A stretch of DNA of 64,000 nucleotides from Brachybacterium alimentarium (GTDB taxonomy: Bacteria; Actinomycetota; Actinomycetes; Actinomycetales; Dermabacteraceae): the NCBI RefSeq assembly GCF_002332425.1, contig NZ_NRGS01000005.1, positions 62,001-126,000 on the forward strand, written 5' to 3'. Shown here piece by piece: positions 1 through 64,000 of this stretch (position 1 is its first letter; every line of letters starts with the position of its first letter). Below the pieces are notes generated by a model. That model saw nothing but the letters and a program-made list of their open reading frames with translations. It was not told the DNA's origin and did not search any database. A program made the position numbers and the translations under genes.

Positions 1-67
1 CCGTGGTCGTTACGGAGAGGACCGGGCGGGAACCGGAGGCGGCTCGACGGGTGGAGAACACCGACTC

Positions 68-553
68 TCAGAGGCCTCGGGCCATCTTCAGCCAGGCACC
101 GTCGGGATCGTCCTCGACGACCTCCCAGCGGTCCCCGGTGTCCGCGAACCCGAGGGACTCGTACAGCGAGCTCGCGACCTCGTTCTTGGGGCCGACGTAG
201 AGCGTGACGGTGTCCGCCCCGTCCTCGCGAGCCCAGTCGAAAACCGCCTCGGCGAGCTTCACCGCGATGCCGCTCTTGCGCGCCGAGGGCAGGACCCACA
301 TCGCCTGGAGCTCGCGCTCGTTGGCGGGGGAGTCGCCCTCGTGGCGCACCGCGACGACCGCGACCGGCTGACCGTCATCGACCGCGAGGAACCATGCGGC
401 CTCTCGGACGCGCTTCTTCCAGACCTTGTCCTCGTACGTGGACTCCGTCTCCCAGCTCTGCCCGAAGGCCGAAGGGTCGGTGCTGAGAGACCGGAGACGG
501 ATCTCGCGCACGAGCGACCAGTCGTCGTCGTGGGCGCGGATGATTTCGGCCAT
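68..553 (-). CDS. GNAT family N-acetyltransferase
   Basis: A 161-residue GCN5-related N-acetyltransferase, which would transfer an acetyl group from acetyl-CoA to an unknown amine in the cytosol. The GNAT fold is seen as an N-terminal alpha/beta part, a central beta strand followed by the pyrophosphate-binding loop around residues 88-100 (WVLPSARKSGIAVKL), and the C-terminal motif NEVASSLYESLGF at about 124-136. The start is the ATG preceded by AGGAGG at 7 nt; the frame runs further upstream but lacks a better start. It stands alone, divergent from the phosphatase at 725. The substrate cannot be read from sequence. Confidence 0.9.
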   Translation of the reverse strand: MAEIIRAHDDDWSLVREIRLRSLSTDPSAFGQSWETESTYEDKVWKKRVREAAWFLAVDDGQPVAVVAVRHEGDSPANERELQAMWVLPSARKSGIAVKLAEAVFDWAREDGADTVTLYVGPKNEVASSLYESLGFADTGDRWEVVEDDPDGAWLKMARGL

Positions 554-711
554 TGCTGTCCTCCTGAGCCGTCGTTGCGTGGCCACCGGCGCTGAGGCCG
601 TAGCGAACACGCCCTGGCGAATGTGCGTGGCCGGGTTCTGGCACCGGACACGCTTTCCACAGCATTGTAGGGCGCATGGCGATTCGGCGCTCACCACATG
701 CCCATCGTTGA

Positions 712-717
712 CACAAT
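712..717 (+). promoter_or_regulatory. candidate -10 box (CACAAT) for leaderless phosphatase mRNA
   Basis: CACAAT ends 7 nt before the chosen ATG at 725, the spacing expected if transcription begins at the start codon. The first base differs from the TANNNT consensus, so this is weaker than the other leaderless promoters in the window. Confidence 0.35.
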
Positions 718-724
718 GGGCCCC

Positions 725-1252
725 ATGTCCTCCCTCCGCGTACTCACCGTCTGCACCGGCAATGTCTGCCGTTCACCCGCAGCGGCGGTGATGCTGCGTC
801 AGGAGATGATCGATGCGGGCCTCTCCGGCGACGTGGAGGTGGGCTCCGCCGGCACCAGCTGGGAGGCCGAGGGGATGCCGATGGACGACCGCACCGAGCT
901 GGCCCTCGTGCGCGCCGGATATGAGCGGCCCTTCGAGCACACCGCGCGCACGATCCACCTCACTGAGCTGCTGGCGTGGGACCTCGTGCTGGGGATGACG
1001 GCCGAGCACGTCCAGCGGCTGCGGCGGATGGCCGAGCAGGCGCCCGACGGCGACAGCGGGCCGGAGATCGCGCTGTGGCGACGCTTCGACCCCGAGATCG
1101 CGGCGAGCGCGCTGGAGACGGAGATCGCCGTGGACGACCCCTGGTACGAGGGTCAGGGAGCCTTCGACCGGACGATCGTGCAGATGCAGCGGAGCCTGCC
1201 GGCGATCCTCGCGCACGTGCAGGAATCGCTCGACCAGCGTCGCGGTCGCTGA
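725..1252 (+). CDS. low molecular weight protein tyrosine phosphatase
   Basis: A 175-residue low-molecular-weight phosphotyrosine phosphatase. The P-loop CTGNVCRS starts at residue 10, giving nucleophile Cys10 and phosphate-binding Arg16. The general-acid loop appears as DDPWYEG near residues 137-143. These are the signature residues of the LMW-PTP family, which dephosphorylates tyrosine (sometimes arginine) on proteins. The start at MSSLRVL was chosen because the P-loop normally lies about 8-10 residues from the N terminus and a possible -10 box lies just upstream; in-frame ATGs also occur at 698 and 716. No tyrosine kinase or capsule gene lies beside it, so its target is unknown. Confidence 0.9.
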   Translation: MSSLRVLTVCTGNVCRSPAAAVMLRQEMIDAGLSGDVEVGSAGTSWEAEGMPMDDRTELALVRAGYERPFEHTARTIHLTELLAWDLVLGMTAEHVQRLRRMAEQAPDGDSGPEIALWRRFDPEIAASALETEIAVDDPWYEGQGAFDRTIVQMQRSLPAILAHVQESLDQRRGR

Positions 1253-1291
1253 CGCGATGCTGCTGGCGGGCGCTGACCCGCCGACCGTTCA

Positions 1292-1342
1292 GTACGCATG
1301 AGGCCCACGCATAACGCATGAGGCCACGCATGAGACCCATGC
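1292..1342. repeat. short direct repeats of an ACGCATGAGGC-like unit
   Basis: Three imperfect copies of ACGCATGAGGC lie close together in the gap between the phosphatase and the acidic surface protein. The gap is between convergent genes, so the repeats may be transcription-termination debris; no hairpin with a U-tract is evident. Confidence 0.4.
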
Positions 1343-1402
1343 GGGGCCCGGTAGGGGCTCGCGCGGGGATACGCGCCGTGCGCACGCGGAGGTGCGGTCA
1401 GG

Positions 1403-2650
<1,248 letters not shown>

Positions 2651-3252
2651 AGGCGCGGTCCCCCCTCTCCTTGTCGCGAGCTCGCAAGCTGTAGTCGGCG
2701 TCATCTCCGATGGGTCCGGCCGAGCATATTACCCTACCGACCCTTTACTTCCACCTTCCATGCTCCGGCCTCTGCGGGGCCCGACGCAAGGGGGTGTGGA
2801 CGGCGCCACCATGGCGTGACATGCGCAATATTGACCGTGACTTGGTGAACTCTTGACCATCCACCTGCGTCTTTGGGGCATTCCCTCCTACGCGCCAGCG
2901 TGCGCGATCGCCGCTCGAGCGATGTGGAGGATGAGTGAATCGACTGGTGACGGGCAGGTAACTAGAAGGGCGTGTTGGCAGCGGCGTGGCGGTGTCGCGC
3001 GTTGCGCATTGGGGCAGGCCGACCTCGGCGTGTCGGTCGGGACGCTTTGCCCTGTGACCCCCAAAGGGTTGCAAGATGACGCACGTCACAATGCGGGGTG
3101 CGGGTGGAGTCTGCTGATCCGGAGGAGCGGAGCGCCGATCCGGAGGAGCAGGCCCGAGAAGAGTCGGGCTGACGGGGACCGTCAGTGGTGCGCCGCAGCC
3201 ATCCAGGGACGGCGATCCGTGACCGGTGCGCCGGGGCGGAAGAAGAGCCAGA
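2651..3252. other. 600-bp gap without a supported gene
   Basis: The stretch between the surface protein and the pgm terminator holds no reading frame with convincing codon bias or recognisable product. It contains the TAATAT box, two copies of GATCCGGAGGAGC near 3116 and 3138, and two small hairpins near 3152-3190 (GCCCGA...TCGGGC and CTGACG...CGTCAG). It could hold an unrecognised small RNA or a decayed gene. Confidence 0.5.
2726..2731 (-). promoter_or_regulatory. candidate -10 box (TAATAT) for the acidic surface protein
   Basis: On the minus strand TAATAT, one mismatch from TATAAT, lies about 75 nt upstream of the ATG at 2650. This predicts a leader of roughly 65-70 nt containing the ribosome-binding site. 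No good -35 is visible at 17 nt. Confidence 0.4.
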
Positions 3253-3280
3253 GGCGGGGAGCAGCGCGCTGCTCCCCGCC
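3253..3280 (-). terminator. perfect 28-nt palindrome, terminator of pgm
   Basis: A fully palindromic, GC-rich 28-nt sequence lies 7 nt beyond the pgm stop codon. The strong hairpin (arms GGCGGGGAGCAGC) lacks an obvious U-tract, which is common for actinobacterial terminators. Confidence 0.7.
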
Positions 3281-3286
3281 GAGAGA

Positions 3287-4930
<1,644 letters not shown>

Positions 4931-5054
4931 CACTCCGTCCTCGGGTGGGGTTGATGGCGCCACTCTAGGTCAGGGGGCCGCCCGCCACGGAGGACGGGGT
5001 CGATCCCTGAGACGCACGGGACTGCTCCCCGAGAGGTGGACTGGCCGGGCCATC

Positions 5055-5627
5055 TCACTGCGGGGGCGGATACTCCAGCCGCCGCGACACGTCCCGGGCG
5101 ACGTCGCGCCCCACGAAGCGAGAGACGAGGTGCAGTCCGAGGTCGAGGCCTGACGAGAGCGCGCCGGCCGTGAGGCGATCGCCGTCGTCGACGACACGGG
5201 CGTCGACGACTTCTCCCACGAGCGGGCGGAACTCCTCGAAGCACGCGCGGTTGGTCGTCGCCCTCCGCCCCTCGAGGAGTCCGGCCGAGGCGAGCACCAT
5301 GCCGCCGGAACACACGGAGGAGACCCAGGGGATCCGGGAGCCGAGGTCAGCGACCGCCTCCGGAAGGCGACCGGATCGCACCTCGGCCCACGCCCCCTCC
5401 GGAGCCCTGGTGAGCCATCCACCGCCGGGGACGAGGAGACCGTCCGTCAGATCGCCTGCGCCAAGCCGAGCCGTCGCTTCGACGCGCACGCCCTGCTGAG
5501 ACCGGATCAGTCGAGGCCCGTCGAGGTGGACGAGCTCGACCTCGCACCCGGAAGCTATCAACGGCTCGAGGGGCCCGAAGGCATCCAGCAGATCGAACCC
5601 GTCGAAGATGACGATCTCTATGCGCAT
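5055..5627 (-). CDS. DJ-1/PfpI family protein (class I glutamine amidotransferase-like)
   Basis: A 190-residue single-domain DJ-1/PfpI protein. The nucleophile-elbow cysteine is visible in SSVCSGGMVLASAG (Cys106). The N terminus MRIEIVIFDGFDLLDAFGP, with its early acidic residue, resembles isonitrile-hydratase-like proteins and the N-terminal domain of AraC-type GATase regulators; no DNA-binding domain follows here. Family members include proteases, deglycases, chaperones and isonitrile hydratases, so the reaction is open. The start is supported by a TACTCT box exactly 6 nt before the ATG, suggesting a leaderless mRNA. Confidence 0.85.
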   Translation of the reverse strand: MRIEIVIFDGFDLLDAFGPLEPLIASGCEVELVHLDGPRLIRSQQGVRVEATARLGAGDLTDGLLVPGGGWLTRAPEGAWAEVRSGRLPEAVADLGSRIPWVSSVCSGGMVLASAGLLEGRRATTNRACFEEFRPLVGEVVDARVVDDGDRLTAGALSSGLDLGLHLVSRFVGRDVARDVSRRLEYPPPQ

Positions 5628-5633
5628 CTCCCC

Positions 5634-5639
5634 AGAGTA
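5634..5639 (-). promoter_or_regulatory. -10 box (TACTCT) of a leaderless gene
   Basis: TACTCT, matching TANNNT, is followed by 6 nt and the ATG of the DJ-1/PfpI gene. The GGGGAG between box and start is too close to the ATG to act well as a ribosome-binding site. Confidence 0.55.
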
Positions 5640-5691
5640 GGGCCGTGCGGGGAGTCGCGCCTGCCGTCCGGGACTTCCGGCACGAGCTGGG

Positions 5692-6576
5692 TCAGGCCTG
5701 GCGGCTTCGAGCCAGCAGGATGATGCCGACGATCGTGAGGACCAGGCCGATGAGCCCGGCGACGATGCCGATGATCGGACCGATGAGCATCGGCGCGGCG
5801 ACCGAGAGCAGGTTGTACGGGCCGAGGTAGGCAGGCGCGTCCGTGCCCTCGCACGTGATCGTCACGGTGGTGTCCTCGAGAGCGGCGACGCCCATGGTCT
5901 GGGAGTACGCCACGCCGTCGCCGAAGGTCACCTCGCCCGAGGTGGGCACCGTGGTGACCGCGTTCGCCGAGGTGCCCTCCGCGGTGCAGGTCGTCGCGTC
6001 GGCGTCCTCCGCGGGGACGTAGAGGATAAGCATCTGGTTCGCGCTCATCTCGAGCTCGCCGGTGGAGCCCTCGATCACGGTGGGGCCGTCCGACGCATCG
6101 CCTCCCAGCGAGCTGAAGCCCCACACGAGCCCGCCGATGGCAGTGATCGGCGCGATGAGCACCAGCAGTGCGAGACCGATCAGCAGCGGCAGCAGCCCGC
6201 GGCGCTTGCGCGGCGGGGCCGAGTTCGGCGGCTGCGCGGGTAGTGGGCCCGAGGCCAGCACAGAGCCGTCTGCGGACGGGGACCGGTCCGAGCCCGGTGC
6301 CGCGGATCCGAAGGAGGATCCCCACTGGGGTGCGCTGTTCCCGGATGCTCCGTCGGCCGCACCGTAGGGACTGCCGGCAGCGCCGTAGGGACCGCCGGCC
6401 GAGCCGTGGGCCGGACCGTAGGCTCCGTCGGCCGCACCGTAGGCGCCGCCACCGGCACCGTAGGAGCCGTCGGCCGCACCAGGGGCCCCGTCGGTCGGAC
6501 CGGGGGTCGTCGGTGCGGGGCGTCCGTACGTCGGTCGTCTGCGCGGGGCGGGCGTGGTGGACTCGCCGTCGGCCAT
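5692..6576 (-). CDS. two-span membrane protein with Gly/Ala/Tyr-rich cytosolic tail
   Basis: A 294-residue protein. Residues 1-125 are a disordered tail with a repeating GAADGAYG-like motif and many prolines. Residues 128-152 form membrane span 1 and about 262-290 span 2. Between them lies an extracytoplasmic domain of about 105 residues with two cysteines (TTCTAEG and TITCEG) that may form a disulfide. Gly/Tyr-rich tails ahead of membrane spans are common in actinobacterial envelope proteins of unknown role. The start follows AAGGAG at 8 nt. It lies downstream of the phosphate transporter on the same strand with a gap of 107 nt. Function unknown. Confidence 0.75.
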   Translation of the reverse strand: MADGESTTPAPRRRPTYGRPAPTTPGPTDGAPGAADGSYGAGGGAYGAADGAYGPAHGSAGGPYGAAGSPYGAADGASGNSAPQWGSSFGSAAPGSDRSPSADGSVLASGPLPAQPPNSAPPRKRRGLLPLLIGLALLVLIAPITAIGGLVWGFSSLGGDASDGPTVIEGSTGELEMSANQMLILYVPAEDADATTCTAEGTSANAVTTVPTSGEVTFGDGVAYSQTMGVAALEDTTVTITCEGTDAPAYLGPYNLLSVAAPMLIGPIIGIVAGLIGLVLTIVGIILLARSRQA

Positions 6577-6683
6577 CAGTACTCCTTCGGGGTGGGGCGC
6601 GCACAGGATAGCCGTCGAGTCTCCGAGATCCCCGGGCGGCGGCGATCAGGCGGCGATCAGGCAGGAACGTTCGGCTCGGACTA

Positions 6684-7700
6684 TCAGCCCAGGCGGAGCT
6701 CCAGTAGGACCCCGGCGACCGCGGCGCCCAGCACCGCCGTGACGATCGGCGTCGCGACCCAGACCAGCACCATCGTGCGTGCCACGTTCCAGTGCACGTG
6801 TCGCGGCCCGCGGGCGACGCCGGCGCCCACGACGCTCGCGGCGAGCCCGTGGGAGGAGGAGACGGGGGAGTCGTGGCCGAAGATCGCCACCGACATGGCG
6901 ATCACCGCCGAGGACTCCGCGGCCAGGCCCTGGGCGACGTTGAGGTCGGTGAGACGGCGGCCGATGGTGCGGATGATGCGGCGCCCGCCCAGCAGGGTGC
7001 CGGCCGCGAGGGCGACCGCGACCGCGCTCATCATCGCCAGCGATGCCCCGCCGGAGGTCCCGGAGACGGACAGCGCCACCACGATCACCGCGAGCGGCAG
7101 GCGCGCATCGCTGAGCCCGTGACCGGTGGCGACCGCCCCGGCGGAGACCGTCTGGGCGAAGCGCAGGTGGCCCACCCGCACCCGTTCGTCGCGGGCCAGG
7201 GCGAGCAGCCCTCGCATCAGCAGATAGGACAGGCCCGCAGCGAGCAGCGGCCCCACCACCGAGACCACCAGCATCGTGACCAGGCGATCCCAGGCAGCGG
7301 CCGCGCCGATCGCGAGCGAGGCTCCCACGGCGCCTCCGTAGAAGGCGTGCCAGGTGGACGACGGCATGCCGAACGCCCAGGTCAGAACCTCCCAGGTCAG
7401 GGTTGCGAGCAGGATCGCGACCAGGCCCGCACCGAGCACGTCCGGGGCGCCGGCCGTGGACTCGGTGAGCCGACCAAGGCCCAGCAGCTCGACCGCCCAG
7501 CTCGCCGTCACCGACAGCAGCATCATGCACAGCAGCGCGCCCAGCAGGTTGAGCAGGGAGGCCATCACGAGCGCCGTGGATTCACGCAGCGAACGGGTGG
7601 TGATGGCCGTGGAGACGGCGTTGGAGGCGTCGTGGAAACCGTTGTAGAACGCCATGACCAGCGCGAGCACGACCACCAGGACGAGCAGGGCCGGGGTCAC
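6684..7700 (-). CDS. PiT family inorganic phosphate transporter
   Basis: A 338-residue polytopic membrane protein of the PiT (low-affinity, metal-phosphate/H+) family. The two halves carry the inverted-repeat signature: GFHDASNAVST near residue 21 and FGHDSPVSSSHG in the C-terminal half. It should import phosphate with divalent metal. It starts with GTG directly at the stop codon of the DUF47 gene (TGAGTG), so the pair is translationally coupled, the usual arrangement of PiT transporters with their DUF47/PhoU-like partner. No Pho box was found upstream. Confidence 0.93.
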   Translation of the reverse strand: MTPALLVLVVVLALVMAFYNGFHDASNAVSTAITTRSLRESTALVMASLLNLLGALLCMMLLSVTASWAVELLGLGRLTESTAGAPDVLGAGLVAILLATLTWEVLTWAFGMPSSTWHAFYGGAVGASLAIGAAAAWDRLVTMLVVSVVGPLLAAGLSYLLMRGLLALARDERVRVGHLRFAQTVSAGAVATGHGLSDARLPLAVIVVALSVSGTSGGASLAMMSAVAVALAAGTLLGGRRIIRTIGRRLTDLNVAQGLAAESSAVIAMSVAIFGHDSPVSSSHGLAASVVGAGVARGPRHVHWNVARTMVLVWVATPIVTAVLGAAVAGVLLELRLG

Positions 7701-8288
7701 TCAGGCGTCCTTGACCCGCAGCAGATCGGCGAGACGGGCGGTGCGCTCCTGCAGCTCGACGGTGCGGCGGATCGACTCGGCGATGTCGTGCAGGGGCAGC
7801 AGCTCGGAGGTGGCGCCGCCGCGGGAGTAGAGCTCGCCGAGCGCTTGGCGGACCAGCCGGTCGCCCTGGCGGCGCAGCTTGCGCATCTGGGGGTAGTAGT
7901 CGCCCATGTCCCGCACGCGGGTCAGCGTCCAGGTGGCGACCACCGTGAGCTCCGCGGCGCGCTCGATGCCCTGAGCGGCTTCGAGCAGCGGCTCGGGCAC
8001 GGCCCCTACGCGGGAGAGCACCAGCAGCTCGGCCGTGTGCTCCATGGAGTCCACGGTGTCCGCGATGGTCAGCGCCAGGTCGTAGAGCATCTCCGCCTCG
8101 TACGGCGTGATGAGCGACTGCGCGAGCCGCTGGGCGATGCGATGGCACAGCTCCTCGGCGCGGGTGGACTGATCGTGCAGCGCGGGAGCCATGCGAGTGC
8201 GCTCGCGATAGCCATGGCCGAGCAGGCGGGAGTGGGTGTCTGCGCCTTGGACGAGAAGTTCGGCGAGCTCGCCGAACAGATCGTTCAT
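7701..8288 (-). CDS. DUF47 (PhoU-like) partner of the phosphate transporter
   Basis: A 195-residue all-helical protein of the DUF47/PhoU-like family, thought to regulate or assist PiT transporters at the membrane face. It has the family's helical bundle with acidic and His residues such as YEAEMLYDLALTIADTVDSMEHTAEL. The start MNDLFGEL was chosen from family length (about 200 residues); the open frame upstream has no similarity. It is the first gene of the pair, with the transporter starting at the next base after its stop codon. Confidence 0.88.
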   Translation of the reverse strand: MNDLFGELAELLVQGADTHSRLLGHGYRERTRMAPALHDQSTRAEELCHRIAQRLAQSLITPYEAEMLYDLALTIADTVDSMEHTAELLVLSRVGAVPEPLLEAAQGIERAAELTVVATWTLTRVRDMGDYYPQMRKLRRQGDRLVRQALGELYSRGGATSELLPLHDIAESIRRTVELQERTARLADLLRVKDA

Positions 8289-8658
8289 CGAGCGTTCGCT
8301 CCGACGAGCGAAGAGCTGCACCACCTGTGGCCGCCTCCTCGCGCCCCGGTGGCGCTGTCCCCGCAGTCCGCACCCTCGGGTGAGGAGGGGCGACATGCTC
8401 CTGAAGTTGGTGCGTCGGACCGGGATGCGCCTGTCGGCGCGAAGGCCGCTCGAAGCGGCAGATGTTGGAGCCCGGGGCAACCGCGGCCCGACGCCCGTAC
8501 ATCGTAGGACACGGCGGCGGCATGCATCCAGCCGGGCCCCGGGGAGGAATGGCGTGTGCCACGTCTGCGGGTGGCGCGAGCCGTGCGGCGGGCGGGCAGC
8601 GGCGGGCGGCCGCACAGGGGCGCGAGCCTCACCGGGACGCACCGCCGGCGGAGGCCGC
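8289..8658. other. 370-bp gap upstream of the DUF47-phosphate transporter pair
   Basis: No gene is supported. On the minus strand a TACGAT hexamer near 8502-8507 could be the -10 of the phosphate-transport pair, giving a long leader of about 210 nt. I do not see Pho-box direct repeats or a recognisable riboswitch. Long antisense frames here are mirror images of codon bias. Confidence 0.4.
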
Positions 8659-9285
8659 TCAATCCAGGCGACCGGCCTCCGCGTGCCGACCGGCCATGGC
8701 GAGCTCCTCGCCCGTGCTGAGCAGCCGTTCCGCCTGCAGGGTGCGGTCGGGGTCGCGATCGGAATCCGCCAGCTGAGCGGTGCCGTGGGCCAGGATGGTC
8801 GCGACCGCGCCGGCACGCGTGAGGGCGAGGCCGAGGTCGCCGACGAACGCTCCGCGCAGGATGTCGTCCATGGTGCGCTGGACGTGCATCACGTCCGGCG
8901 GCTCGGAGAAGCCCGAGAGGTAGCGCAGTCCCGGCACCGTCCGGGACCCGGCACGGTAACGACGCACCACGTCGTCCCCGCTGTGCTGCACCCAGGTGTG
9001 CAGCACGTAGAGGCGCCACAGGGCGCCGGGCAGGGTGCTCGCCGGGGAGCTGGACCACAGCGCGGCCAGATCGGACAGACCGTCCTGGGCGGCCAGGCGC
9101 AGCACACGCTCGACGACCTCGGGGTCGGAGCTGTGGAACACCCCGTGCAGCAGGGCCTGCGCCGAATCGTGGGCCAGGTCCGTCGAGGTGGAGGGGTCCG
9201 GCTCTCCGGGGATGGCCTCGGCGACCGAGTCGAACAGGGGTGCCGGGCGACGGAATCGAGGGCTGGAAGAACCGGAGGAGGCCAT
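8659..9285 (-). CDS. conserved hypothetical helical protein
   Basis: A 208-residue protein predicted to be mostly helical, with no signal peptide or membrane span. It contains leucine-rich segments (DPEVVERVLRLAAQDGLSDLAALW and TLPGALWRLYVLHTWVQ) that suggest an alpha-helical bundle. I do not recognise a named domain. The start MASSGSSSP was chosen because a TACAGT box lies 7 nt upstream, and because the frame further upstream runs through tandem repeats. It is a single gene between two gaps. Codon bias is normal for the window, so it is very likely a real gene. Confidence 0.75.
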   Translation of the reverse strand: MASSGSSSPRFRRPAPLFDSVAEAIPGEPDPSTSTDLAHDSAQALLHGVFHSSDPEVVERVLRLAAQDGLSDLAALWSSSPASTLPGALWRLYVLHTWVQHSGDDVVRRYRAGSRTVPGLRYLSGFSEPPDVMHVQRTMDDILRGAFVGDLGLALTRAGAVATILAHGTAQLADSDRDPDRTLQAERLLSTGEELAMAGRHAEAGRLD

Positions 9286-9292
9286 GTTCCGC

Positions 9293-9298
9293 ACTGTA
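9293..9298 (-). promoter_or_regulatory. -10 box (TACAGT) of a leaderless gene
   Basis: TACAGT lies 7 nt before the ATG of the helical hypothetical gene. No ribosome-binding site precedes that ATG. Confidence 0.55.
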
Positions 9299-9463
9299 CG
9301 CACCACGGCCGAGGGCGCGCATCGTACGAGGGCGAAGCTGTGCAACGGCTCATCACCCGCCGGGGCCACGGCTTCTCGCCCGGCCATGACCTTGTCGTCT
9401 GGCCAGGAACTTCTCACCCGACCATGGGAATCCCCTTCAGGCGGCGCGGGCCCCGCGACCGAG

Positions 9464-9530
9464 GGCCACTGCGCGATGGAGACCTGCGCGATGGAGACCT
9501 GCGCGACCGGGGCCACTGCGCGATGGGGAG
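9464..9530. repeat. tandem 15-bp repeats (CTGCGCGATGGAGAC)
   Basis: Two exact adjacent copies (9469-9483 and 9484-9498) are followed by two diverged copies up to 9530. They lie in the divergent gap between 9285 and 9575, about 35 bp upstream of the promoter of the next gene. Confidence 0.8.
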
Positions 9531-9562
9531 TTCGGCCCATCGCCGGGCGGGGAGAGCGTCAT

Positions 9563-9568
9563 TAGCCT
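9563..9568 (+). promoter_or_regulatory. -10 box (TAGCCT) of a leaderless gene
   Basis: TAGCCT is followed by 6 nt and the ATG at 9575; there is no ribosome-binding site. Confidence 0.6.
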
Positions 9569-9574
9569 GCGAAC

Positions 9575-10258
9575 ATGACGATTCCGCGGGATCTCGGCCC
9601 GGGACCGGAGGGACATCCTGTCCTGCCTGTCCTGCCCGATTTCCGGCGCAGCAGCGCGACGGTCGAGCGGATGATCGAGAACCTGGGACCGCCCGCAGCG
9701 CCATCGCCGGCGGGTCATGCCGCCGTGCGCCCGGTGGAGAGCCTGCGCCGGCCTCGTGTCCTGCTCCCGGCCGACGCGCTGCGGGACACCCTGATGCGGA
9801 CCCTGGTCGCGGCGGCCGGTGGTGCCGGCGCGCTCGTGATGGCTGTCGCGCTCGTGCTGCTCGCCCTCACGGTCGACGCGGGGCGCGCCCCGGGCATGGG
9901 GCTGCTCCTGGTGATGCTCCCCCTGGGGGTCACCACCGCTCTGACACTCCTGCTCAGCGTGCGCTTCGCGATCGTGGCGCTGGCGACGGCGCGTGCCCGC
10001 GTGGAGATCTCCGAGCACGGCCTGCGCGTGGTCGGCGCCCTGAGCAGCCGCGACGTGGCATGGCACGAGATCAGTGCGGTGCGGACCCAGGTGGTCCATC
10101 CGGTGCACTGGCTGACGGCGACGCTGCGGCTGACGGATGGCACCCAGGTCGTCATGCCGGTCTTCGACCGCCCTGTCTGGACGTACGGCCGACGCTCCGG
10201 GCACGACCTCCGTACGCTGCGACGAGAGCTGCGCCGACAGCAGCGGCCCCGCCCCTGA
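9575..10258 (+). CDS. bacterial PH-domain membrane protein
   Basis: A 227-residue protein with a cytosolic N terminus of about 75 residues, two adjacent membrane spans (about 77-99 and 108-137) and a C-terminal beta-rich domain (about 141-215) that fits the bacterial pleckstrin-homology-like fold (VEISEHGLRVVGALSSRDVAWHEISAV pattern). Such small PH-like proteins are common membrane proteins of unknown role in actinobacteria. The leaderless promoter fixes the start. The stop codon lies inside the left arm of the downstream terminator. Confidence 0.75.
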   Translation: MTIPRDLGPGPEGHPVLPVLPDFRRSSATVERMIENLGPPAAPSPAGHAAVRPVESLRRPRVLLPADALRDTLMRTLVAAAGGAGALVMAVALVLLALTVDAGRAPGMGLLLVMLPLGVTTALTLLLSVRFAIVALATARARVEISEHGLRVVGALSSRDVAWHEISAVRTQVVHPVHWLTATLRLTDGTQVVMPVFDRPVWTYGRRSGHDLRTLRRELRRQQRPRP

Positions 10259-10290
10259 GCGGAGGTACGCGATCAGGGGCGGGGCCGCTG
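10241..10290. terminator. bidirectional terminator with 18-bp perfect stem
   Basis: An 18-bp perfect inverted repeat (10241-10258 and 10273-10290) with a 14-nt loop separates two convergent genes. The left arm includes the last codons and TGA of the PH-domain gene. Confidence 0.85.
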
Positions 10291-10347
10291 GGCCTGCCGC
10301 AGGGACCGGAGTGCGCCGGTCGGGCCACGGCGAGCAGACCATGCCGC

Positions 10348-11034
10348 TCAGGCAGCGGTACCCGGGTCTCTGCTCGTGCCGTCCTCCCACAGCAGGCGCA
10401 CGGTCTCGGTGAGCTCGCCGCGCTCGGTGCCGGAGACGGTGAGGATGCCGTCGGAGTCCAGCGGCAGGTGGCCGGATCGCCAGGTGCCGTCCTGCTCGAC
10501 GTGGATCATCAGCGGGACTTCGTCCTCCGGGGCGGAGAGGTCCACGCGGCGCAGGGAGGCGGTGCGCTCGCGACCGTCGTCGAGGAAGGCGGTGACGATG
10601 TCCGCGACCGCCGACGGCACGTGCTGAGGATCCGGCAGGGAGGTGATGAGGAAGGAGTCCATCTCGTCCTGGGTGAGCAGGAGGACGGCCTGCCCGGCCT
10701 TGACCACGAACGCCATCCGCATGGCGTCGCCCTCGGACAGCGCAAGGCCCAGCCAGCGATCGGCCGAGGTGAGGATCCCTGCCACCACCTGGCCCTCCTC
10801 GCCCAGCAGCCACTGGCCGTCGCTCGAGCGATCCACCTTCCCGCGGGCGCGCAGCCCCGAGGTGACGGCCGCCGTCACGAACTCGCGGGCCTCCTCGGGG
10901 GCGCTGTGCAGTCCCACCTGCTCGCGGGAGAGCTGAGCGCTCTCGGTGGGTCGCAGGGAGAGCATGAAGTCGATCTCGTAGGCCGTGTAGATCGACTGCT
11001 CGTCCGTCGCGGTATCCGCCGCGGTCTCGCTCAT
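10348..11034 (-). CDS. conserved hypothetical protein
   Basis: A 228-residue soluble protein without signal peptide or membrane spans. It begins with a short acidic disordered part and then shows alternating alpha/beta segments (YTAYEIDFMLSL, QWLLGEEGQVVAGILTSADRWLGLAL, MRMAFVVKAGQAVLLLTQDE). The overall pattern vaguely recalls actinobacterial ESX-associated or SseB-like chaperone folds, but I cannot assign it. Ribosome-binding site AGGGAG lies 5-6 nt before the ATG. It is convergent with the PH-domain gene and shares the 10241-10290 terminator. Confidence 0.7.
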   Translation of the reverse strand: MSETAADTATDEQSIYTAYEIDFMLSLRPTESAQLSREQVGLHSAPEEAREFVTAAVTSGLRARGKVDRSSDGQWLLGEEGQVVAGILTSADRWLGLALSEGDAMRMAFVVKAGQAVLLLTQDEMDSFLITSLPDPQHVPSAVADIVTAFLDDGRERTASLRRVDLSAPEDEVPLMIHVEQDGTWRSGHLPLDSDGILTVSGTERGELTETVRLLWEDGTSRDPGTAA

Positions 11035-11191
11035 GGGGCTCCCTGTGCGTCGTGGGTGTTCGCCCGCGCCGCGGAAGCGCTCCGGGCGGCGTCGGGCAGG
11101 TCTGCACCGAGCATGGCAGACCGGGGCGGGTCGACTCCACCGGATCTCGGTGCCCGGCGCCACCGGGTGCTGTCTCACCGGACGGGGTTCC

Positions 11192-12169
11192 TCAGCAGGT
11201 GCGGTCGCGCAGCCACTCCCGGATGCCGGCCATCACATGATGCGGCAGTGCGTGCTCGTTCTCGTGCCGCAGCAGGTCCGGGCCCTCCTGATCCGGCCAG
11301 TGCCGTCGGGCCCGACGGATCGGCTCCAAGCCCTGGCGGGCGCCGCCGTGGGTGCTCCCGGCGAGCAGGAGCGGGCGTGGCGCGATGAGGGAGAGCAGGT
11401 CGTCCGCCTCCTGGCGCTCCTCGTGCTCCGGTCCCTGGCCCGGAAACGGGACGTGGCCCGGGTGGGAGCTCTGGTCCGGCTCCGCGACGTCGGCGGCATC
11501 GAGCCGTGGCTCGTGGACGGCCGCGACCTCGATCCGCTCGTCGAGCGCCGCCAGGCGCAGCGCGAGACCACCGCCCAGACGGTCCCCGAAGGTCGCCAGT
11601 CGTGAGCCGTCCGCGAGCCCGGATTCCTGCAGGGCGGTCACGGCGAGCATGAGGTCCGCGACGCTGCGGCCGATGGGGCTTCCTCCCTGCTCGCGCTGGT
11701 GACGCGCGGCGAGGGGGCCGTAGCGCTCGGCGGCGCCGGACTCCTCGGCCAGCACCGGATCATGTGCGGCGATCTGCTCGAATCGCCAGGGCACGGCGAG
11801 GACGCTGTGGCCGACGGCGGCGAGCTGCAGCCCCAGGGCCGCCGCCGAGGGATCGAGATCGGCGAGCTCGGTGCGGGCCGTGGGCTCGGCGAACAAGGGC
11901 GGCGTGTCGTAGCAGGGGACCACCACCACGACGCCGGTCGAGGGCACGGACAGCGGCCGGTAGAGCTCGGCGACGAGGTCGATGCCATCGTTCCGGAGCT
12001 GCAGCTGGTGGATCGTGCCGCGCACCCCGGGATGCGCGGGCTCCCGGCTCACCCCGGGACGCCACGTGGCGTCGGGATCGAGCTCCGCTCCGAGGTGGCG
12101 TCGCCACCAGGAGCGGGGAGAGGTGACGGCGGATGTCGACAGTGACGGTGACGCGTGAAGGCTCGGCAT
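11192..12169 (-). CDS. alpha/beta-hydrolase fold protein with Asp at the nucleophile position
   Basis: A 325-residue alpha/beta-hydrolase resembling the acetylxylan-esterase/dienelactone-hydrolase group: HQLQLRNDGIDLVAELYRP strands, VVVVPCYDTPP oxyanion region, then FGDRLGGGLALRLAALDERI. In relatives the elbow reads G-x-S-x-G-G with Ser; here it is Gly-Asp-Arg-Leu-Gly-Gly, so Asp takes the Ser position. A late His occurs in HENEHALPHH, and IAPRPLLLAGS is the strand before the acid residue. It lies divergently from the ROK regulator, next to the alpha-galactoside operon, so a carbohydrate-esterase ancestry is plausible. It could be inactive or use Asp as nucleophile as dehalogenases and epoxide hydrolases do. 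The start lacks a strong ribosome-binding site. Confidence 0.75.
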   Translation of the reverse strand: MPSLHASPSLSTSAVTSPRSWWRRHLGAELDPDATWRPGVSREPAHPGVRGTIHQLQLRNDGIDLVAELYRPLSVPSTGVVVVVPCYDTPPLFAEPTARTELADLDPSAAALGLQLAAVGHSVLAVPWRFEQIAAHDPVLAEESGAAERYGPLAARHQREQGGSPIGRSVADLMLAVTALQESGLADGSRLATFGDRLGGGLALRLAALDERIEVAAVHEPRLDAADVAEPDQSSHPGHVPFPGQGPEHEERQEADDLLSLIAPRPLLLAGSTHGGARQGLEPIRRARRHWPDQEGPDLLRHENEHALPHHVMAGIREWLRDRTC

Positions 12170-12313
12170 ATCCGATGGGGGTAGTGGCGGGTGGGTGACC
12201 TCGACACTATCGGACTGGCCCGGCCACGTCGGGGACGACCGGAGTTCGAGCAGCTGCTCGCCCCGGGACCGGGGCATGTAGCGGACAGGCGTCGGCCGCA
12301 GCACCTGGGACGA

Positions 12314-12319
12314 TAGGCT
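12314..12319 (+). promoter_or_regulatory. -10 box (TAGGCT) of the leaderless ROK gene
   Basis: TAGGCT is followed by 6 nt and the ATG at 12326, with no ribosome-binding site. Confidence 0.6.
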
Positions 12320-12325
12320 CTCCGC

Positions 12326-13501
12326 ATGTCCGGGAGCGATGAGCAGGAGAGCACAGGGGTGAGCGCCGTCGCGGATCTGGGCAGCGACAGCATGAGGTCC
12401 GTGTACCGGGATCTGCTGCGCTTCGGCCCCCGTTCGCGCAGCGAGCTCACCAAGCGTCTGGGGCTCTCGGCCCCCACGGTCACCCGCGTGACCCGTGACC
12501 TGCTCGAGGCGGACCGGCTGCACCCGCTCACCGCGGTGGTGCGCCCCAAGGGCCGCCCTCACGAACCCCTCGACATCGTCGAGAACCGCGGGCCCCTGTT
12601 CATCGGCGTCAAGGTCACGGCCGACGAGGTGCACACCGTCGTGACCACCGTGCGCGGCAACACCCTCGAGGAGCTCGTGCTGCCCCTGACGGGCACCACG
12701 GTGGACGAGCTGCTGGAAGCCATGCTCGCGCCCGTCGAAGCCATCATCGAGGCGCATCCGCGCCTGGCCGGCATCGGAGTGAGCCTGGGCGGACTCGTCG
12801 CGCGCCGACGCACCGTGGTCAACGCCCACCTGCTGGGATGGCAGCAGCCGGTCGAGCTCGCGGCCCTCCTCGAAGCGCGGGTGGGTCTGCCCGTGGTGGT
12901 CGAGAACGATCTGGTCGCGATGGTGAACGGCCTGCACTGGTTCGGCATCGGGCGGTCCTACGACTCCTTCGCCGTGCTCACCGTCGGCGCCGGCGTGGGC
13001 ATCGGCACCGTGATCGACGGGCGCGTGCTCGAGGGACGGAATCATATGGCGGGCCTGACCGGCCGGGTCGTGGTCGGCCAGGACCCGCAGGGCAGTCCGC
13101 TCGCCATCCGGGATGTGGCCAGCACCGACGCAGTCGTGGCCCGGGCGCAGGAGCAGGGCGTGCTCGAGCCCGATCAGGGCATCGAGGAGCTGCGGGCGCT
13201 CGTGCGCGAGCAGGAGCCGGCGGCGCTGGAGGTCGCGCAGGACCTCGCGCGCATGGTCGCGCTCGCCGCGGCTGGCCTGGTGGCGGTCGTGGACCCCGAG
13301 GCGATCGTGCTCGGTGGCGAGAACGTCGACCTGCTGAAGGCCGCCCGGCCCGTCTTCGAGCAGACCCTGCGGGAGACCACGGCCCGCGGCCAGCGCGACC
13401 TCGTGGTGCGCACCCTCAGCGGGGACTTCGACGAATGGGCACGCGGCGCCGCCGTCATCGCCATCCAGGAGTTCGTGGGCGTCGCCCCGCGCACGACCTG
13501 A
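12326..13501 (+). CDS. ROK family transcriptional regulator
   Basis: A 391-residue ROK regulator: N-terminal winged helix-turn-helix (SRSELTKRLGLSAPTVTRVT, about residues 37-56) and a C-terminal sugar-kinase-like domain (GIGVSLGGLV, VVVENDLVAMVNG, VLTVGAGVGIGTVI). ROK repressors sense sugars or sugar phosphates and control nearby sugar operons. Here it converges on an ABC sugar importer/alpha-galactosidase operon, the likely target. The usual zinc motif CxCGxxGCxE of the ROK domain is missing (the segment reads GQDPQGSPLAIRDV) and the protein has no Cys in that region, so it is probably a pure sensor rather than a kinase. Confidence 0.93.
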   Translation: MSGSDEQESTGVSAVADLGSDSMRSVYRDLLRFGPRSRSELTKRLGLSAPTVTRVTRDLLEADRLHPLTAVVRPKGRPHEPLDIVENRGPLFIGVKVTADEVHTVVTTVRGNTLEELVLPLTGTTVDELLEAMLAPVEAIIEAHPRLAGIGVSLGGLVARRRTVVNAHLLGWQQPVELAALLEARVGLPVVVENDLVAMVNGLHWFGIGRSYDSFAVLTVGAGVGIGTVIDGRVLEGRNHMAGLTGRVVVGQDPQGSPLAIRDVASTDAVVARAQEQGVLEPDQGIEELRALVREQEPAALEVAQDLARMVALAAAGLVAVVDPEAIVLGGENVDLLKAARPVFEQTLRETTARGQRDLVVRTLSGDFDEWARGAAVIAIQEFVGVAPRTT

Positions 13502-13584
13502 CGGCCAGCGCCGCAGGCACCGTGCAGTTCCCGGTGCATCCTCGAACGGGCTGACGGCTCGAACGGCCTGATGGCTGGAACGGG

Positions 13585-13622
13585 CTGACGGCCGGCTCCA
13601 GGTCGCAGGAGTCGGCCGTCAG
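13585..13622. terminator. bidirectional terminator between the ROK gene and the binding-protein gene
   Basis: CTGACGGCCG (13585-13594) pairs with CGGCCGTCAG (13613-13622), extended by flanking GG/CC. It sits between convergent genes. Just before it, 13540-13590 holds imperfect direct repeats of a roughly 20-bp CGAACGGGCTGACGG-like unit. Confidence 0.7.
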
Positions 13623-13649
13623 CCGGAGGTGCGCGCTGAGCGCCGAGGC

Positions 13650-15056
13650 TCACTCGAACAGGTCGTTTACCCGGTCGTTGTATGAGGCGAAATCGGCCCC
13701 GTCGATCCGGCGCATCCAGCACTGGTCGAAGGCCGACTGCATGGTCGTCATGATCGTGGCCGAATTCTCCACGAGCGGATACAGCCCCGTCTCACCGTTC
13801 TTCACCCGGTCGGTGAACGGAGTGACGTCCAGGCCCTCCGCGGCATACGACTCGATCGCCGCCTCGGTGCCGGCATCGGTCGAGGGGAAGAACGGGGCGC
13901 GCTCGCCGATGATCTGCTGCGCGTCGTCGGACCCCAGGAACGCGATCAGGCGGGCCGCCTCCTCCTTCTTGTCCGACTGTGAGGAGATCGAGTCCCCGAG
14001 TCCGTTGAACATCGAGACGGGCGTGCCGATCGGACCGGAGGGGAGCGGGGCGATGCCCAGCTCCATGCCCTCCATGTTGTTGAACGTGGTGATCATCCAC
14101 GACCCCGCCAGGGCGAGCGCGGCTTTGCCCGACTGCAGCTGGGTCTGGGCCGGGCTGGAATCGCCGAAGACGCCGAAGGGTGGGAACAGGCCCTTGTCCA
14201 CGAGACCGAAGTACCAGTCCATGGTCGCGGCGAAGCGCTCGTCGTCGTAGTTGAATCGGGTTCCCCAGGTGTCCGCATCCGTGAACGTCCAGCCGGTGGA
14301 CAGGGCGAAGGCGGACCAGCTGGACTGGCCCGTGTAGTCGACCGCGGCGTCTGCCGCCATCCCGTAGCGGGCCACGTTCTCGGGGTCGAAGCCCTCCTCG
14401 TCACCGCGCACACCGTTCTCGTCCAGCGCCAGGCGGGCGAGCATCTTCTCGAACGTGCCGCCGTCCTCGGGATTCCAGTCGAGGTTTTCGAGGTTCTCGG
14501 GGGAGAGTCCCTCCTCCTCGAGCATCGTCCTGTCGTACATGACCGCGATCGTGTCGTAGTCCTTCGGCAGGCCGTACCGTTTCCCGTCCTGCCCGGTCCA
14601 CAGCTCCTGCAGACCGTCCTGGAAGTGGTCCGCCGGGATCTCGTCGAGCGGGCCCAGGCCGTCCAGCGGGGCGATCACGCCCAGTTTGAGGAACTCCGGA
14701 TAGCGGGCGAGGTGGTCGGCGAAGGCGTCGGGGCCGGACTCGGCCACGAAGCTCGCCGTCAGCTTCGTCCAGTAGTCGTCCCAGCCCAGCTGCGTGACGC
14801 GGACGAAGACATCGGGGTTCAGCTCCATGAAGCGATCGATCGCCGCGGAATAGGCGGGAAGCTGGTTCGCATCCCACAGCCAGTAGTCGATCTCGGTGGA
14901 GCCCGCCGGGCCGGAGGCGCTGCCGCACGAGGACAGGGCACCGGCGCCGACGGTGCCGACCGCGAGGGCGGCCGATCCCTGCAGCAGCCGACGACGGGTC
15001 AGCGCAGAGGGAGGGGTGGGGAGAGCAGTGCCTGCTCGGTGGATCGGGGAGTTCAT
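13650..15056 (-). CDS. ABC sugar importer binding lipoprotein (Tat-type)
   Basis: A 468-residue family-1 extracellular solute-binding protein. The N terminus carries a twin-arginine signal (RRRLLQGSAAL, residues 21-31) ending in a lipobox LSSC with the lipid-modified Cys at about 44, so it should be exported folded and anchored outside the membrane. The mature part has the type-1 sugar-binder pattern (IDYWLWDANQLPAYSAAIDRF; QLQSGKAALALAGSWM). With the two permeases it forms a CUT1-type importer; no ATPase is present, so a shared MsiK-like ATPase elsewhere is inferred. It is the last gene of the operon, unusual because binding proteins normally come first. AGGTG precedes the ATG; a GTG 9 nt upstream is an alternative start. 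Confidence 0.93.
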   Translation of the reverse strand: MNSPIHRAGTALPTPPSALTRRRLLQGSAALAVGTVGAGALSSCGSASGPAGSTEIDYWLWDANQLPAYSAAIDRFMELNPDVFVRVTQLGWDDYWTKLTASFVAESGPDAFADHLARYPEFLKLGVIAPLDGLGPLDEIPADHFQDGLQELWTGQDGKRYGLPKDYDTIAVMYDRTMLEEEGLSPENLENLDWNPEDGGTFEKMLARLALDENGVRGDEEGFDPENVARYGMAADAAVDYTGQSSWSAFALSTGWTFTDADTWGTRFNYDDERFAATMDWYFGLVDKGLFPPFGVFGDSSPAQTQLQSGKAALALAGSWMITTFNNMEGMELGIAPLPSGPIGTPVSMFNGLGDSISSQSDKKEEAARLIAFLGSDDAQQIIGERAPFFPSTDAGTEAAIESYAAEGLDVTPFTDRVKNGETGLYPLVENSATIMTTMQSAFDQCWMRRIDGADFASYNDRVNDLFE

Positions 15057-15066
15057 CTGGGGCACC

Positions 15067-16023
15067 TCACTTGATCCCGCTGAAGCCGATGGAGTTGACG
15101 ATCTTCTTCGCGAACAGGGCGAAGAGGAGCAGCATGGGTGCGGCCGCGACCAGGGTCGCCGCCATCAGCCCCGACCAGTCCGGGCCGGTGCCCGGCGCCT
15201 GGGCGCGGAAGACGCCCAGCGCCACGGTGAGCACCCGGGACTGATCGGTGTACGACACCATCAGCGACCAGAAGTACTCGTTCCACGCCGTCATGTAGGT
15301 CAGCAGCGCGAGCGTGGCCAGCGGGGCGCTGGACATCGGCAGGATCAGCACGAAGAACACGCGCGCCTTGCTCGCCCCGTCGATCAGGGCCGCCTCCTCG
15401 ACCTCGCGGGAGACGTTGTTGAAGAACTGTCTCAGGAAGAAGATCGCGAAGCTCGAGATGAACAGGGTGGGCAGCATGATCCCCAGCAGCGTGTCGACCA
15501 GGCCGAGGTGCTTGATGAGGATGAAGTTGGGCAGCAGGGTGAAGATCTGCGGGATCATCAGCGATCCCAGGAAGATCAGGAAGACCGTGTCGCGACCGCG
15601 CCAGTGCAGGCGGGAGAACGCGTAGGCCGCCATCGCACAGGAGAACGTCTGCACGACGGTGACGGCGGTCGCGACGACCACCGAGTTCAGCAGGTAGCGC
15701 CAGAAGTTGATCGAGGCACCGCTGCCGCCCTGGGAGATCGCCGTCTCGACGTCCTGCAGGCCGAAGACCCGCTCGAAGCCGCCGGAGTTCAGCCCCACGG
15801 GCAGCAGGCTGCCCGGATCGGTGGCCAGGGCGTTGTTGCTGGACAGTGCCGTGCGCAGCATCCAGTAGAAGGGGAACAGGGTGATCAGCAGGAAGATCAC
15901 CATCACGGCCCAGGCCGCGATCTTGCCCCACGGGATGCCGTTCTTCGGCTTCCGTGCGACAGGACGGTCCTGGTCCGCGATGCGCGGGGACCCGGCGGGG
16001 GCGGGATGCGTTGTCGTGGTCAT
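15067..16023 (-). CDS. carbohydrate ABC transporter permease (MalG-like)
   Basis: A 318-residue inner-membrane permease with six predicted spans and the EAA loop EVEEAALIDGASKARVFFVLILP that contacts the ATPase. An N-terminal basic tail precedes the first span. It pairs with the permease encoded just upstream to form the channel of the presumed alpha-galactoside importer. GGGAGAG lies before the ATG. The gap from the upstream permease is 13 nt and the binding-protein gene follows 10 nt later, so all are cotranscribed. Confidence 0.94.
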   Translation of the reverse strand: MTTTTHPAPAGSPRIADQDRPVARKPKNGIPWGKIAAWAVMVIFLLITLFPFYWMLRTALSSNNALATDPGSLLPVGLNSGGFERVFGLQDVETAISQGGSGASINFWRYLLNSVVVATAVTVVQTFSCAMAAYAFSRLHWRGRDTVFLIFLGSLMIPQIFTLLPNFILIKHLGLVDTLLGIMLPTLFISSFAIFFLRQFFNNVSREVEEAALIDGASKARVFFVLILPMSSAPLATLALLTYMTAWNEYFWSLMVSYTDQSRVLTVALGVFRAQAPGTGPDWSGLMAATLVAAAPMLLLFALFAKKIVNSIGFSGIK

Positions 16024-16036
16024 GTGCTCTCTCCCG

Positions 16037-16951
16037 TCAGTCCAGGTCCGACTTGCCGGCATTGGTCATCCAGTACTGCGCGAAGGTGATGACCATGAGG
16101 ATCACCAGCAGTGCGACGGACAGCGCCGAGGCGTAGCCGAACTGGTACTGGCCGAAGGCGTTCTCGTAGATGTACATCTGCAGCACCTTCGAGGCGTCGG
16201 CCGGGCCGCCCTGGGTCGTCACCGAGATCGTGTCGAACACCTGGAACGAGCCGATGATCGTCATGATCAGCACCAGCGCCAGGATCGGACGCAGCAGCGG
16301 CAGCGTGATCCGACGGAACAGCGTGAGCTCTCCGGCGCCCTCGGTGCGCGCGGCCTCGTAGAGGAAGGCGGGGATGGACTGCAGGCCCGCGAACAGCAGC
16401 AGCGCGGTGTAGCCCATGTGGCGCCACACGTTGACCAGCGCGACGGTGGGGATCACCCAGGTCTCGCTGGACCAGAACGAGATCGGGTCGAAGCCGATCC
16501 ACTGCAGGAAGATGTTGAAGACGCCCAGCTGGGAGTCGAGGATCCACAGGAACACGATCGCTGCGACCACGTTGGAGACCAGATACGGGGCCAGCACCAG
16601 GGACCGCAGGATCGTGGACTGCGTGAGGCGCTGCATGAGCACCGCGATCAGCAGCGCCACGATCGTCTGGACCCCGATGTTGATCAGGACGTAGAGCACC
16701 GTGACCTTGAGCGAGTTCCAGAAGATCGGATCCGCGATCAGCTTCTGATAGTTCTGCAGCCCCACCCACTGCGGTGGGGTGAGCGTCGTGTACTCCGTGA
16801 AGGAGTAGTACAGACCGGTCAGCAGCGGCCACACGAGGAACACCAGGAGGCCGACCGTGGCGGGCGCGATGAACAGCAGCGCCAGCTTCGTATCGTCCTT
16901 CCGTCGGCGTCGTGTCGGGGCCGACCGCGTCGACGTCGTCGCGGTGGACAT
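16037..16951 (-). CDS. carbohydrate ABC transporter permease (MalF-like)
   Basis: A 304-residue permease with six predicted spans and the EAA-type loop AARTEGAGELTLFRRITLPLLRP. Its family (MalF-like without the large periplasmic insert) pairs with MalG-like subunits. The start MSTATTSTRSAP follows AAGG at about 5 nt; the open frame upstream overlaps the alpha-galactosidase and is not used. It follows the alpha-galactosidase after 62 nt. Confidence 0.94.
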   Translation of the reverse strand: MSTATTSTRSAPTRRRRKDDTKLALLFIAPATVGLLVFLVWPLLTGLYYSFTEYTTLTPPQWVGLQNYQKLIADPIFWNSLKVTVLYVLINIGVQTIVALLIAVLMQRLTQSTILRSLVLAPYLVSNVVAAIVFLWILDSQLGVFNIFLQWIGFDPISFWSSETWVIPTVALVNVWRHMGYTALLLFAGLQSIPAFLYEAARTEGAGELTLFRRITLPLLRPILALVLIMTIIGSFQVFDTISVTTQGGPADASKVLQMYIYENAFGQYQFGYASALSVALLVILMVITFAQYWMTNAGKSDLD

Positions 16952-17013
16952 GGCTACCTTCTTTCGGTTCGACGGGGCCGGACCGCCCGGACCCGTCCGT
17001 GCAGGGGCAGAGG

Positions 17014-19266
17014 TCAGGAGACCTCTGCTCGGGTGATGTCGATCAGGAGCGCCTGCTCGGGGTCGAGGAGCGGAGCGGCGAGGCCGGAGACGGTCAGGAC
17101 CGAGCCCGGCACCAGGAGGCCGCCGTCCTCGGCCGCCTCCTCGGCGAGCTGGATCCAGCGCGGCGGGATCAGGCTCGAGGTGCGGGCCTCGGAGGGGAGG
17201 GGGCGGATCCGGTAGAGGGACTCGGGGTCCAGGCCCGGGAACCGCAGGCGGTCGTGCTGGGAGCGGTCCGAGCGGCCGACGGCGGCGAGCGTGAACAGGG
17301 CGCGGTCGCGCTGCGGCGAGACGACCCCGTGCAGCCACAGCGGGCTGTCGCCGCGGTCCGCCCGGACCAGGTCGCCGGTGAACAGCAGTGCGCGGCGGTC
17401 CTTGTAGAGGCGGATCCAGCCGCGCAGCGCGGTGATCTCCTCGGCGTCGGCCTGCGTGAGGTCCCATTCGATGCCGAGATGGCCGAACAGGGCCGACGCC
17501 GCGCGGAAGTCGAGGCTGTGCAGGCGGCCGGTGCTGTGGGAGGCCCCGGAGGCGATGTGGCTGCCCATGAGCTCGAGCGGGAGGAGCTGCGCGGTCCAGC
17601 GGTTCATCTGCTGGCGTTCGAGGGGATCGATGCAATCGGAGACCCACACGCGGTCGGTGCGCTCGAGCACGGCGAGGTCCGCCCGGGCGCCGCCCGAGGA
17701 GCAGGATTCGATCTCCAGCCCCGGATGATCCCGTTTGAGCGCATCCATCAGGGCGTAGGCGGCGAGGGTCTGCTCATGGACGGCGGCCCGGCCTGTGCTG
17801 CGGGTCGCGGCCTCGAGCAGGTCGCGGTTGTGGTCCCACTTGATGTAGCCGATGTCGTAGGCGTCCAGCACGGCGCTCATCTGGGTCTTCACGTGCTCGA
17901 ACGCCTCGGGGATCGACAGGTTCAGCACCTGCTGGTGGCGCGAGGGCAGGGGGAGTCGGTCGGCAGAGGGGGACATGATCCACTCCGGATGGGCGCGGGC
18001 CGCGTCGGAATCCTCGCTCACCATCTCGGGCTCGAACCAGAGTCCGAACTCCATGCCCAGACCCGTGACGTGGTCGACCAGCGGGCCGAGGCCGTCGGGC
18101 CAGACGTCGGCCGAGACCACCCAGTCGCCGAGGCCGCGGGTGTCGTCGCGGCGGGATCCGAACCAGCCGTCGTCGAGCACGAAGCGCTCCACACCGAGAT
18201 CCGCGGCGTGATCGGCGAGGGCGGTGAGCGTGTCGAGGTCGTGGGCGAAGTAGACCGCCTCCCACACGTTCAGGGTCACGGGACGATCGGTGCTCACGTG
18301 GTGCTCGCGCCCCCGCAGGTGGCGGTGGAAGCGAGAGGCGACCGCATCAAGACCCTCCCCGTAGGAGGCATACAGCCAGGGGCTCGTGTACTTCTCATCC
18401 TCGCCCAGCGCCACCTCGCCGGGCACCAGCAGCGCGCCGCCGCCCAGGAGCCGGTCGCCGGTGTTGATCTGCTCGGCGAGGTGGCGGTGGTTGCCGGAGA
18501 ACGCGGTGTGCACGCCCCAGACCTCGCCCTGGCGGAAGCCGATGCCGGGACGGCCTGCATGCAGGACATGCGCGGAATCGGCCCCGGTGCGGCCGCGGCG
18601 GTTCTCGCGCAGGTGGGTGCCGACGGTGAAGGTGCTGCGCTGGGGCGTGCGCTCCTTGCCCCAGCGGCCCGCGAAGTCGAGCAGCTCGTCCGCGTCGCCG
18701 GGGACGGGCACGGTCAGCGTGAGCTCCTCGAGCGCGTACGGGCTCGCGGCGGTGTTGGTGAGGGTGGCGCGCTGTCGCAGGAGGCCCGTGGGCAGCAGCT
18801 CCACCTCGAGGGCGACGGCGAGTCCGAGCTCCTCGTCGGCCAGCTCGAAGCGCACCAGGGCCGCGCCGGTCTCGGCGTGCGCGGCGCGCAGGGGCGTCCC
18901 GTCGACCGAGATCGACTGGGTGGCCAGCCGCGGCGCCCAGCCGGAGCCGTCGGGCCGGGACCCGGTCAGGCCCTGCCGTCCGATCCAGCCGTCGGACTGC
19001 TGGGGAAGGATCCCGACCCGGACGGGGACGTCGACCGCGTTGTGGGGGACGGGTTCGATGCTCGCCGTGCACACCGCGTCCAGCCCGGCCGCGCCGAGCA
19101 TGCCGAGGTCGGCGCCCCAGTGGAGGAGGGCGGGGATGCGCCCCTCGGTCACGTCCAGGACCACCGAGACTCCCGCGGCGGCCAGGTGCAGACGCTGGGT
19201 GGCCCCGGGCGCGGGGGCCGTGACGGCACTCTCCGCAGCGGAGCCGGGAGTAGGACGTGGGGTCAT
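17014..19266 (-). CDS. alpha-galactosidase, glycoside hydrolase family 36
   Basis: A 750-residue GH36 enzyme, normal length for the family. Its three parts are an N-terminal beta-sandwich, a (beta/alpha)8 barrel and a C-terminal beta domain. Diagnostic motifs are VLDDGWFGSRRDDTRGLGDW in the barrel, IKWDHNRD with the nucleophile Asp, and SDCIDPLERQ with the acid/base Asp; SCSSGGARAD also matches. It cleaves terminal alpha-galactose from raffinose-type sugars or melibiose. No signal peptide is visible, so the sugar is imported whole and cut in the cytosol. It is the first gene of the operon with two permeases and the binding protein. GGAGG lies about 7 nt before the ATG. Confidence 0.96.
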   Translation of the reverse strand: MTPRPTPGSAAESAVTAPAPGATQRLHLAAAGVSVVLDVTEGRIPALLHWGADLGMLGAAGLDAVCTASIEPVPHNAVDVPVRVGILPQQSDGWIGRQGLTGSRPDGSGWAPRLATQSISVDGTPLRAAHAETGAALVRFELADEELGLAVALEVELLPTGLLRQRATLTNTAASPYALEELTLTVPVPGDADELLDFAGRWGKERTPQRSTFTVGTHLRENRRGRTGADSAHVLHAGRPGIGFRQGEVWGVHTAFSGNHRHLAEQINTGDRLLGGGALLVPGEVALGEDEKYTSPWLYASYGEGLDAVASRFHRHLRGREHHVSTDRPVTLNVWEAVYFAHDLDTLTALADHAADLGVERFVLDDGWFGSRRDDTRGLGDWVVSADVWPDGLGPLVDHVTGLGMEFGLWFEPEMVSEDSDAARAHPEWIMSPSADRLPLPSRHQQVLNLSIPEAFEHVKTQMSAVLDAYDIGYIKWDHNRDLLEAATRSTGRAAVHEQTLAAYALMDALKRDHPGLEIESCSSGGARADLAVLERTDRVWVSDCIDPLERQQMNRWTAQLLPLELMGSHIASGASHSTGRLHSLDFRAASALFGHLGIEWDLTQADAEEITALRGWIRLYKDRRALLFTGDLVRADRGDSPLWLHGVVSPQRDRALFTLAAVGRSDRSQHDRLRFPGLDPESLYRIRPLPSEARTSSLIPPRWIQLAEEAAEDGGLLVPGSVLTVSGLAAPLLDPEQALLIDITRAEVS

Positions 19267-19272
19267 CGGGGG

Positions 19273-19318
19273 CCTCCGGAAGGACGGACGGGACGGACGG
19301 GACGGACGGGACGGACAG
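19273..19318. repeat. tandem GGACGGACGGGAC-type repeats
   Basis: About four copies of a 9-10 bp unit (GACGGACGG) lie just upstream of the alpha-galactosidase ribosome-binding site and would be part of its mRNA leader. Confidence 0.7.
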
Positions 19319-19411
19319 GCGGACGGGGCGGGGTGGCGCACGGTGCGGGGTGGACCGGCGCTGCCGAGCGGACGGTGCGGGGCGAGCGGTGCCGGGCGAG
19401 AGGAACTGCGC

Positions 19412-19422
19412 TGAGCGCTTAA
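19412..19422. promoter_or_regulatory. candidate LacI/GalR-type operator (TGAGCGCTTAA)
   Basis: The centre AGCGCT is the palindromic core used by many actinobacterial LacI-family operators. It lies just downstream of the proposed -10 of the alpha-galactosidase operon, where a repressor would block transcription. The only regulator nearby is ROK, so the binding protein is uncertain. Confidence 0.4.
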
Positions 19423-19430
19423 CTGAAACC

Positions 19431-19459
19431 ATGAAACTAAATACGGGCTCGGACGTCAA
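19431..19459 (-). promoter_or_regulatory. candidate promoter of the alpha-galactosidase operon
   Basis: On the minus strand TTGACG (19454-19459) and TTTCAT (19431-19436) are separated by 17 nt, an acceptable sigma-70-type -35/-10 pair, followed by the AGCGCT operator candidate. The -10 match is modest. Confidence 0.4.
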
Positions 19460-19533
19460 GGGGAGCGTCGGTCCTGAGACGGAACGTGCTCCTCGCGAGC
19501 GTGGACGGGCGATCCCGGCGGACTTCCCGGTCC

Positions 19534-19539
19534 TATGAT
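19534..19539 (+). promoter_or_regulatory. candidate -10 box (TATGAT) for the AbgT gene
   Basis: TATGAT, one mismatch from TATAAT, lies 65 nt before the start codon; no clear -35 at 17 nt. Confidence 0.4.
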
Positions 19540-19604
19540 GAGGCCCTGCGCGTGGCCCTCGCGCGCCTCCCGGCAGCGGGAGACGCCCGCCCCGTGGGAG
19601 CTCG

Positions 19605-21278
19605 ATGTCCGCCTCCGCCGCGCCCGTCCGTCCGAAGCGCCTGGACCGCGTGCTCGACCGGGTCGAGCGGATCGGGAACCGCCTGCCCGACCCGCTCGTG
19701 CTCTTCGCCGGACTGTTCCTCCTCACCGCCGTGCTCACCACGGTGCTGGGGGCGCTCGGGGCGCAGGTGCAGGTGCCCGGCGAGGACGATCCCCTGCAGG
19801 TGCGCTCGTTCTTCAGTGGCGAGGGGCTGACCTGGTTCACGACCACGATGGGGGAGAACTACATTGGCTTCCCACCCCTGGTGAACGTGCTGCCGATCGT
19901 CCTCGCGGTCGGCATCGCCGAGGGCTCGGGCCTGCTCAGTGCCGCGATCCGAGGGCTCTTCGGGTCCGCGCCGCGCTGGCTGCTGCCGTATGTCGTCGCC
20001 TTCGTCGGAGTCAACGGGAACCTCATGAGCGACACCTCGTTCGTGGTGATCCCGCCTCTGGCCGCACTCGTGTTCGCCGCCGCCGGCCGCCACCCCGTGG
20101 CCGGACTGATCGGCGGCTTCGCAGCCGTCGGCGCCTCGTTCTCGACCTCCATGCTGCCCTCACCGATCGACGCGAACTTCGCCGGGATCACCTCCGGCGT
20201 GATGGGTGCCCTGCCCGATGCGCTCCAGGCGACCCCCGTCACCGTGGTCTCCAACTACTGGATCAACCTCGCCTCCTCCCTGGTGCTCGTGCTCGCCTGC
20301 GGCGCTCTCATCGATCGTGTGCTCGAGCCGCGCCTGGAGAGGGCCGGTGTCCCGAGGGCCATCGACGACCCGGACGAGGGTGCGCCGACCGGCCCGAGCA
20401 GCGGCGGCGGGGCCGAGGCCGACGGCTCTCCGGGCGGCACCGCGGCGTCCGGCGAGAAGGAGCGACCGAAGGCCAGGACGGGGGAGCGGGACGAGGACGT
20501 CAGCTCGTCGGTCGAGCCCGTGGAGAAGCGCGCGCTGGTCTGGGCGGGTGTGACGCTGGCAGGCCTCGTCGCGCTCATCGTGGCGATCGCCGTGATCCCG
20601 TTCTCCCCATGGCGGAGCGACGGCGGCGGGCTGCTGCCGGACTCGCCGTTCATGGGGTCCATCGTGTTCCTCATCGTCGTGGTGTTCTCGGTGACGGGCA
20701 TCGTCTACGGCGCACGGCTGGGCACCATTCGCACCGGCGGCGACGTGGCCCGTCACATGGGGCAGGGCCTGCGATCCATGACCAGCTTCCTCGTGGTGGC
20801 CTTCGCCCTCGCACAGTTCCTGGCCCTGTTCGAGTGGAGCGGGGTCGGCACCTATCTCGCCGTGCACGGGGCGGCCTGGCTCGAGTCGGCGCAGCTCGGC
20901 GGACTGCCCGTGATCCTGGCCTTCGTGGTGCTGTGCGCGGTCGCCAACCTCTTCATCACGTCCGGCACCTCGATGTGGGGGCTGATGGCGGTCGTGTTCG
21001 TACCCATGCTCGGCCTCGCCGGCCTCGAGCCCGCCTTCGTGCAGGCGGCCTTCCGGATCGGCGACTCCTCGACGCAGATCATCACCCCGCTCAGCCCCTA
21101 CCTCATCGTGCTGCTGGGGATGGTGCGCCGGTACGAGCCGGGCGCGGGCCTCGGCACGCTGGTGGCACGTCTGGTCCCCTTCACCCTCGTGTTCTTCACG
21201 GTATGGGTCGCGGTCCTCCTCGTGTTCTACGGTCTGGACCTGCCGATCGGACCCGCGAACGGCATCCACCTGGAGTGA
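19605..21278 (+). CDS. AbgT family transporter
   Basis: A 557-residue polytopic protein of the AbgT family (p-aminobenzoyl-glutamate importer of E. coli; other members export sulfonamides). Family features are NLMSDTSFVVIPPLAALVF, PSPIDANFAGITSGVM and SGTSMWGLMAVVFVPM, with about ten or more spans and a hydrophilic loop around residues 245-305 rich in Gly, Glu and Lys. It could import folate breakdown products or drive drug efflux. GGGAG lies just before the ATG. It is a single gene with a TATGAT box upstream. Confidence 0.92.
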   Translation: MSASAAPVRPKRLDRVLDRVERIGNRLPDPLVLFAGLFLLTAVLTTVLGALGAQVQVPGEDDPLQVRSFFSGEGLTWFTTTMGENYIGFPPLVNVLPIVLAVGIAEGSGLLSAAIRGLFGSAPRWLLPYVVAFVGVNGNLMSDTSFVVIPPLAALVFAAAGRHPVAGLIGGFAAVGASFSTSMLPSPIDANFAGITSGVMGALPDALQATPVTVVSNYWINLASSLVLVLACGALIDRVLEPRLERAGVPRAIDDPDEGAPTGPSSGGGAEADGSPGGTAASGEKERPKARTGERDEDVSSSVEPVEKRALVWAGVTLAGLVALIVAIAVIPFSPWRSDGGGLLPDSPFMGSIVFLIVVVFSVTGIVYGARLGTIRTGGDVARHMGQGLRSMTSFLVVAFALAQFLALFEWSGVGTYLAVHGAAWLESAQLGGLPVILAFVVLCAVANLFITSGTSMWGLMAVVFVPMLGLAGLEPAFVQAAFRIGDSSTQIITPLSPYLIVLLGMVRRYEPGAGLGTLVARLVPFTLVFFTVWVAVLLVFYGLDLPIGPANGIHLE

Positions 21279-21466
21279 CGTCCGGCCGACCGCGCGGGGC
21301 GGTGCGCCCCCGGTCGGTCCTGTCATCGGCGGCGGTGCGCCCGTCGTCGGCGCCGGTGCGCTTGTCGGCGGCGGGGCCGACGCACGTCCGTGGGTCGGTC
21401 GTCGTCCTCGTGGGGCCGGTCGGAGCGCTAGCCTGATCCCACCCCCGACCAGGCCAGGAGCCCCCG

Positions 21467-22678
21467 ATGATCTTCACCCAGTCCTCCAAGCTGCGCGACG
21501 TCTGCTACGAGATCCGCGGCCCGGTGCCCGCAGAGGCTGCGCGCATGGAGGCAGAGGGGCACAAGATCATCAAGCTGAACATCGGCAACCCCGCCCCGTT
21601 CGGCTTCGAGTGCCCCGACGAGATCCTCGTCGACATGATCAAGAATCTGTCCACCGCACAGGGCTACTCCGACTCCAAGGGCATCCCTGCGGCCCGTCGT
21701 GCGGTCGCGCAGTACTACCAGACCCGCGACATGCCCGGCATCGGGCTGGATGACGTCTACCTCGGCAACGGCGTCTCGGAGCTGATCCAGATGGTGTGCC
21801 AGGCACTGGTGGACGACGGCGACGAGGTGCTCGTGCCGCAGCCGGACTATCCGCTGTGGACGGCGTCGGTCGCGCTCGCCGGGGGCCGTGCCGTCCATTA
21901 CGTGTGCGACGAGGAGGAGAGCTGGTGGCCCGACGTCGAGGACATCGCCTCGAAGATCACCGAGCGCACCAAGGCGATCGTGGTCATCAACCCCAACAAC
22001 CCCACCGGCGCCGTGTACCCCGAGCACGTGCTGCGCGACATCGTCGAGGTCGCCCGCACGCACGGCCTGATGATCCTGGCGGACGAGATCTACGACAAGA
22101 TCCTCTACGACGATGCGGTCCACACCCCGATCGCGTCCCTCGCGCCCGATCTGCTGTCGATCACCTTCAACGGGCTGTCCAAGGCGTACCGCGTGGCCGG
22201 CTTCCGCGCCGGATGGATGGCGCTGTACGGACCCAAGGATGATGCGACCAGCTTCATCGAGGGCCTGGACGTGCTCTCGAACATGCGGTTGTGCCCGAAC
22301 GTGCCGGCCCAGCACGTGGTGGCGACGGCGCTGGGCGGCTATCAGTCGATCAACGAGCTGCTCCTGCCCGGAGGGCGCCTGCTCGAGCAGCGCGACGTGG
22401 CCTATGAGGGGCTCAGCGCGATCGACGGGGTCAGCGTGGTCAAGGCCCAGGGTGCGCTGTACATGTTCCCGAAGCTGGACCGCGAGATGTACGCGATCGA
22501 GGATGATGAGCAGTTCGCCTATGACCTGCTGCGCACGCAGAAACTGCTGGTCACCCACGGCACCGGTTTCAACCTCGCCACGCCGGACCATTTCCGCCTG
22601 GTCACGTTGCCCAGCACGGAGCTGCTCGCCAACGCGATGGACCGCATCGCCGACTACCTCGCCGGCATCCGCCGCTGA
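21467..22678 (+). CDS. alaA: PLP-dependent aminotransferase, AlaA-like (alanine:2-oxoglutarate)
   Basis: A 403-residue fold-type I aminotransferase. Visible features: LNIGNPAPFGFECPDEI near the N terminus, NPNNPTGAVY, LADEIYDKILYDD with the PLP-contacting Asp, and the Schiff-base lysine in GLSKAYRVAGFRAGW (about residue 239). This set matches AlaA, the alanine aminotransferase that makes alanine from pyruvate and glutamate. Close relatives include AspC-like enzymes, so substrate assignment is by resemblance only. AGGAG lies 7 nt before the ATG, with a TAGCCT box about 40 nt upstream. It is monocistronic and convergent with DUF1304. Confidence 0.88.
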   Translation: MIFTQSSKLRDVCYEIRGPVPAEAARMEAEGHKIIKLNIGNPAPFGFECPDEILVDMIKNLSTAQGYSDSKGIPAARRAVAQYYQTRDMPGIGLDDVYLGNGVSELIQMVCQALVDDGDEVLVPQPDYPLWTASVALAGGRAVHYVCDEEESWWPDVEDIASKITERTKAIVVINPNNPTGAVYPEHVLRDIVEVARTHGLMILADEIYDKILYDDAVHTPIASLAPDLLSITFNGLSKAYRVAGFRAGWMALYGPKDDATSFIEGLDVLSNMRLCPNVPAQHVVATALGGYQSINELLLPGGRLLEQRDVAYEGLSAIDGVSVVKAQGALYMFPKLDREMYAIEDDEQFAYDLLRTQKLLVTHGTGFNLATPDHFRLVTLPSTELLANAMDRIADYLAGIRR

Positions 22679-22681
22679 GCA

Positions 22682-22697
22682 CGGGCGGCCGCGCCCG
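22682..22697. terminator. short hairpin between convergent genes
   Basis: CGGGCG-GCCG-CGCCCG lies 4 nt after the alaA stop codon. The stem is only 6 bp, so termination activity is uncertain. Confidence 0.35.
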
Positions 22698-22749
22698 GAC
22701 GGCGAGGGCGTACGGCGAGGGCGGGCGGCGAGCTCAGACCGCGGCGCGC

Positions 22750-23139
22750 TCAGACGGCGAGGGCGAGCAGCAGCGCGAGCACCGCGAGCAGGGGAAGCGT
22801 CCCCTGCCGCACGGCAGCGCCGCGATGCGCGGGCGAGCTGAGCAGCAGCACCGTGGCCGCTGCGAGCATGCACCCGGTGCCGGCGAGCATGAGCGTGATG
22901 CCCACCGTGCTGAGCCCGGCGAGGGCGAGGACGGCGCCGAGTGCGGCGAGCACGCCGAGGAACAGGTTGTAGAAACCCTGGTTGAACGCCAGGTCGTGGG
23001 TCGCGGCCACCTCGGCCTCGCTCTGCTCCCCGAACACCTTCGCAGCGCGGGGGCTGCCCCAGGCGAGCGACTCGAGGACGAAGATGACCGCGTGGAGCAG
23101 GGCCGCGAGCAGGGCGAGGACGGATCCGAGGGCGAGCAC
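22750..23139 (-). CDS. DUF1304 family membrane protein
   Basis: A 129-residue protein with four predicted spans, the size and layout of DUF1304. The family motif around FVLESLAWGSPRAAKVFG and the loop AFNQGFYNLFLG are present. Function is unknown in all bacteria. It starts with GTG after GGAAGG. It lies downstream of no other gene on its strand (fprA stops at 23209, 70 nt upstream), so it could be cotranscribed with fprA. Confidence 0.88.
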   Translation of the reverse strand: MLALGSVLALLAALLHAVIFVLESLAWGSPRAAKVFGEQSEAEVAATHDLAFNQGFYNLFLGVLAALGAVLALAGLSTVGITLMLAGTGCMLAAATVLLLSSPAHRGAAVRQGTLPLLAVLALLLALAV

Positions 23140-23208
23140 GGCGGCCTTCCGGGGAGAAAAGGGGTGAGCGCGGCGGCGGGAGCGGTTGCCGACTCCTGCC
23201 GCCGCGGA

Positions 23209-24675
23209 TCAGGCGTTCGAGGTCTGGGGCATCCCCGACTGGGAGACGCGCACCATCTCGTCGCGCTCGACGACCTTGACGCGGGCGCGGGGCTCGCCGT
23301 CGGCGTCCACCGCGGCGGCGCCGAGCGACTTCTCGTGCTCGTCCAGGGCGGTCCAGCCCTCCCACGTCGTGTACTGGACGCCGCGGTCCTCGAGCAGGCG
23401 CAGGATCGCGTCATCATCGCGCTCGGGGGCCGCAGCGAGGACGCCGGCGTCGATGTCCTCGATCAGCGAGGTGATGGTCTCGATCGCGTCGGACTTCGTG
23501 GCGCCGATCAGGCCCACCGGTCCGCGCTTGATCCAGCCGTTGGCGTAGACGCCGGGCAGCACGGTCCCGTCGGCCTCGGTGACGCGGCCGGCGTCGTTGT
23601 GGATCACGCCGCGTGCGGCGTCGTAGGGGATGCCGGGCAGCTCCGAGCCGTGGTAGCCGACGGCGCGGTAGACCGCACCGATCTCGTAGTCCAGGAACTC
23701 GCCGGTGCCCTGCACGCGGCCCTCGGCGTCGAGGCGGGTGCGCTCGAAGCGCATTCCGGTGACCTTGCCGTCCTCGCCGAGCACCTCGACGGGGCGGTGC
23801 CAGAAGTGCATGTGCAGGCGACGCTGCGCGGGGTTGCCGTCCTTGTCGGTCGGCTCCTCGCCGGCGGCCTCGCGGCGCTGCTGCTCCTCGAGCCAGCCCA
23901 CGAAGGTCCGCGTGACCTGGTCGGTGCGCTTGTCCGCCTTGATGGCCTCCCACTCGGCGTCGGTGATCTGCTCGACGTCGCGGGGGTCCATGACGACCTG
24001 GAGGCCCTTGGGGTGGGCGAGCTCGCGCGCCTCGAGCGGGGAGAACTTGGTCTGGGCGGGACCGCGACGGCCGAAGATGTGCACGTCCGTGGTCGCGGCG
24101 GCCTGCAGGCCCTCGTAGACGTTCTCGGGGATCTCTGTGCGCAGCAGCTCGTCGGCGCTCTTGGAGAGCACGCGCGCCACGTCGAGTGCGACATTGCCGT
24201 TGCCGATCACGGCGACCGACTCCGCGTCGAGCCGCCAGGTACGGGGGTAGTCGGGGTTGCCGTCGTACCACGCCACGAAGTCGGCGGCGCCGTGGGAGCC
24301 TTCGAGGTCGATGCCGGGGATGTCGAGGTCGGCATCCTTGAGGGCGCCCGTGGCGAAGATGACCGCGTCGTAGTGGGTGCGCAGATCCTCGGCGGTGAGG
24401 TCGGTGCCGAACTCGACGTCACCGAGGAAGCGGATGTCGCCGCGGCCCAGGATGCGGTGCAGGGCGGTGATGATGCCCTTGATCCGCGGGTGGTCGGGCG
24501 CGACGCCGTAGCGGATCAGACCGAAAGGGGCGGGGAAGCGGTCGAACAGGTCGATCGAGACCTCGAGCTCCCCGTTCTTCACCTGCGGGGTGCGCAGAAG
24601 GGTCTCGGCGGCGTACACGCCGGCGGGGCCGGAGCCGATCACGGCCAGACGGAAGGGCTTCTGGGAGGAGGACAT
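23209..24675 (-). CDS. fprA: ferredoxin/flavodoxin-NADP+ reductase, FprA type
   Basis: A 488-residue adrenodoxin-reductase-like flavoenzyme that moves electrons between NADPH and ferredoxin. The FAD-binding Rossmann loop GSGPAGVYAAE is at residues 14-24, followed by PFGLIRYGVAPDHPRIKG. The NADPH-binding loop is VIGNGNVALDVARVL. The late segment GVYANGWIKRGPVGLIGATK is typical of actinobacterial FprA. GAGGTGAG lies directly before the ATG. Upstream the frame stays open but encodes no recognisable sequence, so the short form is preferred. Partners (ferredoxin, P450) are not in the window. Confidence 0.95.
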   Translation of the reverse strand: MSSSQKPFRLAVIGSGPAGVYAAETLLRTPQVKNGELEVSIDLFDRFPAPFGLIRYGVAPDHPRIKGIITALHRILGRGDIRFLGDVEFGTDLTAEDLRTHYDAVIFATGALKDADLDIPGIDLEGSHGAADFVAWYDGNPDYPRTWRLDAESVAVIGNGNVALDVARVLSKSADELLRTEIPENVYEGLQAAATTDVHIFGRRGPAQTKFSPLEARELAHPKGLQVVMDPRDVEQITDAEWEAIKADKRTDQVTRTFVGWLEEQQRREAAGEEPTDKDGNPAQRRLHMHFWHRPVEVLGEDGKVTGMRFERTRLDAEGRVQGTGEFLDYEIGAVYRAVGYHGSELPGIPYDAARGVIHNDAGRVTEADGTVLPGVYANGWIKRGPVGLIGATKSDAIETITSLIEDIDAGVLAAAPERDDDAILRLLEDRGVQYTTWEGWTALDEHEKSLGAAAVDADGEPRARVKVVERDEMVRVSQSGMPQTSNA

Positions 24676-25090
24676 CTCACCTCGGTCTCGTGGCGCCGTG
24701 GCGCCGGGTCTGGTGCGTCGTCGAAGGCGTCGTCGAGGGCGCGCTGATTTCCGCACCACTGTATACGCGAAATTCGTTCCGTCCCCGGTGCATGTGAGCG
24801 GCTCGACGCCGCGAAGCCGCTCGAGATCAGGCCTGTTCTGCGGCAAGAACGCAGGTCGCCGGCGTCGTACGGGTGCTGGGGACGAGGGACGCCCGGCGCT
24901 GACTTAGCGTGCGCAGACGTTCACTGTCGGTCATCTTCCTCGCGAGGGGACTTCCGGCCGCCACGGCGACTCCTGACGACGGCTGCGACCCCCGACGACG
25001 GCGTCCCCCGGTGACGACCACCGACGGCGACTCCCGACATTGACGGCGATTCCCGATGTCGTCCCTCGACGACGACGGCGGCTCGACGGA
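24676..25090. other. 415-bp gap upstream of fprA
   Basis: No gene is well supported. On the minus strand a TATACAGT sequence near 24761-24768 is a plausible -10 for fprA. A hairpin with 8-bp arms lies at 24796-24822. Between about 24960 and 25065 there are about five diverged copies of a 20-bp unit resembling GTCGGGAGTCGCCGTC. A 35-codon minus-strand frame (24827-24934) starts with ATG but has nothing else to support it. Confidence 0.5.
24960..25065. repeat. degenerate tandem repeat, about 20-bp unit
   Basis: On the minus strand about five diverged copies of a GTCGGGAGTCGCCGTC-like unit follow each other directly beyond the transglutaminase stop codon. The two best copies differ at two or three positions. 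Confidence 0.45.
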
Positions 25091-26131
25091 CTACTCCGGG
25101 GTGGGGGCCGACGCGCCCGTCGTCGCGACCGGCTTCTCGGAGGCGGAGGCCGAGGCGTCGACCGGGACCACCTCGACCGCGACGTCGAGCGTGCTGCGGG
25201 ATCCGGGAGGGCCGACGACAATGCCCTTCAGCGGCGGCACGTCCGCGTAGTCCCGGCCCCAGGCCGTGGTCACGAAGCGCTGATCCACGAAGGTGCGGTT
25301 GGTGGGGTCGATGTCCACCCAGCCGATCCCGGGCACCAGCACGCTCAGCCACGCATGGGAGGCCGCCGAGCCGACCATCTCGCCGGCGGGCTGGGTGACC
25401 AGCGCCCCGGCCTGGGAGGGCGCGGTGCGCAGATAGCCGGAGACATAGCGCGCGGCGAGACCGGCCTCCCGCACCGCCGCGACGCCCACGTGCGCGAAGT
25501 CCTGGCACACGCCGTGCCGCGCGGAGAGCACCTCCTGCAGGGTGGAGGCGACGGTGGTGGCCGAGGAGTCGTAGGTGAAGTCGGTGTGGATCAGGCCGGT
25601 CAGCTCGGCCAGGCACTCCCCGATGGGCCGCTCCGGGGTGAACACGGCGTCGGAGAGCTCCCTGGCGGCGGTCCCGGCGGGGATCCTCGGCGAGGGGTGC
25701 ACGAAATCGATGCTCTCCGCGGGCAGCAGCGGCCCCCAGTGCTCGGGGCCGCACAGCTCCCACGGGCGGGACATCGCGTCGGCGCCGTACCGTCGTTCCG
25801 CCACGGTCACCAAGGCGTGGGAGTGCACATCGAGCCGTTCGTGCATGCCGTCGACCAGCAGGTACGTCGACGAGTTGCCGAAGAAGTCGGTATGGGCCGT
25901 GAGCCGAGCCGGCGCCGGATCCACGGCCACCTCATGGGAGAGCACCCGCTGGTGCGGGGTGGCGCGGGGCTCGACGTGGGCGCGGCCGTAGTTGCGCGAG
26001 ACCGGCTTCGCATAGCGATAGCTGGTCAGGTGGTGAACGCGGTAGTCGAGCGACGGGGCCGACGGCTCGTCGTCGTGGCGCAGCGGGATCTTCGGAGCGG
26101 CACGGCGTGCGGGTCCGGGATTCTCAGACAT
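25091..26131 (-). CDS. transglutaminase-like cysteine protease family protein
   Basis: A 346-residue transglutaminase-like protein with the bacterial N-terminal beta region (LDYRVHHLTSYRYAKPVSRNYGRAHVEPR). The catalytic Cys is in RHGVCQDFAHVG (about residue 208), the His in ASHAWLSV and the Asp in GWVDIDPTNR. No signal peptide, so it is cytosolic. It overlaps the upstream ATP-grasp/alpha-E gene by 8 nt. This trio is a known conserved cluster proposed to build and trim an unknown peptide. The C terminus has a Ser/Ala-rich tail. Confidence 0.93.
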   Translation of the reverse strand: MSENPGPARRAAPKIPLRHDDEPSAPSLDYRVHHLTSYRYAKPVSRNYGRAHVEPRATPHQRVLSHEVAVDPAPARLTAHTDFFGNSSTYLLVDGMHERLDVHSHALVTVAERRYGADAMSRPWELCGPEHWGPLLPAESIDFVHPSPRIPAGTAARELSDAVFTPERPIGECLAELTGLIHTDFTYDSSATTVASTLQEVLSARHGVCQDFAHVGVAAVREAGLAARYVSGYLRTAPSQAGALVTQPAGEMVGSAASHAWLSVLVPGIGWVDIDPTNRTFVDQRFVTTAWGRDYADVPPLKGIVVGPPGSRSTLDVAVEVVPVDASASASEKPVATTGASAPTPE

Positions 26132-28550
26132 CGTCGATCCCCCATCGTGACGTGGCCTCCGAGGGCCGGAAGTAGTGGTCCTCCAGAGCGGTCGCCAGTT
26201 CGCGCAGCGAGGCGATCGCGGAGTCGACCTCGGCGAGCATCGCCGTCGGCGCCCCTCCGCTCTCGCCGCCCTCGACCAGCATCCCGCTGCCGGGGCGCAA
26301 CAGGGACCGTGGCTCCCAGGAGGCGATGCGGGAGCGCAGCGAGGTCCACGGCGCGCGCAGCTCCGGGGCGGGCTCCACCTCGGGCAGGCGATCGAGGGTC
26401 GACCCCAGGCGCTCGATCTGGAAGGCGATCGATCGCGGCAGCGTGGTGTCGTGCAGCAGCAGCTCGAGGAGGAGCTCGGGCTGGACGGCCGCATGGAACG
26501 AGCGCCGGTAGGAGGCCCCGGACTCGGTGATCTGGGCGATCGCGGTGGCGATGCGGATCTCGGCGGCGCGGGAACGGCGATGGCCCAGGGCGACGCGCAG
26601 CAGCGCGAGCAGCCCCATCGTCCGTTCGAGCTTTCGTCCGGCTTCGGTGAAATCCCATCCGAGGTTGCGGGGCATGGAGTCGGCGACCGCGCCCGAGAGG
26701 GTCAGGCAGCCGTCGACCACGTCGGTCAGGCCCTGTTCGAGCGGCTGCAGGTCCGAGCCGTTCAAGGTGCCGAAGCTACCGCGCATCCGCGCGATGATCG
26801 GCCACACGTCATCGGAGACGAGATCCCGCAGGGTGCGAGTGGTGTGGGCCAGCGACGAGTAGGACTGGGCGAGAGAGCCGGGCCGGCCCGCGTCGGTGAG
26901 CAGGCTCAGGATCTCCCGGTGCACGGCGTCGGGATCCGTCGGATCCAGGGCCTGGAACCCGGGATAGGTCGTGGTGACGTGGGTGACCGCCCCGAGCAGC
27001 ACCGCCTGGGCCGTGGTGGCAGCGCGGCTGTGCTCGGAGCCGAGGTCGTTGGAGGTGTCCAGCACGGTGCGCAGCAGCCGGGCGGTGGAGTCGACCCGCT
27101 CGAGATAGCGGCCGAACCAGAACAGGTCCGAACCGATCGACCGGGTCATCGCGGGCGGGGCGGCGAGGACTCCGTGGCTGGCGGGGCCACCGTTCCCCTG
27201 TGCACTCATCTCGAGGGTCGAGCCGTTCAGCGCGGAGTCGTCCGGGCGGGGCTCCTGGAGATCGCGGGGATCATCCGGCAGGGAGGAGGGCTCCGGGACG
27301 GCCACGCAGATGTCCTTGAGTGCTTCGGGGCCGTCGTCCGCAGTGCGGGCGACGCCGCCGGGGAGCACGTCGAAACCGTCCTCGGAGGCGATCACCAGCA
27401 GCTGCAGACGGACGGGCCGCTCCACGAGCTGGTCGCCGCCGTGGGGGTCCACCGACAACCAGCCGGCGCCCATCGGTGCCTGACCTGCCTGACCCGGAGA
27501 ATCTGCCGATCCTGGCGGACCCGGAGACTCTGCCGGACCTGCCGGACCTGCCGGACCTGCCGGACCCGTCGGATCCGCCGGACCTGCCGGCCGCAGCTGG
27601 AGGTCCTCGTGGAGGATCTGACGGCACAGATCCGGCAGGGTGGCCCGCAGCGCAGGGTTCTCGAGCAGACCGGTGCCGAAGGGGTTCAGCATCTGGAGAT
27701 CGCCGCAGCGTGCGGCCTCGACCAGCCCGGTCACTCCGCCGTAGGGCGTCGGCCCCAGATCCAGGGGATCCAGCAGGTGCGAGGGCAGCAGGCGCACCAG
27801 GGAGTCGACCGTGTCCCCGGAATCGGACTCCAGGCCCGGTCGGCGCAGGGTCAGCGTGCCGGACCCGGTGCGCAGGTCGCCCACGGAGACCAGAGGCGCG
27901 CCCAGCAGGTTCGCGAGCCAGCTGTGGTCGAAGGCGCGCAGCGGGTCCTCGGGATCGGTGTCGGTGAGCACCACGGTGCGTCCCGCACGCCCCTCGGCAC
28001 GGGAACGGTGATGCAGTGCCGTGCGGACGGTGTCGAAGAAGGGGTGCAGTCGGCGCAGCGCGGTCGAGCCGTACAGGGTCGGTGCGCAGCGGGAGAGCAC
28101 CCGGCGCAGCTCCAGGGCGGTGCCGGCGCCCTCGGGCACGTCGAGGTGGTCCTCGTGCACCACCCAGCTGCCCTCCTCGGTGCGGGAGACGACGCAGCTC
28201 AGCGCGAACAGATGGGCGGAACCGGCGGACGGGATACCGATCGCGGAGCGCAGGTAGGCCGGATCCTGGAGGAGCTCTGCCGCGGGGGCGACGTCGGTGC
28301 CGAGCACCGTGCGCGGTCCGTACAGATCCGCGTACAGCGCATCGAGCAGCCGCATCCGCTGCACCAGGCCCGAGGAGAGGGTCTCCCACTCCTCGGCGTC
28401 CAGGACGACGGGGACCGGATCGATGCGCGGAGGGGCGACGGAGACGTCGGCGGCGAACATCCTCGCCGCCGACGTCGCGGCGCGCGACCGGCCGACGGGG
28501 CCGAGCGCGGCCAGCTCGTCGGCCAGGGCCGTGGGTGGTGCGATGCTCAC
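26124..28550 (-). CDS. fused circularly permuted type-2 ATP-grasp and alpha-E domain protein
   Basis: An 808-residue fusion. The N-terminal part (about 1-470) is a circularly permuted ATP-grasp domain (FGTGLLENPALRATLPDLCR is a family hallmark), which would ligate an amine to a carboxylate. Residues from about 485 (MTRSIGSDLFWFGRYLERVD) to the end form the helical alpha-E domain. In many bacteria the two are separate genes. Between core segments of the ATP-grasp part lies a Gly-Pro-Ala repeat linker. It starts with GTG; a TACGAT box 6 nt upstream suggests a leaderless mRNA. The transglutaminase gene overlaps its end. Product of the pathway is unknown. Confidence 0.9.
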   Translation of the reverse strand: MSIAPPTALADELAALGPVGRSRAATSAARMFAADVSVAPPRIDPVPVVLDAEEWETLSSGLVQRMRLLDALYADLYGPRTVLGTDVAPAAELLQDPAYLRSAIGIPSAGSAHLFALSCVVSRTEEGSWVVHEDHLDVPEGAGTALELRRVLSRCAPTLYGSTALRRLHPFFDTVRTALHHRSRAEGRAGRTVVLTDTDPEDPLRAFDHSWLANLLGAPLVSVGDLRTGSGTLTLRRPGLESDSGDTVDSLVRLLPSHLLDPLDLGPTPYGGVTGLVEAARCGDLQMLNPFGTGLLENPALRATLPDLCRQILHEDLQLRPAGPADPTGPAGPAGPAGPAESPGPPGSADSPGQAGQAPMGAGWLSVDPHGGDQLVERPVRLQLLVIASEDGFDVLPGGVARTADDGPEALKDICVAVPEPSSLPDDPRDLQEPRPDDSALNGSTLEMSAQGNGGPASHGVLAAPPAMTRSIGSDLFWFGRYLERVDSTARLLRTVLDTSNDLGSEHSRAATTAQAVLLGAVTHVTTTYPGFQALDPTDPDAVHREILSLLTDAGRPGSLAQSYSSLAHTTRTLRDLVSDDVWPIIARMRGSFGTLNGSDLQPLEQGLTDVVDGCLTLSGAVADSMPRNLGWDFTEAGRKLERTMGLLALLRVALGHRRSRAAEIRIATAIAQITESGASYRRSFHAAVQPELLLELLLHDTTLPRSIAFQIERLGSTLDRLPEVEPAPELRAPWTSLRSRIASWEPRSLLRPGSGMLVEGGESGGAPTAMLAEVDSAIASLRELATALEDHYFRPSEATSRWGIDDV
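27495..27590. repeat. 9-bp tandem repeats encoding Gly-Pro-Ala
   Basis: Repeats of GGACCTGCC/ctgccggac type on the + strand encode (GPA)n and related Pro-rich residues of the minus-strand ATP-grasp protein, about residues 322-353. Units are multiples of three, so length variation would not shift the frame. Confidence 0.7.
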
Positions 28551-28556
28551 CCGTCC

Positions 28557-28562
28557 ATCGTA
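28557..28562 (-). promoter_or_regulatory. -10 box (TACGAT) of the leaderless ATP-grasp/alpha-E gene
   Basis: TACGAT, 6 nt, then the GTG start at 28550. There is no ribosome-binding site and the next gene upstream ends 35 bp away. Confidence 0.6.
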
Positions 28563-28596
28563 GGCACGGAGCCCTGATGGGTAGTCAGGAGAGGCG

Positions 28597-29274
28597 TCAC
28601 GAGCCGGTGCCGACGGGCAGTCCCTCGGAGGGCTGGACCACCACGAAGCCCGGGCCGTGGAAGGCCAGCTGGAATGATTCGCCGGAGCCGCGCCCGATCA
28701 GCGAGCCCATCTTGAAATCGTTCTTGATCTGCGGCTGCAGGTTCGCGGACCAGCACACGGCGGCCTGCGGATCCACGAAGGTGGGCTGCTGGGAGCAGTC
28801 CAGCAGCATCGGCGGCCCGTCGGACGTCACCGCGACCATGCCCTGCCCCTGCAGGAACAGGTTGAACAGTCCTCCCGCCATGAACCCTGCCCCGCCGAGC
28901 GACCGGATGTCCCACTGGATGGAGGAGTCGAAGGCCAGCATGTTCCGGGTGTTCAGGGTGAGGGCTTCGCCCTCGAGCTGGATCAGGAAGATCTCGTTGG
29001 CCTGGCGGGCGTAGAAGATCTCGCCGTGGCCGCGGGTGCGCATCATGTTCGCGCCTTCGCCGGTCGCCATCTTCTTCAGCAGCTTCATGCCGCCGCCGGA
29101 ACCCTGATAGGAGAAGTCCATCTGGCCCTGATAGGCGACCATCGCGCCGGCGGAGGAGATGATCTCGGGGGCCTGCGGGTTCAGCGAGCAGCGCAGCATC
29201 TTGGGGGACTGCAGCGCCCAGCGATCCGTGGTCTGGCGTTCCTGGTTGGAGGCGTCGAACAGGTTGGAGCGCAT
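28597..29274 (-). CDS. AIM24 family protein
   Basis: A 225-residue AIM24-family protein (beta-rich, related to TRAP-like trimeric beta folds). Matching stretches are LLKKMATGEGANMMRTRGHG, EIFLIQLEGEALTLNTRNMLAFDSSIQWDI and QPTFVDPQAAVCWSANLQP. Bacterial members have no known activity; yeast Aim24 is a mitochondrial membrane protein. GAGGAGAGGG precedes the ATG at a good distance. It is upstream of the ATP-grasp/transglutaminase genes on the same strand with a 46-nt gap, so it may be functionally linked. Confidence 0.9.
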   Translation of the reverse strand: MRSNLFDASNQERQTTDRWALQSPKMLRCSLNPQAPEIISSAGAMVAYQGQMDFSYQGSGGGMKLLKKMATGEGANMMRTRGHGEIFYARQANEIFLIQLEGEALTLNTRNMLAFDSSIQWDIRSLGGAGFMAGGLFNLFLQGQGMVAVTSDGPPMLLDCSQQPTFVDPQAAVCWSANLQPQIKNDFKMGSLIGRGSGESFQLAFHGPGFVVVQPSEGLPVGTGS

Positions 29275-29580
29275 GGCGGCCCTCTCCTCGGGTGGGGTGA
29301 TGTGTGCGAGCGGACGACTCGGGGGATCGAACGGTTCGCGGTGTGACGACGCGCACCGCATGGCGAGGGAGATCTTCTCACGGTGGGGCAGACACCTCCC
29401 GGCGGTGCCGCATCGCGGTGCGGAACGGCGCGACGCGCGTGCACTGAGGGCGCGATGCGCGTGCGGAGCGGGTTCGATGCGAGTGCGGAACAGGAGCGTG
29501 CAGGGATCCGCGGTGGTGACTGTGTGCGGGAGCGGTGAAGCGGATGCCTGCCGGCCGCCGCGCCTCGTAGCATGGCGGAC
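29275..29580. other. 306-bp divergent region between AIM24 and the kinase
   Basis: No gene is supported. It contains the promoter of the kinase (TAGCAT at 29568-29573) and presumably that of AIM24. Two near copies of GATGCGCGTGCGGAGC lie near 29452 and 29480. Confidence 0.4.
29568..29573 (+). promoter_or_regulatory. -10 box (TAGCAT) of the leaderless kinase gene
   Basis: TAGCAT ends 7 nt before the ATG at 29581. The ATG within the box itself (29572) is in frame but would lie upstream of the transcript. Confidence 0.6.
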
Positions 29581-31779
29581 ATGGTCGAAACTCCGCCTCC
29601 CGGCTCCGCGGGATCCACCGGATCGCACGGGTCCCCTCGCGGCGAGCGCCGTGATCCACGGCTGGTCACGCTCGCCGAGGACTCCGGCTACGAGATCCTG
29701 GGCAGGATCGGCGCCGGCGGCATGGGGATCGTCTACCGGGCGTTCGATGCGGATGACCACGAGGTGGCCATCAAGCTGCTGCGTCATGAGATCTCCGACG
29801 ATCCTCGAGCGCGCGAGCGCCTCTCCCGCGAAGTGGCCGCCCAGAAGCTGGTGCGCAGCGACAACATCGTGCGGATCCTGGATGCGGAGCTGGATTCCTC
29901 GGACGCCTTCGTGGTCACCGAGTTCGTGCCCGGCCCGACGCTCGAGGACGCCGTGCGCACCCAGGGCGGCCTGCATCCCGAGGCGGTCCGCGAGATCGGA
30001 CTGGTGATGGGCGACGCCCTCAACGCGATCCACCGCTCCGGTGTGATCCACCGCGACCTCAAGCCCAGCAATGTGCTGCTGCGCGGTGCCGATGAGGAGG
30101 ACCTCACCGGTTTCGATCCCGACGGCGACCGGCTGGACCCCGTGATCATCGACTTCGGGATCGCGATCGCCGCCGAGGAGTCCCGCCTGACCTCGACCGG
30201 GCTCGTGATGGGCACGGCCGCCTACCTGGACCCCGAGGTGATCCGCACCGATCACACCGGTGAAGCGGGGGACTGGTGGGCGTGGGCAGCGCTGCTGGCC
30301 TTCGCCGCGACGGGCCGAGAGCCCTTCGGCAGCGGCCGCGCCGACCTCGTGTTCCTGCGTGCCGAGCGCGGCGAGATCGACGTGGACGGCCTGCCCGTCG
30401 AGCTCGCCGCCTGGCTGCGTTCCGCCCTGCAGTCCGAGCCGTCCCAGCGCCCCGCCCCCGAGGATCTGCTCGCGCGGCTCACGGAGCTGGACCTCAGCCG
30501 TTACGAGGACGCCGGGCCGACGGAGGCGCTGAACACCGATGGCTCTACGGCCGCGCTCCCGGTGACGGGGGCAGGAGGGGCTGCCGGCGAGGACACCGAT
30601 GCCGTGGGCACGGCCGCGACGAACGCTGGTGCTGGTGCTGGTGCTGGTGCAGCCGGTGCGGCTGCCGCTGGTGCGGTCGGCGCGGCGTCGGCCGCAGCCG
30701 CCGACGGGCCCGGGACTGGTGGTGTCGACCCGCGGCCTCCGCACAGCCACGAGGCGATCGGTGACGAGCCGCCGACGGAGGCCCTGCCGCGCGTCGGCAC
30801 CCCGGATGAACCGCCCACCGAGGCGCTGTCCCTCGGCGGCTCGGGGTACGACGCGGAGGACGCTCCCACGGAAGCCCTGCCCGTGATGGGCCCGCCCACC
30901 CGGCAGATGCCCGTCGTGCCCCCGTCGGCCCCGCCGCCGCCCGAGCAGACCGGCGGATTCGGTGTGACCTCGCAGTACCCGGTTCAGCGAGCCCCGCAGC
31001 AGTACGCCGCAGACCCTCGGCAGGCCGCGCACTACCCGGCCCCGGGCCAGACGGTCGCGCAGCCGGCGCAGCATCCCGCGTACGACCCCTCGGCGCTGCA
31101 GCAGGGGCCGCCGCCGGGCTACCCGGTCCAGGGCGGGGGCCAGATGGCTCCGATGCAGCAGGGCTGGCCCGCCCCGGCTCCGCGGCCTCCGCGCCGCCCG
31201 GTGCTGGTGTGGCTCGGGCACCTCTTGATCATCGCCCTCGCTGCGCTCGCGCCGTACGTCTCCCTCATCGCGTTCGTGCTGCTGGGCACCCTCGCCCGCA
31301 CCTGGGAGCGTTCGCACCGACGGATCGCGGACCGCCGCATGCGCGGCTCCACCGGCTCCGGTCCGCTGTGGGCCGCCGGCCTCATCAGCCCGTTCGCCGC
31401 TCTCCTGGGCCTGCTCGAGATCGTCCTGCAGGCCATCTTCCCGCTGATCCTCGGCGTGCTGGTGGGCATCGCGATCGATGCGGGATGGACTCTGCTGGAG
31501 CGCTCGGCCCCGCCCGACGGAGTCGCCTTCGGCGCCGCGATGGCGGTGACGCTCCTGATCACCTGGGTGGGCCTGGGCAGCCGCACGACCCGCAACGGCG
31601 CTCATCGCATGGTCGATGCTGCAGCGCCGGACCGTGTGTGGACCTCGGTGGTGCTCGTGCTGCTGCTGGCGCTGGTGGGCGCCGTGGTGTTCACCCTGCT
31701 GGCCCGCGAGGGCATGGTCGACTACTTCCCGTTCCCCTCCGGCCCCCGGCTCGAGGACATCGCGATCTGGAGGCGCTGA
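29581..31779 (+). CDS. membrane serine/threonine protein kinase with repeated PTEAL motifs
   Basis: A 732-residue kinase. The kinase domain spans about residues 37-305: glycine loop GRIGAGGMGIVY, Lys65 in VAIKLL, HRDLKPSN with Asp159, and DFG at 191-193. A long linker (about 310-540) contains four PTEAL motifs (Thr 314, 399, 413, 430), an Ala/Gly run and a Pro/Gln/Tyr-rich part. The C-terminal part has four hydrophobic spans (about 545-575, 600-625, 650-665, 690-710) and no PASTA or other sensor domain. Being Hanks-type, it should phosphorylate proteins at the membrane. The start is set by the leaderless promoter. Confidence 0.92.
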   Translation: MVETPPPGSAGSTGSHGSPRGERRDPRLVTLAEDSGYEILGRIGAGGMGIVYRAFDADDHEVAIKLLRHEISDDPRARERLSREVAAQKLVRSDNIVRILDAELDSSDAFVVTEFVPGPTLEDAVRTQGGLHPEAVREIGLVMGDALNAIHRSGVIHRDLKPSNVLLRGADEEDLTGFDPDGDRLDPVIIDFGIAIAAEESRLTSTGLVMGTAAYLDPEVIRTDHTGEAGDWWAWAALLAFAATGREPFGSGRADLVFLRAERGEIDVDGLPVELAAWLRSALQSEPSQRPAPEDLLARLTELDLSRYEDAGPTEALNTDGSTAALPVTGAGGAAGEDTDAVGTAATNAGAGAGAGAAGAAAAGAVGAASAAAADGPGTGGVDPRPPHSHEAIGDEPPTEALPRVGTPDEPPTEALSLGGSGYDAEDAPTEALPVMGPPTRQMPVVPPSAPPPPEQTGGFGVTSQYPVQRAPQQYAADPRQAAHYPAPGQTVAQPAQHPAYDPSALQQGPPPGYPVQGGGQMAPMQQGWPAPAPRPPRRPVLVWLGHLLIIALAALAPYVSLIAFVLLGTLARTWERSHRRIADRRMRGSTGSGPLWAAGLISPFAALLGLLEIVLQAIFPLILGVLVGIAIDAGWTLLERSAPPDGVAFGAAMAVTLLITWVGLGSRTTRNGAHRMVDAAAPDRVWTSVVLVLLLALVGAVVFTLLAREGMVDYFPFPSGPRLEDIAIWRR

Positions 31780-31896
31780 GCGACGCCGAGCCTGTCCGTG
31801 AGGTGCCTCATCCCTCCGGTGGCGCTCAGGGAACCCCGGTTAAACTTCCCCCGACCTGTCACCCACCGCAGCCCCGTCCCGGGGTGAGGAGCATTC

Positions 31897-32712
31897 ATGG
31901 CCGCGTCCGGATCATCGAAGTCAGCGCCCTCGCAGTCAGCGCAGGAGCGCCGCGAGGCACAGAGGGAGAAGCTCCGCCAGCAGCGTCAGGCCGAGCTGCG
32001 CCGGCAGCGTTCCGTGCGCACTGTGGTGATCGCCGCGATCGTCGTGGTCGCGCTGGTCATCGCGAGCGCCATCGGTTTCCTCGTCTACCGCTCCATGCAG
32101 CCCGAGCCCGCACCCACCGTGCCGACCGGCATGAGCGAGGACCAGCCGTACTTGACCTTCGGTGCCCCCGAGGACTCCGGCAAGCCGGTCGTCGAACTGC
32201 ACCTGGACTTCATGTGCCCCATCTGCGGGCAGTTCGAGGAGGTCAACGGTGAGGACGTCATGTCGATGGTCGAGGACGAGGAGATCACCCTCCACCTCGT
32301 GCCGCGCAACATGTTGGACTTCGCCTCGACCACGGGCGACTACTCCTCCCGGACGGCCGCCGCCATGGTCTCCGTCTACGAGGAGGACCCGGAGGCGTCG
32401 CTGGCCTTCATGCAGCTGCTGTTCGCGAACCAGCCTGCAGAGAACTCCGCCGGCCTCACCGACGAGGAGATCTGGGCCTATGCGGAGGAGGCGGGTGCCT
32501 CGGCCGACGTCAAGGCGTCGATCGATGCCGAGACCTACCGTCCCTGGGTGAACCAGATCGCCGATCCCTATGCGGCCGACAAGACGGAGGGCACGCCCTA
32601 CGTCGAGATCGACGGGACGCAGTTCCAGGACTGGCAGACCGAGGGCGCCCTGCGCGAGGCGGCGCTCGCCGCCGGTGGGGACGCCGCGGCCTCCGACGGT
32701 GGTGAGGGCTGA
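31897..32712 (+). CDS. membrane-anchored DsbA-like thioredoxin-fold protein
   Basis: A 271-residue protein. Residues 14-40 form a charged, Gln/Arg-rich coiled-coil-like cytosolic segment, residues 42-63 a membrane span, and the rest a thioredoxin/DsbA-like domain outside the membrane. The redox motif is CPIC (Cys107, Cys110), and the cis-Pro region is likely EGTPYVEI. Actinobacterial members of this group introduce or isomerise disulfides in secreted proteins; several secreted-domain proteins with paired cysteines are encoded next to it. GGTGAGGAG precedes the ATG and a TAAACT box lies about 50 nt upstream. It ends with an acidic/Gly tail. Confidence 0.92.
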   Translation: MAASGSSKSAPSQSAQERREAQREKLRQQRQAELRRQRSVRTVVIAAIVVVALVIASAIGFLVYRSMQPEPAPTVPTGMSEDQPYLTFGAPEDSGKPVVELHLDFMCPICGQFEEVNGEDVMSMVEDEEITLHLVPRNMLDFASTTGDYSSRTAAAMVSVYEEDPEASLAFMQLLFANQPAENSAGLTDEEIWAYAEEAGASADVKASIDAETYRPWVNQIADPYAADKTEGTPYVEIDGTQFQDWQTEGALREAALAAGGDAAASDGGEG

Positions 32713-32785
32713 GAAGCTCGTCCGCGGAGCCCGCTGGGCTCCTCTAGACTTCTGGGGTCGGCCGATCCGTCGGCCGACCCCACCC

Positions 32786-32857
32786 GCTGGAGTGGCGCAA
32801 CGGTAGCGCACCTGTCTTGTAAACAGGTGGTTGCGGGTTCGATTCCCGTCTCCAGCT
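32786..32857 (+). tRNA. tRNA-Thr, anticodon TGT
   Basis: A 72-nt cloverleaf: acceptor arms GCTGGAG and CTCCAGC, D-arm GCGCAACGGTAGCGC, anticodon arm CCTGT-CTTGTAA-ACAGG with anticodon TGT (reads ACA), and T-arm GCGGGTTCGATTCCCGT. The discriminator base is T and CCA is not encoded. It lies 73 nt after the DsbA-like gene and is followed by a strong hairpin. Confidence 0.96.
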
Positions 32858-32864
32858 CGATCAG

Positions 32865-32901
32865 GAAGACCCCATCAGGCGCAATGCGTGATGGGGTCTT
32901 C
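32865..32901 (+). terminator. terminator of tRNA-Thr
   Basis: GAAGACCCCATCA pairs with TGATGGGGTCTTC, a 13-bp perfect stem with an 11-nt loop, starting 8 nt after the tRNA. Confidence 0.85.
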
Positions 32902-32999
32902 CGCTGTGGTCCTTGGACCCGCTGTGATCCCGTCGTGGCCTCGCTGTGGCCCTGCGGGGCGGTGCCGTCACCGGCCCCGGGACGGGGCTCCATGAGCGG

Positions 33000-34529
33000 T
33001 CAGAAGCGGGAGTAGGTCACCTTGTTCACCGTGAAGCCGTGGCCGGTCATCACGTTCCAGCAGGTCATCCCGTCGAAACGACTCGTGCAGGCCACGTCGC
33101 CGTGGGCTGCGCTCTCGTCGTACTCCAGGGTCTGCGCGGAGTCGCTGAGGAAGGACTTGCCGCAGGCGGTCGCCGCGTCCTCCGCTCCGACCTGGATGGA
33201 GAAGGGGCCGTTGTCACAGTCCTCGAGGCTCGCGTCGGCGTAGTCCCGCTCGAGCACGGAGCAGGCCACGGAGTCGTCCTCGAGCAGGCAGACGATGTTT
33301 CCGGTGGGGGACTTCAGCGCCGTGATGTCTTCGGCGTCGTCGGGCGCTGGGGAGACGGGCTCCTCGGAGGGCTCCTCGGTGGTGGGCTCCTCGGTCGGCG
33401 ACTCCGAGGGGGCCTCGGAGGCCGAGGTCGCACTCGTGCGCTGGTAATCCTCGCCATCGTCGCTGACCCAGGCCCGCACCACGAACGCACCGACGATCAC
33501 CAGCAGAAGCGCCAGCAGCAGGCAGCCGCCGCAGGCGAACAGGGCGCGTCGACCGTTCGAGCCGGAGCCATCGGAGTCGGCCTCCGGTGGCACGGTGGGA
33601 GGGCCGCCTGCCGAGGCGGCCGCAGTCGGGCCGGTCTGACCGTGCGGCGGCACGCCGTAAGGGTCGGGCGTCGGATAGTCGGGAGTCGGATAGTCGGGAT
33701 ACGTGGCGGCCCGGGAGGCGCTGGTGCCAGCAGCCAGGCCCGTACCCGCGGCGACGCCAGCGCCGGCTCCCGCAGCGATGCCTGCGCCGGCTCCCGCAGT
33801 GACGGCTGCGCCGGCACCTGCAGCGGGTGCGGCGTCCGAACGGGATGCTGAGGAGGGGCTGGTCGCGGGGGACGCCCCTGCGGGGCCGAGGGGGACGACA
33901 CGGGCGGACGGGGCCACACGCACGCCGCCGGTCGTGGGAGCGGCGGGCGCGGAGTCGGGTGACGCCGCACCGGCGGGGGAGGGGGCCGACCCCTCTGCCG
34001 GGGAGGACGCGCTCCAGGCGTCGGCCGACGCGAGGTCGCCCCAGACGGACGCTTCGTCGGAAGCCTCGGAGGCCTCGGAAGCCTCGGAGGCCTCGGAAGC
34101 CTCGGAGGCCTCGGAAGCGTCGGGCGAGCCGGTGGCGCGAATACCAGCCGCCGCGACCTCAGGCCGAGCGGGGCTCTCCGTCGTCTCGGTGTCGTCCTGG
34201 TCGGTGACTGCGGGCGAGATCTGCGTGTCGTCCTGGTCGGGGATCACGGGGGACGCCTGGGTCTCGTCAAGGTCATAGCCGTCGGAGCCGCCGGAGTCGT
34301 CGGGGTCGCCGGAGCCGTCGGACGGTTCTGCGGCCCTCATGGCCTCGTCGTACGCCTTCTTCGCCCAGGGGTTCGTCGCCAGGATCCACGATCGCGCCAC
34401 CTCGGGGCACGACGGGTTCAGCACGATCGTCCTCTGCAGCTGAGGGTGCTTCTCGGTCAGTTCGAGAAGGCGCTCCGGCGGGGTGCTCGGATCGCGTGCT
34501 TCCTCAGCTGATGATCGTGGCTCTGCCAC
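33000..34529 (-). CDS. variant leucine-rich-repeat protein with membrane span and DUF6636-like C-terminal domain
   Basis: A 509-residue protein. Residues about 8-55 (ARDPSTPPERLLELTEKHPQLQRTIVLNP) match the actinobacterial variant-LRR module. A long low-complexity linker follows, with DQDDTQ/DQDDTE repeats and six EAS repeats, then an Ala/Gly/Pro-rich segment. A membrane span lies near 329-355, then a Ser/Glu/Pro stalk. The C-terminal 110 residues outside the membrane contain six cysteines and resemble DUF6636 (SPTGNIVCLL, TSRFDGMTCWN). The GTG start has GAGGGAGTGG upstream; the frame upstream continues but has no support. Function unknown; likely an envelope sensor or scaffold. Confidence 0.8.
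   Translation of the reverse strand: MAEPRSSAEEARDPSTPPERLLELTEKHPQLQRTIVLNPSCPEVARSWILATNPWAKKAYDEAMRAAEPSDGSGDPDDSGGSDGYDLDETQASPVIPDQDDTQISPAVTDQDDTETTESPARPEVAAAGIRATGSPDASEASEASEASEASEASEASDEASVWGDLASADAWSASSPAEGSAPSPAGAASPDSAPAAPTTGGVRVAPSARVVPLGPAGASPATSPSSASRSDAAPAAGAGAAVTAGAGAGIAAGAGAGVAAGTGLAAGTSASRAATYPDYPTPDYPTPDPYGVPPHGQTGPTAAASAGGPPTVPPEADSDGSGSNGRRALFACGGCLLLALLLVIVGAFVVRAWVSDDGEDYQRTSATSASEAPSESPTEEPTTEEPSEEPVSPAPDDAEDITALKSPTGNIVCLLEDDSVACSVLERDYADASLEDCDNGPFSIQVGAEDAATACGKSFLSDSAQTLEYDESAAHGDVACTSRFDGMTCWNVMTGHGFTVNKVTYSRF
34060..34116. repeat. 9-bp tandem repeats encoding Glu-Ala-Ser
   Basis: Six copies of a 9-bp unit (alternating GCCTCGGAA and GCCTCGGAG) encode (EAS)6 in the minus-strand vLRR protein. 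The copies are nearly identical, so slippage in frame is likely. Confidence 0.85.
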
Positions 34530-34762
34530 ATCCACTCCCTCGGTGTCGACACGGGCTCGCGGGGGCGCCCAGGTACGGCTCGAGCCGTACGCGGACGGGG
34601 ACGAACCTCCGAGAGTCTGACACCAGGCACTCCAGCGGTCCACTCCCGAGCCCGCGATGTGGATCCCTTCCCGGTCTGGTCGGCAGGTCACGAGATGGCG
34701 CGGACCAGGGGTGCGGGCACACTTTTCCTGCCGTCATCGATCCCGCGGGCCGTTGGATCTGT

Positions 34763-34995
34763 GACGGTGCTCATGGCATGGGCGGGTCGTGGTGGAGACC
34801 CACGGGCCCGCAGGGATCACCGCTCGGCTGCGCGACCTCTGAAACAGCCGGGTCCTCACCGACGGGCGCCGTGCGATCGGTCGGCACGGCCCGCATTCGG
34901 TGTTCTGGATCCCGATGGAGATCATCGGGATCCTGGCGATCGTCGGCGGACTCGTCCTGGCAGGGGCGACACTGGCCGGTGCACTCGTGGCGTGA
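34763..34995 (+). pseudogene. possible gene remnant ending in a membrane-span segment
   Basis: This + strand frame has very high G/C at third positions (about 85%) on both sides of an in-frame TGA at 34840-34842, as expected for a broken gene. It ends with a convincing hydrophobic segment, MEIIGILAIVGGLVLAGATL, then a stop at 34995. A 26-codon peptide from ATG 34915 or a 31-codon one from GTG 34900 could still be made, but neither has a ribosome-binding site. I cannot name the ancestor. Confidence 0.4.
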
Positions 34996-35050
34996 GGCCC
35001 GGCCCACCTGGCCCGCCTCGGTGACAGCTCTCAGCAGGTGCAGCGGTCGG

Positions 35051-35056
35051 TAGGAT
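35051..35056 (+). promoter_or_regulatory. candidate -10 box (TAGGAT) for the paralogous membrane-protein pair
   Basis: TAGGAT lies 55 nt before the chosen ATG at 35112. An ATG overlaps the box and therefore is not the start. Confidence 0.4.
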
Positions 35057-35111
35057 GCGCGACAGCCCGGGACCCCTCGGTGCAGCGGAGGCGAGCACGG
35101 GACGGGAACGG

Positions 35112-35750
35112 ATGAGCGATCACGCGCAGTCGGCGGGCACGACGAGATCTCGGAGGCTGACCGTCGCGCTGCTCCTCTCCATCGGATGCCTCACCGCCTC
35201 CGTGCTCCTGCTGCTGGCCACCACGGCCGGCGGCATCACCTATCTCGTGCTGCAGAAGCGGGCTGCGGAGGCCACGACGACGTTCACCGGCGCGACATAC
35301 GCCTTCGGCTACCCCGTGGACTGGCACCGGACCACGACCGGCGTCGAGCTTCCCGATCCCGATCAGGTGCTCGAGCTCAGGAACGACGACACGACGAAGT
35401 ACGTGACGGTCCTGGACCGCAGCGGGGCGATGTCGGCCGCAGGGGAGTGCTCGGACGCTACCGCGCGCACGGACAGCCAGGGGTTGGGGGCCGACCAGAA
35501 CGAGGTGATCAGTGCTCGTGACGTCGACGGCCGTGAGGCTCTCCACCATCGCGCCGTCGCCACCGACCTGGACGGGGAGCACTCCTCCAGCGTGGTGGAC
35601 ACCTGGTGCATCCCCAAGCCCGACGGGGTGGTCCTCTTCGTGGCCCAGACCTTCAGCGACGATGACAGCCCCGAGTCGATGCCGGATGTGGAGAGGATCC
35701 TGGACAGCTGGGAGTGGACGGTCGACGGCCTGCCCGCGGAGGACTCATGA
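35112..35750 (+). CDS. single-span secreted-domain protein, paralog 1
   Basis: A 212-residue protein with a short basic cytosolic start, one span (about 16-44) ending in GGITYLVLQK, and an extracytoplasmic domain of about 165 residues. The domain has a YPVDWHR motif, two cysteines (AAGECSD and VDTWCIPK) likely to form a disulfide, and ends in ILDSWEWT. The same layout recurs in the next gene and in the gene at 36463, so these are local paralogs. The start was placed just before the basic segment; the ribosome-binding site is weak. Its stop overlaps the next start (ATGA). Function unknown; possibly a lipoprotein-like envelope factor. Confidence 0.75.
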   Translation: MSDHAQSAGTTRSRRLTVALLLSIGCLTASVLLLLATTAGGITYLVLQKRAAEATTTFTGATYAFGYPVDWHRTTTGVELPDPDQVLELRNDDTTKYVTVLDRSGAMSAAGECSDATARTDSQGLGADQNEVISARDVDGREALHHRAVATDLDGEHSSSVVDTWCIPKPDGVVLFVAQTFSDDDSPESMPDVERILDSWEWTVDGLPAEDS

Positions 35751-36364
35751 CGCACCAGCCCACGAGGCCGGCAGGGACCCGCCGTCCCCTGATCCTGCTG
35801 ATCGCAGGCTTCCTGATCGCGGCGCTGCTGCTCACGCTGCTCGCCGTCGGCACGGTCACCTACCTCGTGCTGAGCACCAGGCCGGAGCCCGCCGCCGCCC
35901 CGGAGTTCCCGACCTACCAGGCGCCGACGCCCATGACCGAGGTCGATACCGGCTGGTACACGTTCTCCTATCCCGCGCACTGGGCGCCCCAGGACCCGTC
36001 GGAGGACATCTCCTCGTTCGAGTACGTCCTCACGACCCTCGACGCTGCAGACAACTCGAAGATGGCCGTCATGGACTACGTGGTCGAGGACGGGATCGAG
36101 GAGGAGTGCCAGGATCAGGCCGAGGCGCTGAGACTCCACGAGATGCCCGAGGTCGAGGTGGACGGTCGCGTCGCAGCGCACTATCAGACCATCGCGCCCG
36201 CCCCGGACACGGAGGAGACCATGGTCCAGGACCTGTGGTGCCTGCCCAGGCAGTTCCACATCGTCGTGGTGCTGGGACGCACCAGCGGGCCGGAGGCCGA
36301 GGCCGCAGGGGTCTCCGAGGCCCAGAAGGTCCTGGACACCTGGTCGTGGACCACGGAGTCCTGA
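35747..36364 (+). CDS. single-span secreted-domain protein, paralog 2
   Basis: A 205-residue paralog of the preceding gene. The span (about 13-38) ends in GTVTYLVLST. The outer domain has YPAHWAPQ, cysteines in IEEECQDQ and DLWCLPRQ, and ends in VLDTWSWT. The start overlaps the previous stop by 4 nt and has GGAGG upstream, so the two are translationally coupled. The middle is acidic. No named domain recognised. Confidence 0.78.
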   Translation: MTHQPTRPAGTRRPLILLIAGFLIAALLLTLLAVGTVTYLVLSTRPEPAAAPEFPTYQAPTPMTEVDTGWYTFSYPAHWAPQDPSEDISSFEYVLTTLDAADNSKMAVMDYVVEDGIEEECQDQAEALRLHEMPEVEVDGRVAAHYQTIAPAPDTEETMVQDLWCLPRQFHIVVVLGRTSGPEAEAAGVSEAQKVLDTWSWTTES

Positions 36365-36462
36365 GCATCCCGGCTACTCGACCCGGGGGAGTGTCTCAGT
36401 CAGGGACCAACGAGAGCCAGGGAGAGTCAGGGGGCCCATGGGGCGGGGGTCAGGGCCTCATG

Positions 36463-37182
36463 TCAGCGGACCCAGGTCCACGTATCGAGCATGACGTCGG
36501 CGACAGGCGCGGGGCCGGCGCCGTCGGGGGAGGAGCCCTCGGCGAGGAGGACGACGACGCTCTGGGCATCTGCCATGCAGTATGCATCGCCCTGATGCCA
36601 TCGGTCCTCGCTGTACGAGACCCACCGACTGTGCGCCGCGCGAGCACCGTCGACCATGAGCGGGTCGAGGACCTCGGCGGAGATCGTCGCCAGGCCCTGC
36701 TCCTTGGCGCTGTCGAGCAGCACGGAGCAGAAGCCAGCGGCATCCCGGATGCCCGTCGTCTCGCGAGCGATCGCGACCCGCTGATCCTCGGAGGGGGACG
36801 CGAGTGCCGAGAGCACCTGGAGGGAGACGAACTCAGGGTTCTCGACCTCGGACCATCCCGTCGGGACCACGGTGCTGATGCCGTCCACCTCCAGCGGGAC
36901 CGTCTCCGGGGACGTGGCGGCATCGCGCTGGATGACCAGATAGGTCACTCCGCCGCCGATCGCCAGGACGAGTGCCAGGCACAGGAGACCGGTGCAGAGG
37001 AGCACCGCGCGCACGGCACGCCGTCGGCGAGGAGGCCCGCCGCTCGCCGCGGACTCATCTCCCGCAGAGCCGGAGGCATCCTCCGCGGAGCAGGGCGCAT
37101 CGCCCGCCGGGCCGGGGGACCACTCCTCGCGACCGCCGGGCGGCCCGGCGACGCGGGTCGTGTCCCCGACCCGGGTCCTCAC
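36463..37182 (-). CDS. single-span secreted-domain protein, paralog 3
   Basis: A 239-residue paralog on the opposite strand. A Pro/Gly/Ser-rich cytosolic tail of about 50 residues precedes RRRR and a span (about 55-82) ending in [10 protein letters not shown]. The outer part has VPTGWSEV, cysteines in AAGFCSVLL and GDAYCMADA, and ends in MLDTWTWV. It starts with GTG, overlapping the stop codon of ung (GTGA), so it is coupled to ung. The cytosolic tail is absent in paralogs 1 and 2. Confidence 0.75.
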
Positions 37183-37856
37183 TGCGGGATCCGCCAGTCG
37201 ATCGGTGCGGCGCCCTGCGCCTCGAGCAGCTCGTTGACCCGGGAGAAGGGGCGCGAGCCGAAGAATCCGCGGGAAGCGGACAGCGGACTGGGGTGCGGGC
37301 TCGCGACATACGGCACGTCACCGAGCGCTGGGATCAGGGCCTGGGCATCGCGCCCCCACAGGATCGCCACGAGCGGCCCGCCGCGGGCGACCAGCGCCTG
37401 GATCGCGGCGTCGGTGACGAGCTCCCAGCCCTGGCGTCGATGCGAGGCGGGGGCGCCCGGCGTGACCGTGAGGACCCGGTTCAGCAGCAGCACGCCCTGA
37501 TCCTGCCAGGCCGTGAGATCGCCGTGGCTCGCACGCGGTATGCCCAGGTCGGTCTCCAGCTCGGTGTAGATGTTCGCGAGCGAGCGCGGCAGCGGCCGCA
37601 CGTCACGGTGCACCGCGAAGGACAGCCCGATCGGATGGCCGGGCGTCGGATAGGGGTCCTGACCGACGACGAGCACGCGCACGTCCGCCATCGGGCGGGT
37701 GAAGGCCCGCAGCACGGCATCGCCGTGGGGGAGGTAGCCGCGGCCGGCCTCGATCTCGGAGCGCAGGAACGTTCCCAGGGCGTGGATCCTGTCCTCGACG
37801 GGGGCGAGGGCCTGGGCCCAGTCGGCACTGATGGTCTCGGGAAGAGGCGTCGGCAT
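37179..37856 (-). CDS. ung: uracil-DNA glycosylase, family 1
   Basis: A 225-residue Ung that removes uracil from DNA as the first step of base-excision repair. The catalytic water-activating Asp67 is in [16 protein letters not shown]. The uracil-binding Asn is in LLLNRVLTV (Asn126), and the His/minor-groove loop is [13 protein letters not shown] (His188). Length is typical. Start MPTPLPET follows an AAGACT hexamer at 6 nt, possibly leaderless. It lies divergent from the DUF3263 gene and is coupled to a paralogous membrane protein. Confidence 0.96.
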
Positions 37857-37921
37857 GTGAGCAGTCTTCCACCCGTCGGGGGAACGCGGCGAGCCGAGTT
37901 CGGCAGCGGTCCGCTCCCGCG

Positions 37922-37927
37922 TAGCCT
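37922..37927 (+). promoter_or_regulatory. -10 box (TAGCCT) of the leaderless DUF3263 gene
   Basis: TAGCCT, 6 nt, ATG at 37934. There is no ribosome-binding site. Confidence 0.6.
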
Positions 37928-37933
37928 CGAACC

Positions 37934-38317
37934 ATGTCCGCTGACCATGCCCGTGATCGAGATCGCGCCCCGCGCGAGAGCGAGGCGACCGATGCGGCGC
38001 TGTGGGACCCGGAGACCGGCGACGCACCCGATCCGGTGACCGGTCCGGCGCCGTCGGCCCCGCAGGACGGACTGACCGAGCGCGACCGGATGATCCTCGC
38101 GCTCGAATCCCGCACCTTCCGCTACGTCGGGGCCAAGGAACGAGCCATCCGCGAGGAGATCGGCATCTCCAAGGTGGCGTACTACGTGCGGCTCAACGCC
38201 CTGCTCGATGACCCCTCGGCCCTGCGCGCGGCCCCCGCCGTCGTGAACCGGCTGCGCGACCGGCGCACCTCCGAGGACGGCGTCCCGCCGGTGCGTGACT
38301 CCGGTCGCGTGGCCTGA
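37934..38317 (+). CDS. DUF3263 family protein
   Basis: A 127-residue actinobacterial protein of the DUF3263 family. The conserved part is residues about 46-95: [29 protein letters not shown] then [17 protein letters not shown], which looks like a helix-turn-helix with DNA-binding character. The N-terminal 45 residues are disordered. The next gene encodes a LytR_C protein, the usual neighbour in actinobacteria. Role unknown; a transcription factor is suggested by the fold only. Confidence 0.88.
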
Positions 38318-38367
38318 CGGACCGGGTGCCGGGGCGTGTGCTCCACCCGCAGGACGGATCGAGCAGG

Positions 38368-38373
38368 TTTAAT
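38368..38373 (+). promoter_or_regulatory. -10 box (TTTAAT) of the leaderless LytR_C gene
   Basis: TTTAAT lies 6 nt before the GTG start at 38380. One mismatch to TATAAT; spacing fits the leaderless pattern. Confidence 0.5.
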
Positions 38374-38379
38374 GGGGCC

Positions 38380-38973
38380 GTGGCTGATTCCCAGTATCCT
38401 TACCCGCCGGACCGGTTCGACGACGAGGCGGACGCCGTCTCGTTCCACGGCGCCCATCGCGCCGAGGAGCCGTTCTGGCGACAGAACCTGCTCTACATCA
38501 TCATCATCGGCGCCGCGCTGGTGATGCTGATCGTGCTCCTGTTCGTCATCGGAGGTCGCGGAGGCGGCGGCGATGATCGTGCGCAGGACCCCACCACTCC
38601 CGCCGCGAGCGAGGACTCCTCGTCCGAGTCCGAGGCCGAGGAGAGCGACGAGGAGGAGCCTGCGGCGGAGCCGGACAAGTCCACCCCCGTGCTGGTCGTC
38701 AACGCCGGCGGGATCAACGGCCTGGCCGGGACCTGGCAGGAGAACCTCGAGGATGCCGGCTGGTCCGACATCAGCCTCAACACCGCGGACAACGTCCAGC
38801 AGGAGCCCATCGTGTTCTACCGCGACGCGGAGGATGCGGACACCGCGAAGGCCCTGGCCGAGGAGGTCGGCGCCGGAGAGGCCCGCCAGAGCGACGAGTA
38901 CGACGCGCGCATCACCTTCGTGGCGGTCGACGAGCCCGATGCGGGCGACGACGGGGGCGACGGCGAGGGCTGA
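38380..38973 (+). CDS. LytR C-terminal-domain membrane protein
   Basis: A 197-residue protein with a short cytosolic part rich in Tyr/Pro/Asp, one span (about 38-62, LLYIIIIGAALVMLIVLLFVI), an acidic Ser/Glu linker and a C-terminal LytR_C domain (TPVLVVNAGGINGLAGTWQ to the end). The same pairing with DUF3263 is conserved in actinobacteria, where a mycobacterial relative (Cei) supports envelope integrity. The start is GTG, fixed by a -10 box 6 nt upstream; the open frame before it contains that box. A hairpin follows. Confidence 0.85.
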   Translation: MADSQYPYPPDRFDDEADAVSFHGAHRAEEPFWRQNLLYIIIIGAALVMLIVLLFVIGGRGGGGDDRAQDPTTPAASEDSSSESEAEESDEEEPAAEPDKSTPVLVVNAGGINGLAGTWQENLEDAGWSDISLNTADNVQQEPIVFYRDAEDADTAKALAEEVGAGEARQSDEYDARITFVAVDEPDAGDDGGDGEG

Positions 38974-39007
38974 TCCGCTCGTCGCCACGCCTTCTGTTCC
39001 AGCATGC

Positions 39008-39049
39008 GACGCGCGCCTGCCTTCCCCCTGGGGTCGGCGGGCGCGCGTC
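39008..39049 (+). terminator. terminator of the LytR_C gene
   Basis: GACGCGCGCCTGCC pairs with GGCGGGCGCGCGTC (one mismatch) with a 14-nt loop, 34 nt after the stop codon. Confidence 0.65.
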
Positions 39050-39158
39050 GTGCTGTGCGCGGCGGCCGGTCCGGGGCAGATCCGGGGATGCGGGCGGTCG
39101 TCGGCTCTGCACTCCGGCGTCGGCCCAGAGCAGAAAGCACGAATCCGACCCTGCGGAG

Positions 39159-39185
39159 TTAGCACTCTCCCCCTCCGAGTGCTTA
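39159..39185. promoter_or_regulatory. CIRCE operator 1 (HrcA site) of groEL
   Basis: TTAGCACTC, 9 nt, GAGTGCTTA: the CIRCE consensus with one mismatch. It overlaps the promoter, so HrcA binding would block transcription until heat shock. Confidence 0.93.
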
Positions 39186-39189
39186 TGAT
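39160..39189 (+). promoter_or_regulatory. groEL promoter overlapping CIRCE
   Basis: -10 TATGAT at 39184-39189; the -35 region (TAGCAC) lies inside the left CIRCE arm with an 18-nt spacer. Confidence 0.6.
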
Positions 39190-39192
39190 GAT

Positions 39193-41039
<1,847 letters not shown>

Positions 41040-41080
41040 TCCAGCCTCACGGCTGATCGCGTCGCTCCCACCAGAGCACC

Positions 41081-41116
41081 AAGGGCCCCGATCCTCTCCG
41101 GAGGATCGGGGCCCTT
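41081..41116 (+). terminator. groEL terminator, 16-bp perfect stem
   Basis: Arms 41081-41096 and 41101-41116 form a perfect 16-bp stem with a 4-nt loop, ending in CCCTT. A close copy occurs at 44677-44708. Confidence 0.92.
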
Positions 41117-41532
41117 CGCTGTGCGTGCGGCTGGTACTGCCTGGGGTGCTGGGGATCTGTCGACGCCACGCCCTGAGCCGAGCCGCTGACCGCCGGCGCC
41201 GATGGGTAGCGCTTTCCCAGGTCAGCGGCGGAATTGCCTGCTCGGGCCGCAACCATGGCAACCGTCGGCAAGGGGTGAGACCGGTTTCCCGGCGGCTGGC
41301 ACTCTGTCCGAGGTCGGCTTCGCGAAGCGACCGGGCGCTGCGGCCATCGGGCACAGCAGCCCTTCGACGACGGATCTCGGAAGCCCGAGGAACGTCGTCT
41401 CGCGCGAGGCCGCGGCTCCTGGGTCACCGGGAGCCCTGTCCGACCGGCACGCCCCGGGAAGGACGACGACGCTGCAGTGCGGTGATCGTCGCGCGCCTTC
41501 CGGCCGGAGCTGCCCATTCGAGGAGGAATGCA
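41117..41532. other. 416-bp region upstream of the TRAP operon
   Basis: No gene is supported. It contains a candidate LacI operator at 41204-41218 and a GAGGAGG ribosome-binding site at its end. The short reading frames crossing it have no recognisable product. Confidence 0.5.
41204..41218. promoter_or_regulatory. candidate LacI-type operator (GGGTAGCGCTTTCCC)
   Basis: A near-palindrome around AGCGCT with GGG/CCC ends, close to known actinobacterial LacI-family operators. It suggests that the TRAP operon is controlled by a LacI regulator encoded elsewhere. Confidence 0.55.
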
Positions 41533-42627
41533 GTGCGATCACGTTTGCCCCGCCGACGAGGAGCACCCCGCTCGCTCGCCGGCTCCCGCTCCGGAACGCT
41601 GGGAGGAGTGGGCCGGCGAGGATTCCTCAAGGCTCTTCCTATCGCCGGTGCCGGTGCCGCCCTCCTGGGAGGCTGCGCCACCAAGGAGGGAGCCGTCACC
41701 GACGTGGACAGGGTGCTGTCCATCTCCCTCGGGCAGGCGGAATCGCATCCCAGCTACGGGTCGCTGGTCTCCTTCGGCGAGCGCATCGCCGACGCGACCG
41801 ACGGCCGCTACGGAGCCCGCGTCTACGCCAACAACTCGTTGGGCGATCAGCAGGAGACGGTCCAGCTGGTCTCCGACGGCGCCATCGACATGGCCGTCAT
41901 CTCCGGCACTCAGATCGAGAACTCGGAACCGCGTTTCCTGCCCATGAACGTGGCCGGGGTGTTCGACGACATCGACCACCAGAACCGCGTCATGCTCGAC
42001 GACTCGATCGTCGGCGACCTGTTCGCCTCCCTCGAACCGCACAAGCGCCTCACCGTGCTCGGCGGCTACACCCAGGGCAGCCGCCACCTCTACACCTCCG
42101 GCGGCCCGATCGAATCGCCCGACGACCTGGCCGGGATGAAGATCCGTGTGCAGGAGTCCGAGATCTTCCTGCGTCTGATCCGCAACATGGGCGGGGTGCC
42201 CACACCGATGGCCTACAGCGAGGTCTACACGGGGCTGCAGGCAGGAGTGCTCGACGGGGCGGAGAACAACGAGATCTCCTACGTCACCCAGCGGCACTAC
42301 GAGGTCGCCAAGCACTTCACCATGACCAACCATCTCGTCGGCTTCGACTTCATGCTGGCCAACACCGACCTGCTCGCGGACATGGACGAGACCGACCGCG
42401 AGGCGGTGCGGGAAGCCTGGAAGGAGACGCAGAGCGAGTTCGTCGAGATCTGGAAGCGGGAGACCGCGGAGGCCACCCAGGAGATGCTCGATCGCGGCGT
42501 GATCATCTCCGAGCCCGACGCCTTCGCCCCGATCATCGAAGAGACCGGACAGTCGATCCTCGAGAACCCCGAGGACATCGCGCTGTACGACGCGATCCGC
42601 GCGCTCTCCGAGAAGGATGGTGCCTGA
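41533..42627 (+). CDS. dctP: TRAP transporter substrate-binding lipoprotein (DctP family)
   Basis: A 364-residue TRAP binding protein. The N terminus has a twin-arginine motif (RRGFLKALP, Arg28-29) and a lipobox LLGGC (Cys48), so it is exported folded by Tat and lipid-anchored. The family Arg that binds the substrate carboxylate is in GMKIRVQES, followed by PTPMAYSEVYTGLQAGVLDGAENNEISY, a pattern common in uronate/sugar-acid binders. The GTG start has GGAGG 6-7 nt upstream; an ATG inside the ribosome-binding site is in another frame. First gene of the P-Q-M operon. Confidence 0.93.
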   Translation: MRSRLPRRRGAPRSLAGSRSGTLGGVGRRGFLKALPIAGAGAALLGGCATKEGAVTDVDRVLSISLGQAESHPSYGSLVSFGERIADATDGRYGARVYANNSLGDQQETVQLVSDGAIDMAVISGTQIENSEPRFLPMNVAGVFDDIDHQNRVMLDDSIVGDLFASLEPHKRLTVLGGYTQGSRHLYTSGGPIESPDDLAGMKIRVQESEIFLRLIRNMGGVPTPMAYSEVYTGLQAGVLDGAENNEISYVTQRHYEVAKHFTMTNHLVGFDFMLANTDLLADMDETDREAVREAWKETQSEFVEIWKRETAEATQEMLDRGVIISEPDAFAPIIEETGQSILENPEDIALYDAIRALSEKDGA

Positions 42628-43250
42628 TGTCCACTCTTCGTCACGGACTGCTCTCCGCTCTCAAGGTGCTGTGCATCGCGCTGTTCTCGGTGCTCGTGGT
42701 GGTCGTGGTCTGGCAGGTCTTCACCCGCCAGGTCCTCGGTGCACCGAGCCCCTGGACCACGGTCACTGCCCAGTACATGTTCGTGTGGCTGAGCCTCTTC
42801 GCTGCCACGCTGGTGTTCGGCGAGCGCGGCCACATCGCTGTCGACGTCGTGGCCCAGCGCGCGCCGGGCGTCTCCCGCCACGTGCTCATCGTGCTCGTGC
42901 AGATCTGCATCATCGCCTTCGCCGTGCTGGTCATGGTGTGGGGCGGTCTCCGCGGCATGTCGATGTCCTGGGACCAGGTGATCCCCGGGTTCCCCTTCAC
43001 CGTGGGGCACATGTACCTCGCCCTGCCGGTCACCGGTGTGATGATCGGCTGGCTCGCCCTCGAGGATCTCCTCCTCGCGCTGCGCGGCGATGAGCTCGCG
43101 CCGCTCGAGCAGACCGACGACGAGGCGGCCGAGAGCTCCGGCGCCGCGGCTGCGGCCGCCGTCGTCCACGAGCAGGGAGCCGACGCACACCCGGTCGAGC
43201 GATCGTCCGATGGCTCCGGCACCCTCCCCGACACCGAGAAGGAGCGCTGA
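42627..43250 (+). CDS. dctQ: TRAP transporter small membrane subunit (DctQ family)
   Basis: A 207-residue DctQ subunit with four predicted spans (FSVLVVVVVWQVFTRQVLG is the first). The stop of dctP overlaps its start (TGATG). The C-terminal 60 residues form a Glu/Ala/Ser-rich cytosolic tail not usual for DctQ. It helps the large subunit and binding protein work together in sodium-driven import of an organic acid. Confidence 0.93.
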   Translation: MSTLRHGLLSALKVLCIALFSVLVVVVVWQVFTRQVLGAPSPWTTVTAQYMFVWLSLFAATLVFGERGHIAVDVVAQRAPGVSRHVLIVLVQICIIAFAVLVMVWGGLRGMSMSWDQVIPGFPFTVGHMYLALPVTGVMIGWLALEDLLLALRGDELAPLEQTDDEAAESSGAAAAAAVVHEQGADAHPVERSSDGSGTLPDTEKER

Positions 43251-43252
43251 TC

Positions 43253-44581
43253 ATGGATCCCGCAATGCTCGCCGGGATCATCCTGATCATCGGCATCGTC
43301 ATTCTCATCGCGCTCGGCGCCCCGATCGCGATCGCTATCGGCCTGCCGTCGGTGGTGGCGCTCATCGCCGTCATGGGCGTCGAACCGGCCGTCTTCGTCT
43401 CGGCCCAGCAGATGTTCACCGGGGCGAACTCGTTCTCCCTGCTCGCGATCCCGTTCTTCGTGCTGGCCGGTCAACTCATGAACACCGGTGGCGTCGCGGC
43501 GCGACTGATCGATGCGGCGAAGGTCGTGGTGGGGCGGATGCCCGGCTCACTGGCACAGACCAACGTCGTCGCCAACGCCCTGTTCGGCTCCGTCTCCGGC
43601 GCTGCCGTGGCCTCGGCTGCGGCCGTGGGCGGCATCCTCGGCCCGCGGCAGCGCAAGGAGGGGTACGACCCGGCCTTCGCCTCTGCGGTGAACGTGGCCT
43701 CCGCCCCCTCCGGGATGCTGATCCCTCCGTCGAACACGCTGATCGTGTATTCCCTGGCGTCCTCCACCTCGGTGGCGACCCTGTTCGCCGCCGGCTACGG
43801 CCCGGGCGTGGTGTGGATGCTCGCCTGCCTGGTGATGGTCTGGGTGGCGGCGAAGCGACGCCCCGAACTGGTGGGCTCGGACAACGGGGCCGCGCGCGGT
43901 GAGCTCACTCTCGCCGTCGCACTGCGCACCCTGCTGGCGGCGGTGCCCGCCGTGTTCATGATGGTGATCGTGATCGGCGGTCTCGTGGCCGGGTTCTTCA
44001 CCGCGACCGAGTCCGCCGTGATCGCGGTCGTCTATTCCCTGATCCTCGGCTTCATCTATCGCGAGCTGACCGTGAAGAAGCTGCCGGCCGTGATCCTCTC
44101 GGCCACCCGTACCACTGCGGTGGTGCTGCTGCTGATCGCGGTCTCCGGAGTGCTCGGGTGGGTGCTCGCCTATGCGACCATCCCGCAGTTCATCTCCACG
44201 GCGCTGCTGGGGGTCTCGAGCTCTCCGATCGTCGTGCTGCTGCTGATGATGCTGGCACTGCTGATCGTGGGCATGTTCATGGACCCGACCCCGGCGATCC
44301 TGATCTTCACCCCGATCTTCCTGCCGGTGGCACTCGAACTGGGCGTGGACCCGATCCACTTCGGCCTGATGCTCACGTTCAACCTGTGCCTGGGAACGAT
44401 CACCCCGCCGGTCGGCGTGATCCTGTTCGTCGGCGCCCGAGTGGGTCGCATGAAGGTCGAGCCGGTGATCACGCGCCTGCTGCCGTTCTACGTGCCGCTC
44501 GTGACCGGCCTGCTGCTGATCGTGTTCGTCCCGCAGATCTCGATGTTCATCCCGAACCTGCTGGGGATGTCGAGCGAATGA
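43253..44581 (+). CDS. dctM: TRAP transporter large permease subunit (DctM family)
   Basis: A 442-residue permease with about twelve spans, the sodium-coupled channel subunit. Typical segments: IPFFVLAGQLMNTGGVAARL, NVVANALFGSVSGAAVASAAAVG, IPPSNTLIVYSLASSTSVATLF and TITPPVGVILFVGARV. It starts 2 nt after the dctQ stop codon with GGAGCG upstream. Last gene of the operon; a near copy of the groEL terminator lies about 100 nt downstream. No catabolic enzyme is linked, so the substrate is not revealed by context. Confidence 0.96.
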   Translation: MDPAMLAGIILIIGIVILIALGAPIAIAIGLPSVVALIAVMGVEPAVFVSAQQMFTGANSFSLLAIPFFVLAGQLMNTGGVAARLIDAAKVVVGRMPGSLAQTNVVANALFGSVSGAAVASAAAVGGILGPRQRKEGYDPAFASAVNVASAPSGMLIPPSNTLIVYSLASSTSVATLFAAGYGPGVVWMLACLVMVWVAAKRRPELVGSDNGAARGELTLAVALRTLLAAVPAVFMMVIVIGGLVAGFFTATESAVIAVVYSLILGFIYRELTVKKLPAVILSATRTTAVVLLLIAVSGVLGWVLAYATIPQFISTALLGVSSSPIVVLLLMMLALLIVGMFMDPTPAILIFTPIFLPVALELGVDPIHFGLMLTFNLCLGTITPPVGVILFVGARVGRMKVEPVITRLLPFYVPLVTGLLLIVFVPQISMFIPNLLGMSSE

Positions 44582-44676
44582 GAGGAGCGCTGGGACGTTG
44601 ACCGTTCGATGCCCGAGCGGTGGCGGACCAGCACGTCGAGGTCGACTCGACGCAGGCCGCTCCTCGTGAGCGCTGT

Positions 44677-44708
44677 GGGCCCCGATCCTCTCCGGAGCGT
44701 CGGGGCCC
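44677..44708 (+). terminator. terminator hairpin of the TRAP operon, near copy of the groEL terminator
   Basis: GGGCCCCGA pairs with TCGGGGCCC. The first 21 bases of this hairpin and its last 14, plus the following CTTCGC, are identical to the groEL terminator; the middle differs at two positions. Confidence 0.75.
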
Positions 44709-44725
44709 TTCGCACGCCGGAACCG

Positions 44726-44817
44726 GGGCGTGCGCCAGGCGGGCAGGACGCGGTGGGGAGGGCGCCGTGCACCAGGCGGGCAGGATGCCGTGGGAGGGCG
44801 CCGTGCGTCAGGAGGCG
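44726..44817. repeat. tandem repeat, about 36-bp unit, 2.6 copies
   Basis: Copies begin near 44726, 44760 and 44796, each of the form GGGCGCCGTGCACCAGGCGG plus a GGCAGGATGCCGTGGGA-like part; the third is partial. Lies between the TRAP terminator and the ecfT stop codon. Confidence 0.7.
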
Positions 44818-44831
44818 GCACCGCCGTCCGC

Positions 44832-45662
44832 TCAGAGGAACGGGTTCCAGAACCGTCCGCCGTTGACCACCAGCAGAGCGATCGGCGTCGCCACGAGCGC
44901 GATGCTGACGACGATCACGAACACGTCGGCGGCACGGACGGGTGTCTGGACGGACCAGGTGCGTCCCTTCGCCCGGCCGAAGCCCCGCAGCTCCATGGCG
45001 GCGGATACCGACTCGATACGGTCGAAGGTGCCGAGCAGGAGCGGCATCAGCACGGAGGTCAGGTTCCGGAGCCTGGTGGGCAGGCGCACCGCACGCGAGG
45101 TGTCCATCCCGCGAGCCTGCTGCGCCTGGGAGATCGTGCGGAACTCGCGCTGCACGTCCGGAATGTAGCGCAGGGCGAGGGAGACGGCGTACGCGATGCG
45201 ATACGGCACCCCGACCCGCGCCAGGGAGGAGGCGAATTCCGGAGGTCTGGTGGTGGCGACGAACAGCAGCACCGCTGGGAGCACGGCGACGTACTTCAGA
45301 GTGACGGCGAGCTGGTAGAACAGCTGCTCGGCCGTGACGTCCCAGCGCCAGGGCCCCTCCAGGAGCAGATGGCGGGTTCCGAACAGGTCGGTTCCGTAGC
45401 CGGGAGCGAACAGGAAGATGCCGATGTTGTTCAGGACCATGAAGATGGCGATCAGCCACAGCACGACGGCGAGATCCCGCAGTCGCACACGGGAGACCGC
45501 CCACAGCAGGATCGAACCTGCCGAGACGGCGGCGAGGTAGCGGACGTCGAAGCCGATCATCGCACCCAGCACGACGCCGAGGGAGAGGACCAGCTTCGAG
45601 ACCCCGGAGAGGGTGTGCAGGGGGCCGTCACGGTCGATGTATCCCAGCAGGGGGCTGCTCAT
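44832..45662 (-). CDS. ecfT: ECF transporter transmembrane subunit EcfT
   Basis: A 276-residue EcfT with about six hydrophobic segments. The two coupling-helix motifs are visible: AQQARGMD and SAAMELRGFG (A-R-G signature), which dock on the two ATPases. It overlaps the end of the fused ATPase gene by 4 nt (ATGA). It completes an ECF importer with the ATPase and S component upstream. Confidence 0.94.
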   Translation of the reverse strand: MSSPLLGYIDRDGPLHTLSGVSKLVLSLGVVLGAMIGFDVRYLAAVSAGSILLWAVSRVRLRDLAVVLWLIAIFMVLNNIGIFLFAPGYGTDLFGTRHLLLEGPWRWDVTAEQLFYQLAVTLKYVAVLPAVLLFVATTRPPEFASSLARVGVPYRIAYAVSLALRYIPDVQREFRTISQAQQARGMDTSRAVRLPTRLRNLTSVLMPLLLGTFDRIESVSAAMELRGFGRAKGRTWSVQTPVRAADVFVIVVSIALVATPIALLVVNGGRFWNPFL

Positions 45663-47440
45663 CGCTCCTCCTCCCGCGCAGCACGATCCACCGCCACGAA
45701 ACGGTGCACCAGGGTGTGTGGATCACGGAGACCACAGCGCCTGGCCAGTTCGTAGAGTCCGGTGGTCACGAGGTCGGCGCGACGGGTGAGGTCCGGGTCG
45801 GTGAGCACGACGGCGGGGTCGGCGTCGGCCAGCAGGCGCCCGTCGGACAGCACGAGCACGCGGTCCGTGTACTCGACCGCGAGATGCATGTCGTGCGTGA
45901 TCAGGACGACGGTGGTGCCGTCGGCGTTGAGGGTGCGCAGGAACTGCATGAACTCGGTGTAGTGCGCGAAGTCCTGTCCGGCGGTCGGTTCGTCGAGGAT
46001 GAGGACGTCGGGTCCGAGCGCGAGCACGGAGGCGATGGTCACGCGCTTTTTCTGGCCGTGGCTCAGAGCCGAGAGGGGCCATGAGCGGAACGGGGCGAGC
46101 CCGCAGGCCGTGAGGACGGTGGTGGTGCGACGGGCGATCTCCTCCTCGTCCTCCCCGCGGGCGCGCAGGCCCAGCGCGATCTCCTCGGAGACCAGAGGAC
46201 GGGAGATCATCTGACCCGGCTCCTGGAGCACGAAGCCGACGTGCTCGCCGCGATCCGAGAGGCTCCATCCGCTCGCATCGGCCGCGCCGATCCGCAGCGC
46301 TCCGCCGGTGAGCTTCTCGAAGCCGCAGATCACGCGAGCGAGGGTCGACTTCCCGGCCCCGTTGGAGCCGAGCACGCCGAGCATCTCGCCACGGTGCACC
46401 TGGGCGGTGATCCCGTCGAGCAGGACCGAGGTGCGTTCAGGGCTGACACGGACCTCGCAGCGCACGTCCTGCAGGTCCAGTGCGGGGGCGAGTGCGGGCG
46501 ACGGCTCGGCGGCCTCCGGCTCGGCGGCCAGGGAGGACCCCGCAGTCGCGACCCAGTCGCGCACGGCCGTGATCTGCTGCGCCGTCAAGGCGATGTCCGT
46601 GCTGCGGGACGGCCTCTGCTCGGCCGTGGCCGGTGCCCCGGCATATCTCAGCGCGGCGATGTGCAATGGCGGACGAATGCCGTGCTGCTCGAGCAGACCG
46701 GAGGCGAGGACGACGTCCGGGGCGGCATCGGCGACGATGCGACCGTCGGCCATCAGCACGAGCCGGTCGATATCGCGGTGCAGGACGTCTTCGAGGCGGT
46801 GCTCGACCAGCAGGATCGTCTTCCTCTGGTCACGGTGCAGGTCGTCGAGGAGTTCGATGGCGGCTCGACCGCTGGCAGGATCGAGGTTCGCGAGCGGCTC
46901 GTCCAGCAGCAGCACCTCGACGTCGTCGACCAGCACGCCGGCGACCGCGACGCGCTGCTTCTGGCCGCCGGAGAGGTTCTGCGGGGAGTCGTCGAGGCGA
47001 TCGCTGATGCCGGCGAGCTCGGCGGCCCTCGTGATGAGCGCGGGCATCTCAGCGTGTGGGACCTGCTGGTTCTCGAGGCTGAAGGCGATGTCCTCGGCGA
47101 CGGTGAGGCCCACGAACTGACTGTTGCTGTCCTGCAGCACGGTGCCGACAACGGACGCGGTGGCGGCCAACGGCACCATGGCAGGGTCGTTCCCGGCCAC
47201 ACGCACCGCACCGTTGGACGTGCCGCGGTGATGGTGAGGAATCAGCCCGTTGATCGCGCTGATCAAGGTGGACTTCCCGGACCCGGAGGCACCGACGATC
47301 GCGATCTTCTCGCCGCGCCGCACCGTGAGATCGATGTCGTGCAGAGTCGGCTCGGACTGGGCCCGGTACTGGAAGGAATATCCCGCCAGCTCGATCAGCG
47401 GGGCCTCGTCCGATGCGCCACCGGTGTCGGACACGGTCAC
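45659..47440 (-). CDS. ecfA: fused double ECF transporter ATPase (EcfA-EcfA')
   Basis: A 593-residue protein with two complete ABC domains. Domain 1: Walker A GASGSGKST (about 52-60), signature LSGGQKQRVA, Walker B VLLLDEPLANLD. Domain 2: Walker A GSNGAGKST (about 338), signature LSHGQKKRVT (with Ser-His instead of Ser-Gly), Walker B VLILDEPTAGQD. A Glu/Pro/Ala linker joins them. It powers vitamin-type uptake by ATP hydrolysis. The GTG start overlaps the S-component stop by 4 nt. Confidence 0.94.
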   Translation of the reverse strand: MTVSDTGGASDEAPLIELAGYSFQYRAQSEPTLHDIDLTVRRGEKIAIVGASGSGKSTLISAINGLIPHHHRGTSNGAVRVAGNDPAMVPLAATASVVGTVLQDSNSQFVGLTVAEDIAFSLENQQVPHAEMPALITRAAELAGISDRLDDSPQNLSGGQKQRVAVAGVLVDDVEVLLLDEPLANLDPASGRAAIELLDDLHRDQRKTILLVEHRLEDVLHRDIDRLVLMADGRIVADAAPDVVLASGLLEQHGIRPPLHIAALRYAGAPATAEQRPSRSTDIALTAQQITAVRDWVATAGSSLAAEPEAAEPSPALAPALDLQDVRCEVRVSPERTSVLLDGITAQVHRGEMLGVLGSNGAGKSTLARVICGFEKLTGGALRIGAADASGWSLSDRGEHVGFVLQEPGQMISRPLVSEEIALGLRARGEDEEEIARRTTTVLTACGLAPFRSWPLSALSHGQKKRVTIASVLALGPDVLILDEPTAGQDFAHYTEFMQFLRTLNADGTTVVLITHDMHLAVEYTDRVLVLSDGRLLADADPAVVLTDPDLTRRADLVTTGLYELARRCGLRDPHTLVHRFVAVDRAAREEER

Positions 47441-47991
47441 TGGTCGTGGCTCAGGGATCCGGTCCGGGTACGCGTGCGTGCATAGACCGACAGGATGATC
47501 GTGCCCAGCACACAGGCCGTGACCGAGTTCGCGATGAAGGCCAGCGTGCCCTGTGCCCATACCTTGCTCGCAGGCTCGGAGTGGATCAGGACGTCCCCGA
47601 GGGGTGCGATGAGCAGCCAGGCCACGGCGTTCGCCAGGAGGATCGCGAGGTTGACGCGGAGGCCCGTCGCCTTCCCGAACTCGCCATCGGTGATCGCGTG
47701 CTTGAGCAGCAGCACGCCCACGACCAGCCCGAAGACACCGGAGGCGAGTTCCCAGCTGATCCAGATGCCGTACCCGGTGACGTCGATCAGGAGATGTCCG
47801 ATGAAGCCCGCCAAGGCACCCACGAGCGGTCCGTACAGCACGGCGAAGACGGCGAGGATCGCGTACTGGATGTTGAGGGACGTGTTGGGGATCGGGGTCG
47901 GGATCGCGGCGAAGCGGCCGAGGACGAAGAAGAGGGCGGCCCCGACGCCGATGGCGACCACCTGGGTGACGGGGGAATAGGTGCGGTTCAT
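47437..47991 (-). CDS. ECF transporter S component, UPF0397 family
   Basis: A 184-residue six-span S component with the UPF0397 hallmark VVAIGVGAALFFVLGRFAAIPTPIPNT (first segment) and GFIGHLLIDVTGYG. The family is often labelled a riboflavin-type transporter, but that is a weak transfer: true RibU differs. Its position behind a SAM hydrolase (DUF62) argues for an adenosine- or methionine-related cargo. AAGGACTC precedes the ATG, with a 31-nt gap from the SAM hydrolase stop. Substrate undetermined. Confidence 0.88.
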   Translation of the reverse strand: MNRTYSPVTQVVAIGVGAALFFVLGRFAAIPTPIPNTSLNIQYAILAVFAVLYGPLVGALAGFIGHLLIDVTGYGIWISWELASGVFGLVVGVLLLKHAITDGEFGKATGLRVNLAILLANAVAWLLIAPLGDVLIHSEPASKVWAQGTLAFIANSVTACVLGTIILSVYARTRTRTGSLSHDQ

Positions 47992-48022
47992 GGAGAGTCC
48001 TTCGTGGGCAGCGGAGAGGGGA

Positions 48023-48862
48023 TCAGCGCACGGGCACCAGGGTCACACGCCACGAGGTGCCGGTGCCGAGGGAGAACGCTCGGGCGTAGTGACCTCGATT
48101 GATGGCGATCGCCATACGGTCCAGAGAGTTCACGTAGAGCAGTGATTCGCCCACCTCGACGGCCGCGAAGCTGCGCGCGTACGTGATCTGTGCGGCGTGC
48201 ACCACCGTGTCGTGGTGGCGGACCCGCACCGTCACGCGGTCGCCGGGTGCGACGTCGAGCTCGCGGAACAGGGTGCGGGGGATCGAGGTCCACAGGGAGC
48301 CATAGCGCACGTCGAGGGTGTCGATGGTGCCCTGCACCGCGCCGTCGCTGAGCTCGGGCTCGGTGATGGGCAGGCGCACCATCCGCTCGAGGTCGACGAC
48401 AGGTCCGACCTCCTCGAAGCTCGTCGCGCCTGAGGCCAGCCGCGCACCGGTGAAGGCATAGATGTCCCGGCCGTGGAAGGTGTAGGACTCCTCCGAACCG
48501 GGGCGGCGGTTGCGCGTCTCGTCGATCTCCCGCAGCTCGGTGACGCCGAAGATGCGCTCGAGATGGGTGAGGGTGCCGTTGTCAGGGGTGACGACGAGGT
48601 GCCCGGTCGCCGTGCGGGCGACCACCGAGAGACGATCCGAGCCCACGCCGGGGTCGACGACGGAGACGAACACCGTGCCCTCGGGCCAGTAGGTGAGCAC
48701 CTGCGCGAGACGGTAGGAGCCCTCCCAGATCTCGTAGGGCGGGATGTTGTGCGTGACGTCGTGGATCCGGAGGGAGGGCTCGACGCCGACGGCGACGCCG
48801 TACATGGCGCTGACCGCGCCGTCGTCGAGACCGAAATCGGATTGCAGGACCAGAGCGCTCAT
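48023..48862 (-). CDS. SAM hydrolase/hydroxide adenosyltransferase (DUF62)
   Basis: A 279-residue DUF62 protein. Members hydrolyse S-adenosylmethionine to adenosine and methionine, using residues in LQSDFGLDDG, VVDPGVGS and VVTPDNGTL, all present. It is structurally related to fluorinase and chlorinase, but short family features for halide use cannot be verified here. First gene of the ECF operon; the transporter S component follows after 31 nt. A CATACT box 6 nt upstream of the ATG suggests a leaderless mRNA. Confidence 0.92.
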   Translation of the reverse strand: MSALVLQSDFGLDDGAVSAMYGVAVGVEPSLRIHDVTHNIPPYEIWEGSYRLAQVLTYWPEGTVFVSVVDPGVGSDRLSVVARTATGHLVVTPDNGTLTHLERIFGVTELREIDETRNRRPGSEESYTFHGRDIYAFTGARLASGATSFEEVGPVVDLERMVRLPITEPELSDGAVQGTIDTLDVRYGSLWTSIPRTLFRELDVAPGDRVTVRVRHHDTVVHAAQITYARSFAAVEVGESLLYVNSLDRMAIAINRGHYARAFSLGTGTSWRVTLVPVR

Positions 48863-48943
48863 AGGGGAAGTATGCGACGTCGACAGCGGTGGTCGTGCAG
48901 CGAGTCGTCACGCGGTGTCATGTGCCGTCATAGAGGAGAAGCC

Positions 48944-49792
48944 ATGACAGGGACACGGCAGCTGCGACAGGATGGGGTGATGATCCTCCCCAGCGCGCCC
49001 TCTCCCGCCTTGAGCATCCTCTCGCAGAACATCCGCATGGACACCGGGACCACCCGCCCCGGGGAACCGGACCATTGGGGCCAGCGGGCGCCCGTGCTCG
49101 TCGATCTGCTGCGCACCGCCGATCCCGACGTGGTGGGCGCGCTCGAGGTGCTGCCCTCGCAGCTCCCGGTGCTCGAGGATGCTCTCGCCTCGACGCATCT
49201 GCGGCTCGGCTTCGGACGGGAGGGAGGCGGCCGGGACGAGCACAACCTGCTGTTCCTGCGGCGTGAGCGCTTCGAGCTGCTGGGCTGGGACCAGTTCTGG
49301 CTCTCCGAGCAGCCGGAGCTGATGGGATCAGTGGGGTGGGACGGCCACTGCCCGCGGATCGCCGTATGGGCACGGGTCCAGGACCGGGACACCGGCCGGG
49401 AGCTGCTGATCGCGGTGACTCATCTCGATCACGCCGGACCGCTCGCGCGGATGAACGGCGCAGCCCTGGTGGCGCGCCGCCTGCTCGAGGCGGCCGACGG
49501 CGCGCCCGTGATCCTGATGGGCGACTTCAACGCCGATTCCGGCGCGAGCCCGGCGTGGGAGGTGCTGCGCGAGGCGGGGTTCGAGGACGCTCGGCAGAAC
49601 GCAGCACAGATCCATGGCGAGGACATCGGCACCTTCCCGGACTACGGGGAGCCGACGACCGACGGGCCGCGCATCGACTGGATCATGACCCGCGGTGTCG
49701 CCGCCGACGCCTATGCGGCGCACTCGCACGACGTCGACGGCATCCAGGCGAGCGATCATGCCGGCGTGATGGCACAGCTCCGCGCGCTCTGA
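48944..49792 (+). CDS. endonuclease/exonuclease/phosphatase family protein
   Basis: A 282-residue EEP-superfamily metal-dependent hydrolase. Motifs: ILSQNIRM near the N terminus (Asn ligand), VVGALEVLPSQ (metal Glu), VTHLDHAGP, GDFNADSG (Asp and Asn) and SDHAGV (final His). The fold is used for nucleases, sphingomyelinases and phosphatases. No signal peptide or span, so the substrate is unclear. GAGGAGAAG precedes the ATG; MILPSAP at 48980 is an alternative start. Divergent from the SAM hydrolase gene. Confidence 0.9.
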   Translation: MTGTRQLRQDGVMILPSAPSPALSILSQNIRMDTGTTRPGEPDHWGQRAPVLVDLLRTADPDVVGALEVLPSQLPVLEDALASTHLRLGFGREGGGRDEHNLLFLRRERFELLGWDQFWLSEQPELMGSVGWDGHCPRIAVWARVQDRDTGRELLIAVTHLDHAGPLARMNGAALVARRLLEAADGAPVILMGDFNADSGASPAWEVLREAGFEDARQNAAQIHGEDIGTFPDYGEPTTDGPRIDWIMTRGVAADAYAAHSHDVDGIQASDHAGVMAQLRAL

Positions 49793-49823
49793 GCCGTGCC
49801 GTTCGGCTCGGAGGAACCCCGGC

Positions 49824-50831
49824 TCAGAGGCCCCAGGCCTCGGCGAGCAGCTCGAGCCCCTTCAGACGATCCGCCGGGTCGTAGTAGTAGGCGGTGAGGA
49901 TCAGCTCGTCGGCCTGCGTGGTCGCGACGATCTCCTCGAGCTGGCGCACGACGGTCGCAGGGGAGCCGACGGCGCGGATCGAGAGGGTCTGGTCGACCTG
50001 CTGGACGAGATGAGGTGCGGCGACCTCCTCGATCGGCGTCGGCGGCTGGATCTTCTTCCGCTGACCGGTGACCACGCCGAGGAACATCTGCTGCAGGGTG
50101 CTGAAATGGCGCTGCGCCTCCTCGTCGGTCTCGGCGACCACGAGGTTCACCCCGACCATGGTGCGCGGCGTCTCGAGCTGCGCGGCCTCGGCACGGGGGT
50201 TGAAGTTCTCCCGGTACGTCTCGAGCGCCTTGAGGTACTGGAACGGGGCGAAGTGCGAGGCGACGGAGAAGGGCATGCCGAGCTGCGCCGCGAGGCGAGC
50301 ACCATTGGCGGTCGAGCCGAGGATCCACATCGGCACCTCGGTGCCGCGGGCGACGTCCGCCGTGATGGGCAGGCTGTCGCCGAGCGGCTCCTCGCGGGAC
50401 CAGTCCCGCATCTGCTCCACTGCGGCGATGAAGGCCTGGGGCTCCGCCGACGTCCGGGCGAGCAGCTGCGCGGTGAGCTGGTCGGTGCCGGGAGCTCGGC
50501 CCAGACCCAGGTCGATACGGTCGCCATGGAACTGGACGAGCGTGCCGAACTGCTCGATGACGGCGAGCGGCGAATGGTTGGGGAGCATGACGCCACCGGA
50601 CCCGACGCGGATCCGCTCGGTCATCGAGGCGGCACGATCGATCAGCAGCGAGGTGGCGCTGGAGGCCAGGCTGTTGGTGTTGTGGTGCTCGGCGAACCAG
50701 TAGCGCTCATAGCCCAGACGGTCGGCGACCTGTGCCCCCTCCATGGACGCGGCGATCGCCTCCCGGGTGGACATCCCTTCGGAGATGGAGACGAGATCGA
50801 GGATCGACAGCGGCACGTGAGGGGCATTCAT
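49824..50831 (-). CDS. LLM-class flavin-dependent oxidoreductase 1
   Basis: A 335-residue luciferase-like monooxygenase family protein with the MsnO8-type layout: YERYWFAEHHNTNSLASSAT, IRVGSGGVMLPNHSPLAVIEQF, LGLGRAPGTD, and the late SIRAVGSPATVVRQLEEIV. It uses FMNH2 (or F420) to oxidise a small molecule. A leaderless promoter (TAGGCT, 6 nt) fixes the start. A second family member is divergently encoded 106 nt away. Confidence 0.93.
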   Translation of the reverse strand: MNAPHVPLSILDLVSISEGMSTREAIAASMEGAQVADRLGYERYWFAEHHNTNSLASSATSLLIDRAASMTERIRVGSGGVMLPNHSPLAVIEQFGTLVQFHGDRIDLGLGRAPGTDQLTAQLLARTSAEPQAFIAAVEQMRDWSREEPLGDSLPITADVARGTEVPMWILGSTANGARLAAQLGMPFSVASHFAPFQYLKALETYRENFNPRAEAAQLETPRTMVGVNLVVAETDEEAQRHFSTLQQMFLGVVTGQRKKIQPPTPIEEVAAPHLVQQVDQTLSIRAVGSPATVVRQLEEIVATTQADELILTAYYYDPADRLKGLELLAEAWGL

Positions 50832-50837
50832 GGCTCG

Positions 50838-50843
50838 AGCCTA
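50838..50843 (-). promoter_or_regulatory. -10 box (TAGGCT) of a leaderless LLM gene
   Basis: TAGGCT is followed by 6 nt and the ATG at 50831; identical box and spacing to the ROK gene. Confidence 0.6.
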
Positions 50844-50937
50844 GCCACGCTCCGCAGCCCGTGGACAGGGCACGGGATGAGACGTTCTCGACCGTGGATC
50901 CGGGAAGTTCTGGGCGGTCACCGGCGTTGATCACGGC

Positions 50938-51909
50938 ATGAGGCTCTCCCTGCTCGACCGCTCCCGCACGCGCCGTGGCCATCCGGCGTCGTCCGCCCTG
51001 GAGCACTCGGCCCGACGGGCCGTCGCGGTGGAGAGTGCAGGCTATGAACGGTTCTGGGTGGCCGAGCATCACGCGGTGCCCGGGATCGCGAGCGGCTCCC
51101 CGGCCGTGCTGCTGAGCACGATCGGTGCCCGCACCTCGAGGATCCGTCTCGGTTCCGGCGGCGTCATGCTCCCGAACCATCGCCCGCTCGTCGTCGCCGA
51201 GCAGTTCCTCATGCTCGCTGCGCTGTATCCGGGCCGCGTGGATCTCGGGGTCGGCAGGTCGCTGGGGTTCACCGAGCCCGTGCGGGAAGCGCTCGGACGG
51301 CTCGAGGTCGCGCCGGAGTCGTTCGCCCAGGAGATCGCAGCGGTGCGCGACCATCTGGAGGGGGCCGCACCGGTCACCGCCTGGCCGGCGGACGCCGGTG
51401 ACGTGCCGCTGTTCGTGCTGGCGACCGGCACCGGGATGGACGCCGCCGCCGAGCTCGGCCTGCCCGTGGTGATCGGCGGACCGATCCTGGATTCCCCGGA
51501 GCTGCCTGCACGGCTGGAGTCCTACCGGCGGGAGTTCCGTCCGCACCGGGGCAGCAGCGCGCAGATCATCGTCTCTCTCGACGCGCTGGTCGCCGACACC
51601 GACGAGGAAGCCCTCGAACTGGCCCTGCCCGAGATCTGGGCGATGGCCCGTTCACGGACCACGGGCGTGTTCGAGGCGCTCGAGCCGGTGGATCGGATCA
51701 ACGCCGCGACCTGGAGCGGCACCGAATCGCGACGGGTGGAGAAGGGGCTGGCCACCACCGTCGCCGGATCCGCGCAGACGGTGCGCCGCCGGCTCGAGCA
51801 GATCATCGAGCGCACCGGCGCCCAGGAGATCCTCGCGACGGGCTCGACCTACGACCGCGAGGCGCTCCGCACCTCGGACCGCGAGCTCGCGCGCGTGGTG
51901 AACGGCTGA
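50938..51909 (+). CDS. LLM-class flavin-dependent oxidoreductase 2
   Basis: A 323-residue paralog of the adjacent LLM protein (about the same motifs: YERFWVAEHHAVPGIASGSP, IRLGSGGVMLPNHRPLVVAEQF, LGVGRSLGFTEP). It is shorter at the N terminus, starting MRLSLLDRSRT, so the first strand of the barrel is retained. No ribosome-binding site is evident; GTTGAT 6 nt upstream resembles the leaderless spacing but fails the conserved A. Divergent from paralog 1; both may act on the same kind of substrate. Confidence 0.92.
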   Translation: MRLSLLDRSRTRRGHPASSALEHSARRAVAVESAGYERFWVAEHHAVPGIASGSPAVLLSTIGARTSRIRLGSGGVMLPNHRPLVVAEQFLMLAALYPGRVDLGVGRSLGFTEPVREALGRLEVAPESFAQEIAAVRDHLEGAAPVTAWPADAGDVPLFVLATGTGMDAAAELGLPVVIGGPILDSPELPARLESYRREFRPHRGSSAQIIVSLDALVADTDEEALELALPEIWAMARSRTTGVFEALEPVDRINAATWSGTESRRVEKGLATTVAGSAQTVRRRLEQIIERTGAQEILATGSTYDREALRTSDRELARVVNG

Positions 51910-51930
51910 GGATCCCGGGCAGCAGTCGGC

Positions 51931-52443
51931 TCAGTGCTGCTGCGCGCCGGCCTCCAGGCTCTTGCGGAAGCAGACGCTGATGCCGTCGGTCGGGCTGTAG
52001 GGCGCGTAGGTCTCCGCGTGCTGCCAGCCCTCGCGCTCGTACAGCGCGATCGCGGCGGGCTGGAGGTTGCCGGTCTGGAGGAAGATCTCCGTCGCGCCCC
52101 GCTCCCGTGCCGCGTTCTCGACCTGGGTGAGCACTGCACTGGCCAGGCCCAGTCGGCGGTGATCGGGGCTGACGAACACTCGCTTGATCTCCCAGCGATC
52201 CGGCAGCCTGCGCAGCGTCCCGGTGGCCGCGGGGGCCCCGTCGATCAGCGCCAGCAGCACGGTGGCCACGTCGTCGCCGGTGGGCCGGCCAGGAGGGACG
52301 ACGCCGGCGCCACGGATCGCGGCATAGCGCGGACCCACCTCGGCATCCATGGCGTCGCGCAGCGCCGTGGCGCGCGGATCGGTCCAGGGGACGTGGAGCC
52401 ACTCGACCTCGACGGCGGTTCCGGTGCGTGCGATGGTCGTCAT
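51931..52443 (-). CDS. GNAT family N-acetyltransferase, last gene of the 7-gene operon
   Basis: A 170-residue GNAT protein. Acetyl-CoA loop: KRVFVSPDHRRLGLASAVL; late motif GNLQPAAIALYEREGWQ. It starts with an ATGA overlap with the ABC ATPase stop, so it is translationally coupled to the importer operon. It may acetylate an amino acid or peptide handled by the pathway, for detoxification or modification. Substrate cannot be read from sequence. Confidence 0.9.
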   Translation of the reverse strand: MTTIARTGTAVEVEWLHVPWTDPRATALRDAMDAEVGPRYAAIRGAGVVPPGRPTGDDVATVLLALIDGAPAATGTLRRLPDRWEIKRVFVSPDHRRLGLASAVLTQVENAARERGATEIFLQTGNLQPAAIALYEREGWQHAETYAPYSPTDGISVCFRKSLEAGAQQH

Positions 52444-54254
52444 ATCTGCAGCTCCTGAGCTCGGGGGAGGGGTCCGGTCGATCCGGGGGAACCGGGGGAA
52501 CCGGGGGAACCGGGGGAACCGGGGGAACCGGGGGCGTCGGGGGCGTCGGGGGAACCAGGGACACCAGCGGCGCCGCGCACCGGCACGGAGGCGAGCAGCT
52601 CCCGAGTGTATGCGTGCTGGGGGCTGTCGAAGATCGCGGTCACCTCGCCGCTCTCGACCACTTCGCCCCGTCGCAGCACGCTCAGGGTGTCGGCGAACTG
52701 CCGCACCACCGCCAGGTCGTGGGAGATGAACAGGTAGGTCAGCCCGAGGTCGCGCTGCAGGGTCGCGAGCACGTCGAGGATGCCGGCCTGCACGGTGACG
52801 TCCAGCGCACTGGTGGGCTCATCGAGCACGAGCACCTTCGGTCGCAGCGCGAGGGCCCGGGCGATCGCGACGCGCTGGCGCTGGCCGCCCGAGAGCGCTC
52901 CGGGCCGACGCCCGACCAGCTCCTGGGGCAGCCGCACGGCCTCGAGCGCCCATCGGGTGCGTTCCTCCCGCTCGGCGCGCGTGCCCACGCGGTAGAGGTC
53001 CAACGGTTCGCGCACGATGCGGCCGACCGCGAACCGCGGGTCGAGCGAGGTGAACGGGTTCTGGTGGACGATCTGCAGGTGACGGCGCACCTCGCGCAGC
53101 GCCCGACGGTCCTGGGCGCGCACCTCGTGCTCGCCCACCCGAAGGGTCCCGGCGTCGACGGTCTCCAGCCCCAGCAGGGCGCGGGCCGCAGTGGACTTCC
53201 CCGACCCGGATTCGCCGACCAGGGCATGAGTGCGCCCGCGCGGGATCGACAGGGAGACGTCCCTCAGGGCGGCCACCTCGCGGGAGCGGGTGCGGAAGGT
53301 GCGCGAGATGCCGCTCACCCGAACCTGCGCGTCCGCTCCTTGGCGTCCGTCGGGCTCCACCGGCCTCTGGTCACCGGTGAGCGGATGCTTCTGATCGCGT
53401 TCAGCGCGCAGGTCGGCGAAGCGATCGGGGTTCAGCCCCGGCACGTCGGCCTGCAGCGAGCGGGTGTACTCCGCGGACGGGGCGGTGAAGACGGAGCTCG
53501 TCGGCCCGGCCTCCTGGATCCTGCCCTGCTGCAGCACCACCACCTCGTCGGCCCGCTGCGCAGCGATCGAGAGGTCGTGGGTGATCAGCAGGATCCCGAT
53601 CCCCAGCTCGCGGCGGAGGGAGTCCAGCAGGTCGAGGATCTGCTTCTGGACCGTGACGTCCAGGGCGCTGGTGGGCTCATCGGCCACCAGCAGCGTGGGC
53701 CCGGGCAGGATCGCCAGCGCGATCAGCACGCGCTGCAGCTGACCGCCGGAGAGCTGATGGGGGAAGGACTCGATGATCCGCTGAGGGTCCGGCAGGCCCA
53801 CCCGCTCGAACGCGCCCCGCACCAGGGCCTCCTGCTCCTCACGGCGCCCGGCCCCGGGCACCAGGGCCGCGGCCTCGAGGGCCTGGGAGCCGATGCTGCG
53901 CACCGGGTTGAGGGAGGAGCCGGGATCCTGGGGGACGAAGCCGAGCACCCGGCCGCGCAGCGGCAGGAACTCGCGGTCGCGCAGGGTCGTGACCTCGCGG
54001 CCCTGCACCGTGATCGAGCCGTCCACGCGGGCCCGACGGGACCCCAGCAGGCGCAGCACGGCGCGGGCGATCGTGGACTTCCCGGAGCCGGACTCGCCGA
54101 TCAGGGCGAGGGCCTTCCCCGCTCCCACGGCGAAGGAGACGCCGTGCACCACCTCGGTCGGACCGTAGGCGACGCTCAGATCGCGCACCTGCAGCAGCGG
54201 TTCCTCCGGGGCGGTCCGCACCGGGGCGGGCAGGGTGTTCTCGAGGGTGCTCAT
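52440..54254 (-). CDS. fused ABC ATPase of family-5 (peptide/nickel type) importer
   Basis: A 604-residue protein joining DppD-like and DppF-like ATPases. Domain 1: GESGSGKST, LSGGQLQRV, VADEPTSALD; domain 2: GESGSGKST, LSGGQRQRV, VLDEPTSALD. About residues 270-320 are a charged linker. The C terminus carries a Gly-Ser-Pro repeat tail encoded by 9-bp tandem repeats. It energises the importer formed by the two permeases and the binding protein encoded upstream. The start overlaps the permease stop by 4 nt. Confidence 0.94.
   Translation of the reverse strand: MSTLENTLPAPVRTAPEEPLLQVRDLSVAYGPTEVVHGVSFAVGAGKALALIGESGSGKSTIARAVLRLLGSRRARVDGSITVQGREVTTLRDREFLPLRGRVLGFVPQDPGSSLNPVRSIGSQALEAAALVPGAGRREEQEALVRGAFERVGLPDPQRIIESFPHQLSGGQLQRVLIALAILPGPTLLVADEPTSALDVTVQKQILDLLDSLRRELGIGILLITHDLSIAAQRADEVVVLQQGRIQEAGPTSSVFTAPSAEYTRSLQADVPGLNPDRFADLRAERDQKHPLTGDQRPVEPDGRQGADAQVRVSGISRTFRTRSREVAALRDVSLSIPRGRTHALVGESGSGKSTAARALLGLETVDAGTLRVGEHEVRAQDRRALREVRRHLQIVHQNPFTSLDPRFAVGRIVREPLDLYRVGTRAEREERTRWALEAVRLPQELVGRRPGALSGGQRQRVAIARALALRPKVLVLDEPTSALDVTVQAGILDVLATLQRDLGLTYLFISHDLAVVRQFADTLSVLRRGEVVESGEVTAIFDSPQHAYTRELLASVPVRGAAGVPGSPDAPDAPGSPGSPGSPGSPGSPGSTGPLPRAQELQI
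52482..52560. repeat. 9-bp tandem repeats encoding the Gly-Ser-Pro tail of the ABC ATPase
   Basis: About six copies of CCGGGGGAA, then CGTCGGGGG variants, encode (GSP)n and DAP on the minus strand at the ATPase C terminus, close to its stop codon. Length variation would stay in frame. Confidence 0.85.
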
Positions 54255-55108
54255 CGGTTCCTCTCCTGGTCCAGCCAGCGGCTGATACGGCTCACGGACA
54301 GCACGACGACGGCGATGACGCAGCCCGGGGCCAGGACCAGCCACGGGGCATGCAGGAGGTGCTCGCGGCCGTCGGAGACGAGCAGACCCCAGTCGGAGGC
54401 GGGCGGCGGATCGCCGTACCCGAGGAAGGCGAGCCCGGCGATCACGAGGATCGCGATGCCGAACTGCAGCACGGCCAGGGAGAGCACCGGGCGCAGGGCG
54501 TTGGGGAGCACGTGCCGGGTCAGGATGTGCAGCGTGGAGCCGCCGTTGACCCGGGCGGCCTCGATGAACACGCTCGTGCGCACCCGCAGCACTTCGGCGC
54601 GCATGAGGCGAGCGAACACGGCCACCGCGGAGATGCCGGTGGCGATCGCCGCGTTGCGGGTGTCGTATCCCAGCGCCGTCACCACCACCACGGCGAGCAG
54701 GAAGCCGGGGATCGCGAGCAGCACGTCGACCAGTCGGCCGATCACCGCGTCGACCCAGCCTCCGAGGTAACCGCCCAGCAGTCCCAGCACCCCGCCGACG
54801 ATCACGCCGATCGCGACCGCCACCAGCGCGCTGGTCATCGAGGAGGCGGAGCCGTGCACGATCCGGGTGAGCAGATCGCGCCCGAGGTGATCGGTGCCCA
54901 GCCAGTACCGGGCACCAGGCGCGGTGAACTTGTCGTCCGGCACGCCGACCGCGGGATCGTGCCCGGTGACCAGGCCCGGGACGAGCGACCACAGCAGCAC
55001 CACGGCGATGACCGCGGCGGAGACCACGACGGAGACCGGGACCGTGCCGGACCGACGGGCGGCGGCCTGCGAGGCGGTGCGGCCGGGGGTGAGGGCAGCA
55101 GTGGTCAT
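54251..55108 (-). CDS. family-5 ABC importer permease (DppC-like)
   Basis: A 285-residue permease with six spans. The binding-protein-dependent permease loop reads EAARVNGGSTLHILTRHVLP, and LGTDHLGRDLLTRIVHG is the DppC/OppC hallmark before span 2. Forms the channel with the DppB-like subunit. ATGA overlaps at both ends (permease upstream, ATPase downstream). Confidence 0.94.
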   Translation of the reverse strand: MTTAALTPGRTASQAAARRSGTVPVSVVVSAAVIAVVLLWSLVPGLVTGHDPAVGVPDDKFTAPGARYWLGTDHLGRDLLTRIVHGSASSMTSALVAVAIGVIVGGVLGLLGGYLGGWVDAVIGRLVDVLLAIPGFLLAVVVVTALGYDTRNAAIATGISAVAVFARLMRAEVLRVRTSVFIEAARVNGGSTLHILTRHVLPNALRPVLSLAVLQFGIAILVIAGLAFLGYGDPPPASDWGLLVSDGREHLLHAPWLVLAPGCVIAVVVLSVSRISRWLDQERNR

Positions 55109-56115
55109 CGGGACACCTCCGAGGGGCGCAGGCGGGGGTCCAGCAGCAGGTAGAGCAGGTCGATCACGAGGTTCACGACCACGAACACGAGCGCGGAGAG
55201 CACCACGGCGGCCAGCAGCACCGACACGTCCTGGGTGGCGACGGCCTTCTGGACGACCATGCCGATGCCGGCCCGCCCGAAGATGGTCTCGGTGATCAGG
55301 GAGCCGCCGAGCACCTCACCGATCACGAGCCCCACGACGGTCACGGTGGGCAGCAGCGAGGGACGCAGCAGGTGGCGCAGCACCACCTGGGCGGGCGGGA
55401 GGCCGCGAGCGAGCGCGACCTCGGCGTAGTCCTGGCCGGCGGATTCGTCCAGCGCGGTGATGAACACCTGGGCGATCTGCGCGGAGACCGGGATGGCGAG
55501 GGTCAGCGCGGCGGCGACGGTCGAGGCGAAGCCCTCGGAATCGACCAGGCTGAAAAGACCCAGCTGCACGGCGAGCACCTGGATCAGCACCAGGCCGATG
55601 AGGAAGTTCGGGGTGGACAGGAACAGGGTGGGCAGGGAGCGCACGAGGTCATTGAGCCGCCCCTCGGGCAGCAGCCGGGTGGCCAGGCCCAGTGCGGCGG
55701 CGAGGGCCACCGCGAGCACCAGCGCGGTCACCGCGAGTCGCAGCGTCGACGGGATCGCGGCGCCGATCACCTGGGTGACGGGCTGCGAGGTGGCCATCGA
55801 CAGACCGAGGTCGCCCTGCACCGCATGGCCGAGGGAGACCACCAGCTGCACCAAGACGGGCTGGTCGAGTCCGTGGAAGGAGCGGATCCGGGCCTTCTCG
55901 GCGTCGCTGAATCCGGCCTGCGGGTTGTCGAGCTGCGCGGAGACCGGGTCGCCCGGGATCGCGGCCAGCACCAGGAACACCAGCACATAGGCGAGCACGA
56001 TCACGACGAGCGCCTGGGCGCTGCGCCCGACCGCGGCGCCGAGCAGGCCGCGGGAGGAGCGGACGGTGCGCCTGGGCGCCTCCGTGCTCTCGGGGAGGGT
56101 CGCGGTGGTGCTCAT
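55105..56115 (-). CDS. family-5 ABC importer permease (DppB-like)
   Basis: A 336-residue permease with six spans. The N-terminal region has the DppB/OppB features AIPGDPVSAQLDNPQ and FHGLDQPVLVQ; the coupling loop reads DYAEVALARGLPPAQVVLRHLLRP. The predicted span near the end is hydrophobic and Val-rich. Coupled by ATGA overlaps to the binding-protein gene upstream and the DppC-like gene downstream. Confidence 0.94.
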   Translation of the reverse strand: MSTTATLPESTEAPRRTVRSSRGLLGAAVGRSAQALVVIVLAYVLVFLVLAAIPGDPVSAQLDNPQAGFSDAEKARIRSFHGLDQPVLVQLVVSLGHAVQGDLGLSMATSQPVTQVIGAAIPSTLRLAVTALVLAVALAAALGLATRLLPEGRLNDLVRSLPTLFLSTPNFLIGLVLIQVLAVQLGLFSLVDSEGFASTVAAALTLAIPVSAQIAQVFITALDESAGQDYAEVALARGLPPAQVVLRHLLRPSLLPTVTVVGLVIGEVLGGSLITETIFGRAGIGMVVQKAVATQDVSVLLAAVVLSALVFVVVNLVIDLLYLLLDPRLRPSEVSR

Positions 56116-57767
56116 GAGGGGTCCTTGCGCGCGGCGTGGTACGAGGGGATCGCGACCGCGTTGAACGTGATCCCGCTCAGCTGCGGCGACTGCACGTAGA
56201 TGCGCTGCACGTTCTGCTCGAGCGGGATGAAGTAGGCCTGCTCGAGCACATGGCGGGAGAGCTGCTCGACGATCGCGGCGCGCTCGTCGTGATCGGCGGC
56301 CCCGGCGACCTCGTCGCGCAGTCGCACCAGCTCCTCGTCGGACGTGCCGACGGCGAACCAGTCCTCGCCCTCGTCGGTGATGACCCCGGCGACCGTGCCG
56401 ACGTCCACGAAGCTGCGGGTCACCGGGGAGATACCCTGCTCCGGGTTGTTGGTGACGCGTTCGGTCCAGGTGGGGATGTCGAGCCGCTGGGTGGACACGC
56501 GGATCCCGAGCCGCCCCAGGTGCTGGGAGATCAGCTCGGCCTCGGGCACGGAGCCGGTGAGATACGGGGTGGGATAGATCGTGAAGCCGAGCTCGGTGCC
56601 GTCCTTGCTGCGGAAGCCGTCCTCGGTGCGATCGGTCCAGCCGGCCTCGTCCAGCAGCTGCGCGGCGAGGCCCGGATCGTAGGCGAACAGCTCGGTGAGG
56701 TCCGTGGTCTCGGGGACGCCGGCCTGCAGCCAGCTGGTCGCGCTCTCCCAGGCGTCGGTGAACACGGTGCGCAGGATCTCGTCGCGGTCGATGCCCCGGG
56801 TCACGGCCTGACGCACGCGCACGTCGTCGAAGGGGGCGACGTTCGTGCGGAGGCTGAAGCCGTGGACGAATCCGAGATAGCGGGGCACCTCGATCACGAA
56901 GCCGGCCTCGGTGAAGGAGTCCAGCACCTGCGGGTTCACGTTGTAGGCGATGTCCGTCTGGCCGGCACGCGCTGCGGAGGCCCGCAGGGTGTCGTCCGGC
57001 AGCACCCGGAAGGTGATCGCCGACAGCGTCGCCGGGCCGCTCGCCCCGAGCACCTCGGGGGCCCAGTCGTAGTCCTCCCGGCGCACCAGGCGCACGTGGT
57101 CGTTGCCGGCCCAGGTGTCCAGCACGAACGGTCCCGAGCCGATCTGGTTCGCGAGGTCGGACTGCTCCTCGAGGGAGGCGGCGATGCTCGCGGGGGCCAT
57201 CAGCTGGCAGCCGTGGTATCCGAGGGTGGGCAGGAAAGAGAGCGTCGGCGCGGTGAAGGTGACGCGCACGGTCAGCGGGTCCAGCGCCTCGGCGCCCTCG
57301 TAGGTGCCGCCGGGGAACAGGCCCACGGGCGCCAGTCCGTCATCAGGCCGGCCGACGGCCCAGGACTCCAGGTTCGCGAGCACGGCGGCCGCGTCCAGCG
57401 GGGTGCCGTCGGAGAAGGTCACGCCCTCGCGCAGGTGCAGGACGAACTCGGTGGAGTCGGCGTCCTGCTCCCAGGACTCGGCGATCCACGGGGAGACGAC
57501 CCCGTCGGCGTCGGTGTGCACGAGCTTGTCGGTCAGCTGCTGCCAGACATTCGCCTCGTAGCTGGAGATCGCGCTCTTGGAGGGCACCCATCCGCCGTCG
57601 AGGTTGGAGATGAGGAAGGTCAGCTCGTCATCGGCCGCGTCGCCCTCCCCGCCGTCGGCGAACGCGGAGGGCAGGGCGCAGCCGGCCAGCGGCAGCGCCG
57701 CGAGGCCCAGGGAGCCGGCTCCGAGGGTCTGCAGCAGGTGGCGGCGGGAGAGCGTGGAGGCACTCAT
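56112..57767 (-). CDS. family-5 extracellular solute-binding lipoprotein (Tat-type)
   Basis: A 551-residue family-5 binding protein. Twin-arginine signal SRRHLLQTLGAGSL and lipobox LAGC with Cys30. The mature part has the family pattern LVHTDADGVVSPWIAESWEQ, FVLHLREGVTFSDGTPLDA and VRQAVTRGIDRDEIL. Family members bind peptides, nickel or other amino-acid-like cargo; the fit here is to amide-containing or amino-acid-derived compounds, not certain. It overlaps the aminotransferase stop by 4 nt. Confidence 0.94.
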   Translation of the reverse strand: MSASTLSRRHLLQTLGAGSLGLAALPLAGCALPSAFADGGEGDAADDELTFLISNLDGGWVPSKSAISSYEANVWQQLTDKLVHTDADGVVSPWIAESWEQDADSTEFVLHLREGVTFSDGTPLDAAAVLANLESWAVGRPDDGLAPVGLFPGGTYEGAEALDPLTVRVTFTAPTLSFLPTLGYHGCQLMAPASIAASLEEQSDLANQIGSGPFVLDTWAGNDHVRLVRREDYDWAPEVLGASGPATLSAITFRVLPDDTLRASAARAGQTDIAYNVNPQVLDSFTEAGFVIEVPRYLGFVHGFSLRTNVAPFDDVRVRQAVTRGIDRDEILRTVFTDAWESATSWLQAGVPETTDLTELFAYDPGLAAQLLDEAGWTDRTEDGFRSKDGTELGFTIYPTPYLTGSVPEAELISQHLGRLGIRVSTQRLDIPTWTERVTNNPEQGISPVTRSFVDVGTVAGVITDEGEDWFAVGTSDEELVRLRDEVAGAADHDERAAIVEQLSRHVLEQAYFIPLEQNVQRIYVQSPQLSGITFNAVAIPSYHAARKDPS

Positions 57768-59005
57768 CGCCGTGCCTCCGGGTCGGAGAGGGCGGCGGCG
57801 AGCCGCTCGACGCCGAGGCGCAGCTGCGAGGGCTCGAGGTGGCTGATGCCGATCCGGAGGCCGCCGCGGTCGTCGTCCGGGCGGTCCCGGTGGAAGAAGC
57901 GCCCGAGCACCGCGTCGGTGCCGTAGCGGGTGCGGGCCAGCTGCTGGGCGGCCGCGAGGTCGATGCCGCTCTCGCGCAGACGCGCCCACAGGAAGATGCC
58001 ACCGGTGCGGTGATCGATCTCGACCCCGCCGGGCACCTGCTCCTCGAGGATCCCGGCGACCAGGTCGAAGCGCTCGGCATAGGCGGTGCGGGCCCGCGCG
58101 GCGATCGCGTCCAGCCCTCCGTCCTGCGGGGAGTGGGCCCCGGCGCCGACGATCCGCGCCACGATCGCCTGCACGAGGGCCGAGGAGTGCTGGTCCTGGT
58201 TCGCGCGCAGGCGGGTCACCGGGCCCACCAGCCAGTCCGGGAGCACCAGCCAGCCCAGGCGCAGCCCGGGGCCGAGCGTCTTGGAGAAGGTGCGCACGTG
58301 CACGACGAGGTCGCTGTCCAGCGGGTAGTCGGCCGGCACCTCGACGCCGTCGAAGCCGAGCCCCGCATAGGCGTTGTCGGAGACGATGACGAAACCGTAG
58401 TGCTCGGCGAGCTCGACCAGTCGTGCTCGCTGCTCGGCCGGGGTGATGAAGCCGGTGGGGTTGTGGAACTCCGGCACCGTGTAGAGCAGGCGCGGCCGGG
58501 CCCCGGCCTCCAGCCGGGCCTCGAGCGCGGAGATGTCGAAGCCGTCGGCCGTGAGGTGCAGGGGCAGCAGCTCGGGCTCGTGGTGCTGGAGGTCGCGGAA
58601 GATCAGCGGGTAGGTGGGGTCCTCGACGATGATCTGGTCGCCGCGGTCCAGCAGCGCATCGAACAGCAGGGAAAGTCCGTGGAAGGCCCCGTTGGTGATC
58701 AGCACGCGGTCGGCGGGGACGTTCTCGCGCTCAGCGATCCAGCTGCGCAGGTCCCCGATGCCGGAGGGCACCGAGTACTGCAGGGCGGCGGCCAGGGCCG
58801 TGGGATCGGCGCAGAGCTCGGCCGAGGCGCGGCCGATCGCGGCCAGCGGCAGCAGGTCCGCGCTCGGGGCGCCGCCGTTCAGCGCGATGTCGCCCGGCTG
58901 CGGGGCGACCCTCCGCCCGAAGCCGCGGGACCTGTCCTCCCGTCGGCCGAGGTCGGAGAGCAGCCCGTCGGCGAGCCGGGCGGGGGAGATCGAGGTCGTG
59001 GTCAT
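57764..59005 (-). CDS. PLP-dependent aminotransferase, class I/II (MocR-less, 2-aminoadipate/AAT-like)
   Basis: A 413-residue fold-type I aminotransferase. Features: LNGGAPSADLLPL, SVPSGIGDLRSWIAERENV, YTVPEFHNPTGFITP, VSDNAYAGLGFDG with the PLP Asp, and Schiff-base Lys in RTFSKTLGPGLRLGW. It resembles the aminotransferase part of MocR-type proteins and 2-aminoadipate-type enzymes, converting a 2-oxo acid and an amino acid. The stop of the oxidase overlaps its start by 1 nt (TGATG), which links it to that enzyme's oxo-acid product. Confidence 0.92.
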   Translation of the reverse strand: MTTTSISPARLADGLLSDLGRREDRSRGFGRRVAPQPGDIALNGGAPSADLLPLAAIGRASAELCADPTALAAALQYSVPSGIGDLRSWIAERENVPADRVLITNGAFHGLSLLFDALLDRGDQIIVEDPTYPLIFRDLQHHEPELLPLHLTADGFDISALEARLEAGARPRLLYTVPEFHNPTGFITPAEQRARLVELAEHYGFVIVSDNAYAGLGFDGVEVPADYPLDSDLVVHVRTFSKTLGPGLRLGWLVLPDWLVGPVTRLRANQDQHSSALVQAIVARIVGAGAHSPQDGGLDAIAARARTAYAERFDLVAGILEEQVPGGVEIDHRTGGIFLWARLRESGIDLAAAQQLARTRYGTDAVLGRFFHRDRPDDDRGGLRIGISHLEPSQLRLGVERLAAALSDPEARR

Positions 59006-60408
59006 CACAGGGCCTTCCCGGGATTCAGCAGGTGCTGGGGGTCGAACGCGTCCTTCAGGCGGAGCTGCAGAGCTCGCGAGACGGGGGAGAGCTCGAGGTC
59101 GAGCCACCCCTGCTTGGAGGTGCCGATGCCGTGCTCGCCGCTGATCGTGCCGCCGAGGTCGATCGCAGCACGGACCAGGTCGTCGGCCGCGGCGAGCAGG
59201 GTGGGCGGCAGCGAGGAGTCCGCCGCCTCGGACGCCTCCCGGTCCACAGCGAGCAGGGGATGGAGGTTGCCGTCCCCTGCATGGGCGAGAGCCGAGGTCT
59301 GCACCCCATGGCGCTCGCCGATCACCGCGAGCTCCGTGAAGATCTCCGCGAGGCGAGACTTCGGCACGGCGATGTCCTCGCCGAGCCGGTGCCCGCCGGC
59401 GCCCGAGCCACGGCCGGAACGTCGCAGCTCCCACAGACGCTCGGCCTCCTGCTCGTCCTCGATGACGAGCACGTCGCCGCCGACGGCTTCCAGCGCGTGG
59501 GTCAGATCCGCGGTCTGCTCCCTGATCCCGTAGCCGTCGAGCTCGAGGAGGAGCACCGCGTCGGTGCCGCGGGCGAGGGACGAGCCGGAGTGCGCGTCGA
59601 TGTCCGCCAGGGTCCCGCCGTCGATCAGCTCGGTCGCCGCCGGTCGCACCGGGCTGCGGGAGATCGCCCCCACCCCGGCCGCCGCCCCGGCGGAATCGGC
59701 GAAGCGGGCCAGCAGCGTGCGCCGCGCGACCGGCAGCGGGCGGATCCGCACCGTCGCGGAGGTGACCACGGCGAGCGTGCCCTCGGAACCGATGAGCAGC
59801 TGGGTGAGGTCCAATCCGGTCACGCCCTTGAGCGAGCGATGGCCGGTGCGCAGCAGCGTGCCGTCGGCCAGCACGACCTCGAGCGCGAGCACGGACTCGC
59901 GGGTCACGCCGTACTTCGCGCAGTGCAGGCCGCCGGCGTTGGTCGCGATGTTCCCGCCGATCGTGGAGATCGCGGCACTCGCGGGATCGGGAGCGTAGAA
60001 GAAGCCGTGCGGGGCGAGCTCCGTCGAGAGGTCAGCGGTGATGACCCCGGCCTCGACCACCGCGACCTCGTCGACCGGATCGATCTCGCGCACGGCGGTG
60101 AGCCGCTCGAGGCTCAGCACGATGGCACCCTGGGTGGGCGTGGCGCCGCCTGAGAGTCCGGTCCCGGCGCCGCGCGGCACGACAGGGGTGGCGGTCTCGT
60201 GGGCCACGCGCAGCGTCGCCTGCACACCGGCGACGTCATCGGGCAGGACGAGGACGAAGCGCGTCCCCTGCGGTGCGCGCACCGCGCGGTCACCCTGGTA
60301 GATCTCCGACGGGGAGTCCTGCACGGCGTGCGCGCCGACCTCGGCGCGCAGGCGCGCGGCAAGGTCCTCATGGACGGTGGTGGGGCCGACGGGGGCGCTG
60401 ATGGTCAT
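59005..60408 (-). CDS. FAD-linked 2-hydroxyacid oxidase/dehydrogenase (GlcD/D-lactate type)
   Basis: A 467-residue VAO-family flavoprotein. FAD-binding part: PRGAGTGLSGGATPTQG, FFYAPDPASAAISTIGGNIATNAGG. C-terminal part: HAGDGNLHPLL with His/Asp metal or substrate residues, and ISGEHGIGTSKQGWL. Family members oxidise glycolate, D-lactate or D-2-hydroxy acids to 2-oxo acids. CAGGAGC precedes the ATG. It is the first gene of the 7-gene operon, followed by an aminotransferase, so the hydroxy acid could be turned into an amino acid. Confidence 0.92.
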   Translation of the reverse strand: MTISAPVGPTTVHEDLAARLRAEVGAHAVQDSPSEIYQGDRAVRAPQGTRFVLVLPDDVAGVQATLRVAHETATPVVPRGAGTGLSGGATPTQGAIVLSLERLTAVREIDPVDEVAVVEAGVITADLSTELAPHGFFYAPDPASAAISTIGGNIATNAGGLHCAKYGVTRESVLALEVVLADGTLLRTGHRSLKGVTGLDLTQLLIGSEGTLAVVTSATVRIRPLPVARRTLLARFADSAGAAAGVGAISRSPVRPAATELIDGGTLADIDAHSGSSLARGTDAVLLLELDGYGIREQTADLTHALEAVGGDVLVIEDEQEAERLWELRRSGRGSGAGGHRLGEDIAVPKSRLAEIFTELAVIGERHGVQTSALAHAGDGNLHPLLAVDREASEAADSSLPPTLLAAADDLVRAAIDLGGTISGEHGIGTSKQGWLDLELSPVSRALQLRLKDAFDPQHLLNPGKAL

Positions 60409-60576
60409 CGTGCTCCTGGTGCGAACGGTGGATGCGCGCCCATCGTGCGCCCACCCCATGCATAAGCGCAAACGATGTCCGTCATAAGAGGTAACAGGGG
60501 CTTGGAGTGCCCCCGCTGCCCGTGATGCAGGGCACTCGTCGGCCTCGAGGGCGAACTCTGCGGGCAGACGACGAAC

Positions 60577-60603
60577 GCCCCGTCGGCGCGCGGCCGACGG
60601 GGC
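60577..60603 (-). terminator. terminator of the small membrane-protein gene
   Basis: GCCCCGTCGG pairs with CCGACGGGGC (10-bp perfect stem, 7-nt loop), about 90 nt beyond the stop codon of the gene at 60695. Confidence 0.7.
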
Positions 60604-60694
60604 ATTCGGAAGGGTGGGCTGCAGCGGGAGCGCTGCGGGGGTCGAGGCGTCGGCGTCCAGGTCGAGGCGCTCCGCCTCGGATCCGCCGCCGGTG

Positions 60695-61276
60695 TCAGTA
60701 CCCCGGGGGTCGGTGGCCGCCGAAGGCTGCGAGCTGGGCCTGCACCCTCTCGTTGTGCCGGCTCGCCGCGAGGCATCCCCAGATCATGCTCGCGATCCAT
60801 ACCGGGAGCCCCACCATAGGCGCGAAGATCGCCAGCACGGCGCCGATCCCGAGGGTGACCAGCGAGATGACGAAGAGGACGATCCCGGTGAGAACCGCCA
60901 GGCCCAGGGTGACGCCGATCATCACCAGGGCCCCGCCCACCGTGGAGTACAGCATTCCGAGCGGTCCGAAGAAGAAGGTGAGCACGAAGGCTGCGCCGAC
61001 GCTCTTCAGCGGGAGGAGCATCGGCACCGGGCCAGGAGGAGCACCATAGGGGCCTGCGCCGGGGTGGCCGGCGGGCTGGGCGTACGGCTGGACGGCGGCG
61101 GGTCGGTAGGGCACGGCGGCAGGCCGGAGGGGCGCGGCGCTGCCCGCGAGCGGAGCGTAGGGGTGCGCGCCCGGCTCGGTGTGGCCCGGGTCGGCGTATC
61201 CCGGAGGGGCGAGCTCGCCGCGGATCACCGGCGGCGACGGGCGCGGGTGGTGGGCGTCCTGCGGATTCTTGCTCAT
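60695..61276 (-). CDS. small membrane protein with Pro/Ala/Tyr-rich tail
   Basis: A 193-residue protein. The first 85 residues are disordered, rich in Pro, Ala, Gly and Tyr (PYAPLAGSAAP, PYAQPAGHPG). Then a hydrophobic region of two or three spans (about 92-165: LLPLKSVGAAFVLTFFFGPLGMLYSTVGGALVMI...) with a FFGPLGMLY motif like that of small YqaE/TM2-type membrane proteins. GGGGGAA precedes the ATG. Single gene with its own terminator. Function unknown. Confidence 0.75.
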   Translation of the reverse strand: MSKNPQDAHHPRPSPPVIRGELAPPGYADPGHTEPGAHPYAPLAGSAAPLRPAAVPYRPAAVQPYAQPAGHPGAGPYGAPPGPVPMLLPLKSVGAAFVLTFFFGPLGMLYSTVGGALVMIGVTLGLAVLTGIVLFVISLVTLGIGAVLAIFAPMVGLPVWIASMIWGCLAASRHNERVQAQLAAFGGHRPPGY

Positions 61277-61331
61277 GGTTCCCCCGGGTCGGCGTGCACG
61301 TCGGGTCATCCTACGGGCGGCGTCCGCCCGC

Positions 61332-62303
61332 TCACGTCTCGGGTGGTCGCAGGCTGGATCCGTCGTCGTGGATCGGCACGTGGGCCTCGGGGATGTCCTC
61401 GTAGCTGGCGGGATCGGAGATCGGTTCGAGATGCGTGAGCACCGTGAGCTCGGGCAGGCAGGCCTTGAGCTCGTCCTCGAGCGCCTCGATGTAGTCGTGC
61501 CCCTCCTTGACCGTCCAGTCGTCGGGCACCAGCACGTGCACGCTCATGAAGCGCTCCTGGCCGGCCTCCCTGGTCTGCAGTCCGTGGAAGGTGACGGTCG
61601 CATCGGTGCGCCGACGCAGGATCTCGGTGATGACCTCGTGGTCCTCATCCGGCAGTGCCTTGTCCAGCAGGCCGGAGATCGATTCGGAGAGCAGCCCGAT
61701 GCCGGTGACGATGATGTTCACGCCGACCGCGAAGGCGACCAGCGCATCCAGGCGCTCCCAGCCGGTCAGCGCCACCAGGCCCACGCCCACGAGCACGCCG
61801 GCGCTGGTGACGACGTCGGTCATCAGGTGCTTGCCGTCGGCGCGCAGGGCGATCGAATTGTGGGTCCTGCCGGCGCGCAGGAGCACGAGGGCGACGCCGC
61901 CGTTGAGCAGTGAGGCGACCACCACGATGAGCAGGCCGATGCCGAGGTTCTCCAGCGGGCGCGGGTTCACGAAGCGCTCGACCGCGGTGACCAGGATGAC
62001 CGCTGCGGCCACGAAGATCATCAGTCCTTCGACGGCCGCTGAGAAGTACTCGGCCTTCGCGCGGCCGAAGAGGAAGCGGTCTGTCGCGGGGCGAGCGGCG
62101 ACGGTCAGCGCGATGAGCGCGACCACGGCGGCCACCAGGTTCACCGTGGATTCGGCGGCGTCGGAGAGCAGGCCGACGGAATCCGTCATCGCCCAGGCGC
62201 TCGTCTTCAGCACGATCGTGAGGATCGCGGTGATGATCGACAGCCAGGCGAACTTCCGTAGATCGACCTTTCGGGTCGGGGCGGCGGGGCTCGAGGTGGT
62301 CAT
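61332..62303 (-). CDS. cation diffusion facilitator (metal efflux) transporter
   Basis: A 323-residue CDF protein with six spans and a C-terminal cytosolic domain. The metal-site motifs are visible: SVGLLSDAAESTVNL in span 2 and SIALRADGKHLMTDVVTS in span 5; the C-terminal part has EVITEILRRRTDATVTFHG. It should export Zn, Co, Fe or Mn in exchange for protons. It overlaps the stop of the ArsR gene by 4 nt (ATGA), so the regulator and pump are coupled. Confidence 0.94.
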   Translation of the reverse strand: MTTSSPAAPTRKVDLRKFAWLSIITAILTIVLKTSAWAMTDSVGLLSDAAESTVNLVAAVVALIALTVAARPATDRFLFGRAKAEYFSAAVEGLMIFVAAAVILVTAVERFVNPRPLENLGIGLLIVVVASLLNGGVALVLLRAGRTHNSIALRADGKHLMTDVVTSAGVLVGVGLVALTGWERLDALVAFAVGVNIIVTGIGLLSESISGLLDKALPDEDHEVITEILRRRTDATVTFHGLQTREAGQERFMSVHVLVPDDWTVKEGHDYIEALEDELKACLPELTVLTHLEPISDPASYEDIPEAHVPIHDDGSSLRPPET

Positions 62304-62758
62304 GCGCGGGAGTCCTTGATCGGCGGGTCGGGGGCGAGGGTGCCATCCGGGGCGATGTGCTCGAAGATCTGCTCCACCAGCGACAGGACGTGCGGATCCT
62401 CGACCGTGTAGAAGCTGTGGCGCCCCTCGCGGCGGGCCGAGACGATGCCGGCCAGGCGCAGCTTGCTGAGGTGCTGGCTGGTGGTGGGCAGGCTCAGCCC
62501 GACCTGTGCGGCGAGTGCGCCCACGTCGAAGTGCCCGGAGCTCATGAGCTGCACCAGGTGCAGACGGGCCGGGGAGGCGAGCATCGCGAAGGTGTCGGCC
62601 GCGGCGGCGAGCTGCAGCTCGGTGGGTGCATGGGGTGCGTCGGCTGCACCGGTCGCCGGGGCGTCGGGCAGTGCGCGGCCTGCCGGGCGCGATGCGTCGC
62701 GTCGGGCCCGGGCCGTCTGCTGCGCCGGAGGCGCCTCCGGGTCCGAGGGATGGTCCAT
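62300..62758 (-). CDS. ArsR/SmtB family metal-responsive repressor
   Basis: A 152-residue ArsR regulator. The N-terminal 45 residues are Pro/Ala/Arg-rich. The winged helix spans about 52-125 (LASPARLHLVQLMSSGHFDVGALAAQ, VGLSLPTTSQHLSKLRLAGIVSARREGRHSFYTV), and His/Asp residues near the end (SLVEQIFEHIAPD) could be the alpha-5 metal site, as in CzrA. It would release the operator when zinc or a similar metal binds. Start: a CAGACT box 6 nt upstream suggests a leaderless transcript. Confidence 0.93.
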   Translation of the reverse strand: MDHPSDPEAPPAQQTARARRDASRPAGRALPDAPATGAADAPHAPTELQLAAAADTFAMLASPARLHLVQLMSSGHFDVGALAAQVGLSLPTTSQHLSKLRLAGIVSARREGRHSFYTVEDPHVLSLVEQIFEHIAPDGTLAPDPPIKDSRA

Positions 62759-62777
62759 GCCTCGAGTCTGGTGTCGG

Positions 62778-62797
62778 TTCCTCAGTTGCGCAAGGAA
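62778..62797. promoter_or_regulatory. candidate ArsR operator (TTGCGCAA core)
   Basis: TTCCT and AGGAA arms flank CAGTTGCGCA, which contains the perfect palindrome TTGCGCAA at 62786-62793. It lies upstream of the ArsR -10 box and fits a dimeric winged-helix operator. Confidence 0.4.
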
Positions 62798-62954
62798 CGA
62801 AATGGCGATGTGAGCGAGTCGTCGGCTCCGTCGGACACGCCCTGGCCCGGACGACTTCCCGTGAACGGCCCGGATGCGGGGGAGGGCAGTCGTACCGTGG
62901 GCGCACACCGTGCGTTGGCGCACATCGAGGCAGGACGTTCGAAGGAGTCGATCC

Positions 62955-64000
62955 GTGTACAACCTCTCCGTCGTGCTCGAGGACAGCGCGCGCACCTGTC
63001 CTGACCGAGTCGCTCTCATCCTGGGGTCCGCGCGCCTCACCTATGCGCAGATCGACGGCGCCGCGAACCAGGTCGCCCATCTCCTGGGCTCCCTCGGCAT
63101 CCGCCCTGGCGACCGGGTCGCCCTGAGCTGTCCGAACCTCCCCCAGTTCCCGATCGTCTACTACGGCATCCTCAAGGCGGGGGCCGTGGTGGTGCCCCTG
63201 AACGTCCTGAGCAAGGCTCGCGAGATCACCTACTTCCTGGACGACGCCGACGCGAAGGCCTTCTTCTGCTTCGAAGGGTCGGAGGACCTGCCGATCGGTC
63301 GCTACGGGCATGACGGCGCCCTGGCCGCTGCCTCCCCGCCGCACCTGGTGATGATGACCGCCGATCCCTCAGCGCCCAGCCCCTACGACGACGTCCCCAC
63401 CTTGGCGGAGGCGGTGGCCGGACTGCCCTCCAGTTTCGAGAGCGTCCAGACCCGCGAGACCGACACCGCCGTGGTCCTCTACACGTCCGGCACCACGGGG
63501 CGGCCCAAGGGGGCGGAGCTCAGCCACTCCAACCAGCTCATGAACGCTCTGACCTGCAACCGGCTCTTCGGTTCCCAGCCGGGCGAGGACACCCACCTCG
63601 TGGCTCTGCCGTTGTTCCACACCTTCGGCGCGACGGTGAACCTGAACGCCGGGTTCTCGATGGGCGCGACCCTGGTCCTGGTGCCCCGTTTCGACGCGGA
63701 GCAGGTGCTCGAACTGCTGGTGGAGCACGAGGTGACCGTGTTCGCGGGGGTGCCCACGATGTGGTGGGGGCTGCTGCGCGCGCTGGAGGACGGTGACGAG
63801 CAGAGGGCGAGGATCGTGCAGACCCTGCGCCTGGGAGTGTCCGGCGGGGCGCCCCTTCCGGTGGAGATCCTCACGGCGGCCCGTGAGCGGCTGGGGGTCT
63901 CGATCATGGAGGGGTACGGCCTGTCCGAGACCTCGCCGGTGGCCTGCTTCTCGCTGGCGGACCGGCCTCGACCCGGTTCCATCGGGGTACCGGTGTGGGG
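62955..64000 (+). CDS. long-chain acyl-CoA ligase / AMP-dependent synthetase, 3' end cut by the window
   Basis: An ANL-superfamily enzyme, incomplete: 348 codons are present and the frame is open at the window end. The adenylation core motif YTSGTTGRPKG lies near residue 176, followed by LPLFHTFG and MEGYGLSETSP. It starts with GTG preceded by AAGGAG at 7 nt. It activates a carboxylic acid with ATP and joins it to CoA; the layout (short N terminus, LSVVLEDSARTCPDRVALI) is typical of fatty-acid-CoA ligases. The C-terminal domain is missing. Divergent from the ArsR gene. Confidence 0.93.
   Translation, partial: MYNLSVVLEDSARTCPDRVALILGSARLTYAQIDGAANQVAHLLGSLGIRPGDRVALSCPNLPQFPIVYYGILKAGAVVVPLNVLSKAREITYFLDDADAKAFFCFEGSEDLPIGRYGHDGALAAASPPHLVMMTADPSAPSPYDDVPTLAEAVAGLPSSFESVQTRETDTAVVLYTSGTTGRPKGAELSHSNQLMNALTCNRLFGSQPGEDTHLVALPLFHTFGATVNLNAGFSMGATLVLVPRFDAEQVLELLVEHEVTVFAGVPTMWWGLLRALEDGDEQRARIVQTLRLGVSGGAPLPVEILTAARERLGVSIMEGYGLSETSPVACFSLADRPRPGSIGVPVW

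Follow-up and report, generated by a model that had tools for sequence, protein, structure and literature searches.

What kind of protein is encoded by the three neighbouring genes beside ung in Brachybacterium alimentarium, and what might such proteins do? The genes lie in a 64,000-nucleotide stretch of DNA (the window) from an actinobacterial genome of 3.98 Mb. In the initial annotation their products were regarded as local paralogues of a single-span secreted protein which carries a conserved cysteine pair and in which no named domain was recognised. They are referred to here as P1, P2 and P3, and are listed together with the conserved landmark gene beside them.

35112..35750, + strand: P1, 212 aa; predicted transmembrane (TM) helix at about 15-48 and Mog1/PsbP-like domain at about 55-204, with Cys113 and Cys166
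35747..36364, + strand: P2, 205 aa, paralogue; TM helix at about 10-45; Cys121 and Cys165; its start overlaps the P1 stop (ATGA)
36463..37182, - strand: P3, 239 aa, paralogue; TM helix at about 54-86 and domain at about 94-239, with Cys152 and Cys202
37179..37856, - strand: ung, encoding uracil-DNA glycosylase; a conserved landmark next to the family genes

Three paralogous genes

P1 and P2 are arranged head-to-tail and P3 faces them from behind ung, and their coordinates agree with the layout first described. The GTG start of P3 lies inside the ung stop codon, giving a GTGA overlap which is found in B. tyrofermentans as well. In that species P1 and P2 are separated by 73 bases and have no ATGA overlap; in B. 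alimentarium this overlap may couple the translation of the two genes. Scans for sigma-70 type promoters and for terminators found nothing.

In single BLASTP comparisons P1 matched P2 with 58.9 bits (E 2e-15, 26% identity) and P3 with 55.1 bits (E 5e-14, 30%), and P2 matched P3 with 40.0 bits (E 6e-9, 28%). When P1 was searched against the whole of its own genome, the only other clear matches were P3 (1.2e-15) and P2 (1.4e-11), with two further matches at E 0.05 and 0.37. The pairwise comparisons and the own-genome search indicate that this likeness is not due to chance, and judged by their sequences the three ORFs are homologous beyond doubt, so that they are local paralogues as proposed. The common motifs that had been pointed out were also recovered: TYLV, the proline of P..W, both cysteines and both tryptophans of the W.W end are invariant in the alignment of P1, P2 and P3.

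A membrane anchor

Close to the N-terminus of each of the three proteins, 33-36 residues form a single strongly hydrophobic stretch, with an Arg before it or at its start, and nothing comparable follows further on. The single span is confirmed by this, and the description "secreted" has to be replaced, since one N-terminal hydrophobic stretch without a comparable later one points to proteins that are membrane-anchored and not freely secreted. Within this stretch P1 and its single-copy relatives contain SIGC/ALGC, which we take to be a lipobox-like pattern. A membrane helix is preferred over a lipobox because P2 has no Cys there and the stretch continues for about 20 residues; for P1 and the single-copy relatives, lipidation is the less likely alternative. 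By eye, the Cys-free relatives L069, L070, L072 and L074 are lipoprotein-like, and L071 and L073, which come from outside the genus and have both cysteines, look TM-anchored. The domain of P1 is probably extracytoplasmic.

Predicted fold

AlphaFold (AF2) models were built for P1 and P3 from eight sequences, with a mean pLDDT of 84.8 and a pTM of 0.72 for P1, and of 81.4 and 0.63 for P3. The models of these two of the three proteins are alike and share the same order of elements, namely a long N-terminal helix, four strands, a helix, four strands and a helix. Foldseek searches against the PDB at E <=0.001 returned 20 matches for P1 and 27 for P3 with PsbP chains on top, the best being PsbP 2vu4 for P1 (E 1.2e-6) and PsbP 4rti for P3 (E 3.5e-7). 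Apa, DcrB and Tsi3 were present in both lists, and MTC28, LpqN, BT_1490 and 3lyd were among the additions for P3. The best 999 chains from Foldseek were rescored with VIA-align, and among these 58 (P1) and 60 (P3) reached Z >=8. The Z scores for P1 and P3 were 12.0 and 12.8 with PsbP 2vu4, 12.4 and 12.5 with the cyanobacterial PsbP 2xb3, 12.7 and 12.6 with Apa 5zxa, 10.9 and 11.5 with LpqN, 11.3 and 11.3 with yeast Mog1, and 11.0 and 11.6 with DcrB; BT_1490, with Z of about 12-13, falls in the range of PsbP, 2xb3 and Apa. The superpositions had an rmsd of 2.6-4.4 Å over 114-152 residues, with the exception of DcrB on P3 (6.0 Å). A Mog1p/PsbP-like fold is well supported for P1 and P3 by these predicted models, and P2 would belong to the same fold group by its sequence.

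Relation to known sequence families

Searches of Pfam and NCBIfam gave nothing over or near cut-off for P1-P3. No match to PF01789 (PsbP; cut-off 23.5 bits) was obtained for the three proteins at E 10, nor any to PF08786 (DcrB; cut-off 27.2 bits) or PF10738 (Lpp-LpqN), the last of which was absent from their whole genome and, among 59 genomes sampled from the order, was present in one. Among the relatives, the remote homologue L148 scores 34.1 bits for PF01789, three Cys-free proteins, which belong to other families within the order, reach 21.8-25.4 bits for PF08786, and two more score 13.6 and 16.8 bits for the latter. NCBIfam T7SS_Rv3446c was weak in six of ten scanned proteins (15.6-24.4 bits versus 47.6), and a candidate match of P1 to PF17509 (DUF5440) was dismissed as chance level (15 bits versus a cut-off of 27). 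PHROGs gave no match for P1 and P3 and one weak match for P2 (E 0.02). PADLOC gave none for P1-P3 and one weak match (E 0.0018) to the N-terminal third of a single-copy relative. Against PDB sequences, the best E for P1 alone was 0.17, and a profile of 17 family proteins ranked PsbP first at a non-significant E of 0.15; in this sub-threshold match the opening hairpin with P..W was aligned to PsbP.

Profile-profile comparison with hhalign gave a further view of this relationship. The 18 domains of the genus matched 12 Cys-free actinobacterial homologues with a probability of 98.6% (E 7e-16), a value that is partly a result of selection because the Cys-free set was recruited with the family profile itself. 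These 12 homologues in turn matched, with 97.1% (7e-11), five proteins from the same phylum that score over the Pfam PsbP cut-off; a search of 149 genomes had turned these up in five. Direct comparison of the genus domains with the Pfam PsbP proteins without L148 was weak (20%, E 0.0011, 134 columns), and the match of 91.4% (9e-7) obtained with L148 added is not independent because L148 was also recruited by the family profile. One unrelated alignment, used as a control, gave 0.1%. The profiles suggest that the family is linked to Pfam PsbP proteins stepwise, through the Cys-free homologues, and that the direct link is weak. A search of open-licence literature on PsbP with actinobacterial lipoproteins, on LpqN and on Brachybacterium did not find the family described. 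The earlier view that the family may be undescribed is therefore correct for the sequence family, for which no Pfam or NCBIfam match exceeds cut-off, and incorrect for the kind of domain, because the models match the known Mog1p/PsbP-like fold and the profiles suggest a stepwise link.

The cysteine pair

In both models one cysteine (113 in P1, 152 in P3) is residue five of the mid-domain helix and the other (166 in P1, 202 in P3) sits in the seventh strand. The conserved pair noted at the outset is invariant in P1-P3, where the spacing is 44-53 residues, and throughout the 18 aligned genus domains. Of the 41 different domains collected at the loci, both cysteines are present in 21 and absent from 18, and two domains have one; in one of the two (L052) a contig end cuts the domain before the second Cys, and the other (L147) has the second Cys only, shifted by a position. 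Brachybacterium accounts for 19 of the 21 both-Cys domains and two genera of another family for the remaining two, so these cases are not many independent events, and the pattern follows clades. Outside the genus, 18 of 21 homologous domains are without both cysteines and keep the domain. This clade-dependent, both-or-neither pattern suggests a structural disulfide in the outer domain.

Distribution and the ung locus

The family profile was made from 17 sequences, and matches over at least 170 of its 212 model positions were counted. By this measure a family gene is present in 14 of 38 Brachybacterium genomes, and an extra copy in G019 was seen on locus inspection. Larger tallies (36/38 genus, 41/47 family and 28/38 genus genomes) were discarded because many of the matches covered the hydrophobic segment alone. 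The wider counts that follow take in the own genome as well as proteins used in the query alignments. Outside the family, at least 6 of 297 order genomes match the outer domain. An outer-domain profile which includes these six finds, at 1e-5, at least 23 of 396 order genomes (9 from the genus and 14 others) and at least 7 of 396 phylum genomes. Nine genomes from outside the genus had matched at first; G145, G158 and G212 were left out because their matches were confined to the N-terminal part.

Of the 38 genus genomes, 36 have an ung match, and 30 loci were examined with 1.5 kb flanks. A family gene adjoins ung in 11 of these. Seven have one copy (G008, G015, G020, G021, G023, G024 and G028), G001 has two in tandem, G019 has two that are convergent, and the own genome and B. 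tyrofermentans have three. On the same side of ung, the other 19 loci carry a DUF6636-type gene (nine), treS (four) or neither (six). In addition, a family gene lies 1.2 kb from ung in G032 and about 6 kb away in G018, and G029 has a family gene and no ung match. The family gene is an accessory gene found at a conserved spot, mostly beside ung.

Two neighbours on the P1 side had been pointed out before, and both were found as described.

31897..32712, + strand: DsbA-like protein, candidate thiol oxidase (profile match to Thioredoxin_4, E 2.6e-11)
33000..34541, - strand: Cys-bearing membrane protein with LRV_2, a TM span (by eye) and a DUF6636-like end (DUF6636 sub-threshold)

L036 and L038, which both have family genes, carry the DsbA-like gene at the equivalent position. 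Upstream of it, 29572-31779 (+) encodes a Ser/Thr protein kinase which has a long linker and, by eye, hydrophobic segments at its C-terminal end, and the pair of kinase and DsbA-like gene recurs in L036 and L038. A tRNA-Thr gene (anticodon tgt) at 32786-32858 (+) is the sole tRNA found in the window. In the product of 33000-34541 an N-terminal LRV_2 is followed by a long linker of low complexity, a single span (by eye) and the DUF6636-like end, which scores 24.2 bits versus a cut-off of 27. At least 12 of the 30 genus loci encode a DUF6636-type protein on this side of ung, and because it lies beside ung with and without family genes it indicates no specific link. Reading a function from the neighbours was abandoned on the same ground, as DUF6636-type, treS, DUF3263, LytR_C and groEL genes flank ung in both situations. 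Between the DUF6636-type gene and P1, the frame at 34843-34995 (+) appears to be a remnant of a longer gene. It spans only about 50 residues (..IGRHGPHSVFWIPMEIIGILAIVGG..) with an in-frame stop just before, and these match the C-terminal end of a longer protein in G010, G012, G013, G015 and G027; in G013, G015 and G027 the longer counterpart lies at most about 2.1 kb from ung.

History and constraint

In a tree of 21 proteins, P1, P2 and P3 each pair with their own orthologue from B. tyrofermentans (supports 100/99, 100/100 and 97/96, all starred). P3 is further joined by the copy that G019 has beside ung (94/87), by G018 (93/88) and by the G032 protein (90/86), none of these supports being starred. 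The orthologues are 66% (P1), 73% (P2) and 52% (P3) identical, whereas the paralogues are 26-34% identical overall (31% for P1-P2 and 34% for P1-P3 in global alignment). By these sequence comparisons the triplet is old. The dN/dS ratios, computed from dN and dS against B. tyrofermentans, were about 0.37 for P1, 0.30 for P2 and 0.67 for P3. By the same computation ung has a ratio of 0.12, the LytR_C protein one of 0.25 and the DsbA-like protein one of 0.17. P1-P3 evolve fast yet are constrained.

Possible roles

We give about an even chance to the proposal that P1-P3 are non-catalytic, disulfide-stabilised, membrane-tethered PsbP-fold modules with an accessory or binding role in the cell envelope. 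They would be paralogous single-helix membrane proteins with a predicted N-in/C-out topology, and their outer part would consist of one Mog1p/PsbP-like alpha/beta domain in which a putative disulfide joins the mid-domain helix to the seventh strand. Such proteins may attach to a surface-exposed membrane complex or offer something to it, and the three old, diverged copies probably serve different partners. No conserved catalytic set was found in P1-P3; the features that are fully or almost fully conserved across the genus are P..W, a Gly, the Cys pair and W.W. The proposed role is drawn by analogy with extracytoplasmic proteins of the same fold (LpqN, DcrB and CyanoP/PsbP). This analogy is weak because the fold also hosts Ran binding, a photosystem subunit, immunity proteins and chaperones. 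The functions of the Mog1p/PsbP group are described as diverse, and its members are said to be potential associates of membrane-anchored complexes (PMC7716261). The neighbourhood points to no partner, as a DUF6636-type gene or treS lies beside ung in 13 of the 19 loci without the family.

The proteins could instead shuttle a lipid or glycolipid in the manner of M. tuberculosis LpqN, binding it near the anchor and exchanging it with an envelope transporter. In favour of this, the fold matches include LpqN (6e5d), treS, a trehalose gene, is beside the locus in several genomes, and according to a review, experiments with a TMM lipid mimic point to a possible interaction of LpqN with MmpL3 and MmpL11 (PMC7458404). 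The shuttle is nevertheless unlikely: LpqN is not the nearest match, P1-P3 have no Pfam LpqN match, and treS also adjoins ung in four of the 19 loci that are missing the family. Less probable is a function in extracytoplasmic immunity or antagonism, where PsbP-fold decoys of variable copy number would neutralise envelope toxins in the manner of Tsi3 or Tli4. The structures of Tsi3 and Tli4/TplEi are fold matches, the copy number beside ung ranges from 0 to 3, P3 evolves fast, and PsbP/MOG1 domains are listed among the fusions of an immunity family, while PsbP/MOG1 proteins in T6SS operons adjoin toxin genes (PMC3482391). Still, no toxins are among the neighbours identified, the own genome holds no further clear copy, and PADLOC did not match P1-P3, which makes immunity very unlikely. 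We regard as about equally unlikely its extended form, in which the variable-copy cassette beside ung would be a surface polyimmunity array of disulfide-locked, tethered PsbP-fold receptors, each paralogue acting against a different toxin of rival strains.

The invariance of the Cys pair in the genus, along with a DsbA-like gene about 2.4 kb away, could be read as a sign of thiol-redox proteins whose redox-active cysteines work with the DsbA-like protein; this is highly improbable, given that the cysteines are too widely spaced for CxxC, that the fold is not thioredoxin-like, and that the many homologues outside the genus which lack both cysteines and keep the domain fit a structural disulfide. 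That the genes are recent tandem duplicates without distinct function, now decaying, would account for their adjacency and patchy presence in the genus, but it accords badly with the retention in B. tyrofermentans of all three orthologues, which are far closer than the paralogues, and with dN/dS below 1 for each protein, and we regard it as just as improbable.

Comparison with known systems

As proposed tethered accessory or binding modules, P1-P3 can be set beside several groups of the same fold. Mog1p/PsbP-like proteins (PsbP, CyanoP and Mog1; PF01789 PsbP and PF18933 PsbP_2) have the fold and element order predicted for P1 and P3, whereas P1-P3 have no PsbP-type Pfam match and combine a non-photosynthetic host with a TM anchor and a Cys pair. 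The mycobacterial envelope proteins LpqN, MTC28 and Apa share both the fold and the actinobacterial envelope. They are lipoproteins or have a signal peptide; P1-P3, in contrast, appear TM-anchored and lack a Pfam LpqN match. DcrB/DUF1795 (PF08786) and the T6SS adaptors EagT6 and SciW are fold matches to P1 and P3 as well (Z 10.0-11.6), but P1-P3 do not match PF08786 and no secretion genes are among the neighbours identified. 3lyd, a solved protein from Jonesia denitrificans titled uncharacterised, matches the fold with Z of 12.0 (P1) and 11.8 (P3) at 11-12% identity.

Related layouts occur in the same phylum. The proteins L153 and L154 begin with a Cys-rich part that resembles a ribbon, have a single span (by eye) and contain a domain which scores over the Pfam PsbP cut-off; this tethered layout is similar to the one seen in P1-P3. 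In L155 a domain over this cut-off is followed by a LytR-CpsA-Psr-like domain (by eye), which hints at PsbP-like domains in wall assembly.

P1-P3 thus form a sequence family that is new but has a known fold; it is of an ordinary kind and overturns no established picture. Nameless actinobacterial membrane proteins can now be placed in a known fold class, in a clade where a PsbP-like domain is carried on a membrane helix and probably held by a disulfide, a Cys pair that 18 of 21 domains outside the genus are without. What is gained is a ready annotation profile and, at a single site, a set of three old paralogues that lends itself to binding tests.
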